DNA from: Buttiauxella agrestis
Lineage (GTDB): Bacteria; Pseudomonadota; Gammaproteobacteria; Enterobacterales; Enterobacteriaceae
Length of the DNA stretch: 64,000 nucleotides
NCBI RefSeq assembly: GCF_900446255.1
Contig: NZ_UIGI01000001.1
Span: forward strand, 3,126,763-3,190,762
Direction: 5' to 3'
Below are positions 1 through 64,000 of this stretch, piece after piece; the stretch's first letter is position 1; the number at the start of each line of letters is the position of its first letter. The notes beneath the pieces were generated by a model. That model was not told the DNA's origin. It saw only the letters and a list, made by a program, of their open reading frames with translations, and made no database searches. A program made the translations under genes and the position numbers.

Positions 1-976
1 CGATAAACGGTTTATCATTACGCTGACTGAGTTTATGAATTGCCCAGGCGACCACCTCTTTACCGGTACCACTTTCACCCGTAATCATCACACTCGACGG
101 ACCCGGTGCAATCCGGCCAATCAAGCGCTTTAACGCCACCATCGGCTGGCATTCACCAATAATATGTTCGATCTGTGGGGCTTCGTTCACGGCATCCGTA
201 TTGATAGCCGTGTGCGATTGATGGAACGCCATTAAAAAAATCTGGTTTTCCTGTACCGTAAGTAACTGACCAATAATTATTTCGCTGCGTTCGTCGAGGG
301 AAATAATATATTGCATATTGCCGCTGGTAAAAGAGTTCTGAAAAGTCAGCGCACGCGCTGAAATCGTTTTCCCCATCAACTGCTCATGGTTGGATTTTAA
401 TATTTTTAATGCGACAGGGTTCGCAAATTTTAACTGATTATTTTTATCCAGGATCAACACGCCCTGATCCATATTATCGATGAGGCTTAACAGTATCCCA
501 CTGGCGTTACTCTCACCGCTTTGGTCTTCGAGGAGTTTGGAAATAAAAATATTGGAAATATGCTGCACATAATCTGAAAATTCGCGCAAATTGTCTCTTA
601 TGCGCTCCTGCTGCTCGCAGTTCAGTGCTACCAGGCTAATCACCCCGACGCAACAGTTCTGAAAAATCACCGGGGTACCGAGGAAAGCTTTTTCCCGGCA
701 ATTTTGCTTATCGGTACACCCTTCACAAATGGGGTCAATACCAGACTGCGTGACGACTTTTTCTTTCTTTGATTCAATAACATGCTTTAACAAGCGTGAA
801 TTGGTATTTAGCTTTCGCCCCAAAGATTTAGCATAAGGGCCAGTGCCTGCTACTCGAACCAGATTGACATCAACAATCTCAATTTCCAGTTGCAACACAC
901 TTGCCAGCATCTTCGCAAAACGGATGATTGTCGGTTGGATCTGCATCAGCGCCGACTGAGTATTTACAGCCATCAT
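1..976 (-). CDS. ygeV: YgeV (UacR-type) sigma54-dependent activator, 5' part only
   Basis: The first 325 codons of a bacterial enhancer-binding protein are present; the rest lies beyond the left edge. My translation closely follows E. coli YgeV. The N-terminal sensor holds a cysteine group of spacing CxxC-x5-C at residues 84, 87 and 93. A PAS-like segment follows at about residues 160-230. The AAA+ domain begins before the edge with a Walker A motif, GESGTGKE, at residue 300. The C-terminal DNA-binding domain is not in view. The start is the ATG at 976, with AAGGA about 11 bases upstream; a second ATG follows directly. It is divergent from ygeW. In E. coli this protein (also called UacR) is reported to act on uric-acid genes. 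The sigma54 promoters at ygeW, ygfK and uacT are its likely targets, by inference. Confidence 0.93.
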   Translation of the reverse strand, partial: MMAVNTQSALMQIQPTIIRFAKMLASVLQLEIEIVDVNLVRVAGTGPYAKSLGRKLNTNSRLLKHVIESKKEKVVTQSGIDPICEGCTDKQNCREKAFLGTPVIFQNCCVGVISLVALNCEQQERIRDNLREFSDYVQHISNIFISKLLEDQSGESNASGILLSLIDNMDQGVLILDKNNQLKFANPVALKILKSNHEQLMGKTISARALTFQNSFTSGNMQYIISLDERSEIIIGQLLTVQENQIFLMAFHQSHTAINTDAVNEAPQIEHIIGECQPMVALKRLIGRIAPGPSSVMITGESGTGKEVVAWAIHKLSQRNDKPFI

Positions 977-1145
977 GATCGATAGTTTCCTTAGCAATTA
1001 TTGACTTTCTAATAATCCCTTACTGAACGCCTGGCGACCTAATAAACAGATCTTATAATACTAATTATGCAAGAGAAAACATTGATAATAACCTGACTAA
1101 TTACATTTGCTCATCATTTAATAGATCTTAATGCTCACGGTTAAT

Positions 1146-1160
1146 TTATCAAATTGATAA
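1146..1160. promoter_or_regulatory. TTATCA-N3-TGATAA dyad, candidate activator site
   Basis: The 15 bases TTATCAAATTGATAA form a perfect dyad with a 3-base centre, about 210 bases upstream of the ygeW -24 element. Near copies occur at 10412 and 25745 in the other two sigma54-linked intergenic regions. That arrangement suits an enhancer-binding protein such as YgeV, but binding is inference. Confidence 0.5.
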
Positions 1161-1301
1161 TTGGAATTGTGCCGTTATCAATTTGGAGAACGAACCCGTG
1201 ATAATTCCACCCTATACCGCCAGCCTGCTAAATAGCATTTTTCTTTGATTTATCCTGACTGAAAACAACCCGCACCATTTTCATTAAAATAAGCGTGCTT
1301 T

Positions 1302-1317
1302 ATCGATTGCGTTCACA
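1302..1317 (-). promoter_or_regulatory. CRP-like half site / shared ATCGATTGCGTTCA motif
   Basis: Read on the minus strand it is TGTGA-ACGCAA-TCGAT: one perfect CRP half and one poor half (2 of 5). The plus-strand string ATCGATTGCGTTCAC matches 14 of 15 bases at 10369-10383 upstream of ygfK. It could be a weak CRP site or a different operator common to both operons. Confidence 0.35.
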
Positions 1318-1361
1318 AATTTAATTCACCTTTCCCATTCAATCGACCATTTCCCCGCACC

Positions 1362-1377
1362 TGGCATAGTTATTGTT
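1362..1377 (+). promoter_or_regulatory. sigma54 promoter of ygeW operon
   Basis: TGGCATAGTTATTGTT fits the sigma54 consensus TGGCAC-N5-TTGC, with GG at 1363 and G at 1375, the required 12-base step. The -12 element has GT in place of GC. Transcription should begin near 1387, leaving a leader of about 76 bases. Confidence 0.7.
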
Positions 1378-1463
1378 AATCACTAAATAGCTCACACAGA
1401 TTTGTTGGGTTAATTCTGCACAGTACAGCAGTCCTGTGACCAGTCATAACAAAGGGTGTTTTG

Positions 1464-2651
1464 ATGAAAACGATTAATGATTTAATTAAAGATCTCAGCA
1501 AACTTAACTCTCATCTTCATGAAAAGGATTTCCTGTTAACCTGGGAACAGAGTCCGGATGAGCTCAAGCAAGTCCTCGACGTCGCGGCCGTACTGAAATC
1601 CATGCGTGCCGATAACATTGCCACCAACGTCTTTACCAATGGTTTGGGCATCTCCGTTTTCCGTGATAACTCAACCCGTACCCGTTTCTCTTACGCCTCC
1701 GCCCTGAATATGCTGGGCCTGGCGCAGCAAGATCTCGATGAAGGCAAATCGCAAATTGCCCACGGCGAAACGGTCCGTGAAACCGCCAACATGATCTCCT
1801 TCTGTGCGGACGCCATCGGTATTCGCGATGACATGTTCCTTGGTGCAGGCAACGCTTACATGCGTGAAGTGGGTGCCGCACTCGATGAAGGCTACGAAGA
1901 AGGCGTGCTGCCGCAACGCCCTGCCCTGGTCAATCTGCAATGTGATATCGACCATCCCACGCAAGCGATGGCCGATTTGGCCTGGCTGCGCGAGCATTTC
2001 GGCTCGCTGGAAAATCTGAAAGGCAAAAAAATCGCCATGACCTGGGCTTACTCGCCAAGTTACGGCAAGCCGCTGTCGGTGCCACAAGGCATCATCGGCC
2101 TGATGACCCGCTTTGGTATGGACGTCACGCTTGCGCATCCAGACGGCTATGAGCTGATCCCGGATGTGGTGGAAGTAGCCAAAAACAATGCCAAATCATC
2201 CGGTGGCAGCTTCCGCCAGGTCAACTCAATGGAAGAAGCCTTCAAAGATGCCGACATTGTTTATCCAAAATCCTGGGCACCTTACAAAGTCATGGAAGAG
2301 CGCACCACCCTGCTGCGCGCCAACGATCACGACGGCCTTAAAGCGCTGGAAAAACAGTGCCTGGCGCAAAACGCCAACCACAAAAATTGGCACTGCACCG
2401 AAGAGATGATGAAGCTGACCCGTGACGGCGAAGCCCTGTATATGCACTGCCTGCCGGCGGACATTTCCGGCGTGTCGTGTAAAGAAGGCGAAGTCACCGA
2501 AGGCGTATTCGAAAAATACCGTATCGAAACCTACAAAGAAGCCAGCTGGAAGCCTTACATCATCGCCGCAATGATCCTGTCGCGCAAATACGCGAACCCG
2601 GGTCAAATCCTTGAAAAACTGCTTAAAGATGCCGTGAAACGTGTCAAATAA
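1464..2651 (+). CDS. ygeW: YgeW catabolic carbamoyltransferase-like protein
   Basis: A 395-residue member of the aspartate/ornithine carbamoyltransferase superfamily, very close to E. coli YgeW (396 aa). The carbamoyl-phosphate loop NSTRTRFS is near residue 70 and the second-site motif HCLPADISG near residue 330. The family has a knotted trimer fold, and the true amino or ureido substrate is not settled. In this operon it probably runs catabolically, cleaving a carbamoyl compound from purine breakdown into carbamoyl phosphate for the carbamate kinase YqeA. The start is the ATG at 1464; an in-frame TTG just before it is not needed. It is the first gene after the sigma54 promoter and is followed by a stem-loop before ygeX. 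Confidence 0.95.
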   Translation: MKTINDLIKDLSKLNSHLHEKDFLLTWEQSPDELKQVLDVAAVLKSMRADNIATNVFTNGLGISVFRDNSTRTRFSYASALNMLGLAQQDLDEGKSQIAHGETVRETANMISFCADAIGIRDDMFLGAGNAYMREVGAALDEGYEEGVLPQRPALVNLQCDIDHPTQAMADLAWLREHFGSLENLKGKKIAMTWAYSPSYGKPLSVPQGIIGLMTRFGMDVTLAHPDGYELIPDVVEVAKNNAKSSGGSFRQVNSMEEAFKDADIVYPKSWAPYKVMEERTTLLRANDHDGLKALEKQCLAQNANHKNWHCTEEMMKLTRDGEALYMHCLPADISGVSCKEGEVTEGVFEKYRIETYKEASWKPYIIAAMILSRKYANPGQILEKLLKDAVKRVK

Positions 2652-2657
2652 AAGGGT

Positions 2658-2677
2658 CTCTGGCCTGCGGGCCAGAG
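2658..2677 (+). repeat. intercistronic stem-loop ygeW-ygeX
   Basis: Eight-base perfect arms, CTCTGGCC and GGCCAGAG, enclose a TGCG loop 7 bases after the ygeW stop. No T-run follows, so it is more likely an mRNA stability or processing hairpin than a full terminator. Confidence 0.6.
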
Positions 2678-2718
2678 CATCCTCCAGCAAAACGTCTTTT
2701 GCTAATTGAGGTTGGGTT

Positions 2719-3918
2719 ATGTCTGTTTTCTCATTGAAGTTAGCTATCGAACAAAACCGTTTATTCAATGGTGAAATATCCCCGTTGTTCACCAGCGAAC
2801 AAACCCGCAAAGCCCGAGCATTTCACCAGAAGATTGCCGGTTACCAACCGACGCCGTTGTGTGAACTTAACGAGCTTGCCAGCCTGTTCGGTGTCGGCAA
2901 GATTCTGGTTAAAGATGAGTCCCAGCGCTTTGGTCTGAACGCCTTCAAAATGCTGGGTGGCACCTACGCCATCGCACAGTTGCTGTGCGAAAAATACCAG
3001 ATGGATATCAATGATTTCTCGTTTGAGAAAATCAAAAACACCATCAAAGAAAAAATGACCTTCGCCACCACCACTGACGGAAACCACGGGCGCGGCGTGG
3101 CCTGGGCTGCCCGGCAACTGGGGCAGCATGCGGTGGTCTATATGCCGAAAGGGTCGGCGCAAGAACGCGTGGACCACATTCTCAATCTCGGTGCGGAATG
3201 CATCGTCACCGACATGAATTACGACGACACCGTGCGTATGACCATGCAGACCGCCAAAGAACGGGGCTGGGAAGTGGTGCAGGACACCGCCTGGGAAGGT
3301 TACACCAAAATCCCGACCTGGATTATGCAAGGCTATTCGACGCTTGCCGACGAAGCCGTCGAACAGATGAAACAGCTTGGCATCGAACGCCCGACTCACG
3401 TCTTTTTACAAGCGGGTGTCGGGGCGATGGCTGGCGGCGTGCTCGGATATATGGCCGATGTGTACGGGGCGCAACGCCTGCACTCCGTAATCGTTGAGCC
3501 AGAACTGGCCGACTGTATTTACCGCTCCGGCGTGAAAGGCGACATCGTCAACGTTAGCGGTGATATGCCCACCATCATGGCAGGTCTTGCCTGTGGTGAA
3601 CCTAATCCGCTCGGCTGGACGGTGCTGCGAAACTGCGCCACGCAATTCATCTCCTGCCAGGACTCGGTTGCCGCTCTCGGAATGCGCGTGCTGGGCAACC
3701 CAACCGGCAAAGACCCGCGCATTATTTCTGGTGAATCGGGAGCCGTCGGTCTCGGTGTGCTGGCCGCCGTTCATTACCACCCGCAACGCGAAACGCTGAT
3801 GGCGAAACTGGGGCTTAACCGCGACTCCGTCGTACTGGTTATCAGCACCGAAGGCGATACCGACGTTAAGCACTACCGCGAAGTGGTCTGGGAAGGCGCT
3901 TACCCTACAACTGCGTGA
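2719..3918 (+). CDS. ygeX: 2,3-diaminopropionate ammonia-lyase
   Basis: A 399-residue fold-type II PLP enzyme that splits 2,3-diaminopropionate into pyruvate and two ammonia. The PLP lysine is K77 in [10 protein letters not shown], at the same position as in E. coli YgeX (398 aa). The phosphate-binding glycine loop GVGAMAGG lies near residue 235 and a TTDGNHGRG substrate loop near residue 118. It lies between ygeW and ygeY in one transcription unit. In gut bacteria, homologues of ygeX, ygeY and ygeW are implicated in anaerobic uric-acid use, where this step would release pyruvate. The ATG at 2719 follows a GAGG ribosome site. Confidence 0.96.
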
Positions 3919-3961
3919 GCCTGGCGGTTCACTGATGAGTTTCATTAAGGGAGTTAAAGAA

Positions 3962-5179
3962 ATGACTAAACAGGTTCCATTTAAACTGGTTTTAGAAAAA
4001 GCAGAACACTACAAAGCCGACATGACGCGCTTCCTGCGCGACATGATTGCCATTCCAAGCGAGAGCTGCGACGAAAAACGCGTCGTGCATCGCATTAAAG
4101 AAGAAATGGAAAAAGTCGGCTTCGATAAAATCGTCATCGACCCGATGGGCAATATTCTCGGCTATATCGGCCACGGCCCACACCTGATTGCGATGGATGC
4201 CCACATTGATACCGTTGGCGTCGGTAACATGAAAAACTGGTCATTCGACCCGTATCAGGGCATGGAAACCGAAGAGCTGATTGGTGGCCGTGGCGCGTCG
4301 GACCAGGAAGGCGGAATGGCTTCAATGGTTTACGCCGGTAAAATTATCAAAGATTTAGGGCTGGAAGATCAGTACACCCTGTTGGTAACTGGCACCGTTC
4401 AGGAAGAGGACTGCGACGGGCTGTGCTGGCAGTACATCATTGAACAATCAGGGATTCGTCCGGAGTTTGTGGTCAGCACTGAACCGACAGACTGCCAGAT
4501 TTATCGCGGCCAACGTGGACGCATGGAAATCCGCATCGACGTTCAGGGAGTGAGTTGCCACGGTTCCGCGCCAGAGCGCGGCGACAATGCCATCTTCAAA
4601 ATGGGCCCCATCCTCAACGAGTTACAGCAACTGGCAACCCGCCTGGGCAATGACGAATTCCTCGGCAAAGGCACACTTACCGTTTCTGAAATTTTCTTCA
4701 CTTCACCCAGCCGCTGCGCAGTAGCAGACAGTTGCGCCGTCTCCATTGACCGACGCTTAACCTGGGGCGAATCCTGGGAAGGTGCGCTCGAAGAGATACG
4801 CGCGCTGGAATCGGTCAAAGCCGTCAACGCCACCGTATCGATGTACGAATATGACCGTCCATCGTGGACGGGCCTGGTGTATCCAACGGAGTGTTACTTC
4901 CCGACCTGGAAAGTGGAAGAAGACCACATCACGGTGAAAACCCTCAGCAAAGCTTACCAGGGCTTGTTCCACAAAGATCCGGTGGTGGATAAGTGGACGT
5001 TCTCAACCAACGGCGTTTCCATCATGGGCCGCCACGGTATTCCAGTGATTGGCTTTGGCCCAGGTAAAGAACCTGAAGCCCACGCGCCGAACGAAAAAAC
5101 CTGGAAAGACCATCTGGTCACCTGTGCCGCCCTGTATGCCTCGATTCCGTTGGCCTACTTGTCTGAACTGAAGAAATAA
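3962..5179 (+). CDS. ygeY: YgeY, M20-family zinc amidohydrolase/peptidase-like enzyme
   Basis: 405 residues, very close to E. coli YgeY (403 aa). Metal-ligand motifs of the M20/ArgE/DapE family are present: DAHIDTVG near residue 80, SDQEGGMA near 112, the catalytic TVQEEDCDG near 145, STEPTDC near 175, and a late histidine in PEAHAPNE near 375. It probably hydrolyses an amide or carbamoyl bond in a linear purine-derived intermediate; the substrate is unproven. The ATG at 3962 has a well-spaced AAGGGAG and gives the E. coli N-terminus. An in-frame ATG at 3935 would add nine residues and is less likely. Confidence 0.93.
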
Positions 5180-5249
5180 TCTTTCTGGCGATGCTCCGTT
5201 GGGTGACCAGCGGAGCCTGTTGTCGACGGATGTTGACGGAGTTTCCATC

Positions 5250-6659
5250 ATGAACCTTACCCAAATCCATCCCAGGAAAGTGCTGATTAAAAACGGCTGC
5301 GTGGTGAATGCCACCGGTCAGGCACAACATGACGTGCTGATCGCCGACGGTCTGTTCGAACGTATTGCTGCGGATATTTCTGTTTCTGACGACGTCGAAG
5401 TCATTGATGCTACGGGCTGCTACGTGATGCCGGGCGGAATCGATGTTCACACGCATTTTAATATTGATGTCGGAATGGCCCGTAGCTGTGATGATTTTTT
5501 TACCGGCACCCGCGCCGCTGCGTGTGGTGGTACAACAACCATTATTGACCATATGGGATTTGGCCCCGCAGGTTGCAATCTGCACCACCAGCTTGAGGCT
5601 TATCACGGTTATGCGCGTGGCAAAGCGGTAATCGACTACAGCTTTCATGGCGTAATCCAGCATATTAATGACGCCATTATCGATGAGCTTCCCTCGATGG
5701 TCGATGCGGGTATCAGCAGCTTTAAACTCTATCTGACCTATCTCTACAAACTGAACGACAGCGATGTGTTACGCGCTTTGCAGCGGCTTAACGAAGTCGG
5801 GGCGCTGACCACCGTGCACCCGGAAAATGATGCGGTGATTGCCCAACGGCGCGCTGATTTTCTCGCCGCAGGCCTTACCGCCCCGCTGTATCACGCCCGC
5901 AGTCGTCCGCCTGAATGTGAGGCCGAAGCTATCGCCCGAATGATTAACCTGGCGCGGCTTTCGGGGAATGCGCCGCTGTATATCGTCCATCTGTCCAATG
6001 GACTCGGGCTTGACTACCTACGGCTGGCAAAAGTCCGCAATCAGCCAGTGTGGGTGGAAACCTGCCCGCAATATTTAATGCTGGATGAACGTTTGTATTC
6101 GCGTGAAGACGCACTGAAATTTATTCTCAGCCCGCCGCTGCGCGATATTCGCGAACAAGACGCGCTGTGGTGCGGGATAAGCGACGGATCGATAGATGTC
6201 GTCGCAACCGACCACTGCACCTTCCCTTACCAGCAACGGCTCGCGCTCTCCGGTGGCGATTTCAGCCAGTGTCCTAACGGATTGCCGGGCGTAGAAAACC
6301 GTCTGTTGCTGCTGTTTTCTGCCGGCGTCATGAGCGGGCGCATTTCACCAGAGCGCTTTGTTTCACTGACCAGCGCCAGGCCCGCGCAGTTGTTCGGGCT
6401 GTGGCCACAAAAAGGCTGTATTGCCCAGGGTTTCGACGCCGATGTGGTGATTATCGACCCCAAAACCAGCACCACAATCCGCCACTGTGAACTGCACGAC
6501 AATGCCGATTACAGCCCGTATGAAGGCATGGTTTGTCAGGGGCAAATACGCCACACCTTGTCGCGCGGTAAAAAGGTTTTCAGTCACGGAGAATTTACCG
6601 GAGTAGCAGGAGATGGACGTTTCCTGAAACGCCAACCGTTTAATTATTCCGATATTTAA
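5250..6659 (+). CDS. hyuA: D-phenylhydantoinase / dihydropyrimidinase-like hydrolase
   Basis: A 469-residue cyclic amidohydrolase matching E. coli HyuA (461 aa), which opens 5-substituted hydantoins. Binuclear metal motifs are visible: DVHTHFN near residue 60, the likely carboxylated lysine in SSFKLYLTY near 155, TVHPEND near 188, YIVHLSNG near 245, and ATDHCTF near 320. It should open a five- or six-membered cyclic ureide from purine breakdown. The ATG at 5250 follows GGAG with good spacing; the frame extends further upstream, but without an appropriate ribosome site. It is fourth in the ygeW operon. Confidence 0.92.
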   Translation: MNLTQIHPRKVLIKNGCVVNATGQAQHDVLIADGLFERIAADISVSDDVEVIDATGCYVMPGGIDVHTHFNIDVGMARSCDDFFTGTRAAACGGTTTIIDHMGFGPAGCNLHHQLEAYHGYARGKAVIDYSFHGVIQHINDAIIDELPSMVDAGISSFKLYLTYLYKLNDSDVLRALQRLNEVGALTTVHPENDAVIAQRRADFLAAGLTAPLYHARSRPPECEAEAIARMINLARLSGNAPLYIVHLSNGLGLDYLRLAKVRNQPVWVETCPQYLMLDERLYSREDALKFILSPPLRDIREQDALWCGISDGSIDVVATDHCTFPYQQRLALSGGDFSQCPNGLPGVENRLLLLFSAGVMSGRISPERFVSLTSARPAQLFGLWPQKGCIAQGFDADVVIIDPKTSTTIRHCELHDNADYSPYEGMVCQGQIRHTLSRGKKVFSHGEFTGVAGDGRFLKRQPFNYSDI

Positions 6660-6699
6660 ATCAACCATGAGTCACAGATCTGCAAATAAGGTAAGGATG

Positions 6700-7632
6700 A
6701 TGAAAAAGACAATTGTACTGGCCCTGGGCGGGAACGCTTTAGGCGATGGCCTGGCCGAGCAAATGGTTGCCGTGAGAATCACTGCTCGCGCCATTGTTGA
6801 TTTGATTGAACAGGGACACAAAGTGGTTCTGACTCACGGTAACGGCCCGCAGGTTGGCATGATCAATCGCGCATTTGAGGCCGCCGCCAAAACCGAAGCC
6901 CATACCCCCATGCTGCCGATGTCCGTCTGCGTGGCATTAAGCCAGGGTTATATCGGGTATGACCTGCAAAACGCCCTGCGCGAAGAGCTTCATCTGCGCG
7001 GGCTGGCAACCCCTGTAGCGACGATTATCACCCAGGTGGAAGTCGACAAAAACGATCCGGCGTTCCTCTCCCCGACCAAACCAATAGGTTCGTTCTTCAC
7101 CCACGAAGAGGCCAAAGTGCTGATGGCCAACGGACATCAGATGATGGAAGACGCCGGGCGCGGCTGGCGGCGCGTCGTCGCTTCGCCGAAACCGGTTGAT
7201 ATTATCGAGAAAGAGACCGTGAAAGCGATGCTCTGCGCCGGGCAACTGGTGATCACCGTGGGTGGCGGCGGCATTCCGGTAACGCGCGAAGGAAACCACC
7301 TGCGTGGCGCGAATGCGGTTATCGATAAAGACTGGGCGAGCGCCAAACTGGCTGAGATGATCAACGCAGATATGCTGATTATTCTCACCGCCGTGGAAAA
7401 AGTCGCCATTCACTATGGCAAGCCTGGCGAGCAGTGGCTGGATAACCTTAGTCTGAGCGATGCGGAGCGCTTTATTGCCGAGGGACATTTTGCTAAAGGA
7501 TCAATGTTACCGAAAGTGGAAGCCGCGGTGGCATTTGCCGCCAGCCGCCCCGGTCGTAAAACGCTGATTACCGTGCTGGAAAAAGCCAAAGAAGGTATCG
7601 AAGGAAAAACAGGTACGGTGATTTGCCAGTAA
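6700..7632 (+). CDS. yqeA: carbamate kinase YqeA
   Basis: A 310-residue carbamate kinase, the same length as E. coli YqeA. It transfers phosphate from carbamoyl phosphate to ADP, giving ATP, CO2 and ammonia. The N-terminal nucleotide motif is ALGGNALGD, followed by THGNGPQVG near residue 50, GGGGIPV near 195, and the conserved lysine in VIDKDWASA. With YgeW it forms the ATP-yielding end of the pathway. ATGs at 6697 and 6700 are adjacent; the second has better spacing from AAGG. It is the last plus-strand gene before a REP-like repeat and converges with yqeB. Confidence 0.95.
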   Translation: MKKTIVLALGGNALGDGLAEQMVAVRITARAIVDLIEQGHKVVLTHGNGPQVGMINRAFEAAAKTEAHTPMLPMSVCVALSQGYIGYDLQNALREELHLRGLATPVATIITQVEVDKNDPAFLSPTKPIGSFFTHEEAKVLMANGHQMMEDAGRGWRRVVASPKPVDIIEKETVKAMLCAGQLVITVGGGGIPVTREGNHLRGANAVIDKDWASAKLAEMINADMLIILTAVEKVAIHYGKPGEQWLDNLSLSDAERFIAEGHFAKGSMLPKVEAAVAFAASRPGRKTLITVLEKAKEGIEGKTGTVICQ

Positions 7633-7640
7633 TCAATGGC

Positions 7641-7721
7641 GGATGACGCCTTCGGCTTATCCCCCCTACAAAACCAAACCGCCAAATGGGTTTTGTAGGT
7701 CGAATAAGCGAAGCGTCATCC
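7641..7721. repeat. REP/BIME-like nested inverted repeat
   Basis: Outer arms beginning GGATGACGC at 7641 and ending GCGTCATCC at 7721 pair almost fully. Inside, CCTACAAAACC (7665-7675) pairs perfectly with GGTTTTGTAGG (7689-7699). It sits between the convergent yqeA and yqeB genes, a typical REP position, and could block readthrough both ways. Confidence 0.75.
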
Positions 7722-7731
7722 GACAAAAAAC

Positions 7732-9363
7732 CTAATCCACCAGCTCCACTTCCCGGATTGACACTTGCGGCACCTGCTGCGGTTTTTTCGGTAACGCCAT
7801 CATCGCTTCCAGCACCGCTCCGCCAATCGCGCGGGCTTTATCCGACACCGTGGTAAAATCGGCTGCCAGACCACGCGGGTCAATATCACCAATTTTAAAA
7901 CCGACGGTGACACTCAAACCCTCGTTGAGCAACCCGCGCACCATGCCACTTAGCGGCGCAATCACTGGCGTCTCATCAATCCAGGCCACCGTGTCCCCCT
8001 CTTTCACCACATCACCGAGCTTCACACAACAGTGTATTTTCCCGGCCACCGTGGCACGCATCACCCGACGGGTAGTTTCGCCCTTGATATTGCCCGGTAT
8101 GCCGGTGTTGGCCTGCGCTTTCCCCTGGTAAATTACCCGCCCCAGGTAATGCCCGCGATTGGTTTCAATCACCGCGTCACAATCTTTTCCGGCCTCAAAT
8201 CCAGGGCCGAGGGCAATAGTGACGGGAGCCATTGCACGATGGGTGCCTTTATTAACTTTTGCCAGAATGGCATCCACCACCCCATCCGGTTGCAGCACCG
8301 ACAGCAAACTTGCATGTTCATCGGCTAATACCGGAATAACCCCTGCTTGTAGCACCGCCGGGACATCATCCACATCCGCAACAAAGCGCGCTTTAACCCC
8401 TTCAACCGTCACTTCCCCGTCAAACATGGCCTGAGCGAAAGCCACCGAACAGCGGATCACCGTCGGCTTTGCCATTTCCAGCATTACCACGCGGAAACCC
8501 GAATGCCACAGACGCAATGCCACGCCGGTTGCGATATCCCCCGCACCGCGGATCACCACCAGACGCCCCGCCATTTCCTGCGCTTTCATTGGGCCACCGG
8601 GTGCCTGATGACGGTGCTGGACAATTTCCGCCAGAATACTGATGGCAATTTCTTGCGGTGTTTCCGCACCGATATTAAAACCAATTGGCGCATGTAAACG
8701 GGCAAGTTTCGCTTCGGGAACGCGGACACCACGCAATTGCTGAAGGAAGGTTTGAGTCTTGCGGCGGCTGGCCAGCAGCCCCAGATATTTCACCGGGCGA
8801 TGAATCAGGCAATCGAGCGCCTCTTTGTCCTGGCTATTGGTGGCAATTACGACGTAATCCTCGGCGTCGATTTGCAAGGCTTCAATGGCTTCGGTAAAAC
8901 TTGCCGCCTGTAGCAGGCGGGTCGCAGGAGGAAAATAGTCAGGATTCAGGTTATCGGCGTACACATCGGCCACCTGAATATTAAAATCCAGTGCCGCTGC
9001 CGCTTTGGCAATCGCCTGGTTTACATGCCCTGCCCCTACCAGAACCAGACGCGGGTTATGACCATGCACATCAATATAAACAGTCATCGCCCCACCACAG
9101 TCGGAGCCGACCGCATCTTCGCCTTTTCGCGCCATACGGCCATGAAATAAACGCGGTTTGCGCTCGGCCAGTGCCAATAACGCCTCTTCAATCACCCGAC
9201 GTTCCATCATGCCACCGCCAATCGTCCCTAGCACACTGCCATCGTTGCGCACCAGCATTTGCGCACAATGGCGTGGTGTCGAGCCCCGACTATCAACAAT
9301 CTGAGCTAGCGCAAAGGGGCTGTTTTGTTGCTCCAGTTTTGCTGCTTCTGCGAAAATTTTCAT
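7732..9363 (-). CDS. yqeB: YqeB, selenium-dependent molybdenum hydroxylase maturation protein
   Basis: 543 residues, matching E. coli YqeB (541 aa). The first half is an XdhC/CoxI-type module: DSRGSTPRH near residue 25, GTIGGGMMERR near 48, and a Rossmann loop LVGAGHVNQAI near 110. The second half begins near residue 260 with IRGAGDIATGVALRL, the domain named for the EF2563-type selenium-dependent molybdenum hydroxylase system. It is thought to help mature the molybdenum cofactor of enzymes such as XdhD; this is family knowledge, not proven here. It follows yqeC after 8 bases in a two-gene minus-strand operon. Confidence 0.93.
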   Translation of the reverse strand: MKIFAEAAKLEQQNSPFALAQIVDSRGSTPRHCAQMLVRNDGSVLGTIGGGMMERRVIEEALLALAERKPRLFHGRMARKGEDAVGSDCGGAMTVYIDVHGHNPRLVLVGAGHVNQAIAKAAAALDFNIQVADVYADNLNPDYFPPATRLLQAASFTEAIEALQIDAEDYVVIATNSQDKEALDCLIHRPVKYLGLLASRRKTQTFLQQLRGVRVPEAKLARLHAPIGFNIGAETPQEIAISILAEIVQHRHQAPGGPMKAQEMAGRLVVIRGAGDIATGVALRLWHSGFRVVMLEMAKPTVIRCSVAFAQAMFDGEVTVEGVKARFVADVDDVPAVLQAGVIPVLADEHASLLSVLQPDGVVDAILAKVNKGTHRAMAPVTIALGPGFEAGKDCDAVIETNRGHYLGRVIYQGKAQANTGIPGNIKGETTRRVMRATVAGKIHCCVKLGDVVKEGDTVAWIDETPVIAPLSGMVRGLLNEGLSVTVGFKIGDIDPRGLAADFTTVSDKARAIGGAVLEAMMALPKKPQQVPQVSIREVELVD

Positions 9364-9371
9364 GATTGCCT

Positions 9372-10178
9372 CTACAGATTTTTATCCGTCACTACGCCTT
9401 CATCGCGCAGCAACACGTGTGTAATCGGTGGAAACTCTCTGACCGCACCCAGCCAGATGGCATCAAGCCCGCAACGGGCGAGAAGCTCTGGCAGACCGCC
9501 GTTGAAATTCTCAATATGAGAACATCGATTAATCAACCAGATACGTTTGGCTTGCGGTGGAGCCTGTTTAAACATGCCGTGCGGATGGTTAATAAACCGC
9601 CTCAGGGCCGCAATATCCAGGCAGTCATCCTGACGCAGCCCCGTAATAGCGCTAAACAAGGGCCAGCGATGAACATTGTGCGGCCCTTGCGGCTGGTTCA
9701 TTGCCTGCCCGCCCATCACGGCAATAACGAAATCACTGCCCTGAGCTATGCAAGGTTCGTGCAAGGCTGGGGCTTTAAAGGGAAAACCGTGAGCGCCGTC
9801 AGCTTCAACCAACAACACATCGGCAAGATGGCGTTTTGCCAGCGCATCAATTTCTGGTGGCGAAAACCCACGGACTTTTCCGTTTTCTGGATCCCAGCCC
9901 GCAAAGCAGGCAACGGCGGGCGCGGGAAAAGCTGCGGCAGGCAGTTTGTGCGGGGAGCGACACAACAGAACGGGAATATTTTCTTCCGGCAAAAACATCT
10001 GCGTGGTGGTGGTGGCAATTACGCGTTTACCCATGCGAATAAATTCGTGGGCCAGCCAGAATAAGGTGCTGGTTTTTCCCCCGGCGCCCACCAGGCTGAT
10101 CACGGCTGTTTTCTGATTAAATAAATTATTATCTTTGCAAAGTGAATTCAGGGGCGCAGGGATATTGGCATGAGACAT
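9372..10178 (-). CDS. yqeC: YqeC, putative selenium cofactor biosynthesis P-loop protein
   Basis: A 268-residue protein with a nucleotide-binding loop GAGGKTSTLFWLA near residue 33 and a second conserved stretch IATTTTQMF near 57, as in E. coli YqeC. The family is annotated as a putative selenium-dependent hydroxylase accessory factor, with the biochemistry unknown. The ATG at 10178 has GGTGGGA upstream and is preferred to the longer frame from 10229. It is transcribed away from ygfK with yqeB. In E. coli the next gene is mocA, but here the divergent intergenic region follows at once. Confidence 0.9.
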   Translation of the reverse strand: MSHANIPAPLNSLCKDNNLFNQKTAVISLVGAGGKTSTLFWLAHEFIRMGKRVIATTTTQMFLPEENIPVLLCRSPHKLPAAAFPAPAVACFAGWDPENGKVRGFSPPEIDALAKRHLADVLLVEADGAHGFPFKAPALHEPCIAQGSDFVIAVMGGQAMNQPQGPHNVHRWPLFSAITGLRQDDCLDIAALRRFINHPHGMFKQAPPQAKRIWLINRCSHIENFNGGLPELLARCGLDAIWLGAVREFPPITHVLLRDEGVVTDKNL

Positions 10179-10368
10179 GATTTTCCCACCATCAACAAAT
10201 AATGTTATTTCTGACCGTAACGCTCTCACTTTTAATAATTCTGCTGCTTAGTCCGGATTATTTATCTGTTCACATTCTCATGTGGTTTCAGAAAAGCACC
10301 GACACCACAGCATAATCTACACGCCAGCAGTGGCAAAATAACGTCATTTCACAGACTTCTTTTGTTTA

Positions 10369-10383
10369 ATCGATTGCGTTCAA
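10369..10383 (+). promoter_or_regulatory. ATCGATTGCGTTCA motif, second copy
   Basis: ATCGATTGCGTTCAA differs by one base from 1302-1316 upstream of ygeW. The core ATCGATTG recurs inverted at 25851-25858 upstream of uacT. The function is unknown; recurrence in the three coregulated regions is the only evidence. Confidence 0.35.
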
Positions 10384-10411
10384 GAAACCCTGTCGAATAT
10401 CGGTAACTTAT

Positions 10412-10424
10412 TATCAAAATGATA
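10412..10424. promoter_or_regulatory. TATCA-N3-TGATA dyad, candidate activator site
   Basis: TATCAAAATGATA is a perfect 13-base dyad, about 178 bases upstream of the ygfK -24 element. It is the second copy of the element found at 1146 and 25745. Confidence 0.5.
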
Positions 10425-10515
10425 TTTCCTCTCTATTTATGAGAATTCAGAATGTTGAGATAAATTCCATTTGAAACAGTTATTTATTAACAATAAGCAT
10501 TCTCAACAAGGCAAG

Positions 10516-10531
10516 TGTGAAGTGTTTCACA
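10516..10531. promoter_or_regulatory. CRP site upstream of ygfK
   Basis: TGTGAAGTGTTTCACA matches the core CRP palindrome TGTGA-N6-TCACA at all ten positions. Its centre is about 97 bases upstream of the predicted sigma54 start. CRP could act positively on yqeC or modulate the sigma54 promoter. Confidence 0.65.
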
Positions 10532-10594
10532 AAGCAGTATGAATATTAGAAGCGGCTCGCATTTATTATTCACCATAACGTCAATTGATTTCTC

Positions 10595-10610
10595 TGGCTC
10601 GATATTTGCA
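10595..10610 (+). promoter_or_regulatory. sigma54 promoter of ygfK operon
   Basis: TGGCTCGATATTTGCA has GG at 10596 and GC at 10608, 12 bases apart, and a consensus TTGCA at -12. This is the best sigma54 match in the window. The predicted start near 10620 leaves a leader of about 61 bases. Confidence 0.8.
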
Positions 10611-10681
10611 CAAACCAATTAATTATTTCTGTGGTCAGGCCACACACGCTACCCCCTTTAATTTGTCGCAAGGAGAGTGTC

Positions 10682-13600
10682 ATGGGAGATATTATGCGTC
10701 CGGTTCCGTTTGAAGAACTTTTGACGCGGATTTTCGATGAGTATCAACAGAGCAATTCTATTTTTGGAATTCCGGCTCAACAGTTTTATCGGGCTAACAC
10801 CTCTGCCACATTTAATGTTTTTGGTGAAACCTGTGAAACGCCGATTGGCCCTGCTGCTGGCCCTCATACCCAATTAGCCCAGAATATTGTCGTATCCTGG
10901 TTAACGGGTGGTCGTTTTATCGAACTGAAAACCGTGCAGATCCTTGACCGTCTGGAACTTGAAAAACCGTGTATTGATGCGCAAGACGAAGCCTTTAATA
11001 CCGAGTGGTCCACCGAATTTACGCTACCGAAAGCCTACGACGAATATCTCAAAGCCTGGTTTATTCTCCATTTGCTGGAAAAGGTTTTTACCCCGCAATC
11101 TGGCCTGGCGCAAAAGTCATTTATCTTCAATATGAGTGTCGGATACAACCTCGACGGTATTCGCCAGCCGCCGATGCAGCAATTTATCCATTCCATGATG
11201 GACTCTTCGGCGCATCCAGATTTCGCCCGCTACCGCAAAACGTTGCAACAATGGCTGCAAAACGATGCCTTTATTAACCGCTTTGCCTTGCTGGCAGAAC
11301 GCAAATCCGAGCTGGCGCGACTGGCTGAATCCATCCCCGCCACGCTGGTAACTGGCGTGACGTTATCAACCATGCACGGCTGCCCACCGGATGAAATCGA
11401 AGCCATTTGCCGTTACATGCTTGAAGAAAAGCATCTGAATACCTTCGTCAAACTCAACCCGACACTGCTTGGTTATCCGCGCGTCAGAGAAATTCTGGAT
11501 ACCTGCGGCTTCGACTACATTGGCCTCAAAGAAGAGTCGTTCGGCCATGACCTGAAACTCCAGCAAGCCCTGGAAATGTTGCAGCGGTTAATGGCGCTGG
11601 CGAAAGAAAAACAGCTCGGATTTGGCGTTAAGTTAACCAACACCCTCGGCACCATCAATAACAAGGGCGCGTTGCCAGGCGAAGAGATGTATATGTCGGG
11701 GCGCGCGCTGTTCCCACTGTCGATCAACGTTGCGGCGGTACTGTCCCGCGCCTTTGATGGCCTGCTGCCTATCTCCTACTCCGGTGGTGCCAGCAAATTC
11801 ACGATTCGCGATATTTTTGAAACCGGGATTCGCCCCATCACCATGGCCACGGATTTGCTCAAACCTGGCGGCTATCTGCGTATGCTCGACTGCATGCGCG
11901 AGCTGGAAAAATCCAGTGCCGCCGCGCTGGATCGTGTTGACGTTGACCGCCTGGAAGCGCTGGCAAAACGCGCCATCAGCATGGAATACACCCAGAAACA
12001 CTGGAAGTCGGAAGATCAAATTGATGCTGGCGGCCCGCTGCCGCTCACCGATTGCTACGTCGCCCCCTGCGTCACGGCCTGCGCGGTGAAGCAAGATATT
12101 CCTGAGTACATCCGCCTGATGGGCGAAGGGCGTTATACCGATGCGCTCGAGGTGATTTACCAACGCAACGCGCTCCCTGCCATCACCGGTCATATTTGCG
12201 ATCACCAGTGCCAGAGCAACTGTACGCGCCTGGATTACGACAGCGCCCTGAACATTCGCGAACTCAAAAAAGTGGCGCTGGAAAAAGGCTGGGAAGGCTA
12301 TACACAGCGCTGGCATAAGCCCGCGGGGTCGGGCAACCGTCATCCGGTAGCAGTGATTGGTGCAGGCCCTGCCGGGCTTTCCGCCGGTTACTTCCTGGCT
12401 CGTGCCGGACACCAGGTCACTTTGTTTGAACGCGAAGCCAATGCGGGCGGCGTGGTGAAAAACGTCATCCCTCAGTTCCGTATTCCGGCTGAACTTATCC
12501 AGCATGACATCGATTTTATCGCCGCTCATGGCGTGAAGTTTGAATATAACTGCTCGCCGGATCTGACCTTTGAACAGCTGCAAAAGGACGGTTTCCACTA
12601 TGTGCTGGTCGGTATCGGCACGGATAAAAACAGCGGTGTGAAACTGGCGGGTGATAACCGCAACGTCTACAAATCGCTGCCCTTCCTGCGTGACTACAAT
12701 CGCGGCGAGAAGCTGAATCTTGGTAAACACGTTGCCGTTGTGGGCGCGGGCAACACGGCGATGGACTGCGCGCGCGCCGCATTGCGTGTGCCGGGCGTGA
12801 CCGACGTGACCGTGCTGTATCGCCGCACCGCCAGCGAAATGCCTGCCTGGCGCGAGGAGTATGAAGAAGCGCTGGAGGATGGCGTGAAATTTATGTTCCT
12901 GACCAACCCAGAGCACTTTGCCGCAGACGGCACCTTAACGGTACGCAAGATGGAATTAGGTGAGCCGGACAGTTCAGGCCGCCGCCGCCCTGTGGCTTCT
13001 GAGCACACCGAAACGCTGACCTTCACCGCCTTAATTACCGCCATTGGCGAACAGCAAGATTGCGAAGCGTTAGCAGCGATTGGCGTTCCCATGGATGAGC
13101 AAGGCTGGCCTGCGGTCGCCTGCGCCAGCGGCGAAACCACCAAACCAGGCCTGTTCCTGATTGGCGATGTGCAAAGCGGTCCGTCTTCGATTGTGGCGGC
13201 TATCGGCACCGCGCGACGGGCGACAGATGCCATTTTGTGGCGCGAGAACATTCAAACAAGCCACGGTGACAAACACTGGAACAACGTCGACCCGCAGCAT
13301 GTTTATCAACGCAAAGGCAATATTGCCGTCAACCTGGTCAATAAAAACGATCGCAATAACTTTGTGAAACAGGAAGCAGAACGCTGCCTGGAGTGTAATT
13401 ACATCTGTAGCAAATGCGTCGATGTCTGCCCGAACCGCGCCAACGTTTCTATTGCCGTTCCCGGCTTCCAGAACCGCTTCCAGACGCTGCACCTTGATGC
13501 TTTCTGTAATGAATGCGGCAACTGCGCCCAGTTCTGTCCATGGCAGGGCAAACCGTATACCGACAAATTAACGGTCTTCAGCCTGCCAGAAGACTTCGCC

Positions 13601-13792
13601 AACAGCAGCAATCCAGGCTTTTACGCTGACGGCAACGACGTCCGCATCCGTCTGCACCAACAGGTGTGGAATTTAACCCTCAACGATGACAGCCAATTCC
13701 AGCAACCGCCGCACGAGCTTGGTGATATCTGCAAAATCATCAGCCACGTGCATAAACATCATCGTTACCTGTTAGGAAAAGTGGAGGCCTGA
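10682..13792 (+). CDS. ygfK: YgfK, putative selenate reductase / iron-sulfur flavoprotein
   Basis: A 1036-residue multidomain oxidoreductase, highly similar to E. coli YgfK (1032 aa). Residues 1 to about 440 look like a dihydroorotate-dehydrogenase-type barrel. A GltD-like iron-sulfur segment follows (APCVTACAVKQDIPEY near 461; CDHQCQSNC near 506). The FAD loop IGAGPAGLSAGYFLARAGH is near 558 and the NAD(P)H loop VGAGNTAMDCARAA near 689. Two C-terminal [4Fe-4S] motifs lie near 903 (CLECNYICSKCVDVC) and 942 (CNECGNCAQFC). It is probably a soluble electron-transfer reductase for the purine pathway; the selenate role is a historical label. The ATG at 10682 follows AAGGAG. It heads the ygfK-ssnA-ygfM-xdhD operon. 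Confidence 0.93.
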   Translation: MGDIMRPVPFEELLTRIFDEYQQSNSIFGIPAQQFYRANTSATFNVFGETCETPIGPAAGPHTQLAQNIVVSWLTGGRFIELKTVQILDRLELEKPCIDAQDEAFNTEWSTEFTLPKAYDEYLKAWFILHLLEKVFTPQSGLAQKSFIFNMSVGYNLDGIRQPPMQQFIHSMMDSSAHPDFARYRKTLQQWLQNDAFINRFALLAERKSELARLAESIPATLVTGVTLSTMHGCPPDEIEAICRYMLEEKHLNTFVKLNPTLLGYPRVREILDTCGFDYIGLKEESFGHDLKLQQALEMLQRLMALAKEKQLGFGVKLTNTLGTINNKGALPGEEMYMSGRALFPLSINVAAVLSRAFDGLLPISYSGGASKFTIRDIFETGIRPITMATDLLKPGGYLRMLDCMRELEKSSAAALDRVDVDRLEALAKRAISMEYTQKHWKSEDQIDAGGPLPLTDCYVAPCVTACAVKQDIPEYIRLMGEGRYTDALEVIYQRNALPAITGHICDHQCQSNCTRLDYDSALNIRELKKVALEKGWEGYTQRWHKPAGSGNRHPVAVIGAGPAGLSAGYFLARAGHQVTLFEREANAGGVVKNVIPQFRIPAELIQHDIDFIAAHGVKFEYNCSPDLTFEQLQKDGFHYVLVGIGTDKNSGVKLAGDNRNVYKSLPFLRDYNRGEKLNLGKHVAVVGAGNTAMDCARAALRVPGVTDVTVLYRRTASEMPAWREEYEEALEDGVKFMFLTNPEHFAADGTLTVRKMELGEPDSSGRRRPVASEHTETLTFTALITAIGEQQDCEALAAIGVPMDEQGWPAVACASGETTKPGLFLIGDVQSGPSSIVAAIGTARRATDAILWRENIQTSHGDKHWNNVDPQHVYQRKGNIAVNLVNKNDRNNFVKQEAERCLECNYICSKCVDVCPNRANVSIAVPGFQNRFQTLHLDAFCNECGNCAQFCPWQGKPYTDKLTVFSLPEDFANSSNPGFYADGNDVRIRLHQQVWNLTLNDDSQFQQPPHELGDICKIISHVHKHHRYLLGKVEA

Positions 13793-13794
13793 TT

Positions 13795-15123
13795 ATGTTG
13801 ATTCTGAAGAATGTCACCGCCGTACAATTTTCTCCGGCACAAGTGCAACACAACGTTGATATTGCGATTGAAGGAAGCGAAATCGTCAACGTCGGGCACG
13901 GGCTTGCGGGAGATTATCCGCAGGCCACGTTGAAAGAGATGCACGGGCGCATTGTGATGCCAGGGATTGTCTGCGCGCATAACCATTTTTACTCCGGGTT
14001 ATCGCGCGGCATCATGGCGCAAATCCCGCCCAGCCCCGATTTTATCTCAACGCTCAAAAATCTGTGGTGGCGGCTCGACCGCGCACTCGACGAAGAATCG
14101 CTCTATTACAGCGGGCTGATTTGCGCGCTTGAAGCGATCAAAAGCGGCTGTACGTCGGTGATTGACCACCACGCCTCACCTCACTACATCGCCGGTTCAC
14201 TCAGTACCTTACGCAACGCTTTCCTTAAAGCCGGACTGCGCGGCATGACCTGTTTCGAAACCACCGATCGCAACGGCGGCATGGAAGAAATAGAAGCGGG
14301 TATTGAGGAAAACGTTAATTTTGCGCGGCTGATTGATAATGCCCGCAACGCCGGAAAAGAGCGCTATCTGGTCGAAGCGCATATTGGTGCTCACGCTCCG
14401 TTTACCGTGCCGGATGCCGGGCTGGCGATGCTTTCAGGTGCGATTAAATTAACGGGTCGTGGCCTGCATATTCACGCCGCTGAAGACCGCTACGATGTTT
14501 CTCATAGCCATGACAAATATGGCAAAGATCTGCTGGTGCGCCTTGCAGAGTTCGACTTGCTGAACAGCAAAACCCTGGTTGCCCACGGTCTGTATCTGTC
14601 TAAAGAAGATATTCGTCTGCTCAATGAGAAAGACGGCTTCCTCGTTCACAACGCCCGCTCCAACATGAATAACCACGTTGGCTACAACCATCAGCTTGCC
14701 GAATACCACAATCTGGCACTGGGTACTGACGGTATCGGTTCCGATATGTTCGAAGAGCTGAAGTTCGCCTTCTTCAAGCACCGTGACGCAGGCGGCCCTC
14801 TGTGGCCAGACAGTTTCACTCGCTATTTGTGGAACGGTAACCCGCTGTTAGCTCGCAACTTTAATGCGAAATTTGGCAGCCTGGCGGCAGGCTATAAAGC
14901 CGACCTCACCATCTGTGACTACTTATCGCCAACCCCTTTGCAGGCCGAAAATATCGGCGGCCATCTGGCATTCGGCCTTGGCTCCTCCAGCGTTCATAGC
15001 GTGATGATTGATGGCGTGATGGTTTATGAAGACCGTGAATTTGCCTTCGATTGCGAGCCAATTTATGCCGAAGCCAGAAAGGTGGCGGCAAAAATGTGGC
15101 GACGTATGGACTCTAAAAAATAA
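13795..15123 (+). CDS. ssnA: SsnA, putative aminohydrolase
   Basis: A 442-residue amidohydrolase, the same length as E. coli SsnA and related to chlorohydrolase/guanine deaminase types. Metal motifs seen are CAHNHFYSG near residue 61, HIGAHAPF near 199, HIHAAED near 223, VAHGLYLS near 262 and GTDGIGSDM near 311. It probably deaminates or opens a purine-derived ring in the uric-acid pathway; the substrate is not established. The ATG lies 2 bases after the ygfK stop with GGAGG upstream, so translation is likely coupled. Confidence 0.93.
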   Translation: MLILKNVTAVQFSPAQVQHNVDIAIEGSEIVNVGHGLAGDYPQATLKEMHGRIVMPGIVCAHNHFYSGLSRGIMAQIPPSPDFISTLKNLWWRLDRALDEESLYYSGLICALEAIKSGCTSVIDHHASPHYIAGSLSTLRNAFLKAGLRGMTCFETTDRNGGMEEIEAGIEENVNFARLIDNARNAGKERYLVEAHIGAHAPFTVPDAGLAMLSGAIKLTGRGLHIHAAEDRYDVSHSHDKYGKDLLVRLAEFDLLNSKTLVAHGLYLSKEDIRLLNEKDGFLVHNARSNMNNHVGYNHQLAEYHNLALGTDGIGSDMFEELKFAFFKHRDAGGPLWPDSFTRYLWNGNPLLARNFNAKFGSLAAGYKADLTICDYLSPTPLQAENIGGHLAFGLGSSSVHSVMIDGVMVYEDREFAFDCEPIYAEARKVAAKMWRRMDSKK

Positions 15124-15131
15124 TCACTCGC

Positions 15132-15150
15132 GCCGGATATCACATCCGGC
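15132..15150. repeat. short REP-like palindrome ssnA-ygfM
   Basis: GCCGGAT and ATCCGGC arms surround a five-base loop in the 42-base gap between ssnA and ygfM. No T-run follows. The arms resemble REP element ends. Confidence 0.55.
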
Positions 15151-15165
15151 CGAAGAGAGGAAAAG

Positions 15166-15945
15166 ATGATTAAGCAATTTTTCCGTGTCACGACCATTGA
15201 GCAAGCGATGGAACTGAAGCAGCACTACAAAAGCAACGCGGTGTGGATGGCGGGCGGCAGCAAACTCAATGCTACGCCGACGCGCACCGAATGCAGCGTG
15301 GCGATTTCTTTGCAGGGTTTGCCACTCGACGAAGTGGACTGGGACAACGGCACGCTACGCATAGGTTCGCTGATCACTTTGCAACGCCTGCGCGATACCA
15401 TTTTTATCCCGCAAGCGCTGTTCGATGCACTCGGCTTTGTCTATTCACGCCATGTGCGTAACCAGGCCACGCTGGGCGGCGAAATTGCCGCCCGTCAGGC
15501 TGAATCAGTGCTCATCCCTATCTTACTGGTGCTGGAAACCGTATTGCTGTTTGCCGATGGCGAAACCTTATCACTGGAGGAGTATTTGCAATCGCCAGGC
15601 GACCGCCTGCTGGTCGAAGTGATTATTCACGATCCTTTCCGCCGTTGTGCCACGCGTAAATTCAGCCGTTCTGCCGCCGGATTGTCGGTTGTCACCGCTG
15701 CCGTCGCCATCACCGAACACGAAGAGATTCGTATCGCGCTGGATGGCGTGGCTGAAAAACCGCTGCGCCTGCGCGACGTTGAGTCGTTGGCTTTAGAAGG
15801 AGAAGCACTGGAAAAAGCGATTGGCGCAGCCATTTATCCCCGCGCGGACTTATCCGGTAGCCAGGCGTTTAAACGCCATATTGCCGGGGTGCTGGTCGCA
15901 GACCTGCTGACCGACTGCCAGCAGCAAGATGAGGTAATGAAATGA
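15166..15945 (+). CDS. ygfM: YgfM, FAD-binding subunit of a molybdenum hydroxylase
   Basis: 259 residues matching E. coli YgfM, with the architecture of the CoxM/XdhB FAD subunit. The FAD phosphate loop is represented by MAGGSKLN near residue 28 and the second FAD motif by RNQATLGGEIA near 100. It would pass electrons from the molybdenum subunit XdhD to NAD(P) or another carrier. It overlaps xdhD by 4 bases, supporting a stoichiometric complex. A dedicated iron-sulfur subunit is not encoded here, which matters because the iron-sulfur-like region of XdhD has lost its cysteine ligands. Confidence 0.92.
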   Translation: MIKQFFRVTTIEQAMELKQHYKSNAVWMAGGSKLNATPTRTECSVAISLQGLPLDEVDWDNGTLRIGSLITLQRLRDTIFIPQALFDALGFVYSRHVRNQATLGGEIAARQAESVLIPILLVLETVLLFADGETLSLEEYLQSPGDRLLVEVIIHDPFRRCATRKFSRSAAGLSVVTAAVAITEHEEIRIALDGVAEKPLRLRDVESLALEGEALEKAIGAAIYPRADLSGSQAFKRHIAGVLVADLLTDCQQQDEVMK

Positions 15946-18812
15946 TGATTCACTTTACGCTGAACGGAGCACCACGCGAAATCGACTGTGTTGCCGGGGA
16001 AAATGTGCAGAAACTGCTGTTCGGGCTGGGAATGCACTCGGTGCGCAACAGTGACGACGGCTTTGGCTTTGCCGGTTCTGATGCCATTTTGTGCAACGGT
16101 GTCATCGTCAACGCCTCATTATTGATTGCCGGGCAACTAGAAGGCTGCGAGATAAAAACCGCCGAATCTCTTGGCCAATGGAACCAGTTAAGCCTGGTGC
16201 AACAGGCGATGGTCGATACGGGCATCGTACAATCGGGTTACAACGACCCTGCCGCCGCATTAATTCTGACCGATTTACTGGCGCGGATTGCGTCCCCCAC
16301 ACGCGAAGATATTGACGATGCACTCACCGGGTTATTCAGCCGTGATGCGGGCTACCAGCAATTTTATCAGGTGGTCGAACTGGCAATAGCCCGCCTGAGC
16401 GATCCCACATTCCAGCCAACCGTCACGCCTTCCTTCCGCCATGACCTCGCGGTGATCGGTAAACGCCATCCTAAAACCGATGCGGCAATGATGGTGCAGG
16501 CGAAACCGTGTTATGTCGAAGACCGGGTTCCTGCGGATGCTTGTGTCGTGAAGATGCTCCGCAGCCCACACCCACACGCGCTGATTACCCATCTGGATGT
16601 CAGCAAAGCGGAAGCGTTGCCGGGCGTAGTTCATGTGATCACGCATAAAAACTGCCCGGATATTTACTACACCCCTGGTGGACAAAGTGCGCCTGAACCT
16701 TCGCCACTCGACCGCCGAATGTTTGGCCTGAAAATGCGCCACGTTGGGGATCGCGTTGCGGCGGTGGTCGCAGAAAGCGCCGAGATTGCCCTGGCTGCAC
16801 TGAAGCTGATTGACGTCGAGTACCAGGTCTTAAAACCGGTGATGTCGATTGACGAAGCGATGGCAGAAGATGCGCCGCGCGTCCACGACGAAAAAGTCGT
16901 CTACGTTAACGGCGCTCCCGCCGACCTTGAAGCGCAGAACCGCCACGCCTCCGGGCGTGACGAACAGTTGATTATTAACTTCCCGATTGGCGCGCGTCCG
17001 GAAAAGAACATCGCCGCCGGTATTCACGGCCGCATTGGCGACGTTGATAAAGGTTTCGCCGCCGCCGACGTGGTCATCGAACGGACGTATGAATCAAAAC
17101 AGGTGCAGCAATGCCCTACCGAAACCCATGTCTGCTACACCCGCTGGGTCGGCGACCGTCTGGTGATCCACGCTTCCACTCAGGTTCCGTGGCACTTGCG
17201 CCGCCAGGTCGCGCGTTTAGTCGGCCTCAAACAGCATAAAGTTCATGTCATCAAAGAGCGCGTCGGCGGCGGCTTTGGCTCCAAGCAGGATATTTTGCTG
17301 GAAGAAGTTTGCGCCTGGGCGACCTGCGTAACCGGACGTCCGGTCTATTTCCACTACACCCGCGAAGAAGAGTTTATCGCTAACACCTCGCGCCACGTCG
17401 CCAAAGTGACGGTAAAAATCGGTGCGACCAAAGCGGGTCGTCTGACGGCGATCAAAATGGATTTCCGCGCCAATACTGGCCCGTATGGCAACCATGCGCT
17501 CACGGTGCCCTGTAATGGCCCGGCGTTATCGCTGCCGCTTTATCCTTGCGATAACGTGGATTTCCAGGTCACCACTTACTACAGCAATATCTGTCCAACA
17601 GGCGCATATCAAGGCTACGGCGCACCAAAAGGCAACTTTGCGTTGACGATGGCAATCGCTGAACTGGCGGAAAAACTGGGTATCGACCAGTTAGATATGG
17701 TGGAAATAAACCGCGTTCGCGAAGGCCAGGAGCTGAAAATCCTCGGCGCAATTGGTGAAGGGAAAATGCCGACCTCGATTCCTACTGCGGCCAGTTGCGC
17801 GCTGGAACCGATATTGCGCAAAGGCCGTCAGCTAATCGACTGGGATGCACCTAAACCCGTGGAAGGCGACTGGCACACCGGGCGCGGCATCGCCATCATC
17901 ATGCAGAAATCGGGTATCCCGGATATTGACCAGGCTAACTGCATGATCAAACTGGAATCGGACGGGACGTTTATCGTGCATTCCGGTGGGGCCGATATTG
18001 GCACTGGCCTTGATACCGTGGTCGGTAAGCTGTCCGCCGAAGTGCTGTGCTGCCCGCTGTCTGATGTCCACGTTATTTCCGGCGACACCGATCATGCGCT
18101 GTTCGACAAAGGCGCTTACGCGTCCTCGGGTACCTGTTTCTCCGGTAACGCGGCGAAGAACGCTGCGGAAAATTTGCGCGACAAAATTCTGTTCCACGGC
18201 GCGCAAATGATCGGTGAACCACTGGAAGATGTGCAACTGGCCGCCCCTGGCATTGTGCGCGGCAAACAAGGGGAAGTGAGCTTTGCCCAAATAGCCCACA
18301 AGGCTGAAACCGGAACCGGATTCGGAACGCTGGTGGCCACCGCCAGTTACATCACCCCGAATTTCGCCTTCCCGTTTGGGGCGAACTTTGCGGAAGTGGC
18401 CGTGAATACGCGCACCGGCGAAATCAAACTCAATAAGTTCTATGCCTTGCTCGATTGTGGCACGCCGATCAACCCGGACCTGGCATTAGGGCAAATCTAT
18501 GGCGCATCAATGCGTGCCATCGGGCATAGCCTGACGGAAGAGATTCAGTACGACGCGCACGGCATCCCACTGACGCGCGACCTCCGTACCTACGGTGCGC
18601 CGATGATTGGCGATATTCCTCGTGATTTCCGCGCGTTTCTCGTTCCCAGCGAGGACCATGTTGGGCCTTACGGCGCCAAGTCTATTTCAGAAATTGGCGT
18701 TAACGGTGCGGCTCCCGCGATTGCGACAGCGATTCATGATGCCTGCAAAGTGTGGCTGCGGGAGTGGCATTTCACCCCTGAGAAAATCCTCCATGCCTTA
18801 GGGAAGCTGTAA
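15942..18812 (+). CDS. xdhD: XdhD, molybdopterin hydroxylase (fused small and large subunits)
   Basis: 956 residues, the same length as E. coli XdhD. Residues 1-150 keep the order of an XDH iron-sulfur subunit but without its cysteines: QSGYNDP (97-103) stands where QCGFCTP is usual, and LFSRDAGY (131-138) where NLCRCTGY is usual. The molybdenum-binding part starts near 160. RVGGGFGSKQD lies near 440, and the catalytic glutamate is probably E917 in KSISEIGVNGAAP. It should hydroxylate or reduce a purine, possibly with a selenium-modified cofactor made by YqeB/YqeC. The ATG overlaps the end of ygfM. It is the last gene before a REP-like repeat. Confidence 0.93.
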   Translation: MMIHFTLNGAPREIDCVAGENVQKLLFGLGMHSVRNSDDGFGFAGSDAILCNGVIVNASLLIAGQLEGCEIKTAESLGQWNQLSLVQQAMVDTGIVQSGYNDPAAALILTDLLARIASPTREDIDDALTGLFSRDAGYQQFYQVVELAIARLSDPTFQPTVTPSFRHDLAVIGKRHPKTDAAMMVQAKPCYVEDRVPADACVVKMLRSPHPHALITHLDVSKAEALPGVVHVITHKNCPDIYYTPGGQSAPEPSPLDRRMFGLKMRHVGDRVAAVVAESAEIALAALKLIDVEYQVLKPVMSIDEAMAEDAPRVHDEKVVYVNGAPADLEAQNRHASGRDEQLIINFPIGARPEKNIAAGIHGRIGDVDKGFAAADVVIERTYESKQVQQCPTETHVCYTRWVGDRLVIHASTQVPWHLRRQVARLVGLKQHKVHVIKERVGGGFGSKQDILLEEVCAWATCVTGRPVYFHYTREEEFIANTSRHVAKVTVKIGATKAGRLTAIKMDFRANTGPYGNHALTVPCNGPALSLPLYPCDNVDFQVTTYYSNICPTGAYQGYGAPKGNFALTMAIAELAEKLGIDQLDMVEINRVREGQELKILGAIGEGKMPTSIPTAASCALEPILRKGRQLIDWDAPKPVEGDWHTGRGIAIIMQKSGIPDIDQANCMIKLESDGTFIVHSGGADIGTGLDTVVGKLSAEVLCCPLSDVHVISGDTDHALFDKGAYASSGTCFSGNAAKNAAENLRDKILFHGAQMIGEPLEDVQLAAPGIVRGKQGEVSFAQIAHKAETGTGFGTLVATASYITPNFAFPFGANFAEVAVNTRTGEIKLNKFYALLDCGTPINPDLALGQIYGASMRAIGHSLTEEIQYDAHGIPLTRDLRTYGAPMIGDIPRDFRAFLVPSEDHVGPYGAKSISEIGVNGAAPAIATAIHDACKVWLREWHFTPEKILHALGKL

Positions 18813-18824
18813 GCCGGTAATTGT

Positions 18825-18850
18825 GTCGGATGGCGTAAGCGCTATCCGAC
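18825..18850. repeat. REP-like inverted repeat xdhD-xanQ
   Basis: GTCGGAT at the left and ATCCGAC at the right flank a partly paired GGCGTAAGCGCT centre. The sequence is like the arms at 7641-7721 and 53790-53815. Confidence 0.65.
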
Positions 18851-18937
18851 CGACGAAAATCGTGGATGACGGGCTTTGGTGGAGTGGATATGCGCAAGCG
18901 TGTATCCGCTATTACCGGTAGATACAGGAGTGTCCAG

Positions 18938-20332
18938 ATGTCTGATCTCAGCAATTCCGATTCTGAACTGATATATGCGCTGGAAGACAAACCACCGTTT
19001 TACCAGTCTTTAGTGGGTGCCATCACCCACCTGTTAGCTATCTTTGTGCCGATGGTCACGCCTGCGCTGATCGTGGGTACTTCGCTGCAACTCTCAACCA
19101 CTACCACCACTTATCTGGTTTCGATGGCGATGATCGCCTCAGGTATTGGCACCTGGTTGCAGGTCAATCGCTACGGCCCGATTGGCTCTGGTTTGTTATC
19201 GATTCAATCCGTGAATTTTTCCTTTGTGACCGTGATGATTGCCCTTGGCGGGGCCATGAAGAAAGACGGTTTTCATGAAGATCAGATCCTTTCTTCAATG
19301 ATGGCGGTCTCTTTTGTCGGTGCTTTCCTGGTTGTCGGGTCGTCATTTATTCTGCCGGCGTTGCGCCGCGTTATCACCCCGACGGTGAGCGGCGTGGTGG
19401 TGTTGATGATTGGCCTGAGTCTGATCAAAGTCGGCATAATTGATTTTGGCGGCGGGTTCTCCGCCAAAAACAGCGGCACCTTTGGTAACTATCAAAACAT
19501 TGGCGTCGGGTTGCTGGTGCTCATGGTGGTGATTGGCTTCAACTGTTGCCGCAGCCCGCTGTTACGAATGGTCGGGATCGCGGTGGGCTTGATTGTCGGG
19601 TATCTCACCGCGCTGTGCCTCGGGATGGTGGATTTCAGCAGTATGCGTAATCTGCCGCTGGTAACTCTGCCAATCCCCTTCAAGTTCGGCTTTACCTTTG
19701 ATATCACTCAATTTCTGGTGGTGGGCACCATTTATCTGCTCAGTGTGCTGGAGGCGGTTGGCTCGATTACCGCCACCGCCATGGTCTCAAATCAGCCGAT
19801 TGAAGGAGAGGAATATCAGTCGCGCCTGAAAGGGGGCGTGCTGGCAGACGGTCTGGTGTCGGTTATTGCCTCGGCGCTCGGTTCCCTGCCGCTGACCACC
19901 TTTTCGCAAAACAACGGTGTGATTCAAATGACCGGTGTGGCGTCGCGTTATATCGGGCGTGTCATTGCCGTGATCCTGATCGTACTGGGTTTTTTCCCGG
20001 TAATCGGGCGCTTTTTTACCACCATTCCCTCACCGGTGCTGGGTGGCGCGATGACGCTGATGTTTTCCATGATCGCCATTGCCGGGATACAGATAATCAT
20101 CTCTAACGGTCTGCGTCGGCGCGAAACTCTGATTGTCGCCACTTCGCTGGGACTGGGACTTGGCGTGTCATACGACCCCGAAGTGTTCCGCATTTTGCCC
20201 GCTTCGTTATATGTGCTGGTGGAAAACCCCATCTGCGCCGGCGGCCTGACCGCCATCATCCTGAATTTGCTTATCCCGTTAAGACAAAAAGAGACCAGCG
20301 CAACCCCGGTGGCGAGTGAAGAACCGGAATGA
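18938..20332 (+). CDS. xanQ: xanthine permease XanQ
   Basis: A 464-residue NCS2-family nucleobase:proton symporter, nearly the length of E. coli XanQ (466 aa). About 14 membrane segments are visible. The signature helix with QSVNFSFVTVMIALG is near residue 91, SVLEAVGSITATAM is near 267, and the TM10 motif PLTTFSQNNGVIQMTG is near 315. It imports xanthine for the molybdenum hydroxylase and guanine-deaminase branch. The ATG at 18938 with CAGGAG upstream reproduces the E. coli N-terminus; the frame is open from 18866 but that extension is unsupported. It leads xanQ-guaD-ghxQ. Confidence 0.95.
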   Translation: MSDLSNSDSELIYALEDKPPFYQSLVGAITHLLAIFVPMVTPALIVGTSLQLSTTTTTYLVSMAMIASGIGTWLQVNRYGPIGSGLLSIQSVNFSFVTVMIALGGAMKKDGFHEDQILSSMMAVSFVGAFLVVGSSFILPALRRVITPTVSGVVVLMIGLSLIKVGIIDFGGGFSAKNSGTFGNYQNIGVGLLVLMVVIGFNCCRSPLLRMVGIAVGLIVGYLTALCLGMVDFSSMRNLPLVTLPIPFKFGFTFDITQFLVVGTIYLLSVLEAVGSITATAMVSNQPIEGEEYQSRLKGGVLADGLVSVIASALGSLPLTTFSQNNGVIQMTGVASRYIGRVIAVILIVLGFFPVIGRFFTTIPSPVLGGAMTLMFSMIAIAGIQIIISNGLRRRETLIVATSLGLGLGVSYDPEVFRILPASLYVLVENPICAGGLTAIILNLLIPLRQKETSATPVASEEPE

Positions 20333-20359
20333 TTGCTGTATCTCACTGAGGAATAAAAC

Positions 20360-21676
20360 ATGACTGGTGTACAAAACCTGAAGGCCGTGCGCGGGAACTT
20401 CCTGGATGTGACACGCACCATTTCTCATCCTGAAGAAATCGAGTCGGCGCTGCGCTTTGTTGAAGATGGTTTGCTGTTAATCAGTGAAGGTAAAGTGGTG
20501 TGGTTTGGCTCATGGGAAGAAGGGAAATCACGGGTGCCGGATGCGATTCGGGTGCGTGATTATCGCGGGAAGCTCATCGTGCCGGGCTTTGTCGACACGC
20601 ATATTCACTATCCACAGAGTGAAATGGTGGGCGCCTACGGCGAGCAGCTTCTCGAGTGGCTAAACAAGCACACCTTCCCTACCGAGCGGCGCTATAAAGA
20701 CCCGGAATATGCCCGCGAAATGGCTTCATTTTTCCTTAAACAGTTGCTGCGCAACGGCACCACAACTGCACTGGTGTTTGGCACCGTGCACCCGGAGTCG
20801 GCCAATGCGTTGTTTGAAGCGGCGAGCAGTATCAATATGCGCATGATTGCCGGCAAGGTGATGATGGACCGCAATGCGCCAGAGTGGCTGCTCGATGATG
20901 CAGAAAGTAGCTACCTGGAAAGTAAGGCGCTGATTGAGCGCTGGCATAAAAACCGCCGCTTGCTGTATGCCATCACGCCACGTTTCGCCCCGACCTCAAC
21001 GCCTGAACAACTTGAGATGGCGCAGCGTTTGCGTCAGGAATATCCCGATACCTGGGTCCATACCCATTTGTGCGAAAACAAAGACGAAATTGCCTGGGTA
21101 AAAGAGCTGTTCCCGGAGCGGAAGAACTATCTCGATGTTTACCATCACTACGGTTTGACCGGCAAAAATAGTGTCTTTGCCCACTGCATTCATCTTGAAG
21201 AAGACGAGTGGGATTGCCTCCATCACACCGATTCCACCATCGCCTTCTGCCCGACATCCAATCTGTATCTCGGTAGCGGCTTATTCAATCTGCAAAAAGC
21301 CTGGAGCAAAAAAATCAAGGTCGGGATTGGCACCGACATTGGCGCGGGCACCACCTTCAATATGCTGCAAACCCTGAATGAAGCCTACAAAGTGATGCAG
21401 CTTCAGGGCTACCGGCTTTCGGCTTATGAAGCCTTTTATCTTGCCACGCTGGGCGGTGCGCACTCTTTAGGACTTGATAGCTATATCGGCAATTTCGACA
21501 TCGGCAAAGAGGCTGACTTTGTGGTTCTTGAGCCAACCGCCACGCCGCTACAACAACTGCGCTATGACAATTCGGTGTCACTGATGGACAAGCTGTTCGT
21601 GATGATAACGCTGGGCGATGACCGCTCGATTTATCGCACTTACGTCGATGGCCAACTGGTGTACGAAAGAACATAG
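20360..21676 (+). CDS. guaD: guanine deaminase GuaD
   Basis: A 438-residue zinc amidohydrolase converting guanine to xanthine and ammonia, strongly similar to E. coli GuaD (439 aa). Motifs include [14 protein letters not shown] near residue 77, [11 protein letters not shown] near 235, FAHCIHLEE near 273, and [12 protein letters not shown] near 322. The product is what XanQ imports and the downstream enzymes consume. It sits 27 bases after xanQ with GAGG ahead of the ATG and 44 bases before ghxQ. Confidence 0.97.
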
Positions 21677-21720
21677 CCAACACCGACACCCGTCACTTCA
21701 TCGTTGATAAGGACAGAATT

Positions 21721-23088
21721 ATGTCGACCGATTCATCGCATGTGCCTGCGTCAGAGCAGGCAAAAGGGGCGCTTGACCGCTATTTCAGTATTTCGAATCG
21801 CGGCAGCAGCGTTCGCCAGGAAGTGCTCGCTGGCATCACCACATTTTTAGCCATGGTGTATTCAGTGATCGTCGTTCCGGGCATGTTAGGGAAAGCCGGG
21901 TTTCCACCGGGTGCCGTCTTTGTCGCCACCTGCTTGATAGCGGGTTTCGGCTCGTTATTGATGGGGTTGTGGGCCAATTTACCGATGGCGATTGGCTGTG
22001 CCATTTCACTTACCGCCTTTACTGCCTTCAGCCTGGTGCTGGGGCAACATATCAGCATTCCCGTGGCTTTAGGCGCGGTGTTCCTGATGGGGGTGCTGTT
22101 TACCGCCATTTCCGTGACCGGGGTGCGAACCTGGATATTGCGTAATTTACCGATGGGGATTGCTCACGGTACGGGGATTGGGATCGGCCTGTTTTTATTG
22201 TTAATTGCCGCCAATGGTGTGGGACTGGTTATCAAAAATCCGATTGAAGGGTTGCCGGTGGCGCTCGGCGGTTTCACCACGTTCCCGGTCATCATGACGC
22301 TATTAGGTTTAGCCGTCATTTTGGGGCTGGAGAAACTGCGCATTCCGGGAGGGATTTTGCTGGTGATTATCGCCATTTCGATTATCGGCCTGATTTTCGA
22401 CCCCAATGTGCAATATCACGGCCTGGTGGCGTTACCCAGTCTGAGCGGAGAAGACGGAAAATCACTGATTTTCAGCCTCGATATTATGGGCGCATTACAG
22501 CCCATGGTATTGCCAAGCGTACTGGCGCTGGTGATGACCGCGGTATTTGACGCCACCGGAACGATACGTGCTGTTGCAGGCCAGGCGAATCTGCTGGATG
22601 AAGACAACCAAATTATCAACGGCGGCAAAGCGTTAACCGCTGACTCGGTGAGTTCGATTTTATCGGGTTTGGTTGGCGCTTCTCCCGCAGCGGTTTATAT
22701 CGAATCCGCGGCGGGAACGGCAGCGGGTGGGAAGACGGGATTAACCGCAGTCGTGGTTGGCGCCCTGTTTTTAGTGGTGCTGTTCCTCTCGCCGCTGGCT
22801 TTCCTGATCCCCGGTTATGCCACCGCCCCGGCACTGATGTATGTCGGGTTATTGATGCTCAGTAACGTGGCGAAACTCGATTTCGATGACTTTGTGGATG
22901 CGATGGCGGGACTGGTGTGCGCGGTGTTTATCGTGCTGACCTGTAATATCGTCACCGGCATTATGCTGGGTTTTGTGACGCTGGTGGTGGGACGTATTTT
23001 TTCGAATGAGTGGCGTCGGTTGAATATCGGGACCGTTTCGATAGCACTGGTACTGGTTATTTTCTACGCGGGAGGCTGGGCGATTTAA
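21721..23088 (+). CDS. ghxQ: guanine/hypoxanthine permease GhxQ
   Basis: A 455-residue AzgA-type nucleobase symporter matching E. coli GhxQ (YgfQ, 455 aa). Twelve or more membrane helices are apparent. The helix-3 segment [17 protein letters not shown] is near residue 82, and [19 protein letters not shown] near 325 carries conserved substrate and gating residues. It feeds guanine to GuaD. The ATG at 21721 has AAGGA upstream. The gene ends 5 bases before a strong bidirectional terminator shared with ygfS. Confidence 0.95.
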
Positions 23089-23092
23089 CGTA

Positions 23093-23125
23093 AGCAAAAC
23101 GGCCCGATAATTGGGCCGTTTTGCT
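23093..23125. terminator. bidirectional rho-independent terminator ghxQ/ygfS
   Basis: Perfect 13-base arms, AGCAAAACGGCCC and GGGCCGTTTTGCT, with a 7-base loop. The A/T-rich arm ends supply a T-run in each direction. It serves ghxQ on the plus strand and overlaps the ygfS stop on the minus strand. Confidence 0.9.
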
Positions 23126-23612
23126 ATTTCAACGATATATATCCGTTCTGCAAGGCTGTACTTCGGCGGCGTAGCGTCGCTTGCTGCTTCACTGAGTCAC
23201 TATCGTTTTTTGCCAGCGCCGCGGTCGGGCAAACCCTCACGCATTCAGGGCCGCTTTCGTGATGCTGGCAAAGATCGCATTTCACGATATGTATCGTTGT
23301 TTCCGGCGTCAGGGCAATATCGATAACGCCAAAGGGACAGGCCATCACGCAGTTTTTACAGCCGATACATAGCGATGCGTCAAGCTGTACACACCTTTCG
23401 CTTTGCACCAGCGCCCGCACCGGGCACGCCGCCACGCATGGGGCATTTTCACACTGATGGCACATCACGGGCTGGGTAGAAGCACTCGCTTTAATGACCT
23501 GTAATCTGGGGCGAAACTGGCCGTCGCTATCGCTGTGCGCCAGGCCGCAGGCGATTTCACATGTGCGACACCCGATGCAGCGCTCTGGGTTAACCTGAAT
23601 AAACTCTGTCAT
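23124..23612 (-). CDS. ygfS: YgfS, polyferredoxin-type electron-transfer subunit
   Basis: A 162-residue protein packed with four cysteine groups typical of [4Fe-4S] HycB/NapG-type subunits: CIGCRTCEIACG near residue 12, CHQCENAPCVAACP near 52, CIGCKNCVMACP near 84, and CDLCQHHESGPECVRVCP near 116. It is the same size as E. coli YgfS. It is likely a small soluble electron carrier partnering YgfT. The ATG at 23612 shares an ATGA overlap with the ygfT stop, so translation is coupled. A GTG directly upstream is in frame, but the AAGGAG spacing favours the ATG. Confidence 0.92.
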   Translation of the reverse strand: MTEFIQVNPERCIGCRTCEIACGLAHSDSDGQFRPRLQVIKASASTQPVMCHQCENAPCVAACPVRALVQSERCVQLDASLCIGCKNCVMACPFGVIDIALTPETTIHIVKCDLCQHHESGPECVRVCPTAALAKNDSDSVKQQATLRRRSTALQNGYISLK

Positions 23613-25570
23613 CACCCTGGCTCCTTACGGTGTGAGCACTCAATGGCGGAGGTGTCGTCCAACATGGTCAGAATATCCCGCGCCGCCTGCCGTCCGGCGA
23701 CCATGGCTGTAACCACTAAATCCGCGCCGTGTACCGCATCACCGCCCGCGAATACTTTTGGGTGCTGCGTTTGAGTGGATAAGCGCCCTGCCTTGCCGGT
23801 TTCAATCAGGCCGTATTTGTCGAATGTGACCTGGTGGGCCTGTAGCCACGGCATCGCGTGCGGCTGGAAACCAAACGCCATCACCAGTACATCGGCAGGC
23901 AGCACAAACCCGGAACCGGCGACGGGCTGCGGACGCCGCCTGCCATCGCTGCCCGGCTCGCCCATTTGCGTACGAATCAGCCCAATTCCTGTCACCTGCG
24001 TGCTGTCGTTTCGCTCAATGAACTGCGGCTGCACGTTGAACAGGAACTCCACACCCTCTTCTCTGGCATTCACCACTTCTTTTTTCGAACCTGGCATGCT
24101 GACTTCATCGCGACGATATGCGCAGGTCACGCTTGACGCTCCGAGGCGTATCGCGGTGCGCAAGCAGTCCATTGCTGTGTCACCGCCGCCGAGCACCACG
24201 ACCTGTTTTCCCGCAAGATCAATCCAGGGCGTGGCGGCGTCATCAGCCAGCCCCATGACTCTTCGCGCACTGGCTGTCAGTAATGGCAGCGCCTGCACCA
24301 CACCGGGCGAATCTTCATGCTCCAGCCCGGCACGCATTAAATCGTAGGTACCCACCCCTAAAAATACGGCCTGATAACTGGACAACAGTTCGCTAAAGGC
24401 AATATCGCGCCCAATTTCGCAGTTGAGATGAAACTCAATCCCCATCGAATTGAAGATTTCGCGCCGGATAGCGAGCAACTGTTTGTCGAGCTTGAAGGGC
24501 GGAATACCGAAGGTCAGCAGCCCACCGATTTCAGGATAGCGGTCATAAACATCGACCTGTATTCCACTACGGGCCAGAATGTCCGCACAACCCAATCCTG
24601 CCGGGCCAGCGCCAATTACCGCCACCCGCTCTTTGCGGGTTTCAATATCGGGCGACACTTTTGGCCACCAGCCTTGTGCCAGCGCGGTGTCGGTGACGTA
24701 ACGTTCGATATTGCCGATTGCCACCGCACCACTGTGCGGTTTTAAGGTACAAGCCCCTTCGCACAAGCGCTCTTGCGGGCAGACACGCCCGCAAATCTCG
24801 GGTAGCGAGCTGCTTTGGTGGCTCAGTTCCGCCGCTTCGATAATTTTGCCTTCCGCCACTAAACTCAGCAGTTCCGGGATGGCGTTATGCAGCGGGCAAG
24901 TCCAGTTGCAGCGCGCTTTTTGCGCGCAGTGGATGCATCGCTGGCTTTCATATATTGCATGCAGAGAAGACAAGCCCTGATAAATCTCGTCGAAGTGTTT
25001 TTTGCGTTGAACCGCCGGGAGTTTTTGCGCGCCGTGGCGGGCGGGTTTGTCCAGTAAACCTGGGCGACGAATCGGGGCCGATGCGCCACTGGCCGTCAGC
25101 TTTTGTCGCCGCAGACGTAGGCCGTTGAGTTCACGGTCATCCATCAGTTTGAGTGCATCCGCAGGGCAATGCGCCACGCAGGCGGGTTGCCCACTGTCAG
25201 TGCTTTCGCACAGGTCACACTTTTGCGCCAGCCAAATGGCATTCTGACCGGTATCCACCATTTCTATCGTCCCGAACGGGCAAGCCAGCACGCAGTTTTT
25301 ACAACCAATGCAGCGCGCTTCATTCAGGTGTACCTGCTCATTTTGATAAGTCAGAGCACCCACCGGGCAACTGGTGACACAGGGCGCATGGTTACAGTGA
25401 CGACAAGTCACCGTGACGTGGTTTTGCTGATGGGAAATAACCTCAATGCGCGGATGGAACGTGGCAATAGATTCTGGCCAGCGCTGCTGGTTGTGCGCGA
25501 CGGCGCAAGCAATTTCACAGACGTGACAGCCGATGCATTCCTGCGCATCAACAGCGATAAATTTGTTCAT
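23612..25570 (-). CDS. ygfT: YgfT, iron-sulfur flavoprotein oxidoreductase (AegA-like)
   Basis: 652 residues combining an N-terminal four-cluster ferredoxin region with a GltD-like NAD(P)H/FAD half. Cysteine groups occur at 12-22, about 56-70, 87-97 and 118-133. A second Cys set, CIHCAQKARCNWTC, is near 218. The FAD loop VIGAGPAGLGCADIL is near 316 and the NAD(P) loop VLGGGDTAMDCLRTA near 452. It is a paralogue type of AegA; in E. coli, AegA and YgfT are implicated in anaerobic uric-acid degradation. It probably moves electrons between pyridine nucleotide or formate-derived carriers and the purine enzymes. The ATG at 25570 follows AAGGGA. It is divergent from uacT and upstream of ygfS. Confidence 0.93.
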   Translation of the reverse strand: MNKFIAVDAQECIGCHVCEIACAVAHNQQRWPESIATFHPRIEVISHQQNHVTVTCRHCNHAPCVTSCPVGALTYQNEQVHLNEARCIGCKNCVLACPFGTIEMVDTGQNAIWLAQKCDLCESTDSGQPACVAHCPADALKLMDDRELNGLRLRRQKLTASGASAPIRRPGLLDKPARHGAQKLPAVQRKKHFDEIYQGLSSLHAIYESQRCIHCAQKARCNWTCPLHNAIPELLSLVAEGKIIEAAELSHQSSSLPEICGRVCPQERLCEGACTLKPHSGAVAIGNIERYVTDTALAQGWWPKVSPDIETRKERVAVIGAGPAGLGCADILARSGIQVDVYDRYPEIGGLLTFGIPPFKLDKQLLAIRREIFNSMGIEFHLNCEIGRDIAFSELLSSYQAVFLGVGTYDLMRAGLEHEDSPGVVQALPLLTASARRVMGLADDAATPWIDLAGKQVVVLGGGDTAMDCLRTAIRLGASSVTCAYRRDEVSMPGSKKEVVNAREEGVEFLFNVQPQFIERNDSTQVTGIGLIRTQMGEPGSDGRRRPQPVAGSGFVLPADVLVMAFGFQPHAMPWLQAHQVTFDKYGLIETGKAGRLSTQTQHPKVFAGGDAVHGADLVVTAMVAGRQAARDILTMLDDTSAIECSHRKEPG

Positions 25571-25659
25571 TAACATCCCTTTTTTGAAAGCCACAACTCA
25601 CTTGCAGCAATGCAAAAACAGGGACAACTTGCGCACAGTCAGCAGACTAAATCTAAATT

Positions 25660-25675
25660 TGTGAACGACTGCACA
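25660..25675. promoter_or_regulatory. CRP-like site, ygfT side
   Basis: TGTGA-ACGACT-GCACA matches nine of the ten core CRP positions. Its centre is about 97 bases upstream of the ygfT start codon on the minus strand, so it may serve ygfT-ygfS. Confidence 0.5.
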
Positions 25676-25744
25676 GAATGTTGCTCCATGTTGAAATCAG
25701 CAAAGTTCCGCGCTGCGCACCACCACTCAAAAGTGCAAGTGAAC

Positions 25745-25759
25745 TTATCAAACTGAGAA
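25745..25759. promoter_or_regulatory. TTATCA-N3-TGAGAA dyad, candidate activator site
   Basis: TTATCAAACTGAGAA differs from a perfect dyad by one base and lies about 127 bases upstream of the uacT -24 element. A looser inverted copy, CCTCATACTGATA, is at 25766-25778. It is the third member of the set at 1146 and 10412. Confidence 0.45.
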
Positions 25760-25828
25760 GATAAACCTCATACTGATAAAACTCGTCAGGAGAAAAATTT
25801 CGCACTTCACCTTCAATACAATCCATTA

Positions 25829-25844
25829 CGTGATGTTTTTCACA
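25829..25844. promoter_or_regulatory. CRP-like site, uacT side
   Basis: CGTGA-TGTTTT-TCACA matches nine of ten core CRP positions. It is centred about 66 bases upstream of the predicted sigma54 start of uacT. Confidence 0.5.
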
Positions 25845-25877
25845 CTTCTTCAATCGATTTAGCACTTTACCCGGAAC

Positions 25878-25893
25878 TGGCATCAGTTACGCA
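25878..25893 (+). promoter_or_regulatory. sigma54 promoter of uacT
   Basis: TGGCATCAGTTACGCA has GG at 25879 and GC at 25891, 12 bases apart. The predicted start near 25903 gives a leader of about 58 bases before the ATG at 25961. Confidence 0.7.
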
Positions 25894-25960
25894 TACATTC
25901 CCTGTGCTCATTTTTTGGAAAACAGGATTGCCAATACCGTCGCCATCAAAGGAGATAGAT

Positions 25961-27310
25961 ATGGAAAACAGTGCTACTGGAATATCAGCCACTCAGACAC
26001 CAAATGAAGTCGACCGAATACTGCCGCCCGGGCAATTACTGATCCTTGGCCTTCAGCATGTTCTGGTGATGTATGCCGGGGCTGTAGCCGTCCCTCTGAT
26101 GATTGGCGACCGTTTAGGGTTAAGCAAAGAAGTTATCTCTCTATTGATTAGCTCGGATCTGTTTTGTTGCGGCATCGTCACGCTGATTCAGTGTCTGGGA
26201 GTCGGTAAATTTATGGGGATCCGCTTGCCTGTGATTATGTCGGTGACATTTGCCGCAGTAACACCCATGGTGGCCATTGGTATTAATCCGGGTGTCGGCC
26301 TGACTGGGATTTTTGGCGCGACTATCGCCGCCGGGTTGATCACGACTCTGCTGGCACCTGTTGTTGGCCGGTTAATGCCCTTGTTCCCTCCGCTGGTCAC
26401 CGGAATTGTTATTACCTCAATTGGGCTGAGTATCATCCAGGTCGGTATCGACTGGGCGGCAGGCGGAGCAGGCAACCCGAATTACGGCGACCCGGTTTAT
26501 ATTTGCGTCGCCTCAGCCGTATTGTTGTTTATCTTGCTGATTACCCGTTATGCCAAAGGCTTTTTATCCAATGTGGCGGTGCTTCTGGGGATTGCGTTTG
26601 GTTTTGCGTTGGCTTACATGATGGGCGAAGTTAATTTGTCCGGGCTGGCTGATGCAAAGTGGTTCGCGATTGTGACGCCAATGGCGCTGGGCGTCCCAAC
26701 GTTTGATCCTATTGCCATCCTGACCCTGACCGCGGTACTGATTATTGTCTTTATTGAGTCGATGGGGATGTTTCTGGCGCTTGGTGATATCGTCGGCCAG
26801 AAGTTAACCGAAAAAGATATTATCCGTGGTTTACGTGTTGATGGTGTCGGGACGGTAATTGGCGGCCTGTTTAACAGCTTTCCGCATACTTCGTTTTCCC
26901 AAAACGTCGGACTGGTGAGCGTCACGCGAATTCATAGCCGTTGGGTGTGCGTGGCAGCGGGCGGTATTTTGATCCTGTTTGGCATGGTGCCGAAAATGGC
27001 GGTGTTTGTGGCGTCAATTCCGCAATTTGTCTTAGGAGGTGCGGGGCTGGTGATGTTTGGGATGGTGCTCGCAACCGGTATTCGTATTCTGGCTCGCGCC
27101 AACTACTCAACGAATCGTTATAACCTGTATATCGTCGCCATCAGCTTAGGGATGGGTATGACTCCGACACTTTCTCACGACTTTTTCTCACAATTCCCGG
27201 CAGCGTTACAACCGTTGCTGCACAGCGGGATCATGCTGGCAACTACCTGTGCTGTGATTCTGAATCTGTTTTTTAATGGCTATCCAAAAGCTGAAAAATC
27301 ACAGAGTTAG
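25961..27310 (+). CDS. uacT: uric acid transporter UacT
   Basis: A 449-residue NCS2-family proton symporter, very close to E. coli UacT (482 aa). Characteristic stretches include PGQLLILGLQHVLVMYAGAVA near residue 22 (the family histidine), LPVIMSVTFAAVTPM near 90, FIESMGMFLALGDIVG near 265, and FPHTSFSQNVGLVSVTR near 306. The C-terminal tail ends soon after the last helix and lacks about 30 charged residues present in E. coli. It imports urate for the pathway encoded upstream. The ATG at 25961 follows AAGGAGATAG. A stem-loop follows the stop. Confidence 0.94.
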   Translation: MENSATGISATQTPNEVDRILPPGQLLILGLQHVLVMYAGAVAVPLMIGDRLGLSKEVISLLISSDLFCCGIVTLIQCLGVGKFMGIRLPVIMSVTFAAVTPMVAIGINPGVGLTGIFGATIAAGLITTLLAPVVGRLMPLFPPLVTGIVITSIGLSIIQVGIDWAAGGAGNPNYGDPVYICVASAVLLFILLITRYAKGFLSNVAVLLGIAFGFALAYMMGEVNLSGLADAKWFAIVTPMALGVPTFDPIAILTLTAVLIIVFIESMGMFLALGDIVGQKLTEKDIIRGLRVDGVGTVIGGLFNSFPHTSFSQNVGLVSVTRIHSRWVCVAAGGILILFGMVPKMAVFVASIPQFVLGGAGLVMFGMVLATGIRILARANYSTNRYNLYIVAISLGMGMTPTLSHDFFSQFPAALQPLLHSGIMLATTCAVILNLFFNGYPKAEKSQS

Positions 27311-27321
27311 CAGGCAGCATG

Positions 27322-27351
27322 GTTGTAGCGCTCAACGCTGAGCGCTACAAC
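27322..27351. terminator. stem-loop between convergent uacT and cold-shock-domain gene
   Basis: Perfect 13-base arms, GTTGTAGCGCTCA and TGAGCGCTACAAC, with a four-base loop. There is no clear T-run, so it is a candidate bidirectional terminator or an mRNA end-protecting hairpin. Confidence 0.6.
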
Positions 27352-27356
27352 ATGAC

Positions 27357-27839
27357 TTACTTCAGACCTTTAAGGATCTTCATGGTGGCTTCAACATCAA
27401 TTTCATCTTCGGAGAAGATTAATGTTGACCCCTGGAACGTAGTGACCGCCAGTTTCTTCAGCGTGCGCATTTCGCCAGCCTTAGGTTCTGCTTTCGGGCG
27501 AATACTGTTCATCAGTGCGCCAACAGACAACACCGCATTCTCTTTATCAATCTTGGTTTCAGCGGGGACTTCTTCGCTGTAGACCAGGAAAGATTTGATC
27601 GCAGTGATTTTAATGCGCTCGCCCGCGATATAGATGTATTTGCTATCAGGTTCGACCTTCACCGCATACGCCGACAAACCTTTATTGTTGGTCGTTGGCT
27701 CGAAAGTCACCGAAGCATCTTTCTTAATCAGATCTGGATTGGCGACCTTAATCACATGAAAATAACGGTTGTCGCCATTTTCATCTTTGATAAAACCGAA
27801 ACCTTTGTCTTCAAACCAGGTTGTGATTGTTCCGTGCAT
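27357..27839 (-). CDS. cold-shock-domain protein with a conserved C-terminal extension
   Basis: A 160-residue protein I do not recognise by name. Residues 1-68 form a cold-shock (OB-fold) domain: GTITTWFEDKGFGFI carries an RNP1-like KGFGFI and YFHVIKV an RNP2-like strand. From about residue 69 there is a second part starting YIYIAGERIKITAIKSF, then a segment with basic and acidic patches and a DEIDVEATMKIL C-terminus; it repeats the look of a small beta-rich domain with no catalytic motif. It is probably a single-stranded nucleic-acid-binding protein. It is 88 bases downstream of murJ on the same strand and converges with uacT. This is where the flg genes sit in E. coli. Confidence 0.7.
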   Translation of the reverse strand: MHGTITTWFEDKGFGFIKDENGDNRYFHVIKVANPDLIKKDASVTFEPTTNNKGLSAYAVKVEPDSKYIYIAGERIKITAIKSFLVYSEEVPAETKIDKENAVLSVGALMNSIRPKAEPKAGEMRTLKKLAVTTFQGSTLIFSEDEIDVEATMKILKGLK

Positions 27840-27927
27840 CGCTATTACCGCCTAATTAATCGTTCAATATGTCAAATTTTGCAGCGCGCAGTTTAATGCA
27901 CAATGCGTTGGCTACAAAGTCCGTTTA

Positions 27928-29463
27928 CTACAGGGTCCGTCGCGCAAAATCTTTCACGCGGAATCCCAACACCATGAGCGTGGCAAAATACGCCGCAATA
28001 CCCGCGACAACCACAGCCATCAGACGCAATAAACGGTACGGCATCGTGCCAATATCCCAAGCAGGCATAATGTGCATCACGCCAAATAACACCGCAGCCA
28101 TGACAATCACACCGGCAAACAGACGCCACAAGAAGCCACTCCAACCCGGTTGTGGGTGGAAAATATCGCGCTTACGCAGTTGCCAGTATAGCAGGCTGGC
28201 ATTCAGGCAAGCCCCGAGACCAATCGACAGCGACAGCCCGGCGTGCTTGAGCGGGCCGATAAACGCCAGGTTCATTACCTGGGTCATGATAAGCGTCACG
28301 ATGGCAATTTTGACCGGCGTTTTGATGTCCTGGCGCGAGTAAAAACCGGGTGCCAGCACTTTCACCACAATCAGCCCCATCAACCCGACGGAATACGCCA
28401 CCAGCGCACGTTGCGTCATGGCCGCATCGAAAGCAGTGAATTTACCGTACTGGAACAGAGAAACGGTCAGCGGTTTTGCCAGAATACCCAGCGCCACGGC
28501 ACTTGGCAGCGCCAGCAGGAAACATAAACGCAGCCCCCAGTCCATCAGGCGCGAGTATTCGTCGTGATTGCCGCTGGCAAAACTTCTCGCCAGTGACGGC
28601 AACAAGATAGTCCCTAGCGCCACACCCAGTACGCCAGAGGGGAACTCCATCAAGCGGTCTGCGTAGTACATCCAGGAAACGGAACCAGACGCAAGGAACG
28701 AAGCAAAAATGGTGTTGATGATCAATGAAATCTGGCTGACGGAAACCCCAAGAATGGCCGGTCCCATCTGCTTAATGACGCGCATCGCACCGGCGTCTTT
28801 CAGATTCACACGCGGTAAAACCAGCATGCCAATCTTTTTCAGATGCGGGAGCTGATAGGCCAGTTGCAAGACGCCGCCGACGGTAACTGCCCAGGCCAGC
28901 GCCAGAATCGGCGGGTTAAAATGCGGCGCGGCAAACAGTGCAAAACCAATCATGCTGAGATTTAAGAAAGTTGGCGCAAACGCAGGCACCGAGAAACGGT
29001 TCCAGGTGTTAAGAATCGCACCACATAAAGACGCCAGTGAAATCAGGAAGATATACGGGAACGTGATGCGCAACAGGCTGGAGGTCAACGCAAATTTATC
29101 GGCGGTGTCGGCAAAACCGGGCGCCGTCACCAGGATCACCCAGGGCGCAGCAATCATCCCGATAACCGTCACGACGGCCAACGCCAGGGTCAGTAACCCG
29201 GAAACATACGAGACAAACACGCGAGTGGCATCTTCGCCCTGTTTGCTTTTGTACTCAGCCAGAATAGGGACAAAGGCTTGCGAGAATGCGCCTTCAGCGA
29301 AAATACGGCGCAGTAAGTTTGGTAATTTAAACGCGACAAAAAAGGCATCCGTCGCCATTCCTGCCCCAAAAACCCTTGCCACAATGGCGTCACGTGCAAA
29401 TCCGAGCACGCGAGAAAACATCGTCATCGAGCTGACGGCTGCCAGCGATTTTAAAAGATTCAT
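27928..29463 (-). CDS. murJ: lipid II flippase MurJ
   Basis: A 511-residue MOP-superfamily membrane protein, the same length as E. coli MurJ (MviN). It moves lipid II across the inner membrane for peptidoglycan synthesis and is essential. Fourteen helices are apparent. The N-terminal segment [19 protein letters not shown] keeps the conserved arginines R18 and R24, and the [10 protein letters not shown]-like region here reads [13 protein letters not shown] near residue 57. It is downstream of mviM on the minus strand after a 104-base gap. Confidence 0.97.
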
Positions 29464-29567
29464 TTATTATATGGTTCCACAAACATCAACGCCTGCTGGG
29501 CAGGCGTTGTTAAGGGACATTTCGTAGGCGCGTAGTCTACCGATACTCTATTTAAATAGCACTCGTG

Positions 29568-30491
29568 TTATTCGCTCATCGCATCACGCCACAGTTTCTC
29601 AACCACGCGCTGCGCCATCAACGCTTGCTCGCCTGCGGTTTCAGGAACCGTCTGATTTGCCACACTTTCAAGGAAATGGTGCGCGCAACCGACAAATCCT
29701 CGCTGCTCGAGGGTGGTTTGCCAGCCAGGGATTGGGCGATGTACCACGCCACTGCCGCACTCTTCACGCCATTCGCGCATATCGGTCACATCGAATAAAC
29801 CGCCGTCTGTCACCGCCTGCACCCATTCGCGCTGGCTTCCCGCACGGCGATGCATACTGGTGGTGATTTGCAGATTACCGCTGGCAAAGTGATGTTCAGC
29901 AAACAGCATTTGCCCCTGATCGTTGGTCTGCAAGGTGCCGCTTTGCAATTGTGCTTCACGCCCACCAAGCCACAAGGCCGTATCAACGACGTGCAGGTAA
30001 TCATCCAGCAACGTAAAACGCAGATCGTTTGGCCCGACGCTATCCGCACGGTGTTTGTCCATTCGCAACGACGCGCCAGTCGCCAGTTTCGCTTTCAGAT
30101 CCTGATACAGCGGAGAGAAGCGGCGGTTAAAACCGACCATTAACGTGCGTTTCTGGCGATGTGCCATTTCTACCAAACGTTCGGCATCAGCAAGATTTTC
30201 AGCCAGAGGCTTATCGACACAAACGTTAACGCCCGCCTGCAATAATTCGCTGACGACCGCGTAATGGCTGCTGGTGGCGCTGTGGACGAATACCGCATCA
30301 CACTGCGCGGCCAGCTCTGAAATTGAGGAAACATAGGGAATGCGATACGCATCGCAAACCTTTTGCGCTTTAGCCTGGGTTGGAGAAAATGCCCCTTGAA
30401 ATGTCCAGTCATCCGCTTGTGTTAATACCGGCAGCCACGCTTTTTGCGCAATCCCGCCCAAACCAACCACGCCGACGCGAAGTTTTGTCAT
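29568..30491 (-). CDS. mviM: MviM, Gfo/Idh/MocA-family oxidoreductase
   Basis: 307 residues with an N-terminal NAD(P) Rossmann loop GVVGLGGIAQKAW at residue 7 and the family EKP-like motif here as VDKPLAENLADAE near residue 93. It matches E. coli MviM (307 aa). The physiological substrate is unknown. It follows yceH after 3 bases and precedes murJ, the conserved rimJ-yceH-mviM-murJ order. Confidence 0.94.
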   Translation of the reverse strand: MTKLRVGVVGLGGIAQKAWLPVLTQADDWTFQGAFSPTQAKAQKVCDAYRIPYVSSISELAAQCDAVFVHSATSSHYAVVSELLQAGVNVCVDKPLAENLADAERLVEMAHRQKRTLMVGFNRRFSPLYQDLKAKLATGASLRMDKHRADSVGPNDLRFTLLDDYLHVVDTALWLGGREAQLQSGTLQTNDQGQMLFAEHHFASGNLQITTSMHRRAGSQREWVQAVTDGGLFDVTDMREWREECGSGVVHRPIPGWQTTLEQRGFVGCAHHFLESVANQTVPETAGEQALMAQRVVEKLWRDAMSE

Positions 30492-30494
30492 TAA

Positions 30495-31145
30495 TTAATC
30501 CCCAAGATGTGCGAGCAGTGAATCCAGGCGTTGCTTAAGCTCGGCAACTTCACTTTCAAGTTGTTCGACGCGGGCCGTTAAATCTTCTGTGGGCTGCGCA
30601 GTACTTTGGGACGCTGCCAGTTCAGAGGCATCAACCTCGCCACTGAAAAGATGCATATAGCGACTTTCACGCTTGCCAGGTTCGCGCGGTAAACGCACTA
30701 CAAACGGGCCATCTTCGCGATTAGCCAGATTTTCGAGCGTCGCTTCCACCTGTGCCATATCGGTAAATTCAAACATTCTGGCGGCGCGTGTGCGTAATTC
30801 ACCCGGTGTTTGCGCCCCGCGCAGCAGCAAAGTGGTCACAACGGCGACTTCGGCAGCCGAGAGTTTGAGATTACCAAATTCAGAATTGCAGAAACGTTGC
30901 TCGTATTTGGTGACTCGGTTGCCAAACCCGCTGAGGGTGCGCAGAAAGTGGCGTTTTACCAGCGAATCCAGCGTGTCCTGAACGTCATGTTCTTTTAATT
31001 CCATAACGGGTTCGCGGTTGGTTTTCTGGTTACATGCCGTCACCACGCCGTTCACCGACATCGGATATTGTTCGGGAGTCGTCACCTGCTTTTCCATCAG
31101 ACTACCCACAACTCGCGCTTCAACCGCAGTTAACTGATATTTCAT
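30495..31145 (-). CDS. yceH: YceH, DUF480 winged-helix protein
   Basis: A 216-residue UPF0502/DUF480 protein like E. coli YceH (215 aa). Two winged-helix repeats are suggested by the residue 1-80 segment ([20 protein letters not shown]) and the 90-170 segment ([16 protein letters not shown]). A C-terminal coiled coil, [18 protein letters not shown], covers about 190-212. The function is unknown. It lies between rimJ and mviM, 9 and 3 bases from them. Confidence 0.94.
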
Positions 31146-31154
31146 TTCTCGTCC

Positions 31155-31739
31155 TTAACGGCCAGGGGTCCATTCTTTGGTAGTCAATGCAGTCAACACA
31201 TGGTCGCGCCAGACTCCATCAATCAGTAAATACTCTTTGGCATAGCCTTCTTTTTCAAAACCGAGGCGGGCAAGGAGGTCGCCGCTGCGCTGGTTGTGCG
31301 GCATATAGTTCGCCATGATGCGGTGAATATGCTGGCTGCGTTGCATGTAACGGATGGCCGTAGTCAACGCTTCAAACATCATGCCCTGTCCCTGCCATTT
31401 CTCGCCCAGCGAGTAGCCGAGATAACAAGCATGAAAAGAGCCACGCACCACGTTGGAGAAATTGGCAACGCCACGAATCTCTTTTTCTTCTGGATCAAGC
31501 AGCGCAAAGTAGTAAGCGCTGCCCGTTTTGTGCATCTCACCAATCATGCCCAACCGCGCCTGCCAACCGGAAGGGTAGCAATGGCTGTCGTCACGAATCG
31601 GCTCCCACGGTTTCAGGAACTGGCGGTTTTCAGCGTAATAATCAGCCAGACGCCATGCATCGCGCTCATACACCAGACGCACCACCAGGCGGTCGGTTGT
31701 TAAGCGTACTTTGGGCAGGTTACTGCGGTAGCCAAACAT
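31155..31739 (-). CDS. rimJ: ribosomal protein S5 N-acetyltransferase RimJ
   Basis: A 194-residue GNAT acetyltransferase, the same length as E. coli RimJ, which acetylates the N-terminal alanine of ribosomal protein S5. The acetyl-CoA loop lies around [14 protein letters not shown] near residue 113, and [18 protein letters not shown] near 141 is the C-terminal GNAT motif. The ATG at 31739 with GGAG upstream gives the E. coli start MFGYRSN; nine upstream codons in frame are not used. It heads the rimJ-yceH-mviM-murJ group and is divergent from mdtH across 242 bases. Confidence 0.96.
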
Positions 31740-31981
31740 GTTCACCCTACTCCTCACATCCCACATTTTTCTTAGGCAACTTAATTACTATACCTGCGCC
31801 TGGCGACGGAAGGAAAACAACAACATGCAGATTTTTCATCAGGTCATACTTTTTTCGATTAATGAGTTCAATCAAAGCGCCAGATTGATAAAAAAATATT
31901 GTCGCGTGGCTCCCTGTCAAAAACCCTGAGAGCAGTAGAGAATAGAAGTTAGTCACACTTTTAAAGTTCCCTGGAGGGGAG

Positions 31982-33190
31982 ATGGCGCGGGTCGCGCAGG
32001 CCAGGAGCCTGGGTAAATACTTCTTATTGCTCGATAATATGCTAGTGGTATTAGGCTTCTTCGTGGTTTTCCCTCTTATTTCCATTCGCTTTGTTGACCA
32101 AATGGGTTGGGCCGCATTAATGGTGGGCATTGCGCTCGGCCTGCGCCAATTAACACAGCAAGGGCTGGGAATATTTGGCGGGGCTATCGCCGATAAACTT
32201 GGCGCCAAACCAATGATCGTGACCGGAATGCTGCTGCGCGCCGTCGGTTTTGCGCTGATGGGTATCGCGCATGAGCCGTGGGTGTTGTGGTTGTCATGTT
32301 TTATCTCCGCCATTGGCGGGACGTTGTTTGACCCTCCACGCGCAGCCCTGGTGGTAAAGCTGGTGCGCCCACATCAGCGTGGCCGTTTCTTCTCAATATT
32401 GATGATGCAAGACAGCGCCGGGGCGGTGATTGGCGCCCTGCTTGGAAGCTGGTTGCTGCAATATGATTTCCGTCTGGTGTGTGCTGTAGGCGCCGTGATG
32501 TTTGTCATTTGCGCAGGCGTCAATGCCTGGCTGCTGCCTGCTTATAAACTTTCTACTATTCGCACACCGATGCTGGAAGGCATGGGTCGTGTGCTGCGTG
32601 ACAAACGCTTCATCACTTATGTTCTGACGCTGGCAGGCTATTACATGTTAGCGGTGCAGGTAATGTTGATGCTGCCGATTATGGTCAACGAAATTGCCGG
32701 GACGCCTGCCGCAGTGAAATGGATGTACGCCATTGAAGCGGCGCTCTCGTTAACGCTGCTGTACCCAATTGCTCGCTGGAGCGAAAAACGCTTTCGCCTT
32801 GAGCAGCGTTTGATGGCCGGTTTGTTGCTGATGTCGCTGGCGATGTTGCCTATGGGTTTAAGCAGCAACCTTCAGCAGCTGTTTACCCTGATTTGCGTGT
32901 TTTACATTGGCTCCATTATTGCCGAACCGGCTCGCGAAACGCTGAGCGCGTCGCTCGCTGATTCACGCGCTCGCGGCAGTTATATGGGGTTCAGTCGGCT
33001 GGGCCTGGCCATCGGTGGCGCATTCGGTTATGCGGGCGGCGGGTGGCTGTATGACGCAGGGAAAAGCATTAATCAGCCGGAACTTCCGTGGGTGATGTTG
33101 GCGATTATTGGCATCATTACGCTTTTCGCGCTGTGGTGGCAGTTCAGCACGAAACCGGTTGAACCCTCGATGCTTGAACCGGGCAACTAG
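31982..33190 (+). CDS. mdtH: MdtH multidrug efflux MFS transporter
   Basis: A 402-residue, 12-helix major facilitator superfamily antiporter like E. coli MdtH (402 aa), linked to quinolone tolerance when overexpressed. The helix 2-3 loop [17 protein letters not shown] near residue 63 is the MFS motif A. The ATG at 31982 follows CTGGAGGGG. It is divergent from rimJ and precedes grxB. Confidence 0.95.
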
Positions 33191-33265
33191 TTTGCAGCCC
33201 CTGGTATTCTCCTCCATACTCAAAAATTGACGGATTTTTCCTGACGATTGATATGGAGGAGTAAC

Positions 33266-33913
33266 GTGAAGCTTTATATTTACGATCACTGCCCTTTCTG
33301 CCTTAAAGCACGCATGATTTTTGGCTTAAAGAACATCCCCATCGAGCTAAAAGTCTTGTTAAACGACGACGAAGCTACCCCGACAAAAATGATTGGCAAG
33401 AAAATGGCGCCAATCCTGCAAAAAGACGATAGCCGTTATCTACCCGAAAGCATGGATATCGTGCATTACGTCGATAAACTCGATGGCGAACCGTTAATTA
33501 CTGGCAGCACTAACGCCGCGATTTCCGAGTGGCTGCGCCATGTGCAGAGCTATGTTCAGCAACTGACGATACCCCGCATTGCGAAAGCGCCATTCGATGA
33601 GTTTGCCACACCCGAAGCGCGTGCTTATTTCACCAAAAAGAAAGAGGCGATGATCGGTTCCTTTGCCGATCTTCTGACGCATTCACCGGGTCTTATCAAG
33701 AAAATCAGCGATGATTTGCGCAAGCTCGATAAGCTGATTGTGCAACCCAATGCCGTTAACGGCGAGCTGTCAGAAGATGATATTCATTTGTTCCCGCTGC
33801 TGCGTAATCTGACGCTGGTTGCCGGAATTGAGTGGCCAAGCCGGGTCGCAGCCTATCGCGATAATATGGCCAAACAGACGCAAATTAATCTGCTGTCATC
33901 TCACGCGATCTAA
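33266..33913 (+). CDS. grxB: glutaredoxin 2 GrxB
   Basis: A 215-residue GST-like glutaredoxin, the same length as E. coli GrxB, reducing disulfides and glutathione mixed disulfides. The thioredoxin-fold active site is CPFC at residues 9-12, whereas E. coli has CPYC. The conserved ESMDIVHYVD glutathione-contact segment is near residue 61, and the helical C-terminal half is intact. The start must be GTG at 33266: it has a strong GGAGGAG at the right spacing and matches the E. coli start MKLYIYDHC, while the upstream in-frame ATG at 33248 precedes the ribosome site. Confidence 0.95.
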   Translation: MKLYIYDHCPFCLKARMIFGLKNIPIELKVLLNDDEATPTKMIGKKMAPILQKDDSRYLPESMDIVHYVDKLDGEPLITGSTNAAISEWLRHVQSYVQQLTIPRIAKAPFDEFATPEARAYFTKKKEAMIGSFADLLTHSPGLIKKISDDLRKLDKLIVQPNAVNGELSEDDIHLFPLLRNLTLVAGIEWPSRVAAYRDNMAKQTQINLLSSHAI

Positions 33914-33932
33914 AGATTGTTAATGGCTCTAC

Positions 33933-33960
33933 GGCGGGTAATTCCACCCGCCTTTATCTT
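33933..33960 (+). terminator. rho-independent terminator after grxB
   Basis: GGCGGGT and ACCCGCC arms with a six-base loop are followed by TTTATCTT, 20 bases after the grxB stop. Confidence 0.7.
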
Positions 33961-34072
33961 CTGGTTCAGAAACGCTAAAAAATTAAGCCTTTTCCTGTAG
34001 CACTGCCTGCGCTGGTAGAACATCATGCTTTATGTCAGGATCTGTGACCAAAGCAGCATGTTAAGGAACTCC

Positions 34073-34633
34073 ATGAAAAAGATAGTGTTAGCCGCAGCAT
34101 TGATGCTGAGCGGATTAGTGGTGGGTTGTAACCAGCTAACGCAATACACCGTCAGCGAACAGGAAATCAACCAGGCGCTGCATAAACGTAATAATTTCTC
34201 TAAGGACATTGGCCTGCCAGGTGTTGCCGATGCTCATATTGTTTTAACCAATTTAGCCAGTGCGATTGGCCGTGAAGAGCCGAACAAAATCACCCTGACG
34301 GGCGATGCTAATCTGGATATGACGTCGCTTTTCGGCAACCAAAAAGCCAATATCAAGCTGAAACTAAAGGCTTTACCGACCTTCAATAAAGAGCAAGGCG
34401 CTATTTATTTGCAGGAAATGGAAGTGGTAGACGCCACCGTCGAGCCTGAAAAAATGAAGACGATTGTTCAGACCCTGATTCCCTATCTGAATCAGTCGTT
34501 ACGGAATTACTTTAACCAGCAGCCCGCTTATATTTTGAGTGAAGACAACAGCACAGGCGAAAAACTGGCTAAGAAATACGCTAAAGGGATTGAAGTTAAA
34601 CCCGGCGAGATTGTGATTCCTTTCACTGAGTAA
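34073..34633 (+). CDS. yceB: YceB, DUF1439 lipoprotein
   Basis: A 186-residue lipoprotein like E. coli YceB (186 aa). The N-terminus MKKIVLAAALMLSGLVVGC ends in a lipobox, with the acylated cysteine at residue 19. The mature part is a DUF1439 lipid-binding-type beta-barrel-like domain without recognisable catalytic residues; the function is unknown. The ATG at 34073 follows TTAAGGAACT. A GC-rich hairpin (34645-34668) follows the stop. Confidence 0.93.
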   Translation: MKKIVLAAALMLSGLVVGCNQLTQYTVSEQEINQALHKRNNFSKDIGLPGVADAHIVLTNLASAIGREEPNKITLTGDANLDMTSLFGNQKANIKLKLKALPTFNKEQGAIYLQEMEVVDATVEPEKMKTIVQTLIPYLNQSLRNYFNQQPAYILSEDNSTGEKLAKKYAKGIEVKPGEIVIPFTE

Positions 34634-34644
34634 TCTGGTTTCCT

Positions 34645-34668
34645 ACGGGGAGAACACTTTCTCCCCGT
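34645..34668 (+). terminator. stem-loop after yceB
   Basis: ACGGGGAGA and TCTCCCCGT arms form a nine-base-pair stem. What follows is GAAAATCTC rather than a T-run, so termination is uncertain. Confidence 0.5.
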
Positions 34669-34693
34669 GAAAATCTCAACGAAATGGGTGCAA

Positions 34694-34709
34694 AGCTAAA
34701 CGTTTGCGC
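34694..34709 (-). promoter_or_regulatory. PurR operator upstream of pyrC
   Basis: On the minus strand this reads GCGCAAACGTTTAGCT, a close match to the PurR consensus ACGCAAACGTTTTCNT. E. coli pyrC is known to be repressed by PurR at this position, overlapping the promoter. Confidence 0.8.
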
Positions 34710-34710
34710 T

Positions 34711-34767
34711 TATCCTTTGTGCCCGGCATAAATCATCGTTATTTCCTTCCTACGCCGGAGCACTTTC
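34711..34767 (+). promoter_or_regulatory. pyrC promoter -10 and CTP-sensing leader hairpin
   Basis: A TATCCT -10 element is followed by TTTGTGCCCGGC and then the ribosome site GCCGGAG. CCGGC (34723-34727) can pair with GCCGG of the ribosome site near 34753. In E. coli, high CTP shifts the transcription start to a C, so the longer RNA forms this hairpin and hides the ribosome site. All parts are preserved here. Confidence 0.75.
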
Positions 34768-35811
34768 ATGACCGTATTACCTCAGGTATTAAAAATTCGC
34801 CGCCCAGACGACTGGCATGTTCACCTTCGTGATGGTGAGATGTTAAAAACGGTGGTGCCTTATACCAGCGAAATTTATGGTCGCGCGATTGTCATGCCAA
34901 ATCTGGCGCCGCCTGTGACAACGGTTGAAGCCGCCATGGCTTATCGTCAACGCATTCTGGATGCGGCGCCTCAGGGGCATAATTTTGAGCCGTTGATGAC
35001 CTGCTACCTGACCGACTCTCTCGATCCGAACGAAGTTGAGCGCGGGTTCAGCGAAGGCGTGTTTACTGCGGCAAAACTCTATCCTGCCAACGCAACAACC
35101 AACTCAAGCCACGGCGTGACCAGCACCGCCGCGATTTTACCGGTGCTTGAGCGTATGCAAAAAATCGGCATGCCTTTACTCATTCACGGTGAAGTGACTC
35201 ACGCAGACATCGATATTTTCGACCGTGAAGCACGCTTTATCGAAACCGTGATGGAACCGCTGCGCAAACAACTGCCAGAACTGAAAGTGGTGTTTGAACA
35301 CATCACTACCAAAGACGCGGCACAGTATGTGAAGGAAGGAAACTCCTTGCTGGGCGCGACCATCACGCCGCAACACCTGATGTTTAACCGCAACCATATG
35401 CTGGTTGGCGGCGTGCGCCCTCACCTGTATTGCCTGCCGATTTTAAAGCGCAGCGTCCATCAGGAAGCGTTACGTGAGCTGGTTGCCAGCGGATGCGACC
35501 GCGTGTTCCTCGGCACGGATTCGGCCCCGCACGCACGTCACCGTAAAGAAGCGAGTTGTGGTTGTGCAGGCTGCTTTAACGCGCCTTCGGCACTGGGCGC
35601 TTATGCGACCGTCTTCGAAGAAATGAATGCAATGCAGCATTTCGAAGCGTTTACTTCACTGAATGGCCCACGTTTCTACGGTTTACCGGTTAACGAAGAA
35701 ACCATCGAACTGGTGCGTACTCCGGTACAAATGCCAGAAATCATTGAGACTTCTGACGATAGCATCGTACCGTTCCTTGCCGGCGAACAAGTCAACTGGT
35801 CAGTAAAATAA
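34768..35811 (+). CDS. pyrC: dihydroorotase PyrC
   Basis: A 347-residue class II dihydroorotase (E. coli 348 aa), the third step of pyrimidine synthesis. The binuclear zinc motif [10 protein letters not shown] begins at residue 12, the carboxylated lysine is in [12 protein letters not shown] near residue 103, and later ligands are in LIHGEVT near 140, FEHITTKDA near 177 and [10 protein letters not shown] near 251. It is regulated by PurR and by the leader hairpin. It is followed by dinI. Confidence 0.98.
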
Positions 35812-35851
35812 TAAAATTTAATGCCCCCCTGTTGCATACCTGAGAATATAA

Positions 35852-35867
35852 CTGTATAAATATCCAG
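35852..35867. promoter_or_regulatory. LexA (SOS) box of dinI
   Basis: CTGTATAAATATCCAG keeps the CTG-N10-CAG frame of the LexA operator with an AT-rich centre. It is 21 bases upstream of the dinI ATG, as in E. coli. Confidence 0.9.
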
Positions 35868-35888
35868 TATATTGCACAGGGGGCTATT

Positions 35889-36134
35889 ATGCGTATTGAA
35901 GTCACTATTGCCAAAACTACATCTCTGCCGCCAGGCGCTGTTGATGCGCTTGCCAATGAACTCTCACGCCGTATTACCCAGTATTATCCTGAAGACGAAA
36001 GCCATGTTCAGGTGCGTTATGCCGCTGCTAACAACCTTTCAGTGTTAGGGGCCAGCAAAGAAACTCGCGATCGTATTAGCGAAATATTGCAAGAGACCTG
36101 GGAAAGCGCCGACGACTGGTTTGCTGCGGATTAA
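35889..36134 (+). CDS. dinI: DNA damage-inducible protein DinI
   Basis: An 81-residue protein, the same length as E. coli DinI. It binds and stabilises RecA filaments and limits UmuD cleavage in the SOS response. The acidic C-terminal helix EILQETWESADDWF that mimics DNA is conserved. The LexA box directly upstream shows SOS control. The ATG follows AGGGGGC. A terminator hairpin with a T-run lies 86 bases downstream. Confidence 0.97.
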   Translation: MRIEVTIAKTTSLPPGAVDALANELSRRITQYYPEDESHVQVRYAAANNLSVLGASKETRDRISEILQETWESADDWFAAD

Positions 36135-36491
36135 AAACCATCCTGGAAGTGGCAAATTCAACGTTGTACCGCTGCTTTCATACCATCACCAAAATAATTT
36201 TCCCTCGTTATTTTTTATGCCGGGTGTCGCCATCCGGTTTTTTTTATTGTTTAAATTTCACTCTTTAATTATTTCCCCTTCCCGCTCACAACTCAGATTT
36301 CACTGATATCAACAAACATCCTTCTGCTGAAAAATCGTCCAAATACACGCTTTTATGTAAAAATTGTGTTGCAGGGTATTTATTTCTCCGTCGAATTAGC
36401 TTAATCATTGATATACTTAACTGGCTTCACATTAAACAAGCATTAAACCTCGCGAACCGTTGTCTTAAACACACGTATAAAAGGGGTTATG
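36135..36491. other. dinI-bssS intergenic region
   Basis: 357 AT-rich bases. It contains the dinI terminator (36220-36245) and presumably the bssS promoter. A short reading frame at 36121-36306 overlaps the end of dinI and the terminator and is not credible. I see nothing else. Confidence 0.7.
36220..36245 (+). terminator. rho-independent terminator of dinI
   Basis: CCGGGTG and CATCCGG arms (one G-T pair) with a TCGC loop are followed by eight T residues. Confidence 0.8.
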
Positions 36492-36746
36492 ATGGAAAAA
36501 AATAGTGATGTTATCCAGACCCATCCCTTAGTCGGATGGGACATCAGCACCGTAGATAGCTATGACGCGCTGATGCTTCGCCTGCACTACCTGACCTCGA
36601 ATACGCAAAAGAACGACGAAACTGAAATCGGTCAAACTTTATGGCTGACCACGGATGTTGCCCGGCAATTTATTTCTATTTTAGAAGCCGGCATTGCTAA
36701 GATTGAATCTAGTGATTACCAGGTAAACGATTATCGTAAGCATTGA
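36492..36746 (+). CDS. bssS: BssS biofilm regulator
   Basis: An 84-residue protein, the same length as E. coli BssS (YceP), which affects biofilm formation and indole/AI-2 related gene expression. The segments THPLVGWDISTVDSYDALML and ARQFISILEAGIAKIES are nearly identical to E. coli. There is no DNA-binding motif, so the mechanism is unknown. Two ATGs are adjacent; the second (36492) fits the E. coli start and the AGGGG spacing. A clear terminator follows. Confidence 0.95.
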   Translation: MEKNSDVIQTHPLVGWDISTVDSYDALMLRLHYLTSNTQKNDETEIGQTLWLTTDVARQFISILEAGIAKIESSDYQVNDYRKH

Positions 36747-36770
36747 TTGCCGATGCTACCCAAATAACGC

Positions 36771-36797
36771 AAGGCACCGTCGAGGTGCCTTTTTTAT
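36771..36797 (+). terminator. rho-independent terminator of bssS
   Basis: AAGGCACC and GGTGCCTT arms with a GTCGA loop, followed by a T-run. Confidence 0.92.
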
Positions 36798-36885
36798 TAT
36801 TCAGGCCTCGCTTAATTGTCAGCCCGCGAGGAATTAATTACTCTGCTATATAATTTAATTTTTGCCAGAGGGAAGAAAAAGCACC

Positions 36886-38013
36886 ATGCATTATGACCTT
36901 ATCATTGTCGGTAGTGGTTCTGTCGGCGCCGCCGCCGGGTGCTATGCCACTCACTCCGGTTTAAACGTGTTAATGATTGATAGCCACCATCCTCCCCACC
37001 AGCAAGGTAGCCATCATGGCGATACACGTCTGATGCGCCACGCTTATGGTGAAGGGGAAAAATATGTCCCGCTGGTGTTACGTGCACAAAAACTTTGGGA
37101 TGCGTTGCAGGAGATCAGCGGTGAGAAAGTGTTCCATCGCACCGGTGTGATTAATCTCGGGCCAGAAGATTCCACGTTTATCTCCACGGTACAAAGCAGC
37201 GCACAAAACTGGTCATTGCCGCTTGAGACGCTAACAGCTCAGGAAGTAATGACGCGCTGGCCGCAAATCACGGTGCCGGAAAATTATCTTGGCCTGTTTG
37301 AGCCAGATTCTGGCGTATTGCGTAGCGAGCTGGCGGTGAAAACCTATATCCGTCTGGCAAATCAGGGCGGTTGCGCACAACTATTTAACTGCCCGGTGAC
37401 GGACATTCGCCATACCGCTGAAGGTGTCGTGGTTCAGACGCCAGAGGGTGAATTTACCGCTGATAAACTGTTGGTCAGTGCCGGAACCTGGGTCACAAAA
37501 TTGCTGCCTGAATTGCCGGTGACGCCGGTGCGTAAAATCTTTAGCTGGCACCAGGCTGATGGACGCTATAGCGAAAGCAATAACTTCCCCGCATTTACCG
37601 CCCAATTGCCTGATGGCAGCCAGTATTACGGGTTCCCGGCGGGTGAAGATAACGAACTCAAACTGGGCAAACATGATGGCGGGCAGATTATTAGCGAGCC
37701 ACAGCAACGCAAACCATTTGGCGCCGTTGCCACTGACGGTAGCGAAGTGTTCAGCTTCTTACGCCAGGTAATGCCAGGCGTCGGGGTTTGTATGCATGGC
37801 GCGGCCTGCACATATGATATGTCGCCAGATGAAGATTTTATTATTGATACCCTTCCGGATCATGGCAACACGATGATCATCACGGGCTTAAGCGGGCATG
37901 GTTTTAAATTCGCTTCGGTACTGGGGGAAATCGCCTGTCAGTTTGCGCTGGGCAACACGTCGAGCTTCGACCTGAAGCCGTTTTCCCTTTCACGCTTTAA
38001 TTCATTGAAATAA
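36886..38013 (+). CDS. solA: N-methyl-L-tryptophan oxidase SolA
   Basis: A 375-residue sarcosine-oxidase-family flavoenzyme (E. coli SolA 372 aa) that demethylates N-methyl amino acids. The FAD loop [16 protein letters not shown] is near residue 6. [17 protein letters not shown] near 43 is the flavin-contact region. The covalent-flavin cysteine is probably in [18 protein letters not shown] near 309. The ATG at 36886 gives the E. coli-like start; eight upstream in-frame codons are unlikely. It converges with trhO across a hairpin. Confidence 0.94.
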
Positions 38014-38019
38014 TAAACA

Positions 38020-38045
38020 TGGGTGGATACGTTTGTATCCACCCA
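38020..38045. terminator. stem-loop between convergent solA and trhO
   Basis: TGGGTGGATAC and GTATCCACCCA arms with a four-base loop, perfect over 11 pairs. No long T-run is present; it is a likely shared transcription end. Confidence 0.6.
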
Positions 38046-38051
38046 CACAGA

Positions 38052-39101
38052 TCACTCAGGATCAGGGATCCCTAATGTGGTGTTCAAAACCCCACGGGAT
38101 TTATTGAAAATCTTATTACCATTCTCACGGCCTGCACGTCGGCGACGTTGTTCCTCTGGCGTAAGCGCCAGCTCTTCGCGGCAAATGTCACTACAGCATC
38201 CAGCATACTTCTCAGCACAAGCTGGGCACTGAATAAACAACAGATGGCAGCCGTCGTTCTTGCAGTTGGTATGGCTATCGCAAGCTGTCCCACACTGATG
38301 GCAGTGGGCAATCACATCATCAGAAATGCGCTCGCCCATACGCTCGTCGAAGACAAAGTTTTTGCCAACAAAACGCACCGGGATACCTTGTTCACGCGCA
38401 CGGCGCGCATATTCGATAATCCCACCTTCGATGTGATAAACATTTTTGAAGCCGTTATGCAGCATCCAGGCGCTGGCTTTTTCACAACGAATCCCACCGG
38501 TGCAATACATGACGATTTTTTTGTCTTTGTCGTCCTGCAACATATCGACCGCTTTCGGTAGCTGTTCACGAAATGTGTCCGCAGGAATTTCCATAGCATC
38601 CTGGAAATGGCCCACTTCATATTCGTAATGGTTACGCATGTCGATAAACACGGCATCCGGATCGTCGAGCATCGCGTTAACATCCGCGGCCTTCAGATAA
38701 GCGCCGACATTGCTGGCATCAAATGACGCGTCCTCAATGCCATCAGCAACGATACGGTCACGCACTTTCATGCGCAGTACCCAAAATGATTTTCCATCGT
38801 CTTCAAGGGCAATATTCAGACGCACGCCATTGAGCGCAGGATGGAATCCGTAAAGTGTTTCGCGGAAGGCATCGACCCGACTTTGCGGAACGCTAATTTG
38901 CGCGTTGATCCCTTCATGTGCGAGATACACGCGGCCAAAAACATTCAGCGCGGTAAACGCCAGATAAAGCGCGTCGCGCGTAGTTTGAGGCTCTTCAATA
39001 GTGAAATATTTATAGAATGAGATTGTGGTGCGTGGCTCGGTTTCAGCCAACATGCGCACGCGCAATTCATCATTCGATATGCGGTTGTGTAACACTGGCA
39101 T
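38052..39101 (-). CDS. trhO: tRNA uridine(34) hydroxylase TrhO
   Basis: A 349-residue protein matching E. coli YceA/TrhO (350 aa), which hydroxylates U34 of certain tRNAs using oxygen. A central rhodanese domain (about 130-225) has its active-site cysteine in [14 protein letters not shown] near residue 175. The C-terminal cysteine-rich segment [15 protein letters not shown] near 255 and [16 protein letters not shown] is a probable metal site. The ATG at 39101 gives the E. coli start [10 protein letters not shown]. The yceI-yceJ genes that separate it from solA in E. coli are absent here. Confidence 0.95.
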
Positions 39102-39333
39102 GGTGTTCGCTCGGCAATCGTTGACAGGAAAAAAGTGGGCTGCATCATAAAGCAATTAACGTTAATTTACATCCCTGTATTTTACGCTACATTTTCCTCA
39201 TTTATCCGCAACCAAACCAACAAACGGTGCAATATCAGACACTCTGCTACTGTTAGTTTTGGATGATTTCGAATTAGTGTCACAATAGTCTTACTCAAGA
39301 AGATCCGGCATTTGCCGTCACTATAGGTTTTAC

Positions 39334-40254
39334 ATGACGAACTTACCGCAATTCTCGCGCGCTTTGCTTCATCCCCGGTACTGGGGAATCTGGTTTGGGA
39401 TTGGCTTACTTTATTTAATTACCCTGCTCCCCTACCCAGTGATTTACCGACTTGGGCGTGGCCTCGGCAAACTCGCCAGGCGTTTTATGAAACGCCGCGT
39501 CAGAATTACCCGTCGCAATCTTGAACTCGCCTTCCCACATAAAACGGCAGAAGAGCGCGAGTCCTATCTGGATAAAAATTTTGAGTCCGTGGGTCTTGGC
39601 CTGATGGAAACCGGCATTGCCTGGTTCTGGCCAACCTGGCGTATTCAGCGCTGGTGTGACGTCAGCGGCGTAGACCAAATCCATGCGGTGCAAGAGGCCA
39701 AACGAGGCGTGCTGCTGATCGGTATTCATTTCCTGACGCTTGAGTTAGGTGCGCGAATGTTTGGTATGAATACGCCCGGCATCGGTGTTTACCGCCCTAA
39801 TGACAACCCCCTTCTTGACTGGCTACAAACCTGGGGCCGGATGCGTTCAAACAAAAGCATGATTGACCGCAAAGATCTCAAAGGGATGATTCGTGCGCTT
39901 AAACAGGGCGAAATCATCTGGTACGCGCCAGATCACGACTACGGCCCGCGCGGCAGTGTTTTCGTCCCGTTCTTTGGCGTCGATGAGGCGGCAACCACCA
40001 TGGGGACATACACTCTTGCACGTATGTCAGGTGCCGCGATTGTCCCGATGGTTCCACGCCGCAAACCGGACGGCAAAGGGTATGAGCTAATTATTCTCCC
40101 CGCTGAGTTTTCCCCGCCGCTGGAAACCCCGGAAGGCACGGCAATCTGGATGAATAAAATCATCGAGCAATGCATCATGATGGCCCCTGAACAATATATG
40201 TGGCTGCACCGCCGCTTCAAAACACGCCCTGAGGGTGTGCCTGCGCGCTACTAA
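39334..40254 (+). CDS. lpxL: lipid A lauroyltransferase LpxL
   Basis: A 306-residue membrane acyltransferase, the same length as E. coli LpxL (HtrB). It adds the secondary laurate to the lipid A precursor. One N-terminal membrane helix (about 17-37) is followed by the catalytic HX4E motif HFLTLE near residue 132. [17 protein letters not shown] segment near 200 is typical of the family. It is divergent from trhO and upstream of mdtG. Confidence 0.97.
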
Positions 40255-40277
40255 TCTCTCTCTATTCGATTAAGTCA

Positions 40278-40300
40278 TAGGGCGACGCTAAGTCGCCCTA
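40278..40300 (+). terminator. stem-loop after lpxL
   Basis: TAGGGCGAC and GTCGCCCTA arms with a five-base loop, 23 bases after the lpxL stop. The following ATTCGTTCT is only weakly T-rich. Confidence 0.55.
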
Positions 40301-40411
40301 ATTCGTTCTAAAATACGGTTTCAGAAACGTTGCCTCCCTCCCGCTTACAGGCGCATAATTAGCAAGGTAATAATTCCTCAGCACATCTTCTTTGCACCGA
40401 ACTGGAGTTTT

Positions 40412-41644
40412 ATGACTCTCCCCGAGAGCACTAGCATTATCAACTGGAAACGAAATCTTACCGTCGCATGGCTTGGGTGTTTTCTGACCGGCGTCGCGTT
40501 TAGCCTGGTTATGCCTTTTCTTCCTCTGTATGTCGAACACCTTGGTGTGACGGGCCACAGCGCCCTGAATATGTGGTCGGGCATCGTTTTCAGCATTACC
40601 TTTCTGTTCTCTGCGATAGCATCACCGTTTTGGGGAGGGCTTGCCGACCGCAAAGGGCGCAAAATAATGCTGCTGCGTTCCGCATTGGGTATGTCTATCG
40701 TGATGGTGTTAATGGGCTTTGCGAGCAATATCTGGCAATTTTTAGCTCTGCGCGCCTTGCTCGGTTTGTTAGGTGGATTTGTCCCTAACGCGAACGCGCT
40801 GATTGCTACCCAGGTTCCCCGTCATAAAAGCGGTTGGGCGCTCGGCACACTTTCAACGGGTGGCGTAAGCGGTGCATTACTCGGGCCGATGATCGGCGGT
40901 TTTCTGGCGGATACCTATGGTCTGCGTCCGGTATTTTTCATTACAGCGGCCGTGCTGTTTACCTGCTTCGTTTTCACACTTTTTTGTATTCGCGAGCAAT
41001 TTACTCCGGTTCACAAGAAAGACATGCTACACGCACGCCAGGTGCTCACCTCGCTGAAAAACCCAAAACTGGTGCTGAGTCTGTTTGTCACAACGATGAT
41101 TATTCAGGTGGCGACCGGTTCGATTGCACCGATTCTGACGTTGTATGTGCGTGAGCTGGCGGGGAATGTCAGCAACCTGGCCTTTATCAGCGGCATGATT
41201 GCCTCGGTGCCGGGTGTTGCAGCATTGATTAGTGCGCCGCGACTGGGGAAACTGGGTGACAGAATCGGCCCTGAGAGAATTTTAATTTGTGCGCTGGTGA
41301 TTTCAGTGCTGCTGCTGATCCCAATGTCGATGGTTCAAACGCCTTTACAATTGGGCATATTGCGTTTCCTGCTCGGTGCGGCTGATGGCGCACTGCTTCC
41401 TGCCGTTCAAACCCTGCTTATTTACAACTCCAGCAATCAAATTGCCGGGCGTATCTTTAGCTACAACCAGTCCTTCCGCGATATTGGCAACGTCACCGGC
41501 CCGTTAATCGGGGCGGCTGTTTCAGCCAGCTATGGCTTCCGCACGGTGTTTTTAGTCACCGCCTGCGTCGTCCTCTTCAATGCGCTTTACTCATGGATTA
41601 GTCTGCGCCGCCCGACCGATCGCGCCCGTGTTTTGGAGGATTAA
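40412..41644 (+). CDS. mdtG: MdtG MFS efflux transporter
   Basis: A 410-residue, 12-helix MFS drug:proton antiporter matching E. coli MdtG (408 aa), associated with fosfomycin and deoxycholate tolerance. MFS motif A is [16 protein letters not shown] near residue 74, and the motif C-like [14 protein letters not shown] is near 150. In E. coli its expression responds to MarA/SoxS/Rob; I did not find a marbox I would defend here. A hairpin follows the stop. Confidence 0.95.
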
Positions 41645-41649
41645 CGCCC

Positions 41650-41675
41650 TAATCCTCGAAGTACGACGAGGATTA
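41650..41675 (+). terminator. stem-loop after mdtG
   Basis: TAATCCTCG and CGAGGATTA arms pair perfectly over nine bases with an eight-base loop. There is no T-run. Confidence 0.5.
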
Positions 41676-41768
41676 AATCTCATACTTGCAACTTTGCAAA
41701 CAGCGTCAACAATTAACTTGAAAATGCGCTGTAGCGCGCTCCCTGACCAGTAACAAAAGGAGATGAGT

Positions 41769-42143
41769 ATGAGTCTGTATGCGACGCTAGAAGAGGCGAT
41801 TGATGCCGCACGCGAGCTTTTCCTTGTAGACAACCCTGAGCTTGATGAAGAGAGTGCCAGCGTTTCGCAGCTGAACATTCAGAAATACATTCTTCAGGAC
41901 GGCGATATTATGTGGCAGGCCGAGTTCTTCGCTGATGACAGCGAGGATGGGGAATGTTTGCCGATGGTCAGCGGTGAGGCTGCGCAAAGTGTCTTCGATG
42001 GTGACTACGATGAAATCGAGTTACGTCAGGAATGGATTGAAGAAAATACGCTACATGAATGGGATGAAGGTGAATTTCAACTTGAGCCGCCTCTGGATAC
42101 CGAGGAAGGGCAGACTGCGGCTGATGAATGGGATGAAAGATAA
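41769..42143 (+). CDS. msyB: MsyB acidic protein
   Basis: A 124-residue, strongly acidic protein, the same length as E. coli MsyB, a multicopy suppressor of secY and secA defects. The C-terminus with FDGDYDEIELRQEW and EWDEGEFQLEPPLDTEEG is almost unchanged from E. coli. Of two near in-frame ATGs, 41769 is chosen because AGGAG is six bases upstream; the ATG at 41763 touches the ribosome site. It converges with yceK with only 3 bases between stops. Confidence 0.95.
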   Translation: MSLYATLEEAIDAARELFLVDNPELDEESASVSQLNIQKYILQDGDIMWQAEFFADDSEDGECLPMVSGEAAQSVFDGDYDEIELRQEWIEENTLHEWDEGEFQLEPPLDTEEGQTAADEWDER

Positions 42144-42146
42144 CAC

Positions 42147-42377
42147 CTATTCGTAAGGCCCGTGGCTGGCATCAATGGGCAATAATAGCGTGTCGAATAC
42201 CAGAGAAAACGGTAAATCGAGCACGGTAATATAGCGCCATGCGCTGTCACGCACATCCCACTGCACACCGGGGTAATACTGATTACCATGTCCCTGCCCC
42301 GGAACTGCACGGCTGATAATACTGCCGCAACCGCTCAGTGCGCACGCCATCGCTATCACAACCATCACTCTTAACAA
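42147..42377 (-). CDS. yceK: YceK lipoprotein
   Basis: A 76-residue DUF1375 lipoprotein like E. coli YceK (75 aa). The lipobox ALSGC places the acylated cysteine at about residue 16, followed by GSIISRAVPGQGHGNQYYPG. TTG at 42377 is chosen as the start because it has AGGAG seven bases upstream and gives the E. coli length. The alternatives GTG 42368 and ATG 42365 lack spacing. The function is unknown. It lies downstream of opgGH beyond a strong terminator. Confidence 0.88.
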   Translation of the reverse strand: MLRVMVVIAMACALSGCGSIISRAVPGQGHGNQYYPGVQWDVRDSAWRYITVLDLPFSLVFDTLLLPIDASHGPYE

Positions 42378-42428
42378 ATTGTCTCTCCTGTTTTTCCGGC
42401 TGAGTATAACCGCCGTCGGCCTGAGCGC

Positions 42429-42457
42429 AAAAAAATGCCGACCCGAAGGTCGGCATT
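42429..42457 (-). terminator. rho-independent terminator of opgGH
   Basis: On the minus strand, AATGCCGACC and GGTCGGCATT arms with a four-base loop are followed by a run of T, 19 bases after the opgH stop. Confidence 0.92.
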
Positions 42458-42475
42458 GATAACGCGTATTGCGCA

Positions 42476-45007
42476 TTACTTCGTCGGCAGAGCCTCAGGG
42501 TTCAGGCTCACCGTTTTGTAGCTATCCACCCAGGAGGAATAACGCTCCGGGTTCGACCACACGCGATAATGCAGGCGAGACATCGTTACCGGATCGCTTA
42601 ACAACACCAGACGACGGTCGCGATTGAGTTTATCAGGCGTTTCGTTCAGCGCCTGCTCAACGTGACGGTCACGGGCGATTTCCAGCACCTGGCTTGCGCG
42701 GTGACGCGCAGTGGCCATGGCGGTTGCCAAAGCATTAAACGACGGGTTAAACACTGCGTGCATAAAGCCATCATCCAGCGTACGGCTGCGGTTAAGCTTC
42801 AGGTAGTTGTCCGTATCCACCAGCACCTGCGGAGGAGAATACTCTTCCGGGATCAGGAACAGTTTCCAGCGCTTGGTACGCAAACCGAGTGTCGCGCGGC
42901 TCGACAGCACCGAAACAAACGGCGACAGGATCAGCGAGAACACGATTGGCGCAAGCCAGAACAGGAAGCGTAAATCCAGCCACGCCATTCCCACTGCCCA
43001 TACCAGACCCAACAGAAGCTGAGAACCGTGGCGCATAAACGCTTCGCCCCATGGTGTGGAGTCATCATCACGCTGCGGTGAATTCCATACCACTTCCCAA
43101 CCGAGGAACGCGCTGACCACAAATACGGTGTGGAACAGCATGCGCACCGGAGCCAGCAGCACTGAGAACAGCACTTCAAGCAACAGAGACGCCGTTACGC
43201 GGAAGAAGCCACCGAACTCTTTCGAGCCTTTGCACCAAATCAAAATGATGCTCAGTAGCTTCGGCAGGAACAGCAACACCATGGTCGAAGCAAACAGTGC
43301 GATCGCCAACTCCGGACGCCACTGCGGCCACACCGGGAACAACTGGCGCGGTTGCAGGAAGTATTGCGGTTCCGTCAGCGCGTGTACCACCTGCAAGGCA
43401 GTCGATAACGCGAGGAACATAAACCACAACGGCGCGGACAAATACGACATTACGCCAGTCAGGAATACCGCACGGTGAACCGGGTGCATGCCTTTTACCA
43501 GGAACAGACGGAAGTTCATCAAGTTACCGTGGCACCAACGGCGGTCACGCTTGAGTTCGTCCAACAAGTTCGGTGGCAGTTCTTCATAAGAACCCGGCAA
43601 GTCATAGGCAATCCACACGCCCCAACCTGCACGGCGCATCAAAGCGGCTTCGACGAAGTCATGCGACAGGATGGAACCGGCGAATGAACCTTCACCTGGC
43701 AGCGGTGCTAACGCACAGTGCTCGATGAACGGCTTAACGCGGATGATCGCATTGTGACCCCAGTAGTGGGATTCTCCCAACTGCCAGAAGTGCAGACCCG
43801 CCGTAAACAGTGGCCCGTAAACGCGTGTCGCAAACTGCTGGCAACGCGCATACAGGGTGTCCATGCCAGACGCTTTAGGTGAAGACTGAATAATGCCCGC
43901 ATTCGGGTTAGCATTCATCAGGCGCACCAGGTTGGTCAGGCAATCACCACTCATTACGGAGTCAGCATCCAACACCACCATGTAGCTGTATTGGTTGCCC
44001 CAGCGACGACAGAAGTCATCGATGTTGCCACTTTTACGCTTCACGCGGCGGCGGCGACGGCGATAGAAAATCTGCCCTTCGCCCTGCACTTCTTTGATCA
44101 GCTCCATCCAGGCTTTTTGCTCGGCAACACAGATATCCGGGTTGTAGCTATCGCTCAGGATGTAAACGTCAAAGTGCTGCTGTTGGCCCGTTGCTTTTAC
44201 CGATTCCCACGTTGCACGCAGACCTGCAAAAACACGGTCTACGTCTTCGTTACAGATTGGCATGATAAGCGCGGTACGGTTCGCCGGATCAATAGGCTCA
44301 TCGCCGACGGTTGAAGCAGAGATACTGTATTTATCTTTGCCCATCAGCAGTTGCAGGAAGCCCATCAGCGCGGTCCAGAAACCGGCTGATACCCAACAGA
44401 ACAGAATCGCAAACAGGATCAAGATGCCGGTTTGCAACACGTACGGCAGCAGTTGCATGAAGGACACCCACAAATCCTGGCCGATCATATCGGAAGGATT
44501 AATCAGCGCCCAACCCTGGTAGGGAAGAATGGTCTTCATGTACCAGGTTGCAACCACAGTCTGAGCAATGGTCAGCAGCAACAGGATGTAACGGCGGATA
44601 GTCCCGACGGTACGCCATTTCTGCTCGGCTTCAGCCTCTTCTTTCGACATGTAGCGAGGGTTAACTTCACGCCCACGTAAACGGTCCCAGAAACGACCAA
44701 TCGGGTTAGTGCGCCACGGATCGGGGAACATAGAAGAACGCGTTGCTTTTGGCATCGCCTGCAACTGAGTGCGCCCTTCTTCATCCTCGATCAGCTGTTC
44801 ACCACCGAGCGATCCAGGCCAGCTCATTTCGAGCCGGGCCTTTACCGAAGCTAAAGGGGAATCATCAGCTCTTTCACAGTGGTGCCCTTGCGCGTCGAGC
44901 GCCTCGTGCACCGCTTGCAGACTCGATGCAGGAAGCGCCGCCTTCTGCTCAGCAGAAAGCGCAAGTGCATCAATGTAATCAGACGCAGTATCAGTAATCT
45001 TATTCAT
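42476..45007 (-). CDS. opgH: glucan glucosyltransferase OpgH
   Basis: An 843-residue inner-membrane GT2 glucosyltransferase (E. coli OpgH 847 aa) that makes the beta-1,2 backbone of osmoregulated periplasmic glucans from UDP-glucose. Membrane helices start near residue 140. The GT2 catalytic block contains [10 protein letters not shown] near 345, then [13 protein letters not shown] and the QRRW-type motif seen as [10 protein letters not shown] near 500. The long N-terminal cytoplasmic part is where E. coli OpgH senses UDP-glucose and FtsZ. The ATG at 45007 overlaps the end of opgG by 8 bases. Confidence 0.97.
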
Positions 45008-46553
45008 TGGCAGGTAGCTGGTAGCTCCAGGTTTCGCTCAACGTTTGGTCACCATTGACCAGCGCTGCACGCATTTCAGTCGGCTTCTTGTCGTCTTTGA
45101 CTTTCACACGTACGGTCAAACGCCAGCCTTTAGTGACCGGGTTATAACGTACCTGGCTGTCAACAATTTCACCGTTGTCACCAATGCTGGTTTGCGCGGT
45201 TACCGGCGTATCTTGCGGCAATTTTTTCATGTCCGCACCGATATAATCCACAACAAACGCAATCGTGCCGTCAGGCTGACGAATCAGATTTGACTGTTTC
45301 ACATCACCTGTTGAGCGACGAGTCTGCGCAACGTATGCGTTATCAGGCGCATGCATTTTGTCTTCGTCACGACTAAAGGTAATGGTGTACTTAAAGTTCA
45401 TCTCTTTGCCTGGTTCCGGCAGTTGATCCGGTGTCCAGTAAGCAACGATGTTGTCGTTGGTTTCGTCATTGGTTGGGATTTCCACCAGCTCGACGCGACC
45501 TTTACCCCAATCACCTTGTGGCGCAACCCAGGCACTTGGGCGCTGATCGTAACGATCGTCTAAATCTTCAAAGCGAGAGAACTGACGGCCACGTTGCAGC
45601 AAACCGAATCCAACTGGGTTTTCTGTCGCAAACGAGCTGACAGCCAGGTGTTTCGGGTTGTTCAACGGACGCCAAATCCACTCACCGTTTCCAGCATGAA
45701 TAGACAGACCGTTGGAGTCATGCAATTCAGGACGGAAGTTCGTAGCAGGTGACGGCTGGTTTGGCCCAAACAGGAACATACTGGTCAATGGTGCCACGCC
45801 CAGTTTGCCGACTTTATCGCGCAGATAAACTTTCGACTGCACGTTAACGACGGTGTCACGCCCTGGGGTAATCACAAAGCGATACGCACCCGTTGCACGT
45901 GGGGAGTCGAGCAACGCATAAAGGGTCAGCGTTTTATCGCCAGCTTTCGGGCGTTCAATCCAGTATTCACGGAAACGTGGGAACTCTTCGCCAGAAGGCA
46001 AAGCAGTATCAATTGCCAAACCACGAGCAGACAGGCCATAAACCTGACCTGAGCCAATCACACGGAAATAACTCGCTCCGAGCATGCTGACAATTTCGTC
46101 GTTCTTATCTTTGCTGTTGATCGGATAGAGCACTTTGAACCCGGCAAAGCCGAGATCTTTCACGGTGTCTTTATCGTGTTTTACATTACCGAAATTAAAG
46201 TAATCCGGGTTGTACTTGATCTTATGAACCGCTGTTGCTGTCACTTCATTGATAGCAACCGGGGTGTCGAAGTACATACCCTGATGATAAAATTCAAGCT
46301 TAAATGGGGTCTTTAACTTGCTCCAGTAGGCTTTGTCATGATTGAACTGGATCTGCTGATAGTCCGCATATTTCATGTCGCGGAAGAGCGATGGCAGATT
46401 GCTTTTCGGTGCTTCGTAGCTTTTGCCCGCTAATGTTTTCGCTTGTTTTGCGACATCATCGATGGTGAAGGCCCAAACCGAGGTGGTATAAAGTGACAGC
46501 ATTACAGCGGCACCAAGCCCACACATTTTCATCATTTTTAGTTTATGTTTCAT
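45000..46553 (-). CDS. opgG: periplasmic glucan biosynthesis protein OpgG
   Basis: A periplasmic protein of about 517 residues (E. coli OpgG 511 aa) that works with OpgH in making branched periplasmic glucans. A signal peptide with the core [14 protein letters not shown] is cleaved before FTIDDVAKQ. The rest follows E. coli closely, with two beta-sandwich domains. The start is uncertain: ATG 46553 begins [10 protein letters not shown], while the second methionine pair gives the E. coli start. No good ribosome site separates them. It is divergent from opgC across about 276 bases. Confidence 0.95.
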
Positions 46554-46829
46554 ATTAACCAGCACATCCCCCTTTGTGTGCTTAAATCAATCCAATCCAT
46601 TTTAATGGAAACTTCTGCTTTCCGACAACCAATTACCCGCATTGTTCAGCGCGCCGGCTCAGCCTTTAAGCAAAAAAAGACAACTGCTTACGCTTTCAGA
46701 GTGCATCCAGGAGACAGGATGTCACGGTTAGTGTAGGGTTGCCACGGAATTGATACCGTTCGGGACTTCAAGCCTATTGGGATATGTTCTTAAGGATAAG
46801 GCGATTCGTCCGATAATGTCTGGAGTATT

Positions 46830-47984
46830 ATGAGTAAAGCACCACAGCAACGCGAGTTTTTCCTGGATTCAATTCGGGCCTGGTTAATGCTTTTAGGCAT
46901 CCCGTTCCACATCTCGCTCATCTATTCAAGCCACCAATGGCACGTCAACAGCGCCGAAGCCTCATGGGGATTAACCCTTTTCAATGACTTTATTCACGCC
47001 TTCCGCATGCAGGTGTTTTTCGTCATTTCAGGCTATTTCTCTTACATGCTTTTTTTGCGCTACCCGCTTAAACGCTGGTGGAAAGTGCGCGTGGAGCGTG
47101 TTGGTATCCCGATGTTAACCGCCATTCCGCTGCTCACTCTGCCGCAATTTTTAATGCTGCAACACGTGAATGATAAAGCCAAAAATTGGCCGGGCCTGAC
47201 CCCTTACGAAAAGTACAACACGCTGGTTTGGGAACTGGTTTCTCACCTGTGGTTTTTATTAGTGATGGTCGTGCTGACTACCGTTTGTTTATTTTTGTTT
47301 CAACAAATGAAAAAACGTCTGGCTGAGGCATCAGAAAATAATCAATCCGCCATCACTTTAGGAAAGCTCTCAATCGCGTTTCTGGGATTCGGTATTTTAT
47401 ACGGCGCCATTCGCCGCACGATTTTTATTATTTATTCGCCAATTTTAAGCGATGGTTTATTTAATTTCGTGGTGATGCAAACGCTGTTTTACCTGCCGTT
47501 CTTTATGCTCGGCGCGTTAGTGTTTGTGCGCCCCCAGCTGAAAGCGCTGTTCACTACCCCTTCGCGATGGTGCGCGGTGGGCGCAGCACTCGCCTTTGTC
47601 GCCTACTTACTCAATCAGCGTTATGGCAGCGGCGATGCGTGGATGTATGAAACAGAAAGCGTTATTACGATGGTGATGGGCTTGTGGATGGTTAATGTGG
47701 TGTTTTCACTTGGCCATAAATTGCTGAACTTCCAGTCAAAGCGCGTCACCTATTTCGTCAATGCCTCGCTTTTTATTTATCTGGTGCACCATCCGTTAAC
47801 GCTGTTTTTCGGCGCGTACATCACGCCGCACATTCATTCGAACGCGTTGGGCTTTATTACCGGGCTAATTTTTGTCGTGGGAATTGCCGTCGTGCTTTAT
47901 GAAATCCACCTGCGAATTCCCTTGCTGCGCTTCTTGTTCTCCGGCAAACCGCAGAACGTCGCGGTTAAAGTAACCACTCAATAG
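46830..47984 (+). CDS. opgC: OpgC glucan succinyltransferase
   Basis: A 384-residue acyltransferase-3 family membrane protein (E. coli OpgC 385 aa) that adds succinyl groups to periplasmic glucans. About ten helices are apparent. The N-terminal [19 protein letters not shown] carries the conserved Arg and His of the family, and [15 protein letters not shown] follows near residue 66. Its last 20 bases overlap the end of clsC on the other strand. Confidence 0.95.
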
Positions 47985-49401
47985 GTAGACGATAAACCAA
48001 TCTCACCAACACCCGCTGCCAAAAGCGGGTGTGCGGTTCCTTCTTCCAGACAAACTCTTTGCCATCGCTAGTTTCAACCCAATTTACCCTTCCCCAGCGA
48101 TCTAAACGCAGCGCCCATGCAGCTTCTTTCTGGCTTTGGGTAAAACGTTGGTGAATATTTTTCGCCAGCGCCTCGCTTTCAATCACAAAACCCATTTCGG
48201 TATTGAGCATCGCAGAGCGCGGGTCAAAATTAAACGAGCCGATAAACACTTTTTGCTTATCGACGCTGAAGGTTTTGGCATGCAGGCTGGAACCTGAATT
48301 ACCGGTCAAGCCACGGTCACGCAGCCTGCGGGGGTTATCATTTTCAGGCTTTAATTCATAAAGTTCGACGCCGTGGCGCAGGAGCTTTTTTCGCCAGCGT
48401 GCATATCCCGCATGCACGACAGCAACATCGTTGGCGGCCAGCGAATTCGTCAGAATCGCGATTTTCACCCCTTTGCGCACCAGCCCCAATATTTGCGCTA
48501 CCCCGGCGCGAGTAGGCACGAAATAGGCGGAAATAATGTCTATTTCCTGCTCCGGCATACCTATCACATTCATCAGGCGCTGGGGTAATAGCGTGTGGTT
48601 ACGCGCCCTTCCCTGCCCTTTACGCGGGTCATCGCTCAGTAAACGCGTCTTCGCCCAGTACATTTCAAGGGTTCGGGAAACCAGGTTAGTCGCAAACTGG
48701 CTGGTTGTGAGTCGATCAAGGTAGCGTCGCGCCTTCGGGTCATCACGCCAGTCGTCAGGAAGCTGCACACGGTTATGCAAAACATCGGGGTCCACATCCA
48801 ACACTTTTTCCAGCGTCGAGACACACTGACTGTTCCAGTAGCGTTCAAAATCCTGGCTCACCTCACCGACGACCGGGCCGATAGCCAACACGTCTAAGTC
48901 TGAAAATAGCGGTTGTTTACCCACGCCAAAGTAGGCATCACCCACATTGCGGCCACCGATAATCGTCGTTTCGCCGTCAACGGTGAAAGACTTATTGTGC
49001 ATTCGGCGGTTGAGCCGGGCAAAATCCGTCAGATAACCGATGGCGCGAAACAGGCGAAATGAAAAGGGATTAAACAGGCGGACTTCGATCTGCGGATGAG
49101 AATTGAGTAATTTTAAAATGTCATCCAGACCATTGGTGTTGTTATCGTCGAGCAACAGGCGAACTTTCACGCCGCGCTCTGCCGCCGCCAGTAACGCGCT
49201 AAATAACAGCCGCCCCGACATATCGTCCTGCCAGATGTAGTATTGGATATCGAGGGTTTTCTCCGCCATACCGCACAGTAAATAACGTGCTGCAAATGCG
49301 TCGAGGCTATCGGCAAGCGGATGGATACCGCTCAGGCCGGGGTGTTCCGCAAGCGTGGGTGTGATCGCCTTTCCCAGGCGTGTACCGTGATGATTTTTCA
49401 C
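47965..49401 (-). CDS. clsC: cardiolipin synthase C
   Basis: A phospholipase D-superfamily enzyme of about 478 residues (E. coli ClsC 473 aa) that makes cardiolipin from phosphatidylglycerol and phosphatidylethanolamine. Two HKD motifs are visible: HNKSFTVDG near residue 136 and HAKTFSVDK near 372. The start is not certain. GTG at 49401, one base after the ymdB stop, gives the family length but has no good ribosome site; the frame stays open to a TTG at 49461 inside ymdB. Translation is probably coupled to ymdB, whose product is reported to work with ClsC in E. coli. Confidence 0.93.
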
Positions 49402-49402
49402 G

Positions 49403-49927
49403 TCAAAGCTGGGCAAGACGTTGTTGATAAATACGGGTATTTTCGTCGTCAAAACAGACAAAAATCACCTGCTCAGGCAACGGACGCAGGCCGATATAAC
49501 GATAAACGGTATCGATGGCTATTTTTGCGGCCTCATCTTTAGGGTAGCCGTAGGCGCCGGTGCTGATCGCAGGAAAAGCAATCGTGCGATAACCATTGGC
49601 AGCCGCTAAGTCCAGGCAGTTGCGATAGGTTTGCTCAAGCAATTCAGCCTCATTTTTCTCGCCGCCGTGCCACACGGGGCCAACGGCATGAATGACGGCT
49701 TTAACAGGAATATTTCCGGCTTCAGTAATCACCGCATGGCCGGGCGCGCACTCGCCTTGTTGCTGAACGATCACTTTACAGGCAGCCAATAACGCCGGAC
49801 CTGCCGCGTGATGAATCGCCCCATCAACTCCGCCGCCCCCCATCAGGGATGAATTCGCCGCATTGACAATCACATCAACCTCGGCGCGGGTGATATCACC
49901 TTGTATCACCGACATTCTTTCACTCAT
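49403..49927 (-). CDS. ymdB: YmdB O-acetyl-ADP-ribose deacetylase / RNase III modulator
   Basis: A 174-residue macrodomain protein (E. coli YmdB 177 aa) that hydrolyses O-acetyl-ADP-ribose and inhibits RNase III. The ADP-ribose motif [18 protein letters not shown] is near residue 24 and the phosphate loop [12 protein letters not shown] near 118. The ATG at 49927 with GGAG upstream is preferred to the longer frame from 49990. It precedes clsC and is divergent from adiC. In E. coli curli genes lie on this side, not adiC. Confidence 0.95.
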
Positions 49928-50073
49928 TGGGAAATCTCCAGTTAGTCTTTGATAGTAGTCTAAACTTACCGAACAGCAGACGTATATCACTTCCTAAGGA
50001 TTTATCACCTTCATCTATCCCAGCTTTTTTCTCGTTAACTACAACAAAGTTTCTTCCTTTCAGGAGAGTTTCT

Positions 50074-51405
50074 ATGGCTAGTGAAGCGCAAAAAGTCGGG
50101 CTAGTCCCGGTGATGCTTATGGTGGCAGGGAATATTATGGGGTCGGGTGTTTTCTTACTCCCGGCAAACCTGGCAGCAACGGGAGGGATTGCTATCTTTG
50201 GCTGGATGGTGACGATAGTTGGCGCAATATCGTTATCTATGGTGTACGCCAAAATGTCCTCGCTCGATGACAGCCCCGGCGGTTCCTACGCCTACGCGCG
50301 TCGGGCGTTTGGCCCCTTCCTCGGCTATCAAACCAACCTGCTTTACTGGCTGGCGTGCTGGATTGGTAACGTCGCGATGGTGGTGATTGGTGTCGGTTAT
50401 CTCAGTTACTTTTTCCCGATGTTAAATCAGCCGTGGCCGTTGACCGTCACCTGTATCGCTATTTTGTGGCTGTTCGTCGGGCTGAATATTATTGGCCCGA
50501 AAATGATCACCCGCGTGCAGGCGGTCGCCACGATTCTGGCGTTAATCCCGATTGTTGCCGTCGCCGTTCTGGGGTGGTTCTGGTTTAAAAGTGACACCTA
50601 CATGGAAGCGTGGAACGTCAGCGGCAAAGGCACATTTGGCGCGATTCAAAGTACCTTGAGCGTCACGTTGTGGTCATTTATTGGTGTTGAGAGTGCGTCA
50701 GTCGCCGCCGCCGTAGTCAAAAACCCTAAACGCAACGTGCCGATTGCCACCATCGGCGGCGTACTCATCGCCGCGGTTTGTTATGTGCTCTCCAGTACCG
50801 CGATTATGGGCATGATCCCCAACGCCGCACTCAAAGTCTCCGCCTCACCGTTCGGCGATGCCGCGCGCATGGCGATGGGGCCAACGGCTGGCGCGATTGT
50901 TTCGTTTTGTGCCGCCGCCGGTTGTTTAGGTAGCCTCGGCGGGTGGACATTATTGGCAGGCCAAACGGCAAAAGCCGCTGCCGATGACGGATTATTTCCA
51001 CCCATTTTTGCCAAAGTGAATAAAGACCAAACGCCCGTTGCGGGCCTGCTCATCGTCGGCGTGCTGATGACTATCTTCCAGCTTGCCAGTATCTCCCCTG
51101 ATGCCACTTCGCAGTTCGCCGTGGTTTCCTCGGTCTCGGTCATCTTTACCCTGGTACCCTACATTTATACCTGTGCGGCGTTAATGCTGGTCGGTCAGGG
51201 GCATATGGGTAATCAACGTCTGCCATTCCTGTTTATTACGCTGATTGCTTTTGTTTACTGCATTTGGGCGGTGGTCGGTTCGGGCGCGACAGAAGTGATG
51301 TGGTCGTTCGTTGCCATCATGGTGATTACCGCGATGTACACCGTGAACTATAACCGTCGCCATAAAAACCCCTACCCGCTGGATAAACCCGTGGCTAACG
51401 ATTAA
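50074..51405 (+). CDS. adiC: arginine:agmatine antiporter AdiC
   Basis: A 443-residue, 12-helix APC-family exchanger very close to E. coli AdiC (445 aa). It exports agmatine in exchange for arginine during extreme acid resistance. Substrate-site residues known from AdiC structures are kept: the GNIMGSG loop near residue 20, YWLACWIGN near 94, the tryptophan in LWSFIGVES near 202, and the gating tryptophan in [10 protein letters not shown] near 293. The ATG at 50074 follows CAGGAG; the open frame further upstream overlaps the ymdB promoter region and is not used. The decarboxylase follows after 12 bases. No adiY regulator is present. Confidence 0.96.
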
Positions 51406-51417
51406 CTGGAGCTGGAT

Positions 51418-53721
51418 ATGCTTGATTTAGGCACGCATCAAAAACGCAAAATTCTGGTGGTCGACAGCAGTATTCAGGACGTGAACACCGCCAACGGACG
51501 GGCAGTGGCAGAGCTTATCGAAGCGCTGGAAGAAAATAACTTTGCCGTGATTTCAGCGGCAACCTTTGAGGATGGCGTCGCGACGGTGACGTCCGATGCC
51601 TCATTGTGCTGCATCTTTGTTGACTGGACCTCCGGCGGCAATGACGACGAATCCCACAGCCAGGCGTTCGCACTGCTGCAAACCATTCGGCGGCGCAATA
51701 AAAGTGTTCCGGTGCTGTTAATGGCGGAACATTCGTGCGTCGATACGTTGACGCTTGACTCCATGCGGCTGGTAAATGAGTTCGTCTGGATGCACGAAGA
51801 CACTGCCGAATTTATTGCCGCGCGCGCCCGCTCTCTGATTCAGCGCTATTACCAGCAATTGCTGCCGCCTTTTACTCGCGCGTTGTTTAACTACACGCTG
51901 GAAAACCCGGAATATTCATGGGCCGCACCGGGCCACCAGGGCGGCGTGGCGTTTACCAAATCGGCGGTCGGACGTGAATTTCTCGATTTCTTCGGCGAGA
52001 ATTTATTCCGCACCGATACCGGTATCGAACGCGCCGCCATGGGGTCATTGCTCGACCACAGCGGGCCGATCAAAGCCTCGGAAACCTACGCTGCCGAAGT
52101 GTTTGGGGCGCATAAAAGCTATTCGGTGTTAAACGGTACTTCCGGCTCCAACCGCGCCATTATGCAGGCGGTAGTAGGCGAGCTTGAAATCGCGCTCTGC
52201 GACCGTAACTGCCATAAATCTATTGAACAAGGCTTAGTGATGACCGGGGCGCTGCCGGTTTATTTCGTGCCAACGCGTAACCGCTTCGGCATCATCGGCC
52301 CCATCCCGAAACGGCAATTCACGCCAGAAAGCATTCGGGCAGCGATTGACGCCAACCCGCTGAAACACGAAGTGGTGAGTGATAAACCCGTGTACGCGGT
52401 CGTCACCAACTGCACCTACGACGGTATGTGTTACCACGCCGAAGCGGCGCAAGAGCTACTGGCGCAAAGTGTCGATCAGATTCACTTTGATGAAGCCTGG
52501 TACGCCTACGCCCGCTTCAATCCGATGTACAAAAGCCGCTTTGCGATGCGTGGCGACCCGAAAGATTTCGACAGTAATGGGCCAACCGTTTTTGCCACTC
52601 ACTCCACGCACAAGCTGCTGGCGGCTCTGTCGCAATCGTCTTACATCCACATTCGTAATGGCAAAAAACCGGTCGAGCATTCGCGCTTTAATGAGTCGTA
52701 CATGCTGCAAGCCACCACCTCACCGCTGTATGCGATCATCGCCTCCAATGAAATTGGTGCAGCAATGATGGACGGAGGCCAGGGCGAAGCGTTGACGCAA
52801 GAGGTGATTGTCGAAGCAGTCGATTTTCGTCTCGCGCTGGCAAAAGTGCATGCGGCATTTGCCAAAAACAACGACTGGTTCTTCTCACCCTGGAACGCAC
52901 CGACCATCACCGATGCTGCGGGAAATGAAGTGCCGTTTGTCAAAGCGTCACGCGAACAGCTCACCACCGACCCCGCTTGCTGGACGCTAAAACCAGGTGA
53001 TAAATGGCACGGATTTGATCAACTCGAAGACGACTGGTGTTTGCTTGATCCTATCAAAGCCGGGATTTTAGCCCCTGGAATGGGCGATGACGGTAACCTG
53101 CTGGAGTCCGGCATTCCGGCGGCCATGGTCACGGCGTATCTTGGCGAGCGCGGTATTGTGCCGTCGCGCACCACCGATTTTATGGTGCTGTGCCTGTTCT
53201 CGATCGGCGTCACCAAGGGGAAATGGGGGACGTTGATCAACGTGTTGCTGGAGTTCAAAACCGACTACGACAACAACACGCCGCTCAAACGGTGCCTGCC
53301 GGACTTAATCAGCGCCGACGCGGCACGTTACGCAGGAATGGGGCTGAAAGACTTGTGCGATGAAATGTTTAACTACATGAAAACCAGCCAGATGGACAAA
53401 CTGCAAGCCGAGGCGTTTGGCAATATTCCCGTTCCGGTGACGCGCCCGCGCATCGCCTTCCAGCAGCATATGGCGGGCAAAGCCGACCATTTACCTATCG
53501 ACCAGTTACCCAACCGTATTTCGGCCGTGGGCGTGATTCCTTATCCACCGGGCATCCCGATTGTGATGCCGGGCGAAAGCTTCGGCGATGCCGATGACCC
53601 ATGGTTGAAATACATACGCAGCATCGCGCAATGGGGCGAAAAATTCCCCGGTTTTGAGAAAGAACTGGAAGGGGCCGAACTGATAGACGGGGTTTATCAC
53701 ATTTGGGCGTTGAAGCAGTAA
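51418..53721 (+). CDS. adiA: AdiA-like arginine decarboxylase (PLP, fold III)
   Basis: A 767-residue Orn/Lys/Arg decarboxylase with a response-regulator-like N-terminal wing (about 1-135), a PLP core and a C-terminal domain. The PLP lysine is K399 in ATHSTHKLLAALSQ. Other core motifs are SWAAPGHQGG near 169, GTSGSNRAIMQA near 240, CHKSIEQGL near 264, and IHFDEAWYAYARFNP near 359. GENLFRTDTGIER groups it with AdiA rather than CadA/LdcC, and the AdiC gene upstream supports arginine. By eye it is much more diverged from E. coli AdiA than AdiC is from its counterpart, so substrate preference deserves a test. The ATG follows GGAG. Confidence 0.85.
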   Translation: MLDLGTHQKRKILVVDSSIQDVNTANGRAVAELIEALEENNFAVISAATFEDGVATVTSDASLCCIFVDWTSGGNDDESHSQAFALLQTIRRRNKSVPVLLMAEHSCVDTLTLDSMRLVNEFVWMHEDTAEFIAARARSLIQRYYQQLLPPFTRALFNYTLENPEYSWAAPGHQGGVAFTKSAVGREFLDFFGENLFRTDTGIERAAMGSLLDHSGPIKASETYAAEVFGAHKSYSVLNGTSGSNRAIMQAVVGELEIALCDRNCHKSIEQGLVMTGALPVYFVPTRNRFGIIGPIPKRQFTPESIRAAIDANPLKHEVVSDKPVYAVVTNCTYDGMCYHAEAAQELLAQSVDQIHFDEAWYAYARFNPMYKSRFAMRGDPKDFDSNGPTVFATHSTHKLLAALSQSSYIHIRNGKKPVEHSRFNESYMLQATTSPLYAIIASNEIGAAMMDGGQGEALTQEVIVEAVDFRLALAKVHAAFAKNNDWFFSPWNAPTITDAAGNEVPFVKASREQLTTDPACWTLKPGDKWHGFDQLEDDWCLLDPIKAGILAPGMGDDGNLLESGIPAAMVTAYLGERGIVPSRTTDFMVLCLFSIGVTKGKWGTLINVLLEFKTDYDNNTPLKRCLPDLISADAARYAGMGLKDLCDEMFNYMKTSQMDKLQAEAFGNIPVPVTRPRIAFQQHMAGKADHLPIDQLPNRISAVGVIPYPPGIPIVMPGESFGDADDPWLKYIRSIAQWGEKFPGFEKELEGAELIDGVYHIWALKQ

Positions 53722-53737
53722 AAATGCTTTAAAAACC

Positions 53738-53763
53738 GGTGGATGACGCGGCACTTATCCACC
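53738..53763. terminator. stem-loop after adiA-like gene
   Basis: GGTGGAT and ATCCACC arms with a 12-base loop lie between the convergent decarboxylase and phosphopantetheinyl transferase genes. It has a weak T-run only on the minus side. Confidence 0.45.
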
Positions 53764-53766
53764 CAA

Positions 53767-54426
53767 CTAAATATTCTGAAACCGCATAGGTCGGAAGCCG
53801 CAGGCGACATCCGACAAAATCACAAGCTCCGCGCCAAAATTCGCGGGAAATGGCTGCTCGCCGCAACAAGCGATAAGCCGGTCTTCAACGGTAACGTGAT
53901 GTAAAAAGCGGTCTGGCGGGCATAACGACTGGAGCGGCAAACGGAGCTGCTCCATTTGCCAGACCGTTCCCCCGCGCTGTTTAAGCACCGCTTCATGCGC
54001 CGTCCACAGCCGCCAGAACTGCGGGATGTGTTCCACTTCTGGCAAAGATTCCAGCCAGTCGCACAGGCTTGTGTCAAAGCTGTGGCGGGCAATTGCCATA
54101 TAACGCGCTCGCGGGCGGATGATTTCAAGATCACAACCGACATCCCCTTCCCCCACCAGCACAGCGACACTTTCGCCGCTATTGCTGATATTAAATGCGG
54201 GCAACTGCGGGTGATACGGTTTACCTTGCGCGCCACGTTCCAGCAGAGGTAACGGGCCATTATTAAGCAGCATCGCCAGTAACACTCTGGCCGCGATCCA
54301 CTCATCCCGGCGACGCCCGCCAGGCGCGTCCTGTCGCAATTCAGCCGCCAGCCAGCGCGTCGCCAGCGCATCATCTTTCATGTGGGTAACGTCACCCACC
54401 GCAAGGTGATAACCGTTTACTGCCAA
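53767..54426 (-). CDS. 4'-phosphopantetheinyl transferase of the aryl polyene cluster
   Basis: A Sfp-type phosphopantetheinyl transferase of up to 219 residues that should charge the acyl carrier proteins of the pigment cluster. The magnesium/CoA motif GCDLEIIRPR is near residue 97, followed by FWRLWTAHEAVLKQRG near 137. There the usual WxxKEA has histidine in place of the first lysine. The frame begins at a TTG (54426) overlapping apeR by 10 bases without a clear ribosome site; ATG 54381 is the first ATG but would trim the first strand. The last residues are encoded by a REP-like repeat, so the C-terminus may be altered. Confidence 0.85.
   Translation of the reverse strand: MAVNGYHLAVGDVTHMKDDALATRWLAAELRQDAPGGRRRDEWIAARVLLAMLLNNGPLPLLERGAQGKPYHPQLPAFNISNSGESVAVLVGEGDVGCDLEIIRPRARYMAIARHSFDTSLCDWLESLPEVEHIPQFWRLWTAHEAVLKQRGGTVWQMEQLRLPLQSLCPPDRFLHHVTVEDRLIACCGEQPFPANFGAELVILSDVACGFRPMRFQNI
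53790..53815. repeat. REP-like palindrome inside the 3' end of the PPTase gene
   Basis: GTCGGAAGCC at the left pairs loosely with GGCGACATCCGAC at the right, like the repeats at 7641 and 18825. It encodes about nine residues near the end of the transferase frame (SDVACGFRP). Confidence 0.6.
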
Positions 54427-55646
54427 CGGCGCAGCACCAGAGAAGTGTTGATGCCACCGAAGGCGAAGTTATTGCTTTGCACAAATTCGGTGTCGATTTT
54501 TCGCGCTTCGCCGATGATGTAATCCAGTTCACCGCAGGCTTCATCAGGCGCAGTTAAATTCAGCGTTTCAGCAAACCAGCCTTCGCGCATCATTTCGATA
54601 CTCATCCACGCTTCCAGCGCACCACAAGCCCCCAGCGTATGGCCGAGGTAACTTTTCAGCGATGAGATTGGTGTGCGAGCGCCGAAAACCGCCGCCGTAG
54701 CGTGGCTTTCAGCAATATCGCCGCGATCGGTGGCGGTGCCGTGAGCATTAATGTAGCCAATATCACTGGCCGTGAGTCCGGCTGAACGCAGGCCGCGCTC
54801 AATGCAGATTTGCATGGTTTCTTTCTGCGGCTGGGTAATATGTGCCGCATCACAGTTGGTGTGGAAACCCACAATCTCGGCGTAGATCGTCGCACCGCGC
54901 GCCAGAGCATGGTCAAGATCTTCGAGGATCAACGTGCCCGCACCTTCGCCAATCACCAGTCCATCACGCTGCTTATCAAACGGCGATGGCGTGGTGTGCG
55001 GCTGGTCGTTGCGCTGGCTGGTCGCAAATAGCGTGTCGAAAACCGCCGCTTCCGATGGGCATAACTCTTCTGCACCGCCCGCCACCATCACGGTCTGGTA
55101 GCCGTGACGAATCGCTTCCCACGCATAACCAATCGCCTGGCTGCCTGATGTACACGCACTTGAGGTGGGGATCACACGCCCGCGCAAACCAAAGAACAGC
55201 CCGGTGTTCACCGCAGCCGTGTGCGGCATCATCTGCACGTAAGTGGTGCCGGTGATATTGCGCGTGTGTTTTTCGGTCAGCATGGTGGCGAATTCGCTCA
55301 CCGGGCCGGTGCTGCCGGTGGAAGAGCCGTAGGCAATGCCGGTTTCGCCGCTGGTTAAAATCGGGTCATCCAGCAAACCGGCCTGAATGAGCGCAAGCTC
55401 GGTTGCGCGAGTGGCAAGTAATGAAACGCGCCCCATCGCCCGAATGCGCTTGCGGGTGTAATGCTCAGGCAAAACAAAATTATCGACAGGAGCGCCGAGC
55501 ATCGTGTTTAGCCCGTCGTAAATTTGCCATTCTGGCATCTGGCGCACGGCGTTTTTGCCGGATCTGAGTCCCGCCGCCACATCCTGCCAGTTTTCACCGA
55601 ACGCAGTGACACCGCCCATTCCAGTCACTACAACACGCTTAATCAC
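54417..55646 (-). CDS. apeR: ApeR-type beta-ketoacyl-ACP synthase
   Basis: A 409-residue FabF-like ketosynthase with the full catalytic triad: cysteine in SSACTSGSQAIG near residue 167, histidine in INAHGTATDRGD near 304, and histidine in SYLGHTLGACGA near 337. It is one of the chain-extending enzymes of an aryl polyene type II polyketide system. The letter follows the published ape gene order, which this cluster matches from apeI to apeR. Its ATG overlaps the apeQ stop by 4 bases. Confidence 0.9.
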   Translation of the reverse strand: MIKRVVVTGMGGVTAFGENWQDVAAGLRSGKNAVRQMPEWQIYDGLNTMLGAPVDNFVLPEHYTRKRIRAMGRVSLLATRATELALIQAGLLDDPILTSGETGIAYGSSTGSTGPVSEFATMLTEKHTRNITGTTYVQMMPHTAAVNTGLFFGLRGRVIPTSSACTSGSQAIGYAWEAIRHGYQTVMVAGGAEELCPSEAAVFDTLFATSQRNDQPHTTPSPFDKQRDGLVIGEGAGTLILEDLDHALARGATIYAEIVGFHTNCDAAHITQPQKETMQICIERGLRSAGLTASDIGYINAHGTATDRGDIAESHATAAVFGARTPISSLKSYLGHTLGACGALEAWMSIEMMREGWFAETLNLTAPDEACGELDYIIGEARKIDTEFVQSNNFAFGGINTSLVLRRWQ

Positions 55647-56374
55647 AGCATACCTCCATTAATGGAGATAACCTGGCGTGTCACATACCCCGCCACCGGG
55701 GACATCAAATAACGCGCAAGCCCAGCAACCTCTTCCGGCTGGCCCATACGCTGCAATGGAATCAGGCGCATCGCTTCGGTTAATGCGGCCTCTTCCATTT
55801 CAATCATGCCGGTGTCAATTAAGCCAGGCGCGATGCAGTTCACCGTGATTTTGCGCTTCGCAAGCTCAATGGCCAGCGCTTTGCTGGCACCCATAATGCC
55901 CGCTTTGGCGGCGCTGTAATTCACCTGCCCACGGTTGCCCATCAGACCTGAAACCGACGAGAGTGTGATAATTCGCCCACCCGCTCGCAGGCCAATCATC
56001 GGCATGACGCACGGCTGGATAACGTTATAAAAGCTGTCGAGATTGGTGCGAATGACGCCATCCCAATCATCATCGCTGAGTGCCGGGAACGCGCCATCAC
56101 GAGTGATACCCGCGTTGTTCACCACGCCCCAATATGCACCGTGCTTTTCAATATCAGCTTCGATGACGCTGCGGCATTGTTCGCGCTCGGAGCTGTCAAA
56201 TTGCATGACGCGACCTGTTCCGCCCTGAGCTTTAATCTCTTCAAGCGTTTGCTGTGCGCCCGCTTCGTCGCGATGGTAATGCACCACCACCGCAAATCCA
56301 TCGGCGGCAAGCCCCAAAGCAATAGCCTTGCCAATTCCCTTACTGGCTCCGGTGATTAATACCGTTTGTGTCAT
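55643..56374 (-). CDS. apeQ: ApeQ-type 3-ketoacyl-ACP reductase
   Basis: A 243-residue short-chain dehydrogenase like FabG. The NADPH loop is TGASKGIGKAIALG at residue 8, NNAGITRDG is near 87, and the catalytic YSAAKAG is near 151 with the serine in SSVSG near 138. It reduces the beta-keto group in each round of polyene elongation. It lies between apeP and apeR. Confidence 0.92.
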   Translation of the reverse strand: MTQTVLITGASKGIGKAIALGLAADGFAVVVHYHRDEAGAQQTLEEIKAQGGTGRVMQFDSSEREQCRSVIEADIEKHGAYWGVVNNAGITRDGAFPALSDDDWDGVIRTNLDSFYNVIQPCVMPMIGLRAGGRIITLSSVSGLMGNRGQVNYSAAKAGIMGASKALAIELAKRKITVNCIAPGLIDTGMIEMEEAALTEAMRLIPLQRMGQPEEVAGLARYLMSPVAGYVTRQVISINGGML

Positions 56375-56389
56375 CTTGCTGCCATCCCA

Positions 56390-56848
56390 TTAAAATAATT
56401 GTTCTAATTCATTATTATCAGGCTGATACGTATTGACTCGCCCGCTCGCCAGTACGTTTCCGTCTGCACGAATTTGTCCTTCAAAACATCCAATTTTGTC
56501 ATCACGCATGAGCAGCGTGACATGACAATCCAGCACCGCACCGTGGGCAAAAACACCTTCCGGGCAACGCAAACCCCGCCCGCCGAGCAGCATGCCCACA
56601 CGGCTTGCTTCTTCGCCGTTGTTGTTGGAATGCCACCCAGACCAGACACCGACGGTTTGTGCCATCAGCTCAATGGCAAACCACCCCGGCAAATCCCCTT
56701 TTGCATCCAGAAACGGAGCCAGCACGCCGCTGTGGCTGACCGTCACGCGACAATGTGCGCTTTCTTGTTCCACCGCCACAACCGATTCGAGTAAGCACAT
56801 GGGTGCTTCGTGCGGCAAATAGTGGTGCGGGGCAAGAAAATCAGTCAT
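56390..56848 (-). CDS. apeP: ApeP-type 3-hydroxyacyl-ACP dehydratase
   Basis: A 152-residue hotdog-fold protein of the FabZ-like dehydratase group found in aryl polyene clusters. The core helix reads GDLPGWFAIELMAQTVGVW near residue 52, where the family catalytic Asp/Glu is supplied by the helix glutamate. It should remove water after ApeQ, forming the conjugated double bonds. In characterised systems it works with ApeI. Its ATG overlaps apeO by 8 bases. Confidence 0.88.
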   Translation of the reverse strand: MTDFLAPHHYLPHEAPMCLLESVVAVEQESAHCRVTVSHSGVLAPFLDAKGDLPGWFAIELMAQTVGVWSGWHSNNNGEEASRVGMLLGGRGLRCPEGVFAHGAVLDCHVTLLMRDDKIGCFEGQIRADGNVLASGRVNTYQPDNNELEQLF

Positions 56849-58013
56849 CGGAAACTCCTAAAATCAGACTGGCATTGTTGCCGCCAAAAGCAAATGAGTT
56901 CGACAACATGATGGGTTTAGAGAATGCCTGCGGCGCGGTGAGTAAACCACAGCCCGCGAGGGTCAAGTCTTGATGCGTATCACTGAAATCTTGCGCGGGT
57001 AACGGCAAATCACCTGCCAGCAATAAATAACACAGGGCGGCTTCACAAGCGCCTGCTGCACCTAACGTGTGGCCGGTCAGGTGTTTCGTCGAGCTGCAAG
57101 GGATACGCTCACCAAAAAGTTGATTCACCACTTTGGCTTCGATTTCGTCGTTCAGACGGGTGGCGGTGCCGTGCATATTAATATAGCCAATCTCATCCGC
57201 CGCGAGTTTTGCTTCCCGCAGCGCCATTTCAATGGCGCGAATCGCCCCGACACCTTCCGGGTGCGGAGCCGACATATGCCAGGCATCCGTCGATTCCCCT
57301 ACCCCCAACAAACGCACTTTCCCCGGCTCCTGGGTGAGTAAAATCAAGACACCCGCTTCGCCGATGGAGATCCCGTTGCGCTCGGCGCTAAAGGGTTTGC
57401 AGCGCTCATTGCTCAATGATTCGAGGCTGCTAAAGCCGTTAATCGGCATTCGGCTTAATGTATCTGCACCGCCCACAATGGCGGCATCCACCATGCCTGA
57501 CTCAATCAACCTTTTACCAGTGATGATCGCCCGCGCACTGGAGGAACAGGCGGTGGAAATCGTCAATGCCGGGCCAAATAATTGCAGATAGTCGCTGAGA
57601 AAACGCGACGGATCGCCCAATTCTTGCTGACCGTAACGATAAGAGTCAGGGGGATTTCCGCCGTGGCTGCCGCTCACCATTCGGTCGCCCTCATCCAGCC
57701 CTGAAGTGCTGGTTCCGAGAATCACCGCCACGCGAGAATCGCCGTATTTCGCTATTGCTTCATCCACCTGCGGGCGAATTTGCGCCAGCGCCGCCAACAA
57801 CAGACGATTGTTACGGCTGTTGTACCGCGCCATTTCTTCTGGAATTTCTGGCAATTCACCCGTGACGCGTCCGACCCAACATTCGCCTTGTTGCAACCAG
57901 CCTTCAGTATCTGGCCCCATGCCGGGGGCAACGCCTGCCTGCAAATTTGCCGCGATATCTTCAAGGTTGTTGCCCAACGCATTAACCATGCCCACGGCCG
58001 AAAAAGTCATCAT
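56841..58013 (-). CDS. apeO: ApeO-type beta-ketoacyl-ACP synthase
   Basis: A 390-residue ketosynthase. The nucleophile cysteine is in ISTACSSSARAI near residue 162, and the histidines are in NMHGTATRLND near 283 and LTGHTLGAAGACEA near 319. It is distinct from ApeR and in aryl polyene systems forms the main elongating complex with a chain-length-factor partner (ApeC), which is not in this window. Two ATGs begin the frame; 58013 has GGAAAG at good spacing. Confidence 0.9.
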   Translation of the reverse strand: MMTFSAVGMVNALGNNLEDIAANLQAGVAPGMGPDTEGWLQQGECWVGRVTGELPEIPEEMARYNSRNNRLLLAALAQIRPQVDEAIAKYGDSRVAVILGTSTSGLDEGDRMVSGSHGGNPPDSYRYGQQELGDPSRFLSDYLQLFGPALTISTACSSSARAIITGKRLIESGMVDAAIVGGADTLSRMPINGFSSLESLSNERCKPFSAERNGISIGEAGVLILLTQEPGKVRLLGVGESTDAWHMSAPHPEGVGAIRAIEMALREAKLAADEIGYINMHGTATRLNDEIEAKVVNQLFGERIPCSSTKHLTGHTLGAAGACEAALCYLLLAGDLPLPAQDFSDTHQDLTLAGCGLLTAPQAFSKPIMLSNSFAFGGNNASLILGVSDD

Positions 58014-58015
58014 GA

Positions 58016-58591
58016 TTAGCTTTCCAGGTGCTGAATACGGATCACATAGCCGAAACGAAGATGGTGAACACTCACTGGCTGGCGGATTCCGTTACGCATC
58101 AGATAGTGGATGGTTTCTATCAGCTCACCCTGGTCGTCGCGCAATTCACGGCGTGAATCAATATCTTTTAGCGTCCACCCCGCTGGCAATTGCTTCTGCC
58201 AGGCGTTTATCGGCCAGTAGCTCAACATAATATCGGCAAGAACCTGACTGGCTGGAGGCAATTCTGGAAGCGTGATGGATTGTTCGGTTTTAATCCCGCT
58301 CTTATCGTAGGTCAAACGGAATAAACGAATCCCCAACGGGGACAAACCGGCCAGCATCACTTTCTGCTGGTCGGCATTGAGCAACACCATCAGCGATTGC
58401 GTCTTGCCCTTCACCTCAGCACTTAATAGCTGCTGCTCGGTGATGGACGGAGCAATACCTGGCGCGGGTAACGTCACCAGCGTGCCGGGTTTTAACCACG
58501 CCTGCGGGCGCGTGTTATCCGGTTTTGGAGCGCTGCATGCACTCAGTAAAAGCGCGCTAAACAAGACGGCCAATGTCGGTAGTTTTTTCAT
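58016..58591 (-). CDS. apeN: ApeN-type DUF3261 lipoprotein
   Basis: A 191-residue lipoprotein with signal peptide MKKLPTLAVLFSALLLSAC, the acylated cysteine at residue 19. The mature part belongs to DUF3261, regularly present in aryl polyene clusters and suspected to help deliver the pigment lipid to the outer membrane. The ATG at 58591 overlaps the apeM stop (ATGA). Upstream in-frame codons are not part of it. Confidence 0.88.
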   Translation of the reverse strand: MKKLPTLAVLFSALLLSACSAPKPDNTRPQAWLKPGTLVTLPAPGIAPSITEQQLLSAEVKGKTQSLMVLLNADQQKVMLAGLSPLGIRLFRLTYDKSGIKTEQSITLPELPPASQVLADIMLSYWPINAWQKQLPAGWTLKDIDSRRELRDDQGELIETIHYLMRNGIRQPVSVHHLRFGYVIRIQHLES

Positions 58592-60921
58592 GATTCTCTC
58601 TTTCCCTTTCCCTGGGTGGATGGAGGTAAGGCTAAAGGTGCGGTTAAAAATGCGCAGAAGATCCCGCAACTCAACACAATGCCAAAGCTTGCGATGGCTT
58701 GCGTCTGGCTAAAGACCAGCATGCCTAAGGTGAAAAGCGTGGTCAGCAAGGCAACACTAATGGCCAGCAATGACGTCAGCGGTGTTCCGCGCGGGTTGCT
58801 AAAGAACAGGGTGTAATTAATGCCAATTCCCAGCACCAGCATCAGCGCTAATAACGAGAACAAATTGAGTGCGTGCCCGCTAAAGGCGAGTGCCGCAAGA
58901 CCACCGCCCAGCGATAACAGCGAAGGCACGACACTGAGCAAGCCCCGTTTCACGCCCAGACGCAGCACGTAACTGAGCGCAATCGCCACTACCGCCGCTG
59001 CCAACAGCGTCGCCAGTAAACTGCGGAAATGGCTGAACAACTCGTTGAACATGACTTTACGATCAACCCAACTGACACCCGGAATGTTAGCCGCAATCTG
59101 GCCGAGCTGTTGGCTGTCGTGAACGCCACTCACAGGCACCAGCGCACCGCTTTTACCTTCAGGTAACGACAACCACAGCAAACGCCAGCCGCTACTGATC
59201 ACACTTTTTTGCCAGACATCCGGCGTCACCGCCATCTGTTGCAGATTTGGCGCACTCACCGTAATCCCGCTTTGCGCGAGGCGTTTTTGTAGTAGCGGTG
59301 CCGCTTCGCGCAGCAATTGTAAATCTGCCTGCTGTTGTTCAAGAGAGGCGAGTGGGATCAGGCGATAGCTGTCGATGGCTTTATCGGCTTTCAACTTAGC
59401 CAACGCGGGGGCGAGTTTTTCCAGCCGTTGCAGGGTTTGCTCGGCGCTGTCGCCGTAAACCACGAACCATTTTTGATCCATTCCCTGCCCGGTTAAGGCG
59501 GTTATAGCCTGTTCTTCACGGAGTAAATCTTGCGGGAGTGCCTGGAAGCTGGCGATATCGTCATTGATTTTTAATGATGCAATTCCGGCGAGGCTGATAA
59601 CCAACAATGCGAGTGGTATTCCGAAACGCACCGCGTTGTTGTGTTGCCACGCCTTCAGCCAGGCGTTGAGCCAACGGCGACAAGGCACCTGGCGGACGGG
59701 CAAACCGCGCACCGCAAACGGATACCAACACACCACCGTCAGGCAGGACGCTATCAAACCGCTGGCGGCAAATACCGCGAGCTGGCGAATACCGGGGAAA
59801 GGCGCGAGGATCATGATCAAATAAGCAATGGCGGTCGTCGCCAACGCCAGCAGCAATGCCGGAAGCACTTTGCGCAAACTGGCGATCGGCGAATTTTGCC
59901 CGCCGTGAACCATACGTTCGGTGAGGTAATACAGGGTGTAATCTGCCGAAATGCCGACGATGCTCATGCTCATCACCAGCGTCATCAGATGCAGTTCGCC
60001 AAAACACAACAGCGTGATGGCGGTACCTGCAAAGGCGCCGATGGCGACAGAAGTGACACATAAAATGAGCGGCCGCACCGAGCGAAAAACCAGCAATATC
60101 AACAACAGCACGCCAATGACCGTGGCAAGACCCAGCGTAGAAACATCGTGTTTGGCCTGCTGGCTGGCGTAATCGCTATAAAACAGCGTGCCGCGTGACA
60201 TCACTTGTGCCTGCGGGAACTGCTGTTTCAGCTTTTGCTGCAAGGCTCGCAGTTGCTCAACTGCTTCGCGCCCTTGCTGCATATCAAAGGAAGAACCTTT
60301 GAGTTCGCCGTGCAGCAAATACCAGTAACGCCCTTGTTTATCACGCGCCACCAGCCAGCCGTTCATCAGCCGCATCTGGCTGGCCGTTTGTTGCAGCGCC
60401 AGTTGCGAACCACGCGTCAGCATCAGCGGGTCGTTGGTCAGCTCTTTACCGCTGACGCCGGAAAACGCCGAATAGAGTTGCGCTAATACCCATTGCGCCT
60501 GCGCTTCCCCACCATTTTGTAAACGGCTGCGGGTCTGGGTATCCACCAGGCCATTACGGTGCTCGAAGTAGAATTTCCCCCACTCCTGCTGGCCTTTGGC
60601 ATCCATCGGGCCTTGCACGCCTTGCAAAAACGGCTGCTGTTGCAGTTGCGTTTGCCACCATGTTGCCGCCTCGTCATTCGGCTTATCGCCGGGGCTGACC
60701 ATCCACATCATTTGCCTGTCGAGACGTTGCAAAAAACCGTTCTCGATTTGCGGAGGGATTTTCCCCAGGCTGCTGGCAGGCAGGAGCGAAAGCACGCTGC
60801 TGTCGAGCCTGGCTTTGGGTAGCGTCACGGCGAGCAACGCCACCAGCAGCGTGACGACTGCCAGCCAGCCCCATGCCAGGCGACGATGCACGTCAGAAGG
60901 TGAAGCGTTGCTGCTCTTCAT
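58588..60921 (-). CDS. apeM: ApeM-type MMPL/RND-family exporter
   Basis: A 777-residue MMPL-type transporter with two repeated halves. Each half has a large periplasmic loop (about 40-250 and 440-620) and a group of membrane helices (about 255-420 and 635-770). SMSIVGISADYTLYYLTERM near residue 321 and LMLVLGIGINYTLFFSNPRG near 701 are the paired intramembrane proton-relay helices. It should move the aryl polyene lipid off the inner membrane. Its start overlaps the 3' end of apeL by 29 bases. Confidence 0.9.
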   Translation of the reverse strand: MKSSNASPSDVHRRLAWGWLAVVTLLVALLAVTLPKARLDSSVLSLLPASSLGKIPPQIENGFLQRLDRQMMWMVSPGDKPNDEAATWWQTQLQQQPFLQGVQGPMDAKGQQEWGKFYFEHRNGLVDTQTRSRLQNGGEAQAQWVLAQLYSAFSGVSGKELTNDPLMLTRGSQLALQQTASQMRLMNGWLVARDKQGRYWYLLHGELKGSSFDMQQGREAVEQLRALQQKLKQQFPQAQVMSRGTLFYSDYASQQAKHDVSTLGLATVIGVLLLILLVFRSVRPLILCVTSVAIGAFAGTAITLLCFGELHLMTLVMSMSIVGISADYTLYYLTERMVHGGQNSPIASLRKVLPALLLALATTAIAYLIMILAPFPGIRQLAVFAASGLIASCLTVVCWYPFAVRGLPVRQVPCRRWLNAWLKAWQHNNAVRFGIPLALLVISLAGIASLKINDDIASFQALPQDLLREEQAITALTGQGMDQKWFVVYGDSAEQTLQRLEKLAPALAKLKADKAIDSYRLIPLASLEQQQADLQLLREAAPLLQKRLAQSGITVSAPNLQQMAVTPDVWQKSVISSGWRLLWLSLPEGKSGALVPVSGVHDSQQLGQIAANIPGVSWVDRKVMFNELFSHFRSLLATLLAAAVVAIALSYVLRLGVKRGLLSVVPSLLSLGGGLAALAFSGHALNLFSLLALMLVLGIGINYTLFFSNPRGTPLTSLLAISVALLTTLFTLGMLVFSQTQAIASFGIVLSCGIFCAFLTAPLALPPSTQGKGKRES

Positions 60922-61498
60922 GAGTCAATTTTCGCGGTTCCAGACGGTGGTTACTGAAGGTGATTTCGGTGAAATCGCCCTGCAAATCGTTTAACGCAAT
61001 GCGATTAAGATATTTGTCGCCCTGCAACGTAATGGTGCTGAAAAGCTTGTCGAGCGGTGTGGTTATTGGCGTTAAGACCAGTTGCCATTGGCCTTTGCCC
61101 TGGTCGGTAAACACGCTGGAAAAGTTCTCATCAAGTACTTTGCGGTCGGCCTGAAATAACGCGCGCAACAAATGGTTGAACTGGAACATTTGCGGGTTAC
61201 TGTCCGCGGTGATGATCTGCGGTGCCTGATTGCCCATGATTTGCGCCATGTGGCTATCATCAAGCACCAGCGTCATCGGGAAAGGATGCTGTTGTTGCCA
61301 CCACAGCCCTTTGCTTTTGGCGATAAGCACTTCTCCGCTGGAATGCAGTGGTTGTGCCATGCCGCTAATCTGGCGGTCCTGCTGGAACTTCGCCCGAACA
61401 ACCGGCTGCGAGGCAAAGCTGCGTTGCACGTCATCAAGCGTAATGGCGCTCGCTGTACAGCTGATAAACAGCAAGGCCAAAAAAATGATTCTATTCAT
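60893..61498 (-). CDS. apeL: ApeL-type LolA-like periplasmic carrier
   Basis: A 201-residue protein with signal peptide MNRIIFLALLFISCTASA and a LolA-like mature domain. It is a probable periplasmic chaperone for a lipid or the aryl polyene product, working with ApeM and ApeN. It overlaps apeK at the start by 8 bases and apeM at the end. Confidence 0.88.
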   Translation of the reverse strand: MNRIIFLALLFISCTASAITLDDVQRSFASQPVVRAKFQQDRQISGMAQPLHSSGEVLIAKSKGLWWQQQHPFPMTLVLDDSHMAQIMGNQAPQIITADSNPQMFQFNHLLRALFQADRKVLDENFSSVFTDQGKGQWQLVLTPITTPLDKLFSTITLQGDKYLNRIALNDLQGDFTEITFSNHRLEPRKLTHEEQQRFTF

Positions 61499-61916
61499 AA
61501 CTCAAGCCCATGCGTTCAAAAAGGATCTGAGGTGAGACAAAACACATCTCCCCTGTTGTTGCTTCAACGGCAACCTGAATGGTGTAACCGGTAGTGGTAC
61601 GTTTTCCGCTTGCGGCATCGACAATTTCGTAACCAATTTTCAGGCGGTTTTCGTATTCCAGCACCGTGGCTCGCACCAGAATTTGCTGTTCAAATTTCAC
61701 AACATCACGGTATTTCACGCGAGTATCGACGACCGGCCAGACGTAACCCGACTCCTGCATGGCGCGATAGCCGTAATCAAACTGCCCGAGCAGCGCTTCA
61801 CGCGCGACTTCAAAGTAGCGAAAATAGTTACCGTGCCACACAACGCCCATCGCATCGACATCATGGAATGGGACTTTGATACCGATCTCCACGGTAAAAC
61901 GTGGGGAATTTAACAT
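61491..61916 (-). CDS. apeK: ApeK-type acyl thioesterase
   Basis: A 141-residue hotdog thioesterase of the 4-hydroxybenzoyl-CoA family. The signature DVDAMGVVWHGNYFRYFEVA begins near residue 19 and contains the catalytic aspartate (DAMGVVWH). It may edit or release acyl groups during pigment assembly. It overlaps apeJ by 7 bases and apeL by 8. Confidence 0.9.
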   Translation of the reverse strand: MLNSPRFTVEIGIKVPFHDVDAMGVVWHGNYFRYFEVAREALLGQFDYGYRAMQESGYVWPVVDTRVKYRDVVKFEQQILVRATVLEYENRLKIGYEIVDAASGKRTTTGYTIQVAVEATTGEMCFVSPQILFERMGLSYE

Positions 61917-63607
61917 CCAGACTCCTTTTCCGGCGGCAATTGCCAGAAATCATAAAAATTAAACCAGTCGAGTGGCGAGCGCAGCGCGTAAAACTCAAGA
62001 CGCTGCGCGTAAAAATCAATGTGCTCTTGTAACGCTTGTTGGCGCGTGGCGCGCGGCAGCAATAGCGGATCGGCAAAATGTTCTGCATGAATGCGTAGCT
62101 TGCCTTGTTCACGCAAGACCATCATCAGAATGACCGGGCATCTTAATGCTGCGGCAAGAATAAACGGCCCTTGCGGAAAGGGAGCTGAACGCCCCATAAA
62201 CTCGCTCCAGCACACGCGCCGCTCGCCGCCGCGCTGTGGATTTACCGCAATTCTGTCTCCGACGATAGCCACCCATTCTCCGGCTTCGAGCTTTTCTTGC
62301 AGCATCATGGCGGTTTCCGGGCCAATGTGGCTTACCGGCAATAAATTCACGCCAGCCTGAGGGGCGATTTCTTCAATAATCTGGCGAAAGCGCTGGGCGT
62401 GTTCGGTAAAGACTAGCGCATTAATGACCAGCCCGGCTTCAACCTGCGCCAGAGCGCGGCTGGCTTCGATATCGCCGAGATGGGCGGCAAGAATTAACTT
62501 CCCCTGCCCGGCCTGCGGCTGTAACACTTCGCGGCTGCCGGGCGCGAATTCAATGTCGCGCCCCCAGATAAGATCCCCACGCCAGGCAGCAATTTTGTTG
62601 AGCATCGCATCACCAAAACGTAAGAAATGGCGATAGCTATTTAAGCCATTTGGCAACGTGATTTGCTGGGTTTGCGCCCGCTTACGAACGCGTGCCAGCC
62701 ACTGCTGCGAGGCTTTTCGCTGCGTGCTTCCCGTGAGCCACATCCACGCCACAACCGGGTAAAGCAAAGCGTTAAATGCGCGGCGCCCTAAGCGCTGGTA
62801 GATATTGAGCATCAGGCGCATTCCTGCCAGCCCTTTGCGCTCCGGGACTTGCGCCCAATGGGCGTTTTGATGACGGCGGCGAGCCAGCAGCGTCGGAATG
62901 CGCGGCACCATACCGAAGAACAATCGCGTGTGCATCCAGGAAATGCGCACGTTATCGCGCAGCGCATCGAAATGTGAAACGCCATCTGGCGGATAAATCA
63001 CCCGGGTGCGCAAAAAACGGCTGTTGGTCCCTGCCCAATATAATCGCACCATGATTTCGGTGTCGAAATCCATTCGTTTGCCGGGGCTGTGGCGGGCAAT
63101 TACCGCAAGGGTAGCCGCCAGCGGATAGACGCGAAAGCCGCACATACTGTCTTTTAACGACAGGGATAACGTTTCAATCCATACCCAGACGTGGGTGATG
63201 TAGCGCCCGTAAAGGCGCGATTTCGGCACGGAGTCATCGTATTCCGGGGTGCCAGATATCAGGCTGGCAGGATGTGCGCGAGCTTCCTCTAAAAAACGCG
63301 GCACATCTTCTATGCAATGCTGCCCGTCGGCATCAAGCTGAATGGCGTGAGTAAACCCTGCCTGCGCTGCCGCTTTAAGCCCGGTAATCACCGCCTCGCC
63401 TTTCCCCTGGTTGGACTCAAGCTCAATCAAGGTGACGCCGGTTAATTGCGCCAGCTGCTGTTTAGTCGCAGGTTCGCTGCCGTCATCAACAATAATGCAT
63501 GGCAGATCATACGGTTGCAGCCTGACCACCACAGCGGCTATCGTGGCGCCGTGGTTGTAACAGGGGATCACCACGCAGGGGCGAAAAGCCGAAGGCGCTA
63601 CGGGCAT
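61910..63607 (-). CDS. apeJ: ApeJ-type glycosyltransferase-acyltransferase fusion
   Basis: A 565-residue fusion. Residues 1 to about 240 form a GT2 glycosyltransferase with PCYNHGATI near 14, IIVDDGSEP near 38 and the DxD-like QLDADGQH near 88. Residues from about 290 to 565 form an LpxL-like acyltransferase with an HX4E motif, HLGDIE, near 375. It probably builds the lipid/sugar anchor carrying the polyene. The ATG at 63607 gives the conserved start; 30 upstream codons lie inside apeI and are rejected. It overlaps apeI by 10 bases. Confidence 0.9.
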   Translation of the reverse strand: MPVAPSAFRPCVVIPCYNHGATIAAVVVRLQPYDLPCIIVDDGSEPATKQQLAQLTGVTLIELESNQGKGEAVITGLKAAAQAGFTHAIQLDADGQHCIEDVPRFLEEARAHPASLISGTPEYDDSVPKSRLYGRYITHVWVWIETLSLSLKDSMCGFRVYPLAATLAVIARHSPGKRMDFDTEIMVRLYWAGTNSRFLRTRVIYPPDGVSHFDALRDNVRISWMHTRLFFGMVPRIPTLLARRRHQNAHWAQVPERKGLAGMRLMLNIYQRLGRRAFNALLYPVVAWMWLTGSTQRKASQQWLARVRKRAQTQQITLPNGLNSYRHFLRFGDAMLNKIAAWRGDLIWGRDIEFAPGSREVLQPQAGQGKLILAAHLGDIEASRALAQVEAGLVINALVFTEHAQRFRQIIEEIAPQAGVNLLPVSHIGPETAMMLQEKLEAGEWVAIVGDRIAVNPQRGGERRVCWSEFMGRSAPFPQGPFILAAALRCPVILMMVLREQGKLRIHAEHFADPLLLPRATRQQALQEHIDFYAQRLEFYALRSPLDWFNFYDFWQLPPEKESGC

Positions 63608-63948
63608 AGTTTGATCTTCCCACTGCTGGCCGGGATCTCGCCTTGCTCGGTCAACAAGGTGTAAGAAAAACTCAGCACGTTGCGTTGCGCCTCCCATTTC
63701 AGATTCAGCTCCAGCTTGTTGCCCGGCACAATCGGGCGCTGGAATTTAACACTATCAATCGCGCTAAAGCGCATTCCCGGCGCCAGCTCCAGACCGTAAG
63801 CCATCACCCAATCTAACTGCGCGACGCCAGGCAAAATCGACTGCGTGGGGAAATGCCCCGAAAACCAGCCTAACGTTGCCGGTACGTCCAGTTGTAAACG
63901 CAGTTGGTGCGTCTCGGGTTGCGAACGATTTAACTCAACGGGTTTCAT
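63598..63948 (-). CDS. apeI: ApeI-type dehydratase, small hotdog protein
   Basis: A 116-residue FabA/FabZ-type hotdog protein. The catalytic-loop region WFSGHFPTQSILPGVAQLDW near residue 28 keeps the histidine and the LPG turn of FabZ enzymes. In known aryl polyene systems ApeI dehydrates 3-hydroxyacyl-ACP, with ApeP as a second dehydratase. The ATG at 63948 follows AGGA; the upstream TTG is not needed. It overlaps the end of the adenylating-enzyme gene by 14 bases. Confidence 0.88.
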   Translation of the reverse strand: MKPVELNRSQPETHQLRLQLDVPATLGWFSGHFPTQSILPGVAQLDWVMAYGLELAPGMRFSAIDSVKFQRPIVPGNKLELNLKWEAQRNVLSFSYTLLTEQGEIPASSGKIKLCP

Positions 63949-64000
63949 CAAATAATTCCTGTAGTTGCGTCCATGCGCGTTTGCTTTGGCTATTGAGCGG
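63935..64000 (-). CDS. apeH: C-terminus of an ApeH-type acyl/aryl-ACP ligase (partial)
   Basis: The last 21 codons and stop of a gene entering from the right edge. They read PLNSQSKRAWTQLQ then ELFDETR. PLNSQSK resembles the A10 motif of AMP-forming ligases, whose lysine acts in adenylation, and in known clusters an AMP-ligase (ApeH) precedes apeI. The identity is inferred from so short a fragment plus position. Confidence 0.6.
   Translation of the reverse strand, partial: PLNSQSKRAWTQLQELFDETR

Follow-up and report, generated by a model that had tools for sequence, protein, structure and literature searches.

Introduction

YgeV is an orphan regulator of Escherichia coli that has been proposed for the anaerobic purine/uric-acid pathway and has separately been reported to respond to indole. 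In E. coli, a YgeV iModulon (PRECISE 2.0, cited in the accessible part of PMC12132413) includes xdhABC, ygeWXY, hyuA, ygfK, ssnA, ygfM, xdhD, ygfT and uacT, with YgeV named there as its putative regulator. In enterohaemorrhagic E. coli the same protein is called IsrR and is described as an indole-responsive σ54 regulator, direct regulation being left open in the portion of the report available (PMC9426417), whose text contains none of the terms 'binding site', 'uric' or 'ygeW'. According to the available part of PMC4591121, σ54 ChIP-seq sites in E. coli lie at xdhA, ygeW, ygfK and ygfT. The ygeV-ygeW gap is also among the listed targets of RpoN holoenzyme in genomic SELEX (PMC8743547, in part). 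In Clostridiales, the predicted σ54 regulon of DioR is given as ygeW-ygfK-ssnA-ygeY, yqeB, dpaL-pyrC-argE and pbuX in the accessible portions of PMC6615313 and PMC11448449. The literature searched, with most subscription papers outside its reach, yielded no published recognition sequence for YgeV.

The DNA analysed here (the window, a stretch of 64 kb) is occupied by a purine/urate cluster of the Buttiauxella type that runs from ygeV to uacT. Its gene order is ygeV (partial, at the window edge), ygeW, ygeX, ygeY, hyuA, yqeA, yqeB, yqeC and then ygfK, with ssnA, ygfM, xdhD, transport genes, ygfT and uacT rightward of ygfK; some genes were named by profile match and the remainder by gene order relative to E. 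coli K-12. The N-terminal 325 residues of YgeV are encoded on the minus strand (2..976), where the gene leaves the window, and match at 92% identity over the query in genome G251. On the plus strand, ygeW (1464..2651; NCBIfam TIGR03316, 666.8 bits) heads the run ygeW-ygeX-ygeY-hyuA-yqeA, ygfK (10682..13792; TIGR03315, 1636.7 bits) heads the run ygfK-ssnA-ygfM-xdhD, and a gene for an NCS2-type permease (25961..27310; TIGR03173, 508.4 bits) matches E. coli uacT in position. The region has diverged: a megablast search with positions 1-1500 gave no match, and distant blastn with ygeV, the gap and ygeW as query reached at most 76% coverage among the matches listed.

Results

Dyads and promoters in the window

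An earlier note on this DNA had drawn attention to a TTATCA-N3-TGATAA dyad upstream of each of three σ54 promoters and had suggested it as a site for YgeV. The three σ54 gaps of the window indeed hold one dyad of this type each, starting at 1146, 10411 and 25745, the third being one mismatch off (TGAGAA). We scored them with a matrix built from 52 training sites under 28 other genus labels, the window being excluded, and located promoters by a scan with a σ54 promoter matrix. In the ygeV-ygeW gap, the main dyad TTATCAAATTGATAA (1146..1160; 20.7 bits) is a candidate YgeV site for ygeW and possibly also for ygeV, and the ygeW σ54 promoter TGGCATAGTTATTGTT lies at 1362..1377 (plus strand). Upstream of ygfK, the main dyad TTATCAAAATGATAT (10411..10425; 19.6 bits) is the candidate YgeV site for that gene and precedes the σ54 promoter TGGCTCGATATTTGCA (10595..10610, plus strand). 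The dyad of the ygfT-uacT gap, TTATCAAACTGAGAA (25745..25759; 17.5 bits), is followed by a σ54-like uacT promoter, TGGCATCAGTTACGCA (25878..25893, plus strand), which is the weakest of the three.

The E. coli counterparts of the ygeW and ygfK promoters, TGGCACACTTATTGTT and TGGTGCGATTGTTGCT, are σ54 ChIP-seq sites in the available part of PMC4591121, where the sites at xdhA, ygeW and ygfK coincide with the -24/-12 elements picked by our scan; for uacT, none was seen among the σ54 ChIP-seq sites in that part of the source.

Beyond what the earlier note had listed, each main dyad is accompanied downstream by a degenerate second site or half-site. A second dyad, TTATCAATTTGGAGA (1175..1189), with its left half intact, lies 29 bp downstream of the dyad at 1146; a half-site TGAGAA (10440..10445) begins 29 bp after the first base of the dyad at 10411; and a dyad of 9.0 bits, ACCTCATACTGATAA (25765..25779), lies 20 bp from the one at 25745. 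A fourth strong site, also absent from that note, is intragenic: TTCTCAATATGAGAA (9508..9522; 19.2 bits, again with the matrix made without the window) is a perfect dyad within the 3'-terminal part of yqeC, with yqeB following 159 bp further on.

Frequency of the dyad relative to chance

With up to two mismatches, the pattern TTATCAAANTGATAA matches the window six times, where 0.43 matches would be expected and where 100 shuffles always gave fewer than six; the site at 1146 accounts for two of these matches, one per strand, and two others (10917, 25335) are in coding sequence. Scored with the matrix, the sites of at least 15 bits in the 64 kb are exactly those at 1146, 9508, 10411 and 25745, against a mean of 0.05 and a maximum of one in 40 shuffles. 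A 34-kb region of E. coli, scored with E. coli left out of the training, also holds four sites of at least 15 bits.

We also counted de novo every perfect dyad with 5-base arms and spacers of 0 to 14, with a single representative for each genus label; of the 31 labels with YgeV, 29 were covered, two of them by the window and by E. coli K-12. In 25 of these 29 genera the ygfK gap could be read as well, the exceptions being L051, L058, L064 and L066. TATCA-N3-TGATA is the top dyad in both gaps, exact in 15/29 ygeV-ygeW gaps and 18/25 ygfK gaps, and no dyad whatever occurred more than three times in any of 100 shuffled sets. When up to two mismatches are admitted, the N3 dyad is found in 28/29 and 25/25 gaps, with 1.9 and 0.9 expected from dinucleotide shuffles; other spacers give at most 11/29 and 7/25, so that only a spacer of 3 is strongly enriched.

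Promoter architecture

In the window the dyad centres lie 211 bp (ygeW), 179 bp (ygfK) and 128 bp (uacT) before the GG of the -24 element, which bears out the 127 to 210 bases first estimated. Among relatives, the distances from dyad centre to -24 in the ygeW gap are mostly 200, 210-214, 221-224 and 233 bp, with others at 145, 180-181, 198, 251 and 272; in the ygfK gap they are mostly 157-159 and 178-179, with others at 107, 136, 138 and 149. Over the ygeW, ygfK, xdhA and uacT gaps together the range is 107-272 bp, which fits the approximately 80-300 bp expected of an enhancer.

The distances are also in helical phase. For 18 distance classes from the four gaps, R = 0.69 at 10.5 bp, rising to 0.74 when the period may vary between 10.2 and 10.8 bp, a maximum that 20000 random sets never attained; when just the ygeW and ygfK gaps are taken, 0.25% of random sets phase equally well. 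This set omits L068 (which has the genus label of L066), the uacT gap of L057, and the xdhA rows that lack a credible dyad or have their best promoter match upstream of the dyad.

The second sites recur at fixed positions as well. TTATCA is found exactly at +29 bp in the ygeW gap of 19/29 genera, and TGAGAA or TGATAA at +29 or +30 in the ygfK gap of 20/25, while in the xdhA and uacT gaps the main dyad often has a second one 19-22 bp away. Together with the σ54 promoter, this arrangement would fit the cooperative loading of an enhancer-binding protein.

Conservation of the dyad and its association with ygeV

The earlier note had singled out the corresponding gaps of E. coli as the place to look, and all three hold the site: K-12 has ATATCAATATGAGAA and TTATCAAACTGAAGA in the ygeV-ygeW gap, TTATCATAATGATAA in the mocA-ygfK gap and ATATCAATATGAGAA in the ygfT-uacT gap, plus a weak TTATCACATTGATTT before xdhA. 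The absence from related genomes that would have spoken against a functional site was not observed, the site being kept in the relatives examined. In the ygfT-uacT gap, the dyad scores 13.2-20.2 bits in 16/16 relatives showing that gap, the stretches of four further relatives being without it. L069 has in its ygeV-ygeW gap a site with three mismatches only, and L065 to L068 gave no convincing site before xdhA.

In a family sample of 295 genomes, ygfK is present in 46 and a YgeV match in 46, and the two lists differ by G012 (a YgeV match of 49%) and G168 (ygfK fragmentary in the stretch read). DNA was read for 42 of the 46 genomes with a YgeV match, plus G012, leaving out G002, G094, G229 and G281. 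We then collected 80 named ygeW loci, none of them clostridial. In all 58 that have ygeV in the stretch, a dyad scoring 14.8 bits or more lies no further than 500 bp from ygeW; many Enterobacteriaceae among the 80 are the same assemblies as in the matrix training, and 18 of the 58 come from orders absent from that training. The dyad accompanies ygeV from Enterobacterales to Vibrio, Photobacterium, Aeromonas, Shewanella and Endozoicomonas, and occurs also in a betaproteobacterial MAG.

The remaining 22 loci, with no ygeV in the stretch, are four from Aeromonas, L140 and 17 from other phyla. The four Aeromonas loci have the dyad, and all four genomes encode a full-length YgeV elsewhere (63-65% identity). 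The 17 loci titled as other phyla (one of them only as 'bacterium') have no dyad at ygeW (0/17), the upstream stretch of L159 measuring merely 154 bp; in L163, which is among them and has no YgeV, a match of 14.3 bits precedes ygeY, the gene upstream of ygeW, and none is found at ygeW. A search for YgeV in 12 of these 17 genomes returned central or C-terminal matches alone, or none. Across the loci tested, the site is thus present with ygeV and absent without it, and the sole exception is the Rhodoferax MAG L140, which has a dyad of 16.2 bits and in which no full-length YgeV was found.

Since the dyad is conserved across so many YgeV-bearing bacteria, a sequence of the form ~TTMTCA-N3-TGAKAA is very probably the YgeV operator, that is, the upstream activating sequence to which YgeV would bind; the proposal of the earlier note that YgeV is the enhancer-binding protein concerned thus gains strong computational support, and contact by YgeV is what we infer from it. 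That the dyad is functionless, a product of AT-rich chance or of unselected intergenic DNA passed on by ancestry, might be argued from the AT-richness of the gaps and from the sequence that neighbouring genomes share by descent, but the counts in shuffled gaps, the strong enrichment at spacer 3 only and the retention of the dyad by every one of the ygeV-bearing loci, in several orders, leave this reading almost no probability.

The dyad could instead be the operator of another regulator of purine catabolism, such as Fur, IHF or some unlinked factor, with YgeV binding elsewhere. The AT-rich half-sites do resemble parts of Fur and IHF sites, and one extra match in the close E. coli relative G235 falls around the haem-uptake gene chuT. 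Judged by what we take to be their consensuses, however, IHF is matched by 0/54 sites, and for Fur the sites agree at best at 8 to 13 positions of the 19-mer, on which grounds both identities were rejected. The dyad's tracking of ygeV across genera and phyla, with one exception, and its phasing with σ54 promoters, which fits an enhancer-binding protein, make another regulator improbable, and YgeV remains the preferred binding protein.

The helix-turn-helix of YgeV contains TLYRKIKK in 41/41 proteins compared, and the next most similar helix-turn-helix in G235 and G251 has an E value of 0.4-0.5. The residues before TLYRKIKK vary. The four proteins with ISVA go with TTCTCA-N3-TGAGAA sites, having C/G at positions 3 and 13 in 7/7 ygeW and ygfK sites, against 0/62 for IGIA proteins and 2/9 for IGVA proteins. 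Contrary to such a covariation, IGIA genomes carry C/G sites in yqeC and before uacT, and because of these sites the covariation of helix and site is equivocal.

Cluster position and genome-wide background

In 1.26 Mb around the cluster, there are 138 matches of at least 15 bits, 129 of them within the at most 6.3% of sequence upstream of cluster genes (up to 450 bp before ygeW or ygeX, ygfK, uacT, xdhA and yqeB). The ygeW and ygfK sites of many of these loci had served to train the matrix, the xdhA and yqeB zones were added once sites were known there, and overlapping zones were counted twice; 51 of the 129 lie at uacT, xdhA or yqeB, genes whose sites did not train the matrix.

Many random matches elsewhere had been named in the earlier note as evidence against the motif. 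Such matches do exist in G235, in small number, and genome-wide counts by themselves do not discriminate. G235 has 13 matches to WTMTCANNNTGAKAW, five of them inside the cluster of ~29 kb (three in promoter gaps, one in yqeC and one in ygeX), and a reversed control pattern has one. Two genomes with the genus label of the window that have neither ygeV nor ygfK show 5 and 12 matches, and the strict pattern WTMTCAWWWTGAKAW occurs in 231/295 family genomes, most of them without ygeV; 4 of the 46 genomes with a YgeV match lack it altogether. The background of the motif is not negligible; a genome-wide count is not decisive by itself and was rejected as sole proof, and with the strict pattern so widespread it is the position in the cluster that carries the argument.

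Of the eight G235 matches that lie beyond the cluster, four were placed, in the areas of chuT, yheS-kefG, ppnP-rdgC-ykiD and a phage tail gene, and were treated as background. The one near ppnP, a gene for a purine/pyrimidine nucleoside phosphorylase, is the dyad ATATCAAATTGATAT at L194 (G235:C1:3764599) and may be due to chance. Separately, TTATCGATTTGATAA or its mirror image sits at the end of an xdhC-like gene beside mocA in several genera (L063:15424, L071:15334, L218:15291, L219:243).

The intragenic site in yqeC

The dyad at the 3' end of yqeC is present in 25/25 sequences with this gene (23 loci, the window and E. coli), at 16.0-21.1 bits and -159 to -203 from yqeB. Swaps within it between TTCTCA..TGAGAA and TTATCA..TGATAA alter amino acids (codons read by hand), which suggests selection on the DNA, a protein motif being the alternative. 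At 15 loci we found yqeB facing ygfK without yqeC. Eight of them (L063, L065-L071) have a clear yqeB σ54 promoter at -54 to -59, which the dyad in between may serve; in the other seven (L055, L056, L057, L059-L062) a clear promoter is absent. In the window and in E. coli, the promoter scan gave no convincing yqeB σ54 promoter. The accessible part of PMC11448449 reports for C. difficile a SigL promoter that precedes yqeB, not yqeC, and assigns it to DioR.

It is conceivable, and we advance it tentatively, that the yqeC dyad is a working YgeV site which persists in Escherichia and Buttiauxella either to enhance ygfK from a distance of more than 1 kb or to act inside the gene as a brake on yqeCB. 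The site also bears on another reading, namely that YgeV on the dyad represses or autoregulates at some places, which would be compatible with activation elsewhere and overlaps with it. A yqeC dyad with no clear σ54 promoter downstream in the window or in E. coli would suit a repressor, and the dyad of the ygeV-ygeW gap lies upstream of ygeV as well, as expected of autoregulation. The ygeW and ygfK dyads, in contrast, stand at enhancer distance and in helical phase with conserved σ54 promoters, and σ54 promoters need an activator, so that repression or autoregulation appears unlikely; activation by YgeV is the reading that we follow below.

Other sites in the gaps

Two PurR-like boxes, called with what we take to be the PurR consensus, lie at 10364-10379 and 1297-1312 (minus strand), with two and three mismatches respectively, and have ACGCAATCGAT in common. 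Boxes with up to two mismatches occur in 7/29 ygeW and 7/25 ygfK gaps (1.0 and 0.6 expected), and at three mismatches they are hardly enriched (13 vs 7.5 and 8 vs 6.1 expected). For CRP, whose consensus is TGTGA-N6-TCACA, sites with at most one mismatch are found in 13/29 ygeW gaps and 17/25 ygfK gaps, where 0.5 and 0.3 are expected. In the window, a perfect CRP-type site, TGTGAAGTGTTTCACA (10516..10531), lies between the putative activating site at 10411 and the ygfK promoter, and further ones with 0 or 1 mismatch lie at 25660-25675 and 25829-25844, in the gap that holds the dyad at 25745. A native CRP site is mentioned for the ygeV-ygeW gap of E. coli in the available portion of PMC12507026.

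Discussion

From the site and its setting we infer the following mechanism. YgeV, a σ54 enhancer-binding protein with a C-terminal helix-turn-helix, would bind the strong dyad as a dimer, its assembly probably aided by the weaker second site, or half-site, located 20 to 30 bp downstream. Looping of the DNA would then carry its AAA+ ATPase to the σ54-RNA polymerase waiting at -24/-12, presumably in response to a purine-related inducing signal, and the promoters of ygeW, ygfK and uacT (with the divergent ygfT) would be opened, as may those of xdhA and yqeB in many relatives. Uric-acid breakdown in bacteria would thereby come under a single switch, and CRP-type sites accompany the dyad in these gaps.

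The regulon predicted from the dyad can be set beside three described systems. The YgeV iModulon is an expression grouping that also has ybiY and rcsB, and in the accessible part of PMC12132413 no recognition sequence was seen. DioR, the predicted enhancer-binding protein of Clostridiales, would act on the same pathway by the same type of control as is proposed for the YgeV cluster (PMC6615313, PMC11448449, each in part). In the available portion of PMC6615313 the DioR motif is called distinct, and the likeness to the YgeV cluster is one of regulon description.

A candidate recognition sequence of 15 bp makes the direct regulon of YgeV predictable and testable. The third system is that of the NorR-type sites of enterobacterial enhancer-binding proteins, GTCA-N3-TGAC. 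As this class is generally understood, the dyad shares with it the TCA-N3-TGA core, the 3-bp spacer and the position upstream of a σ54 promoter, and differs from it in the flanking bases and in the target genes.
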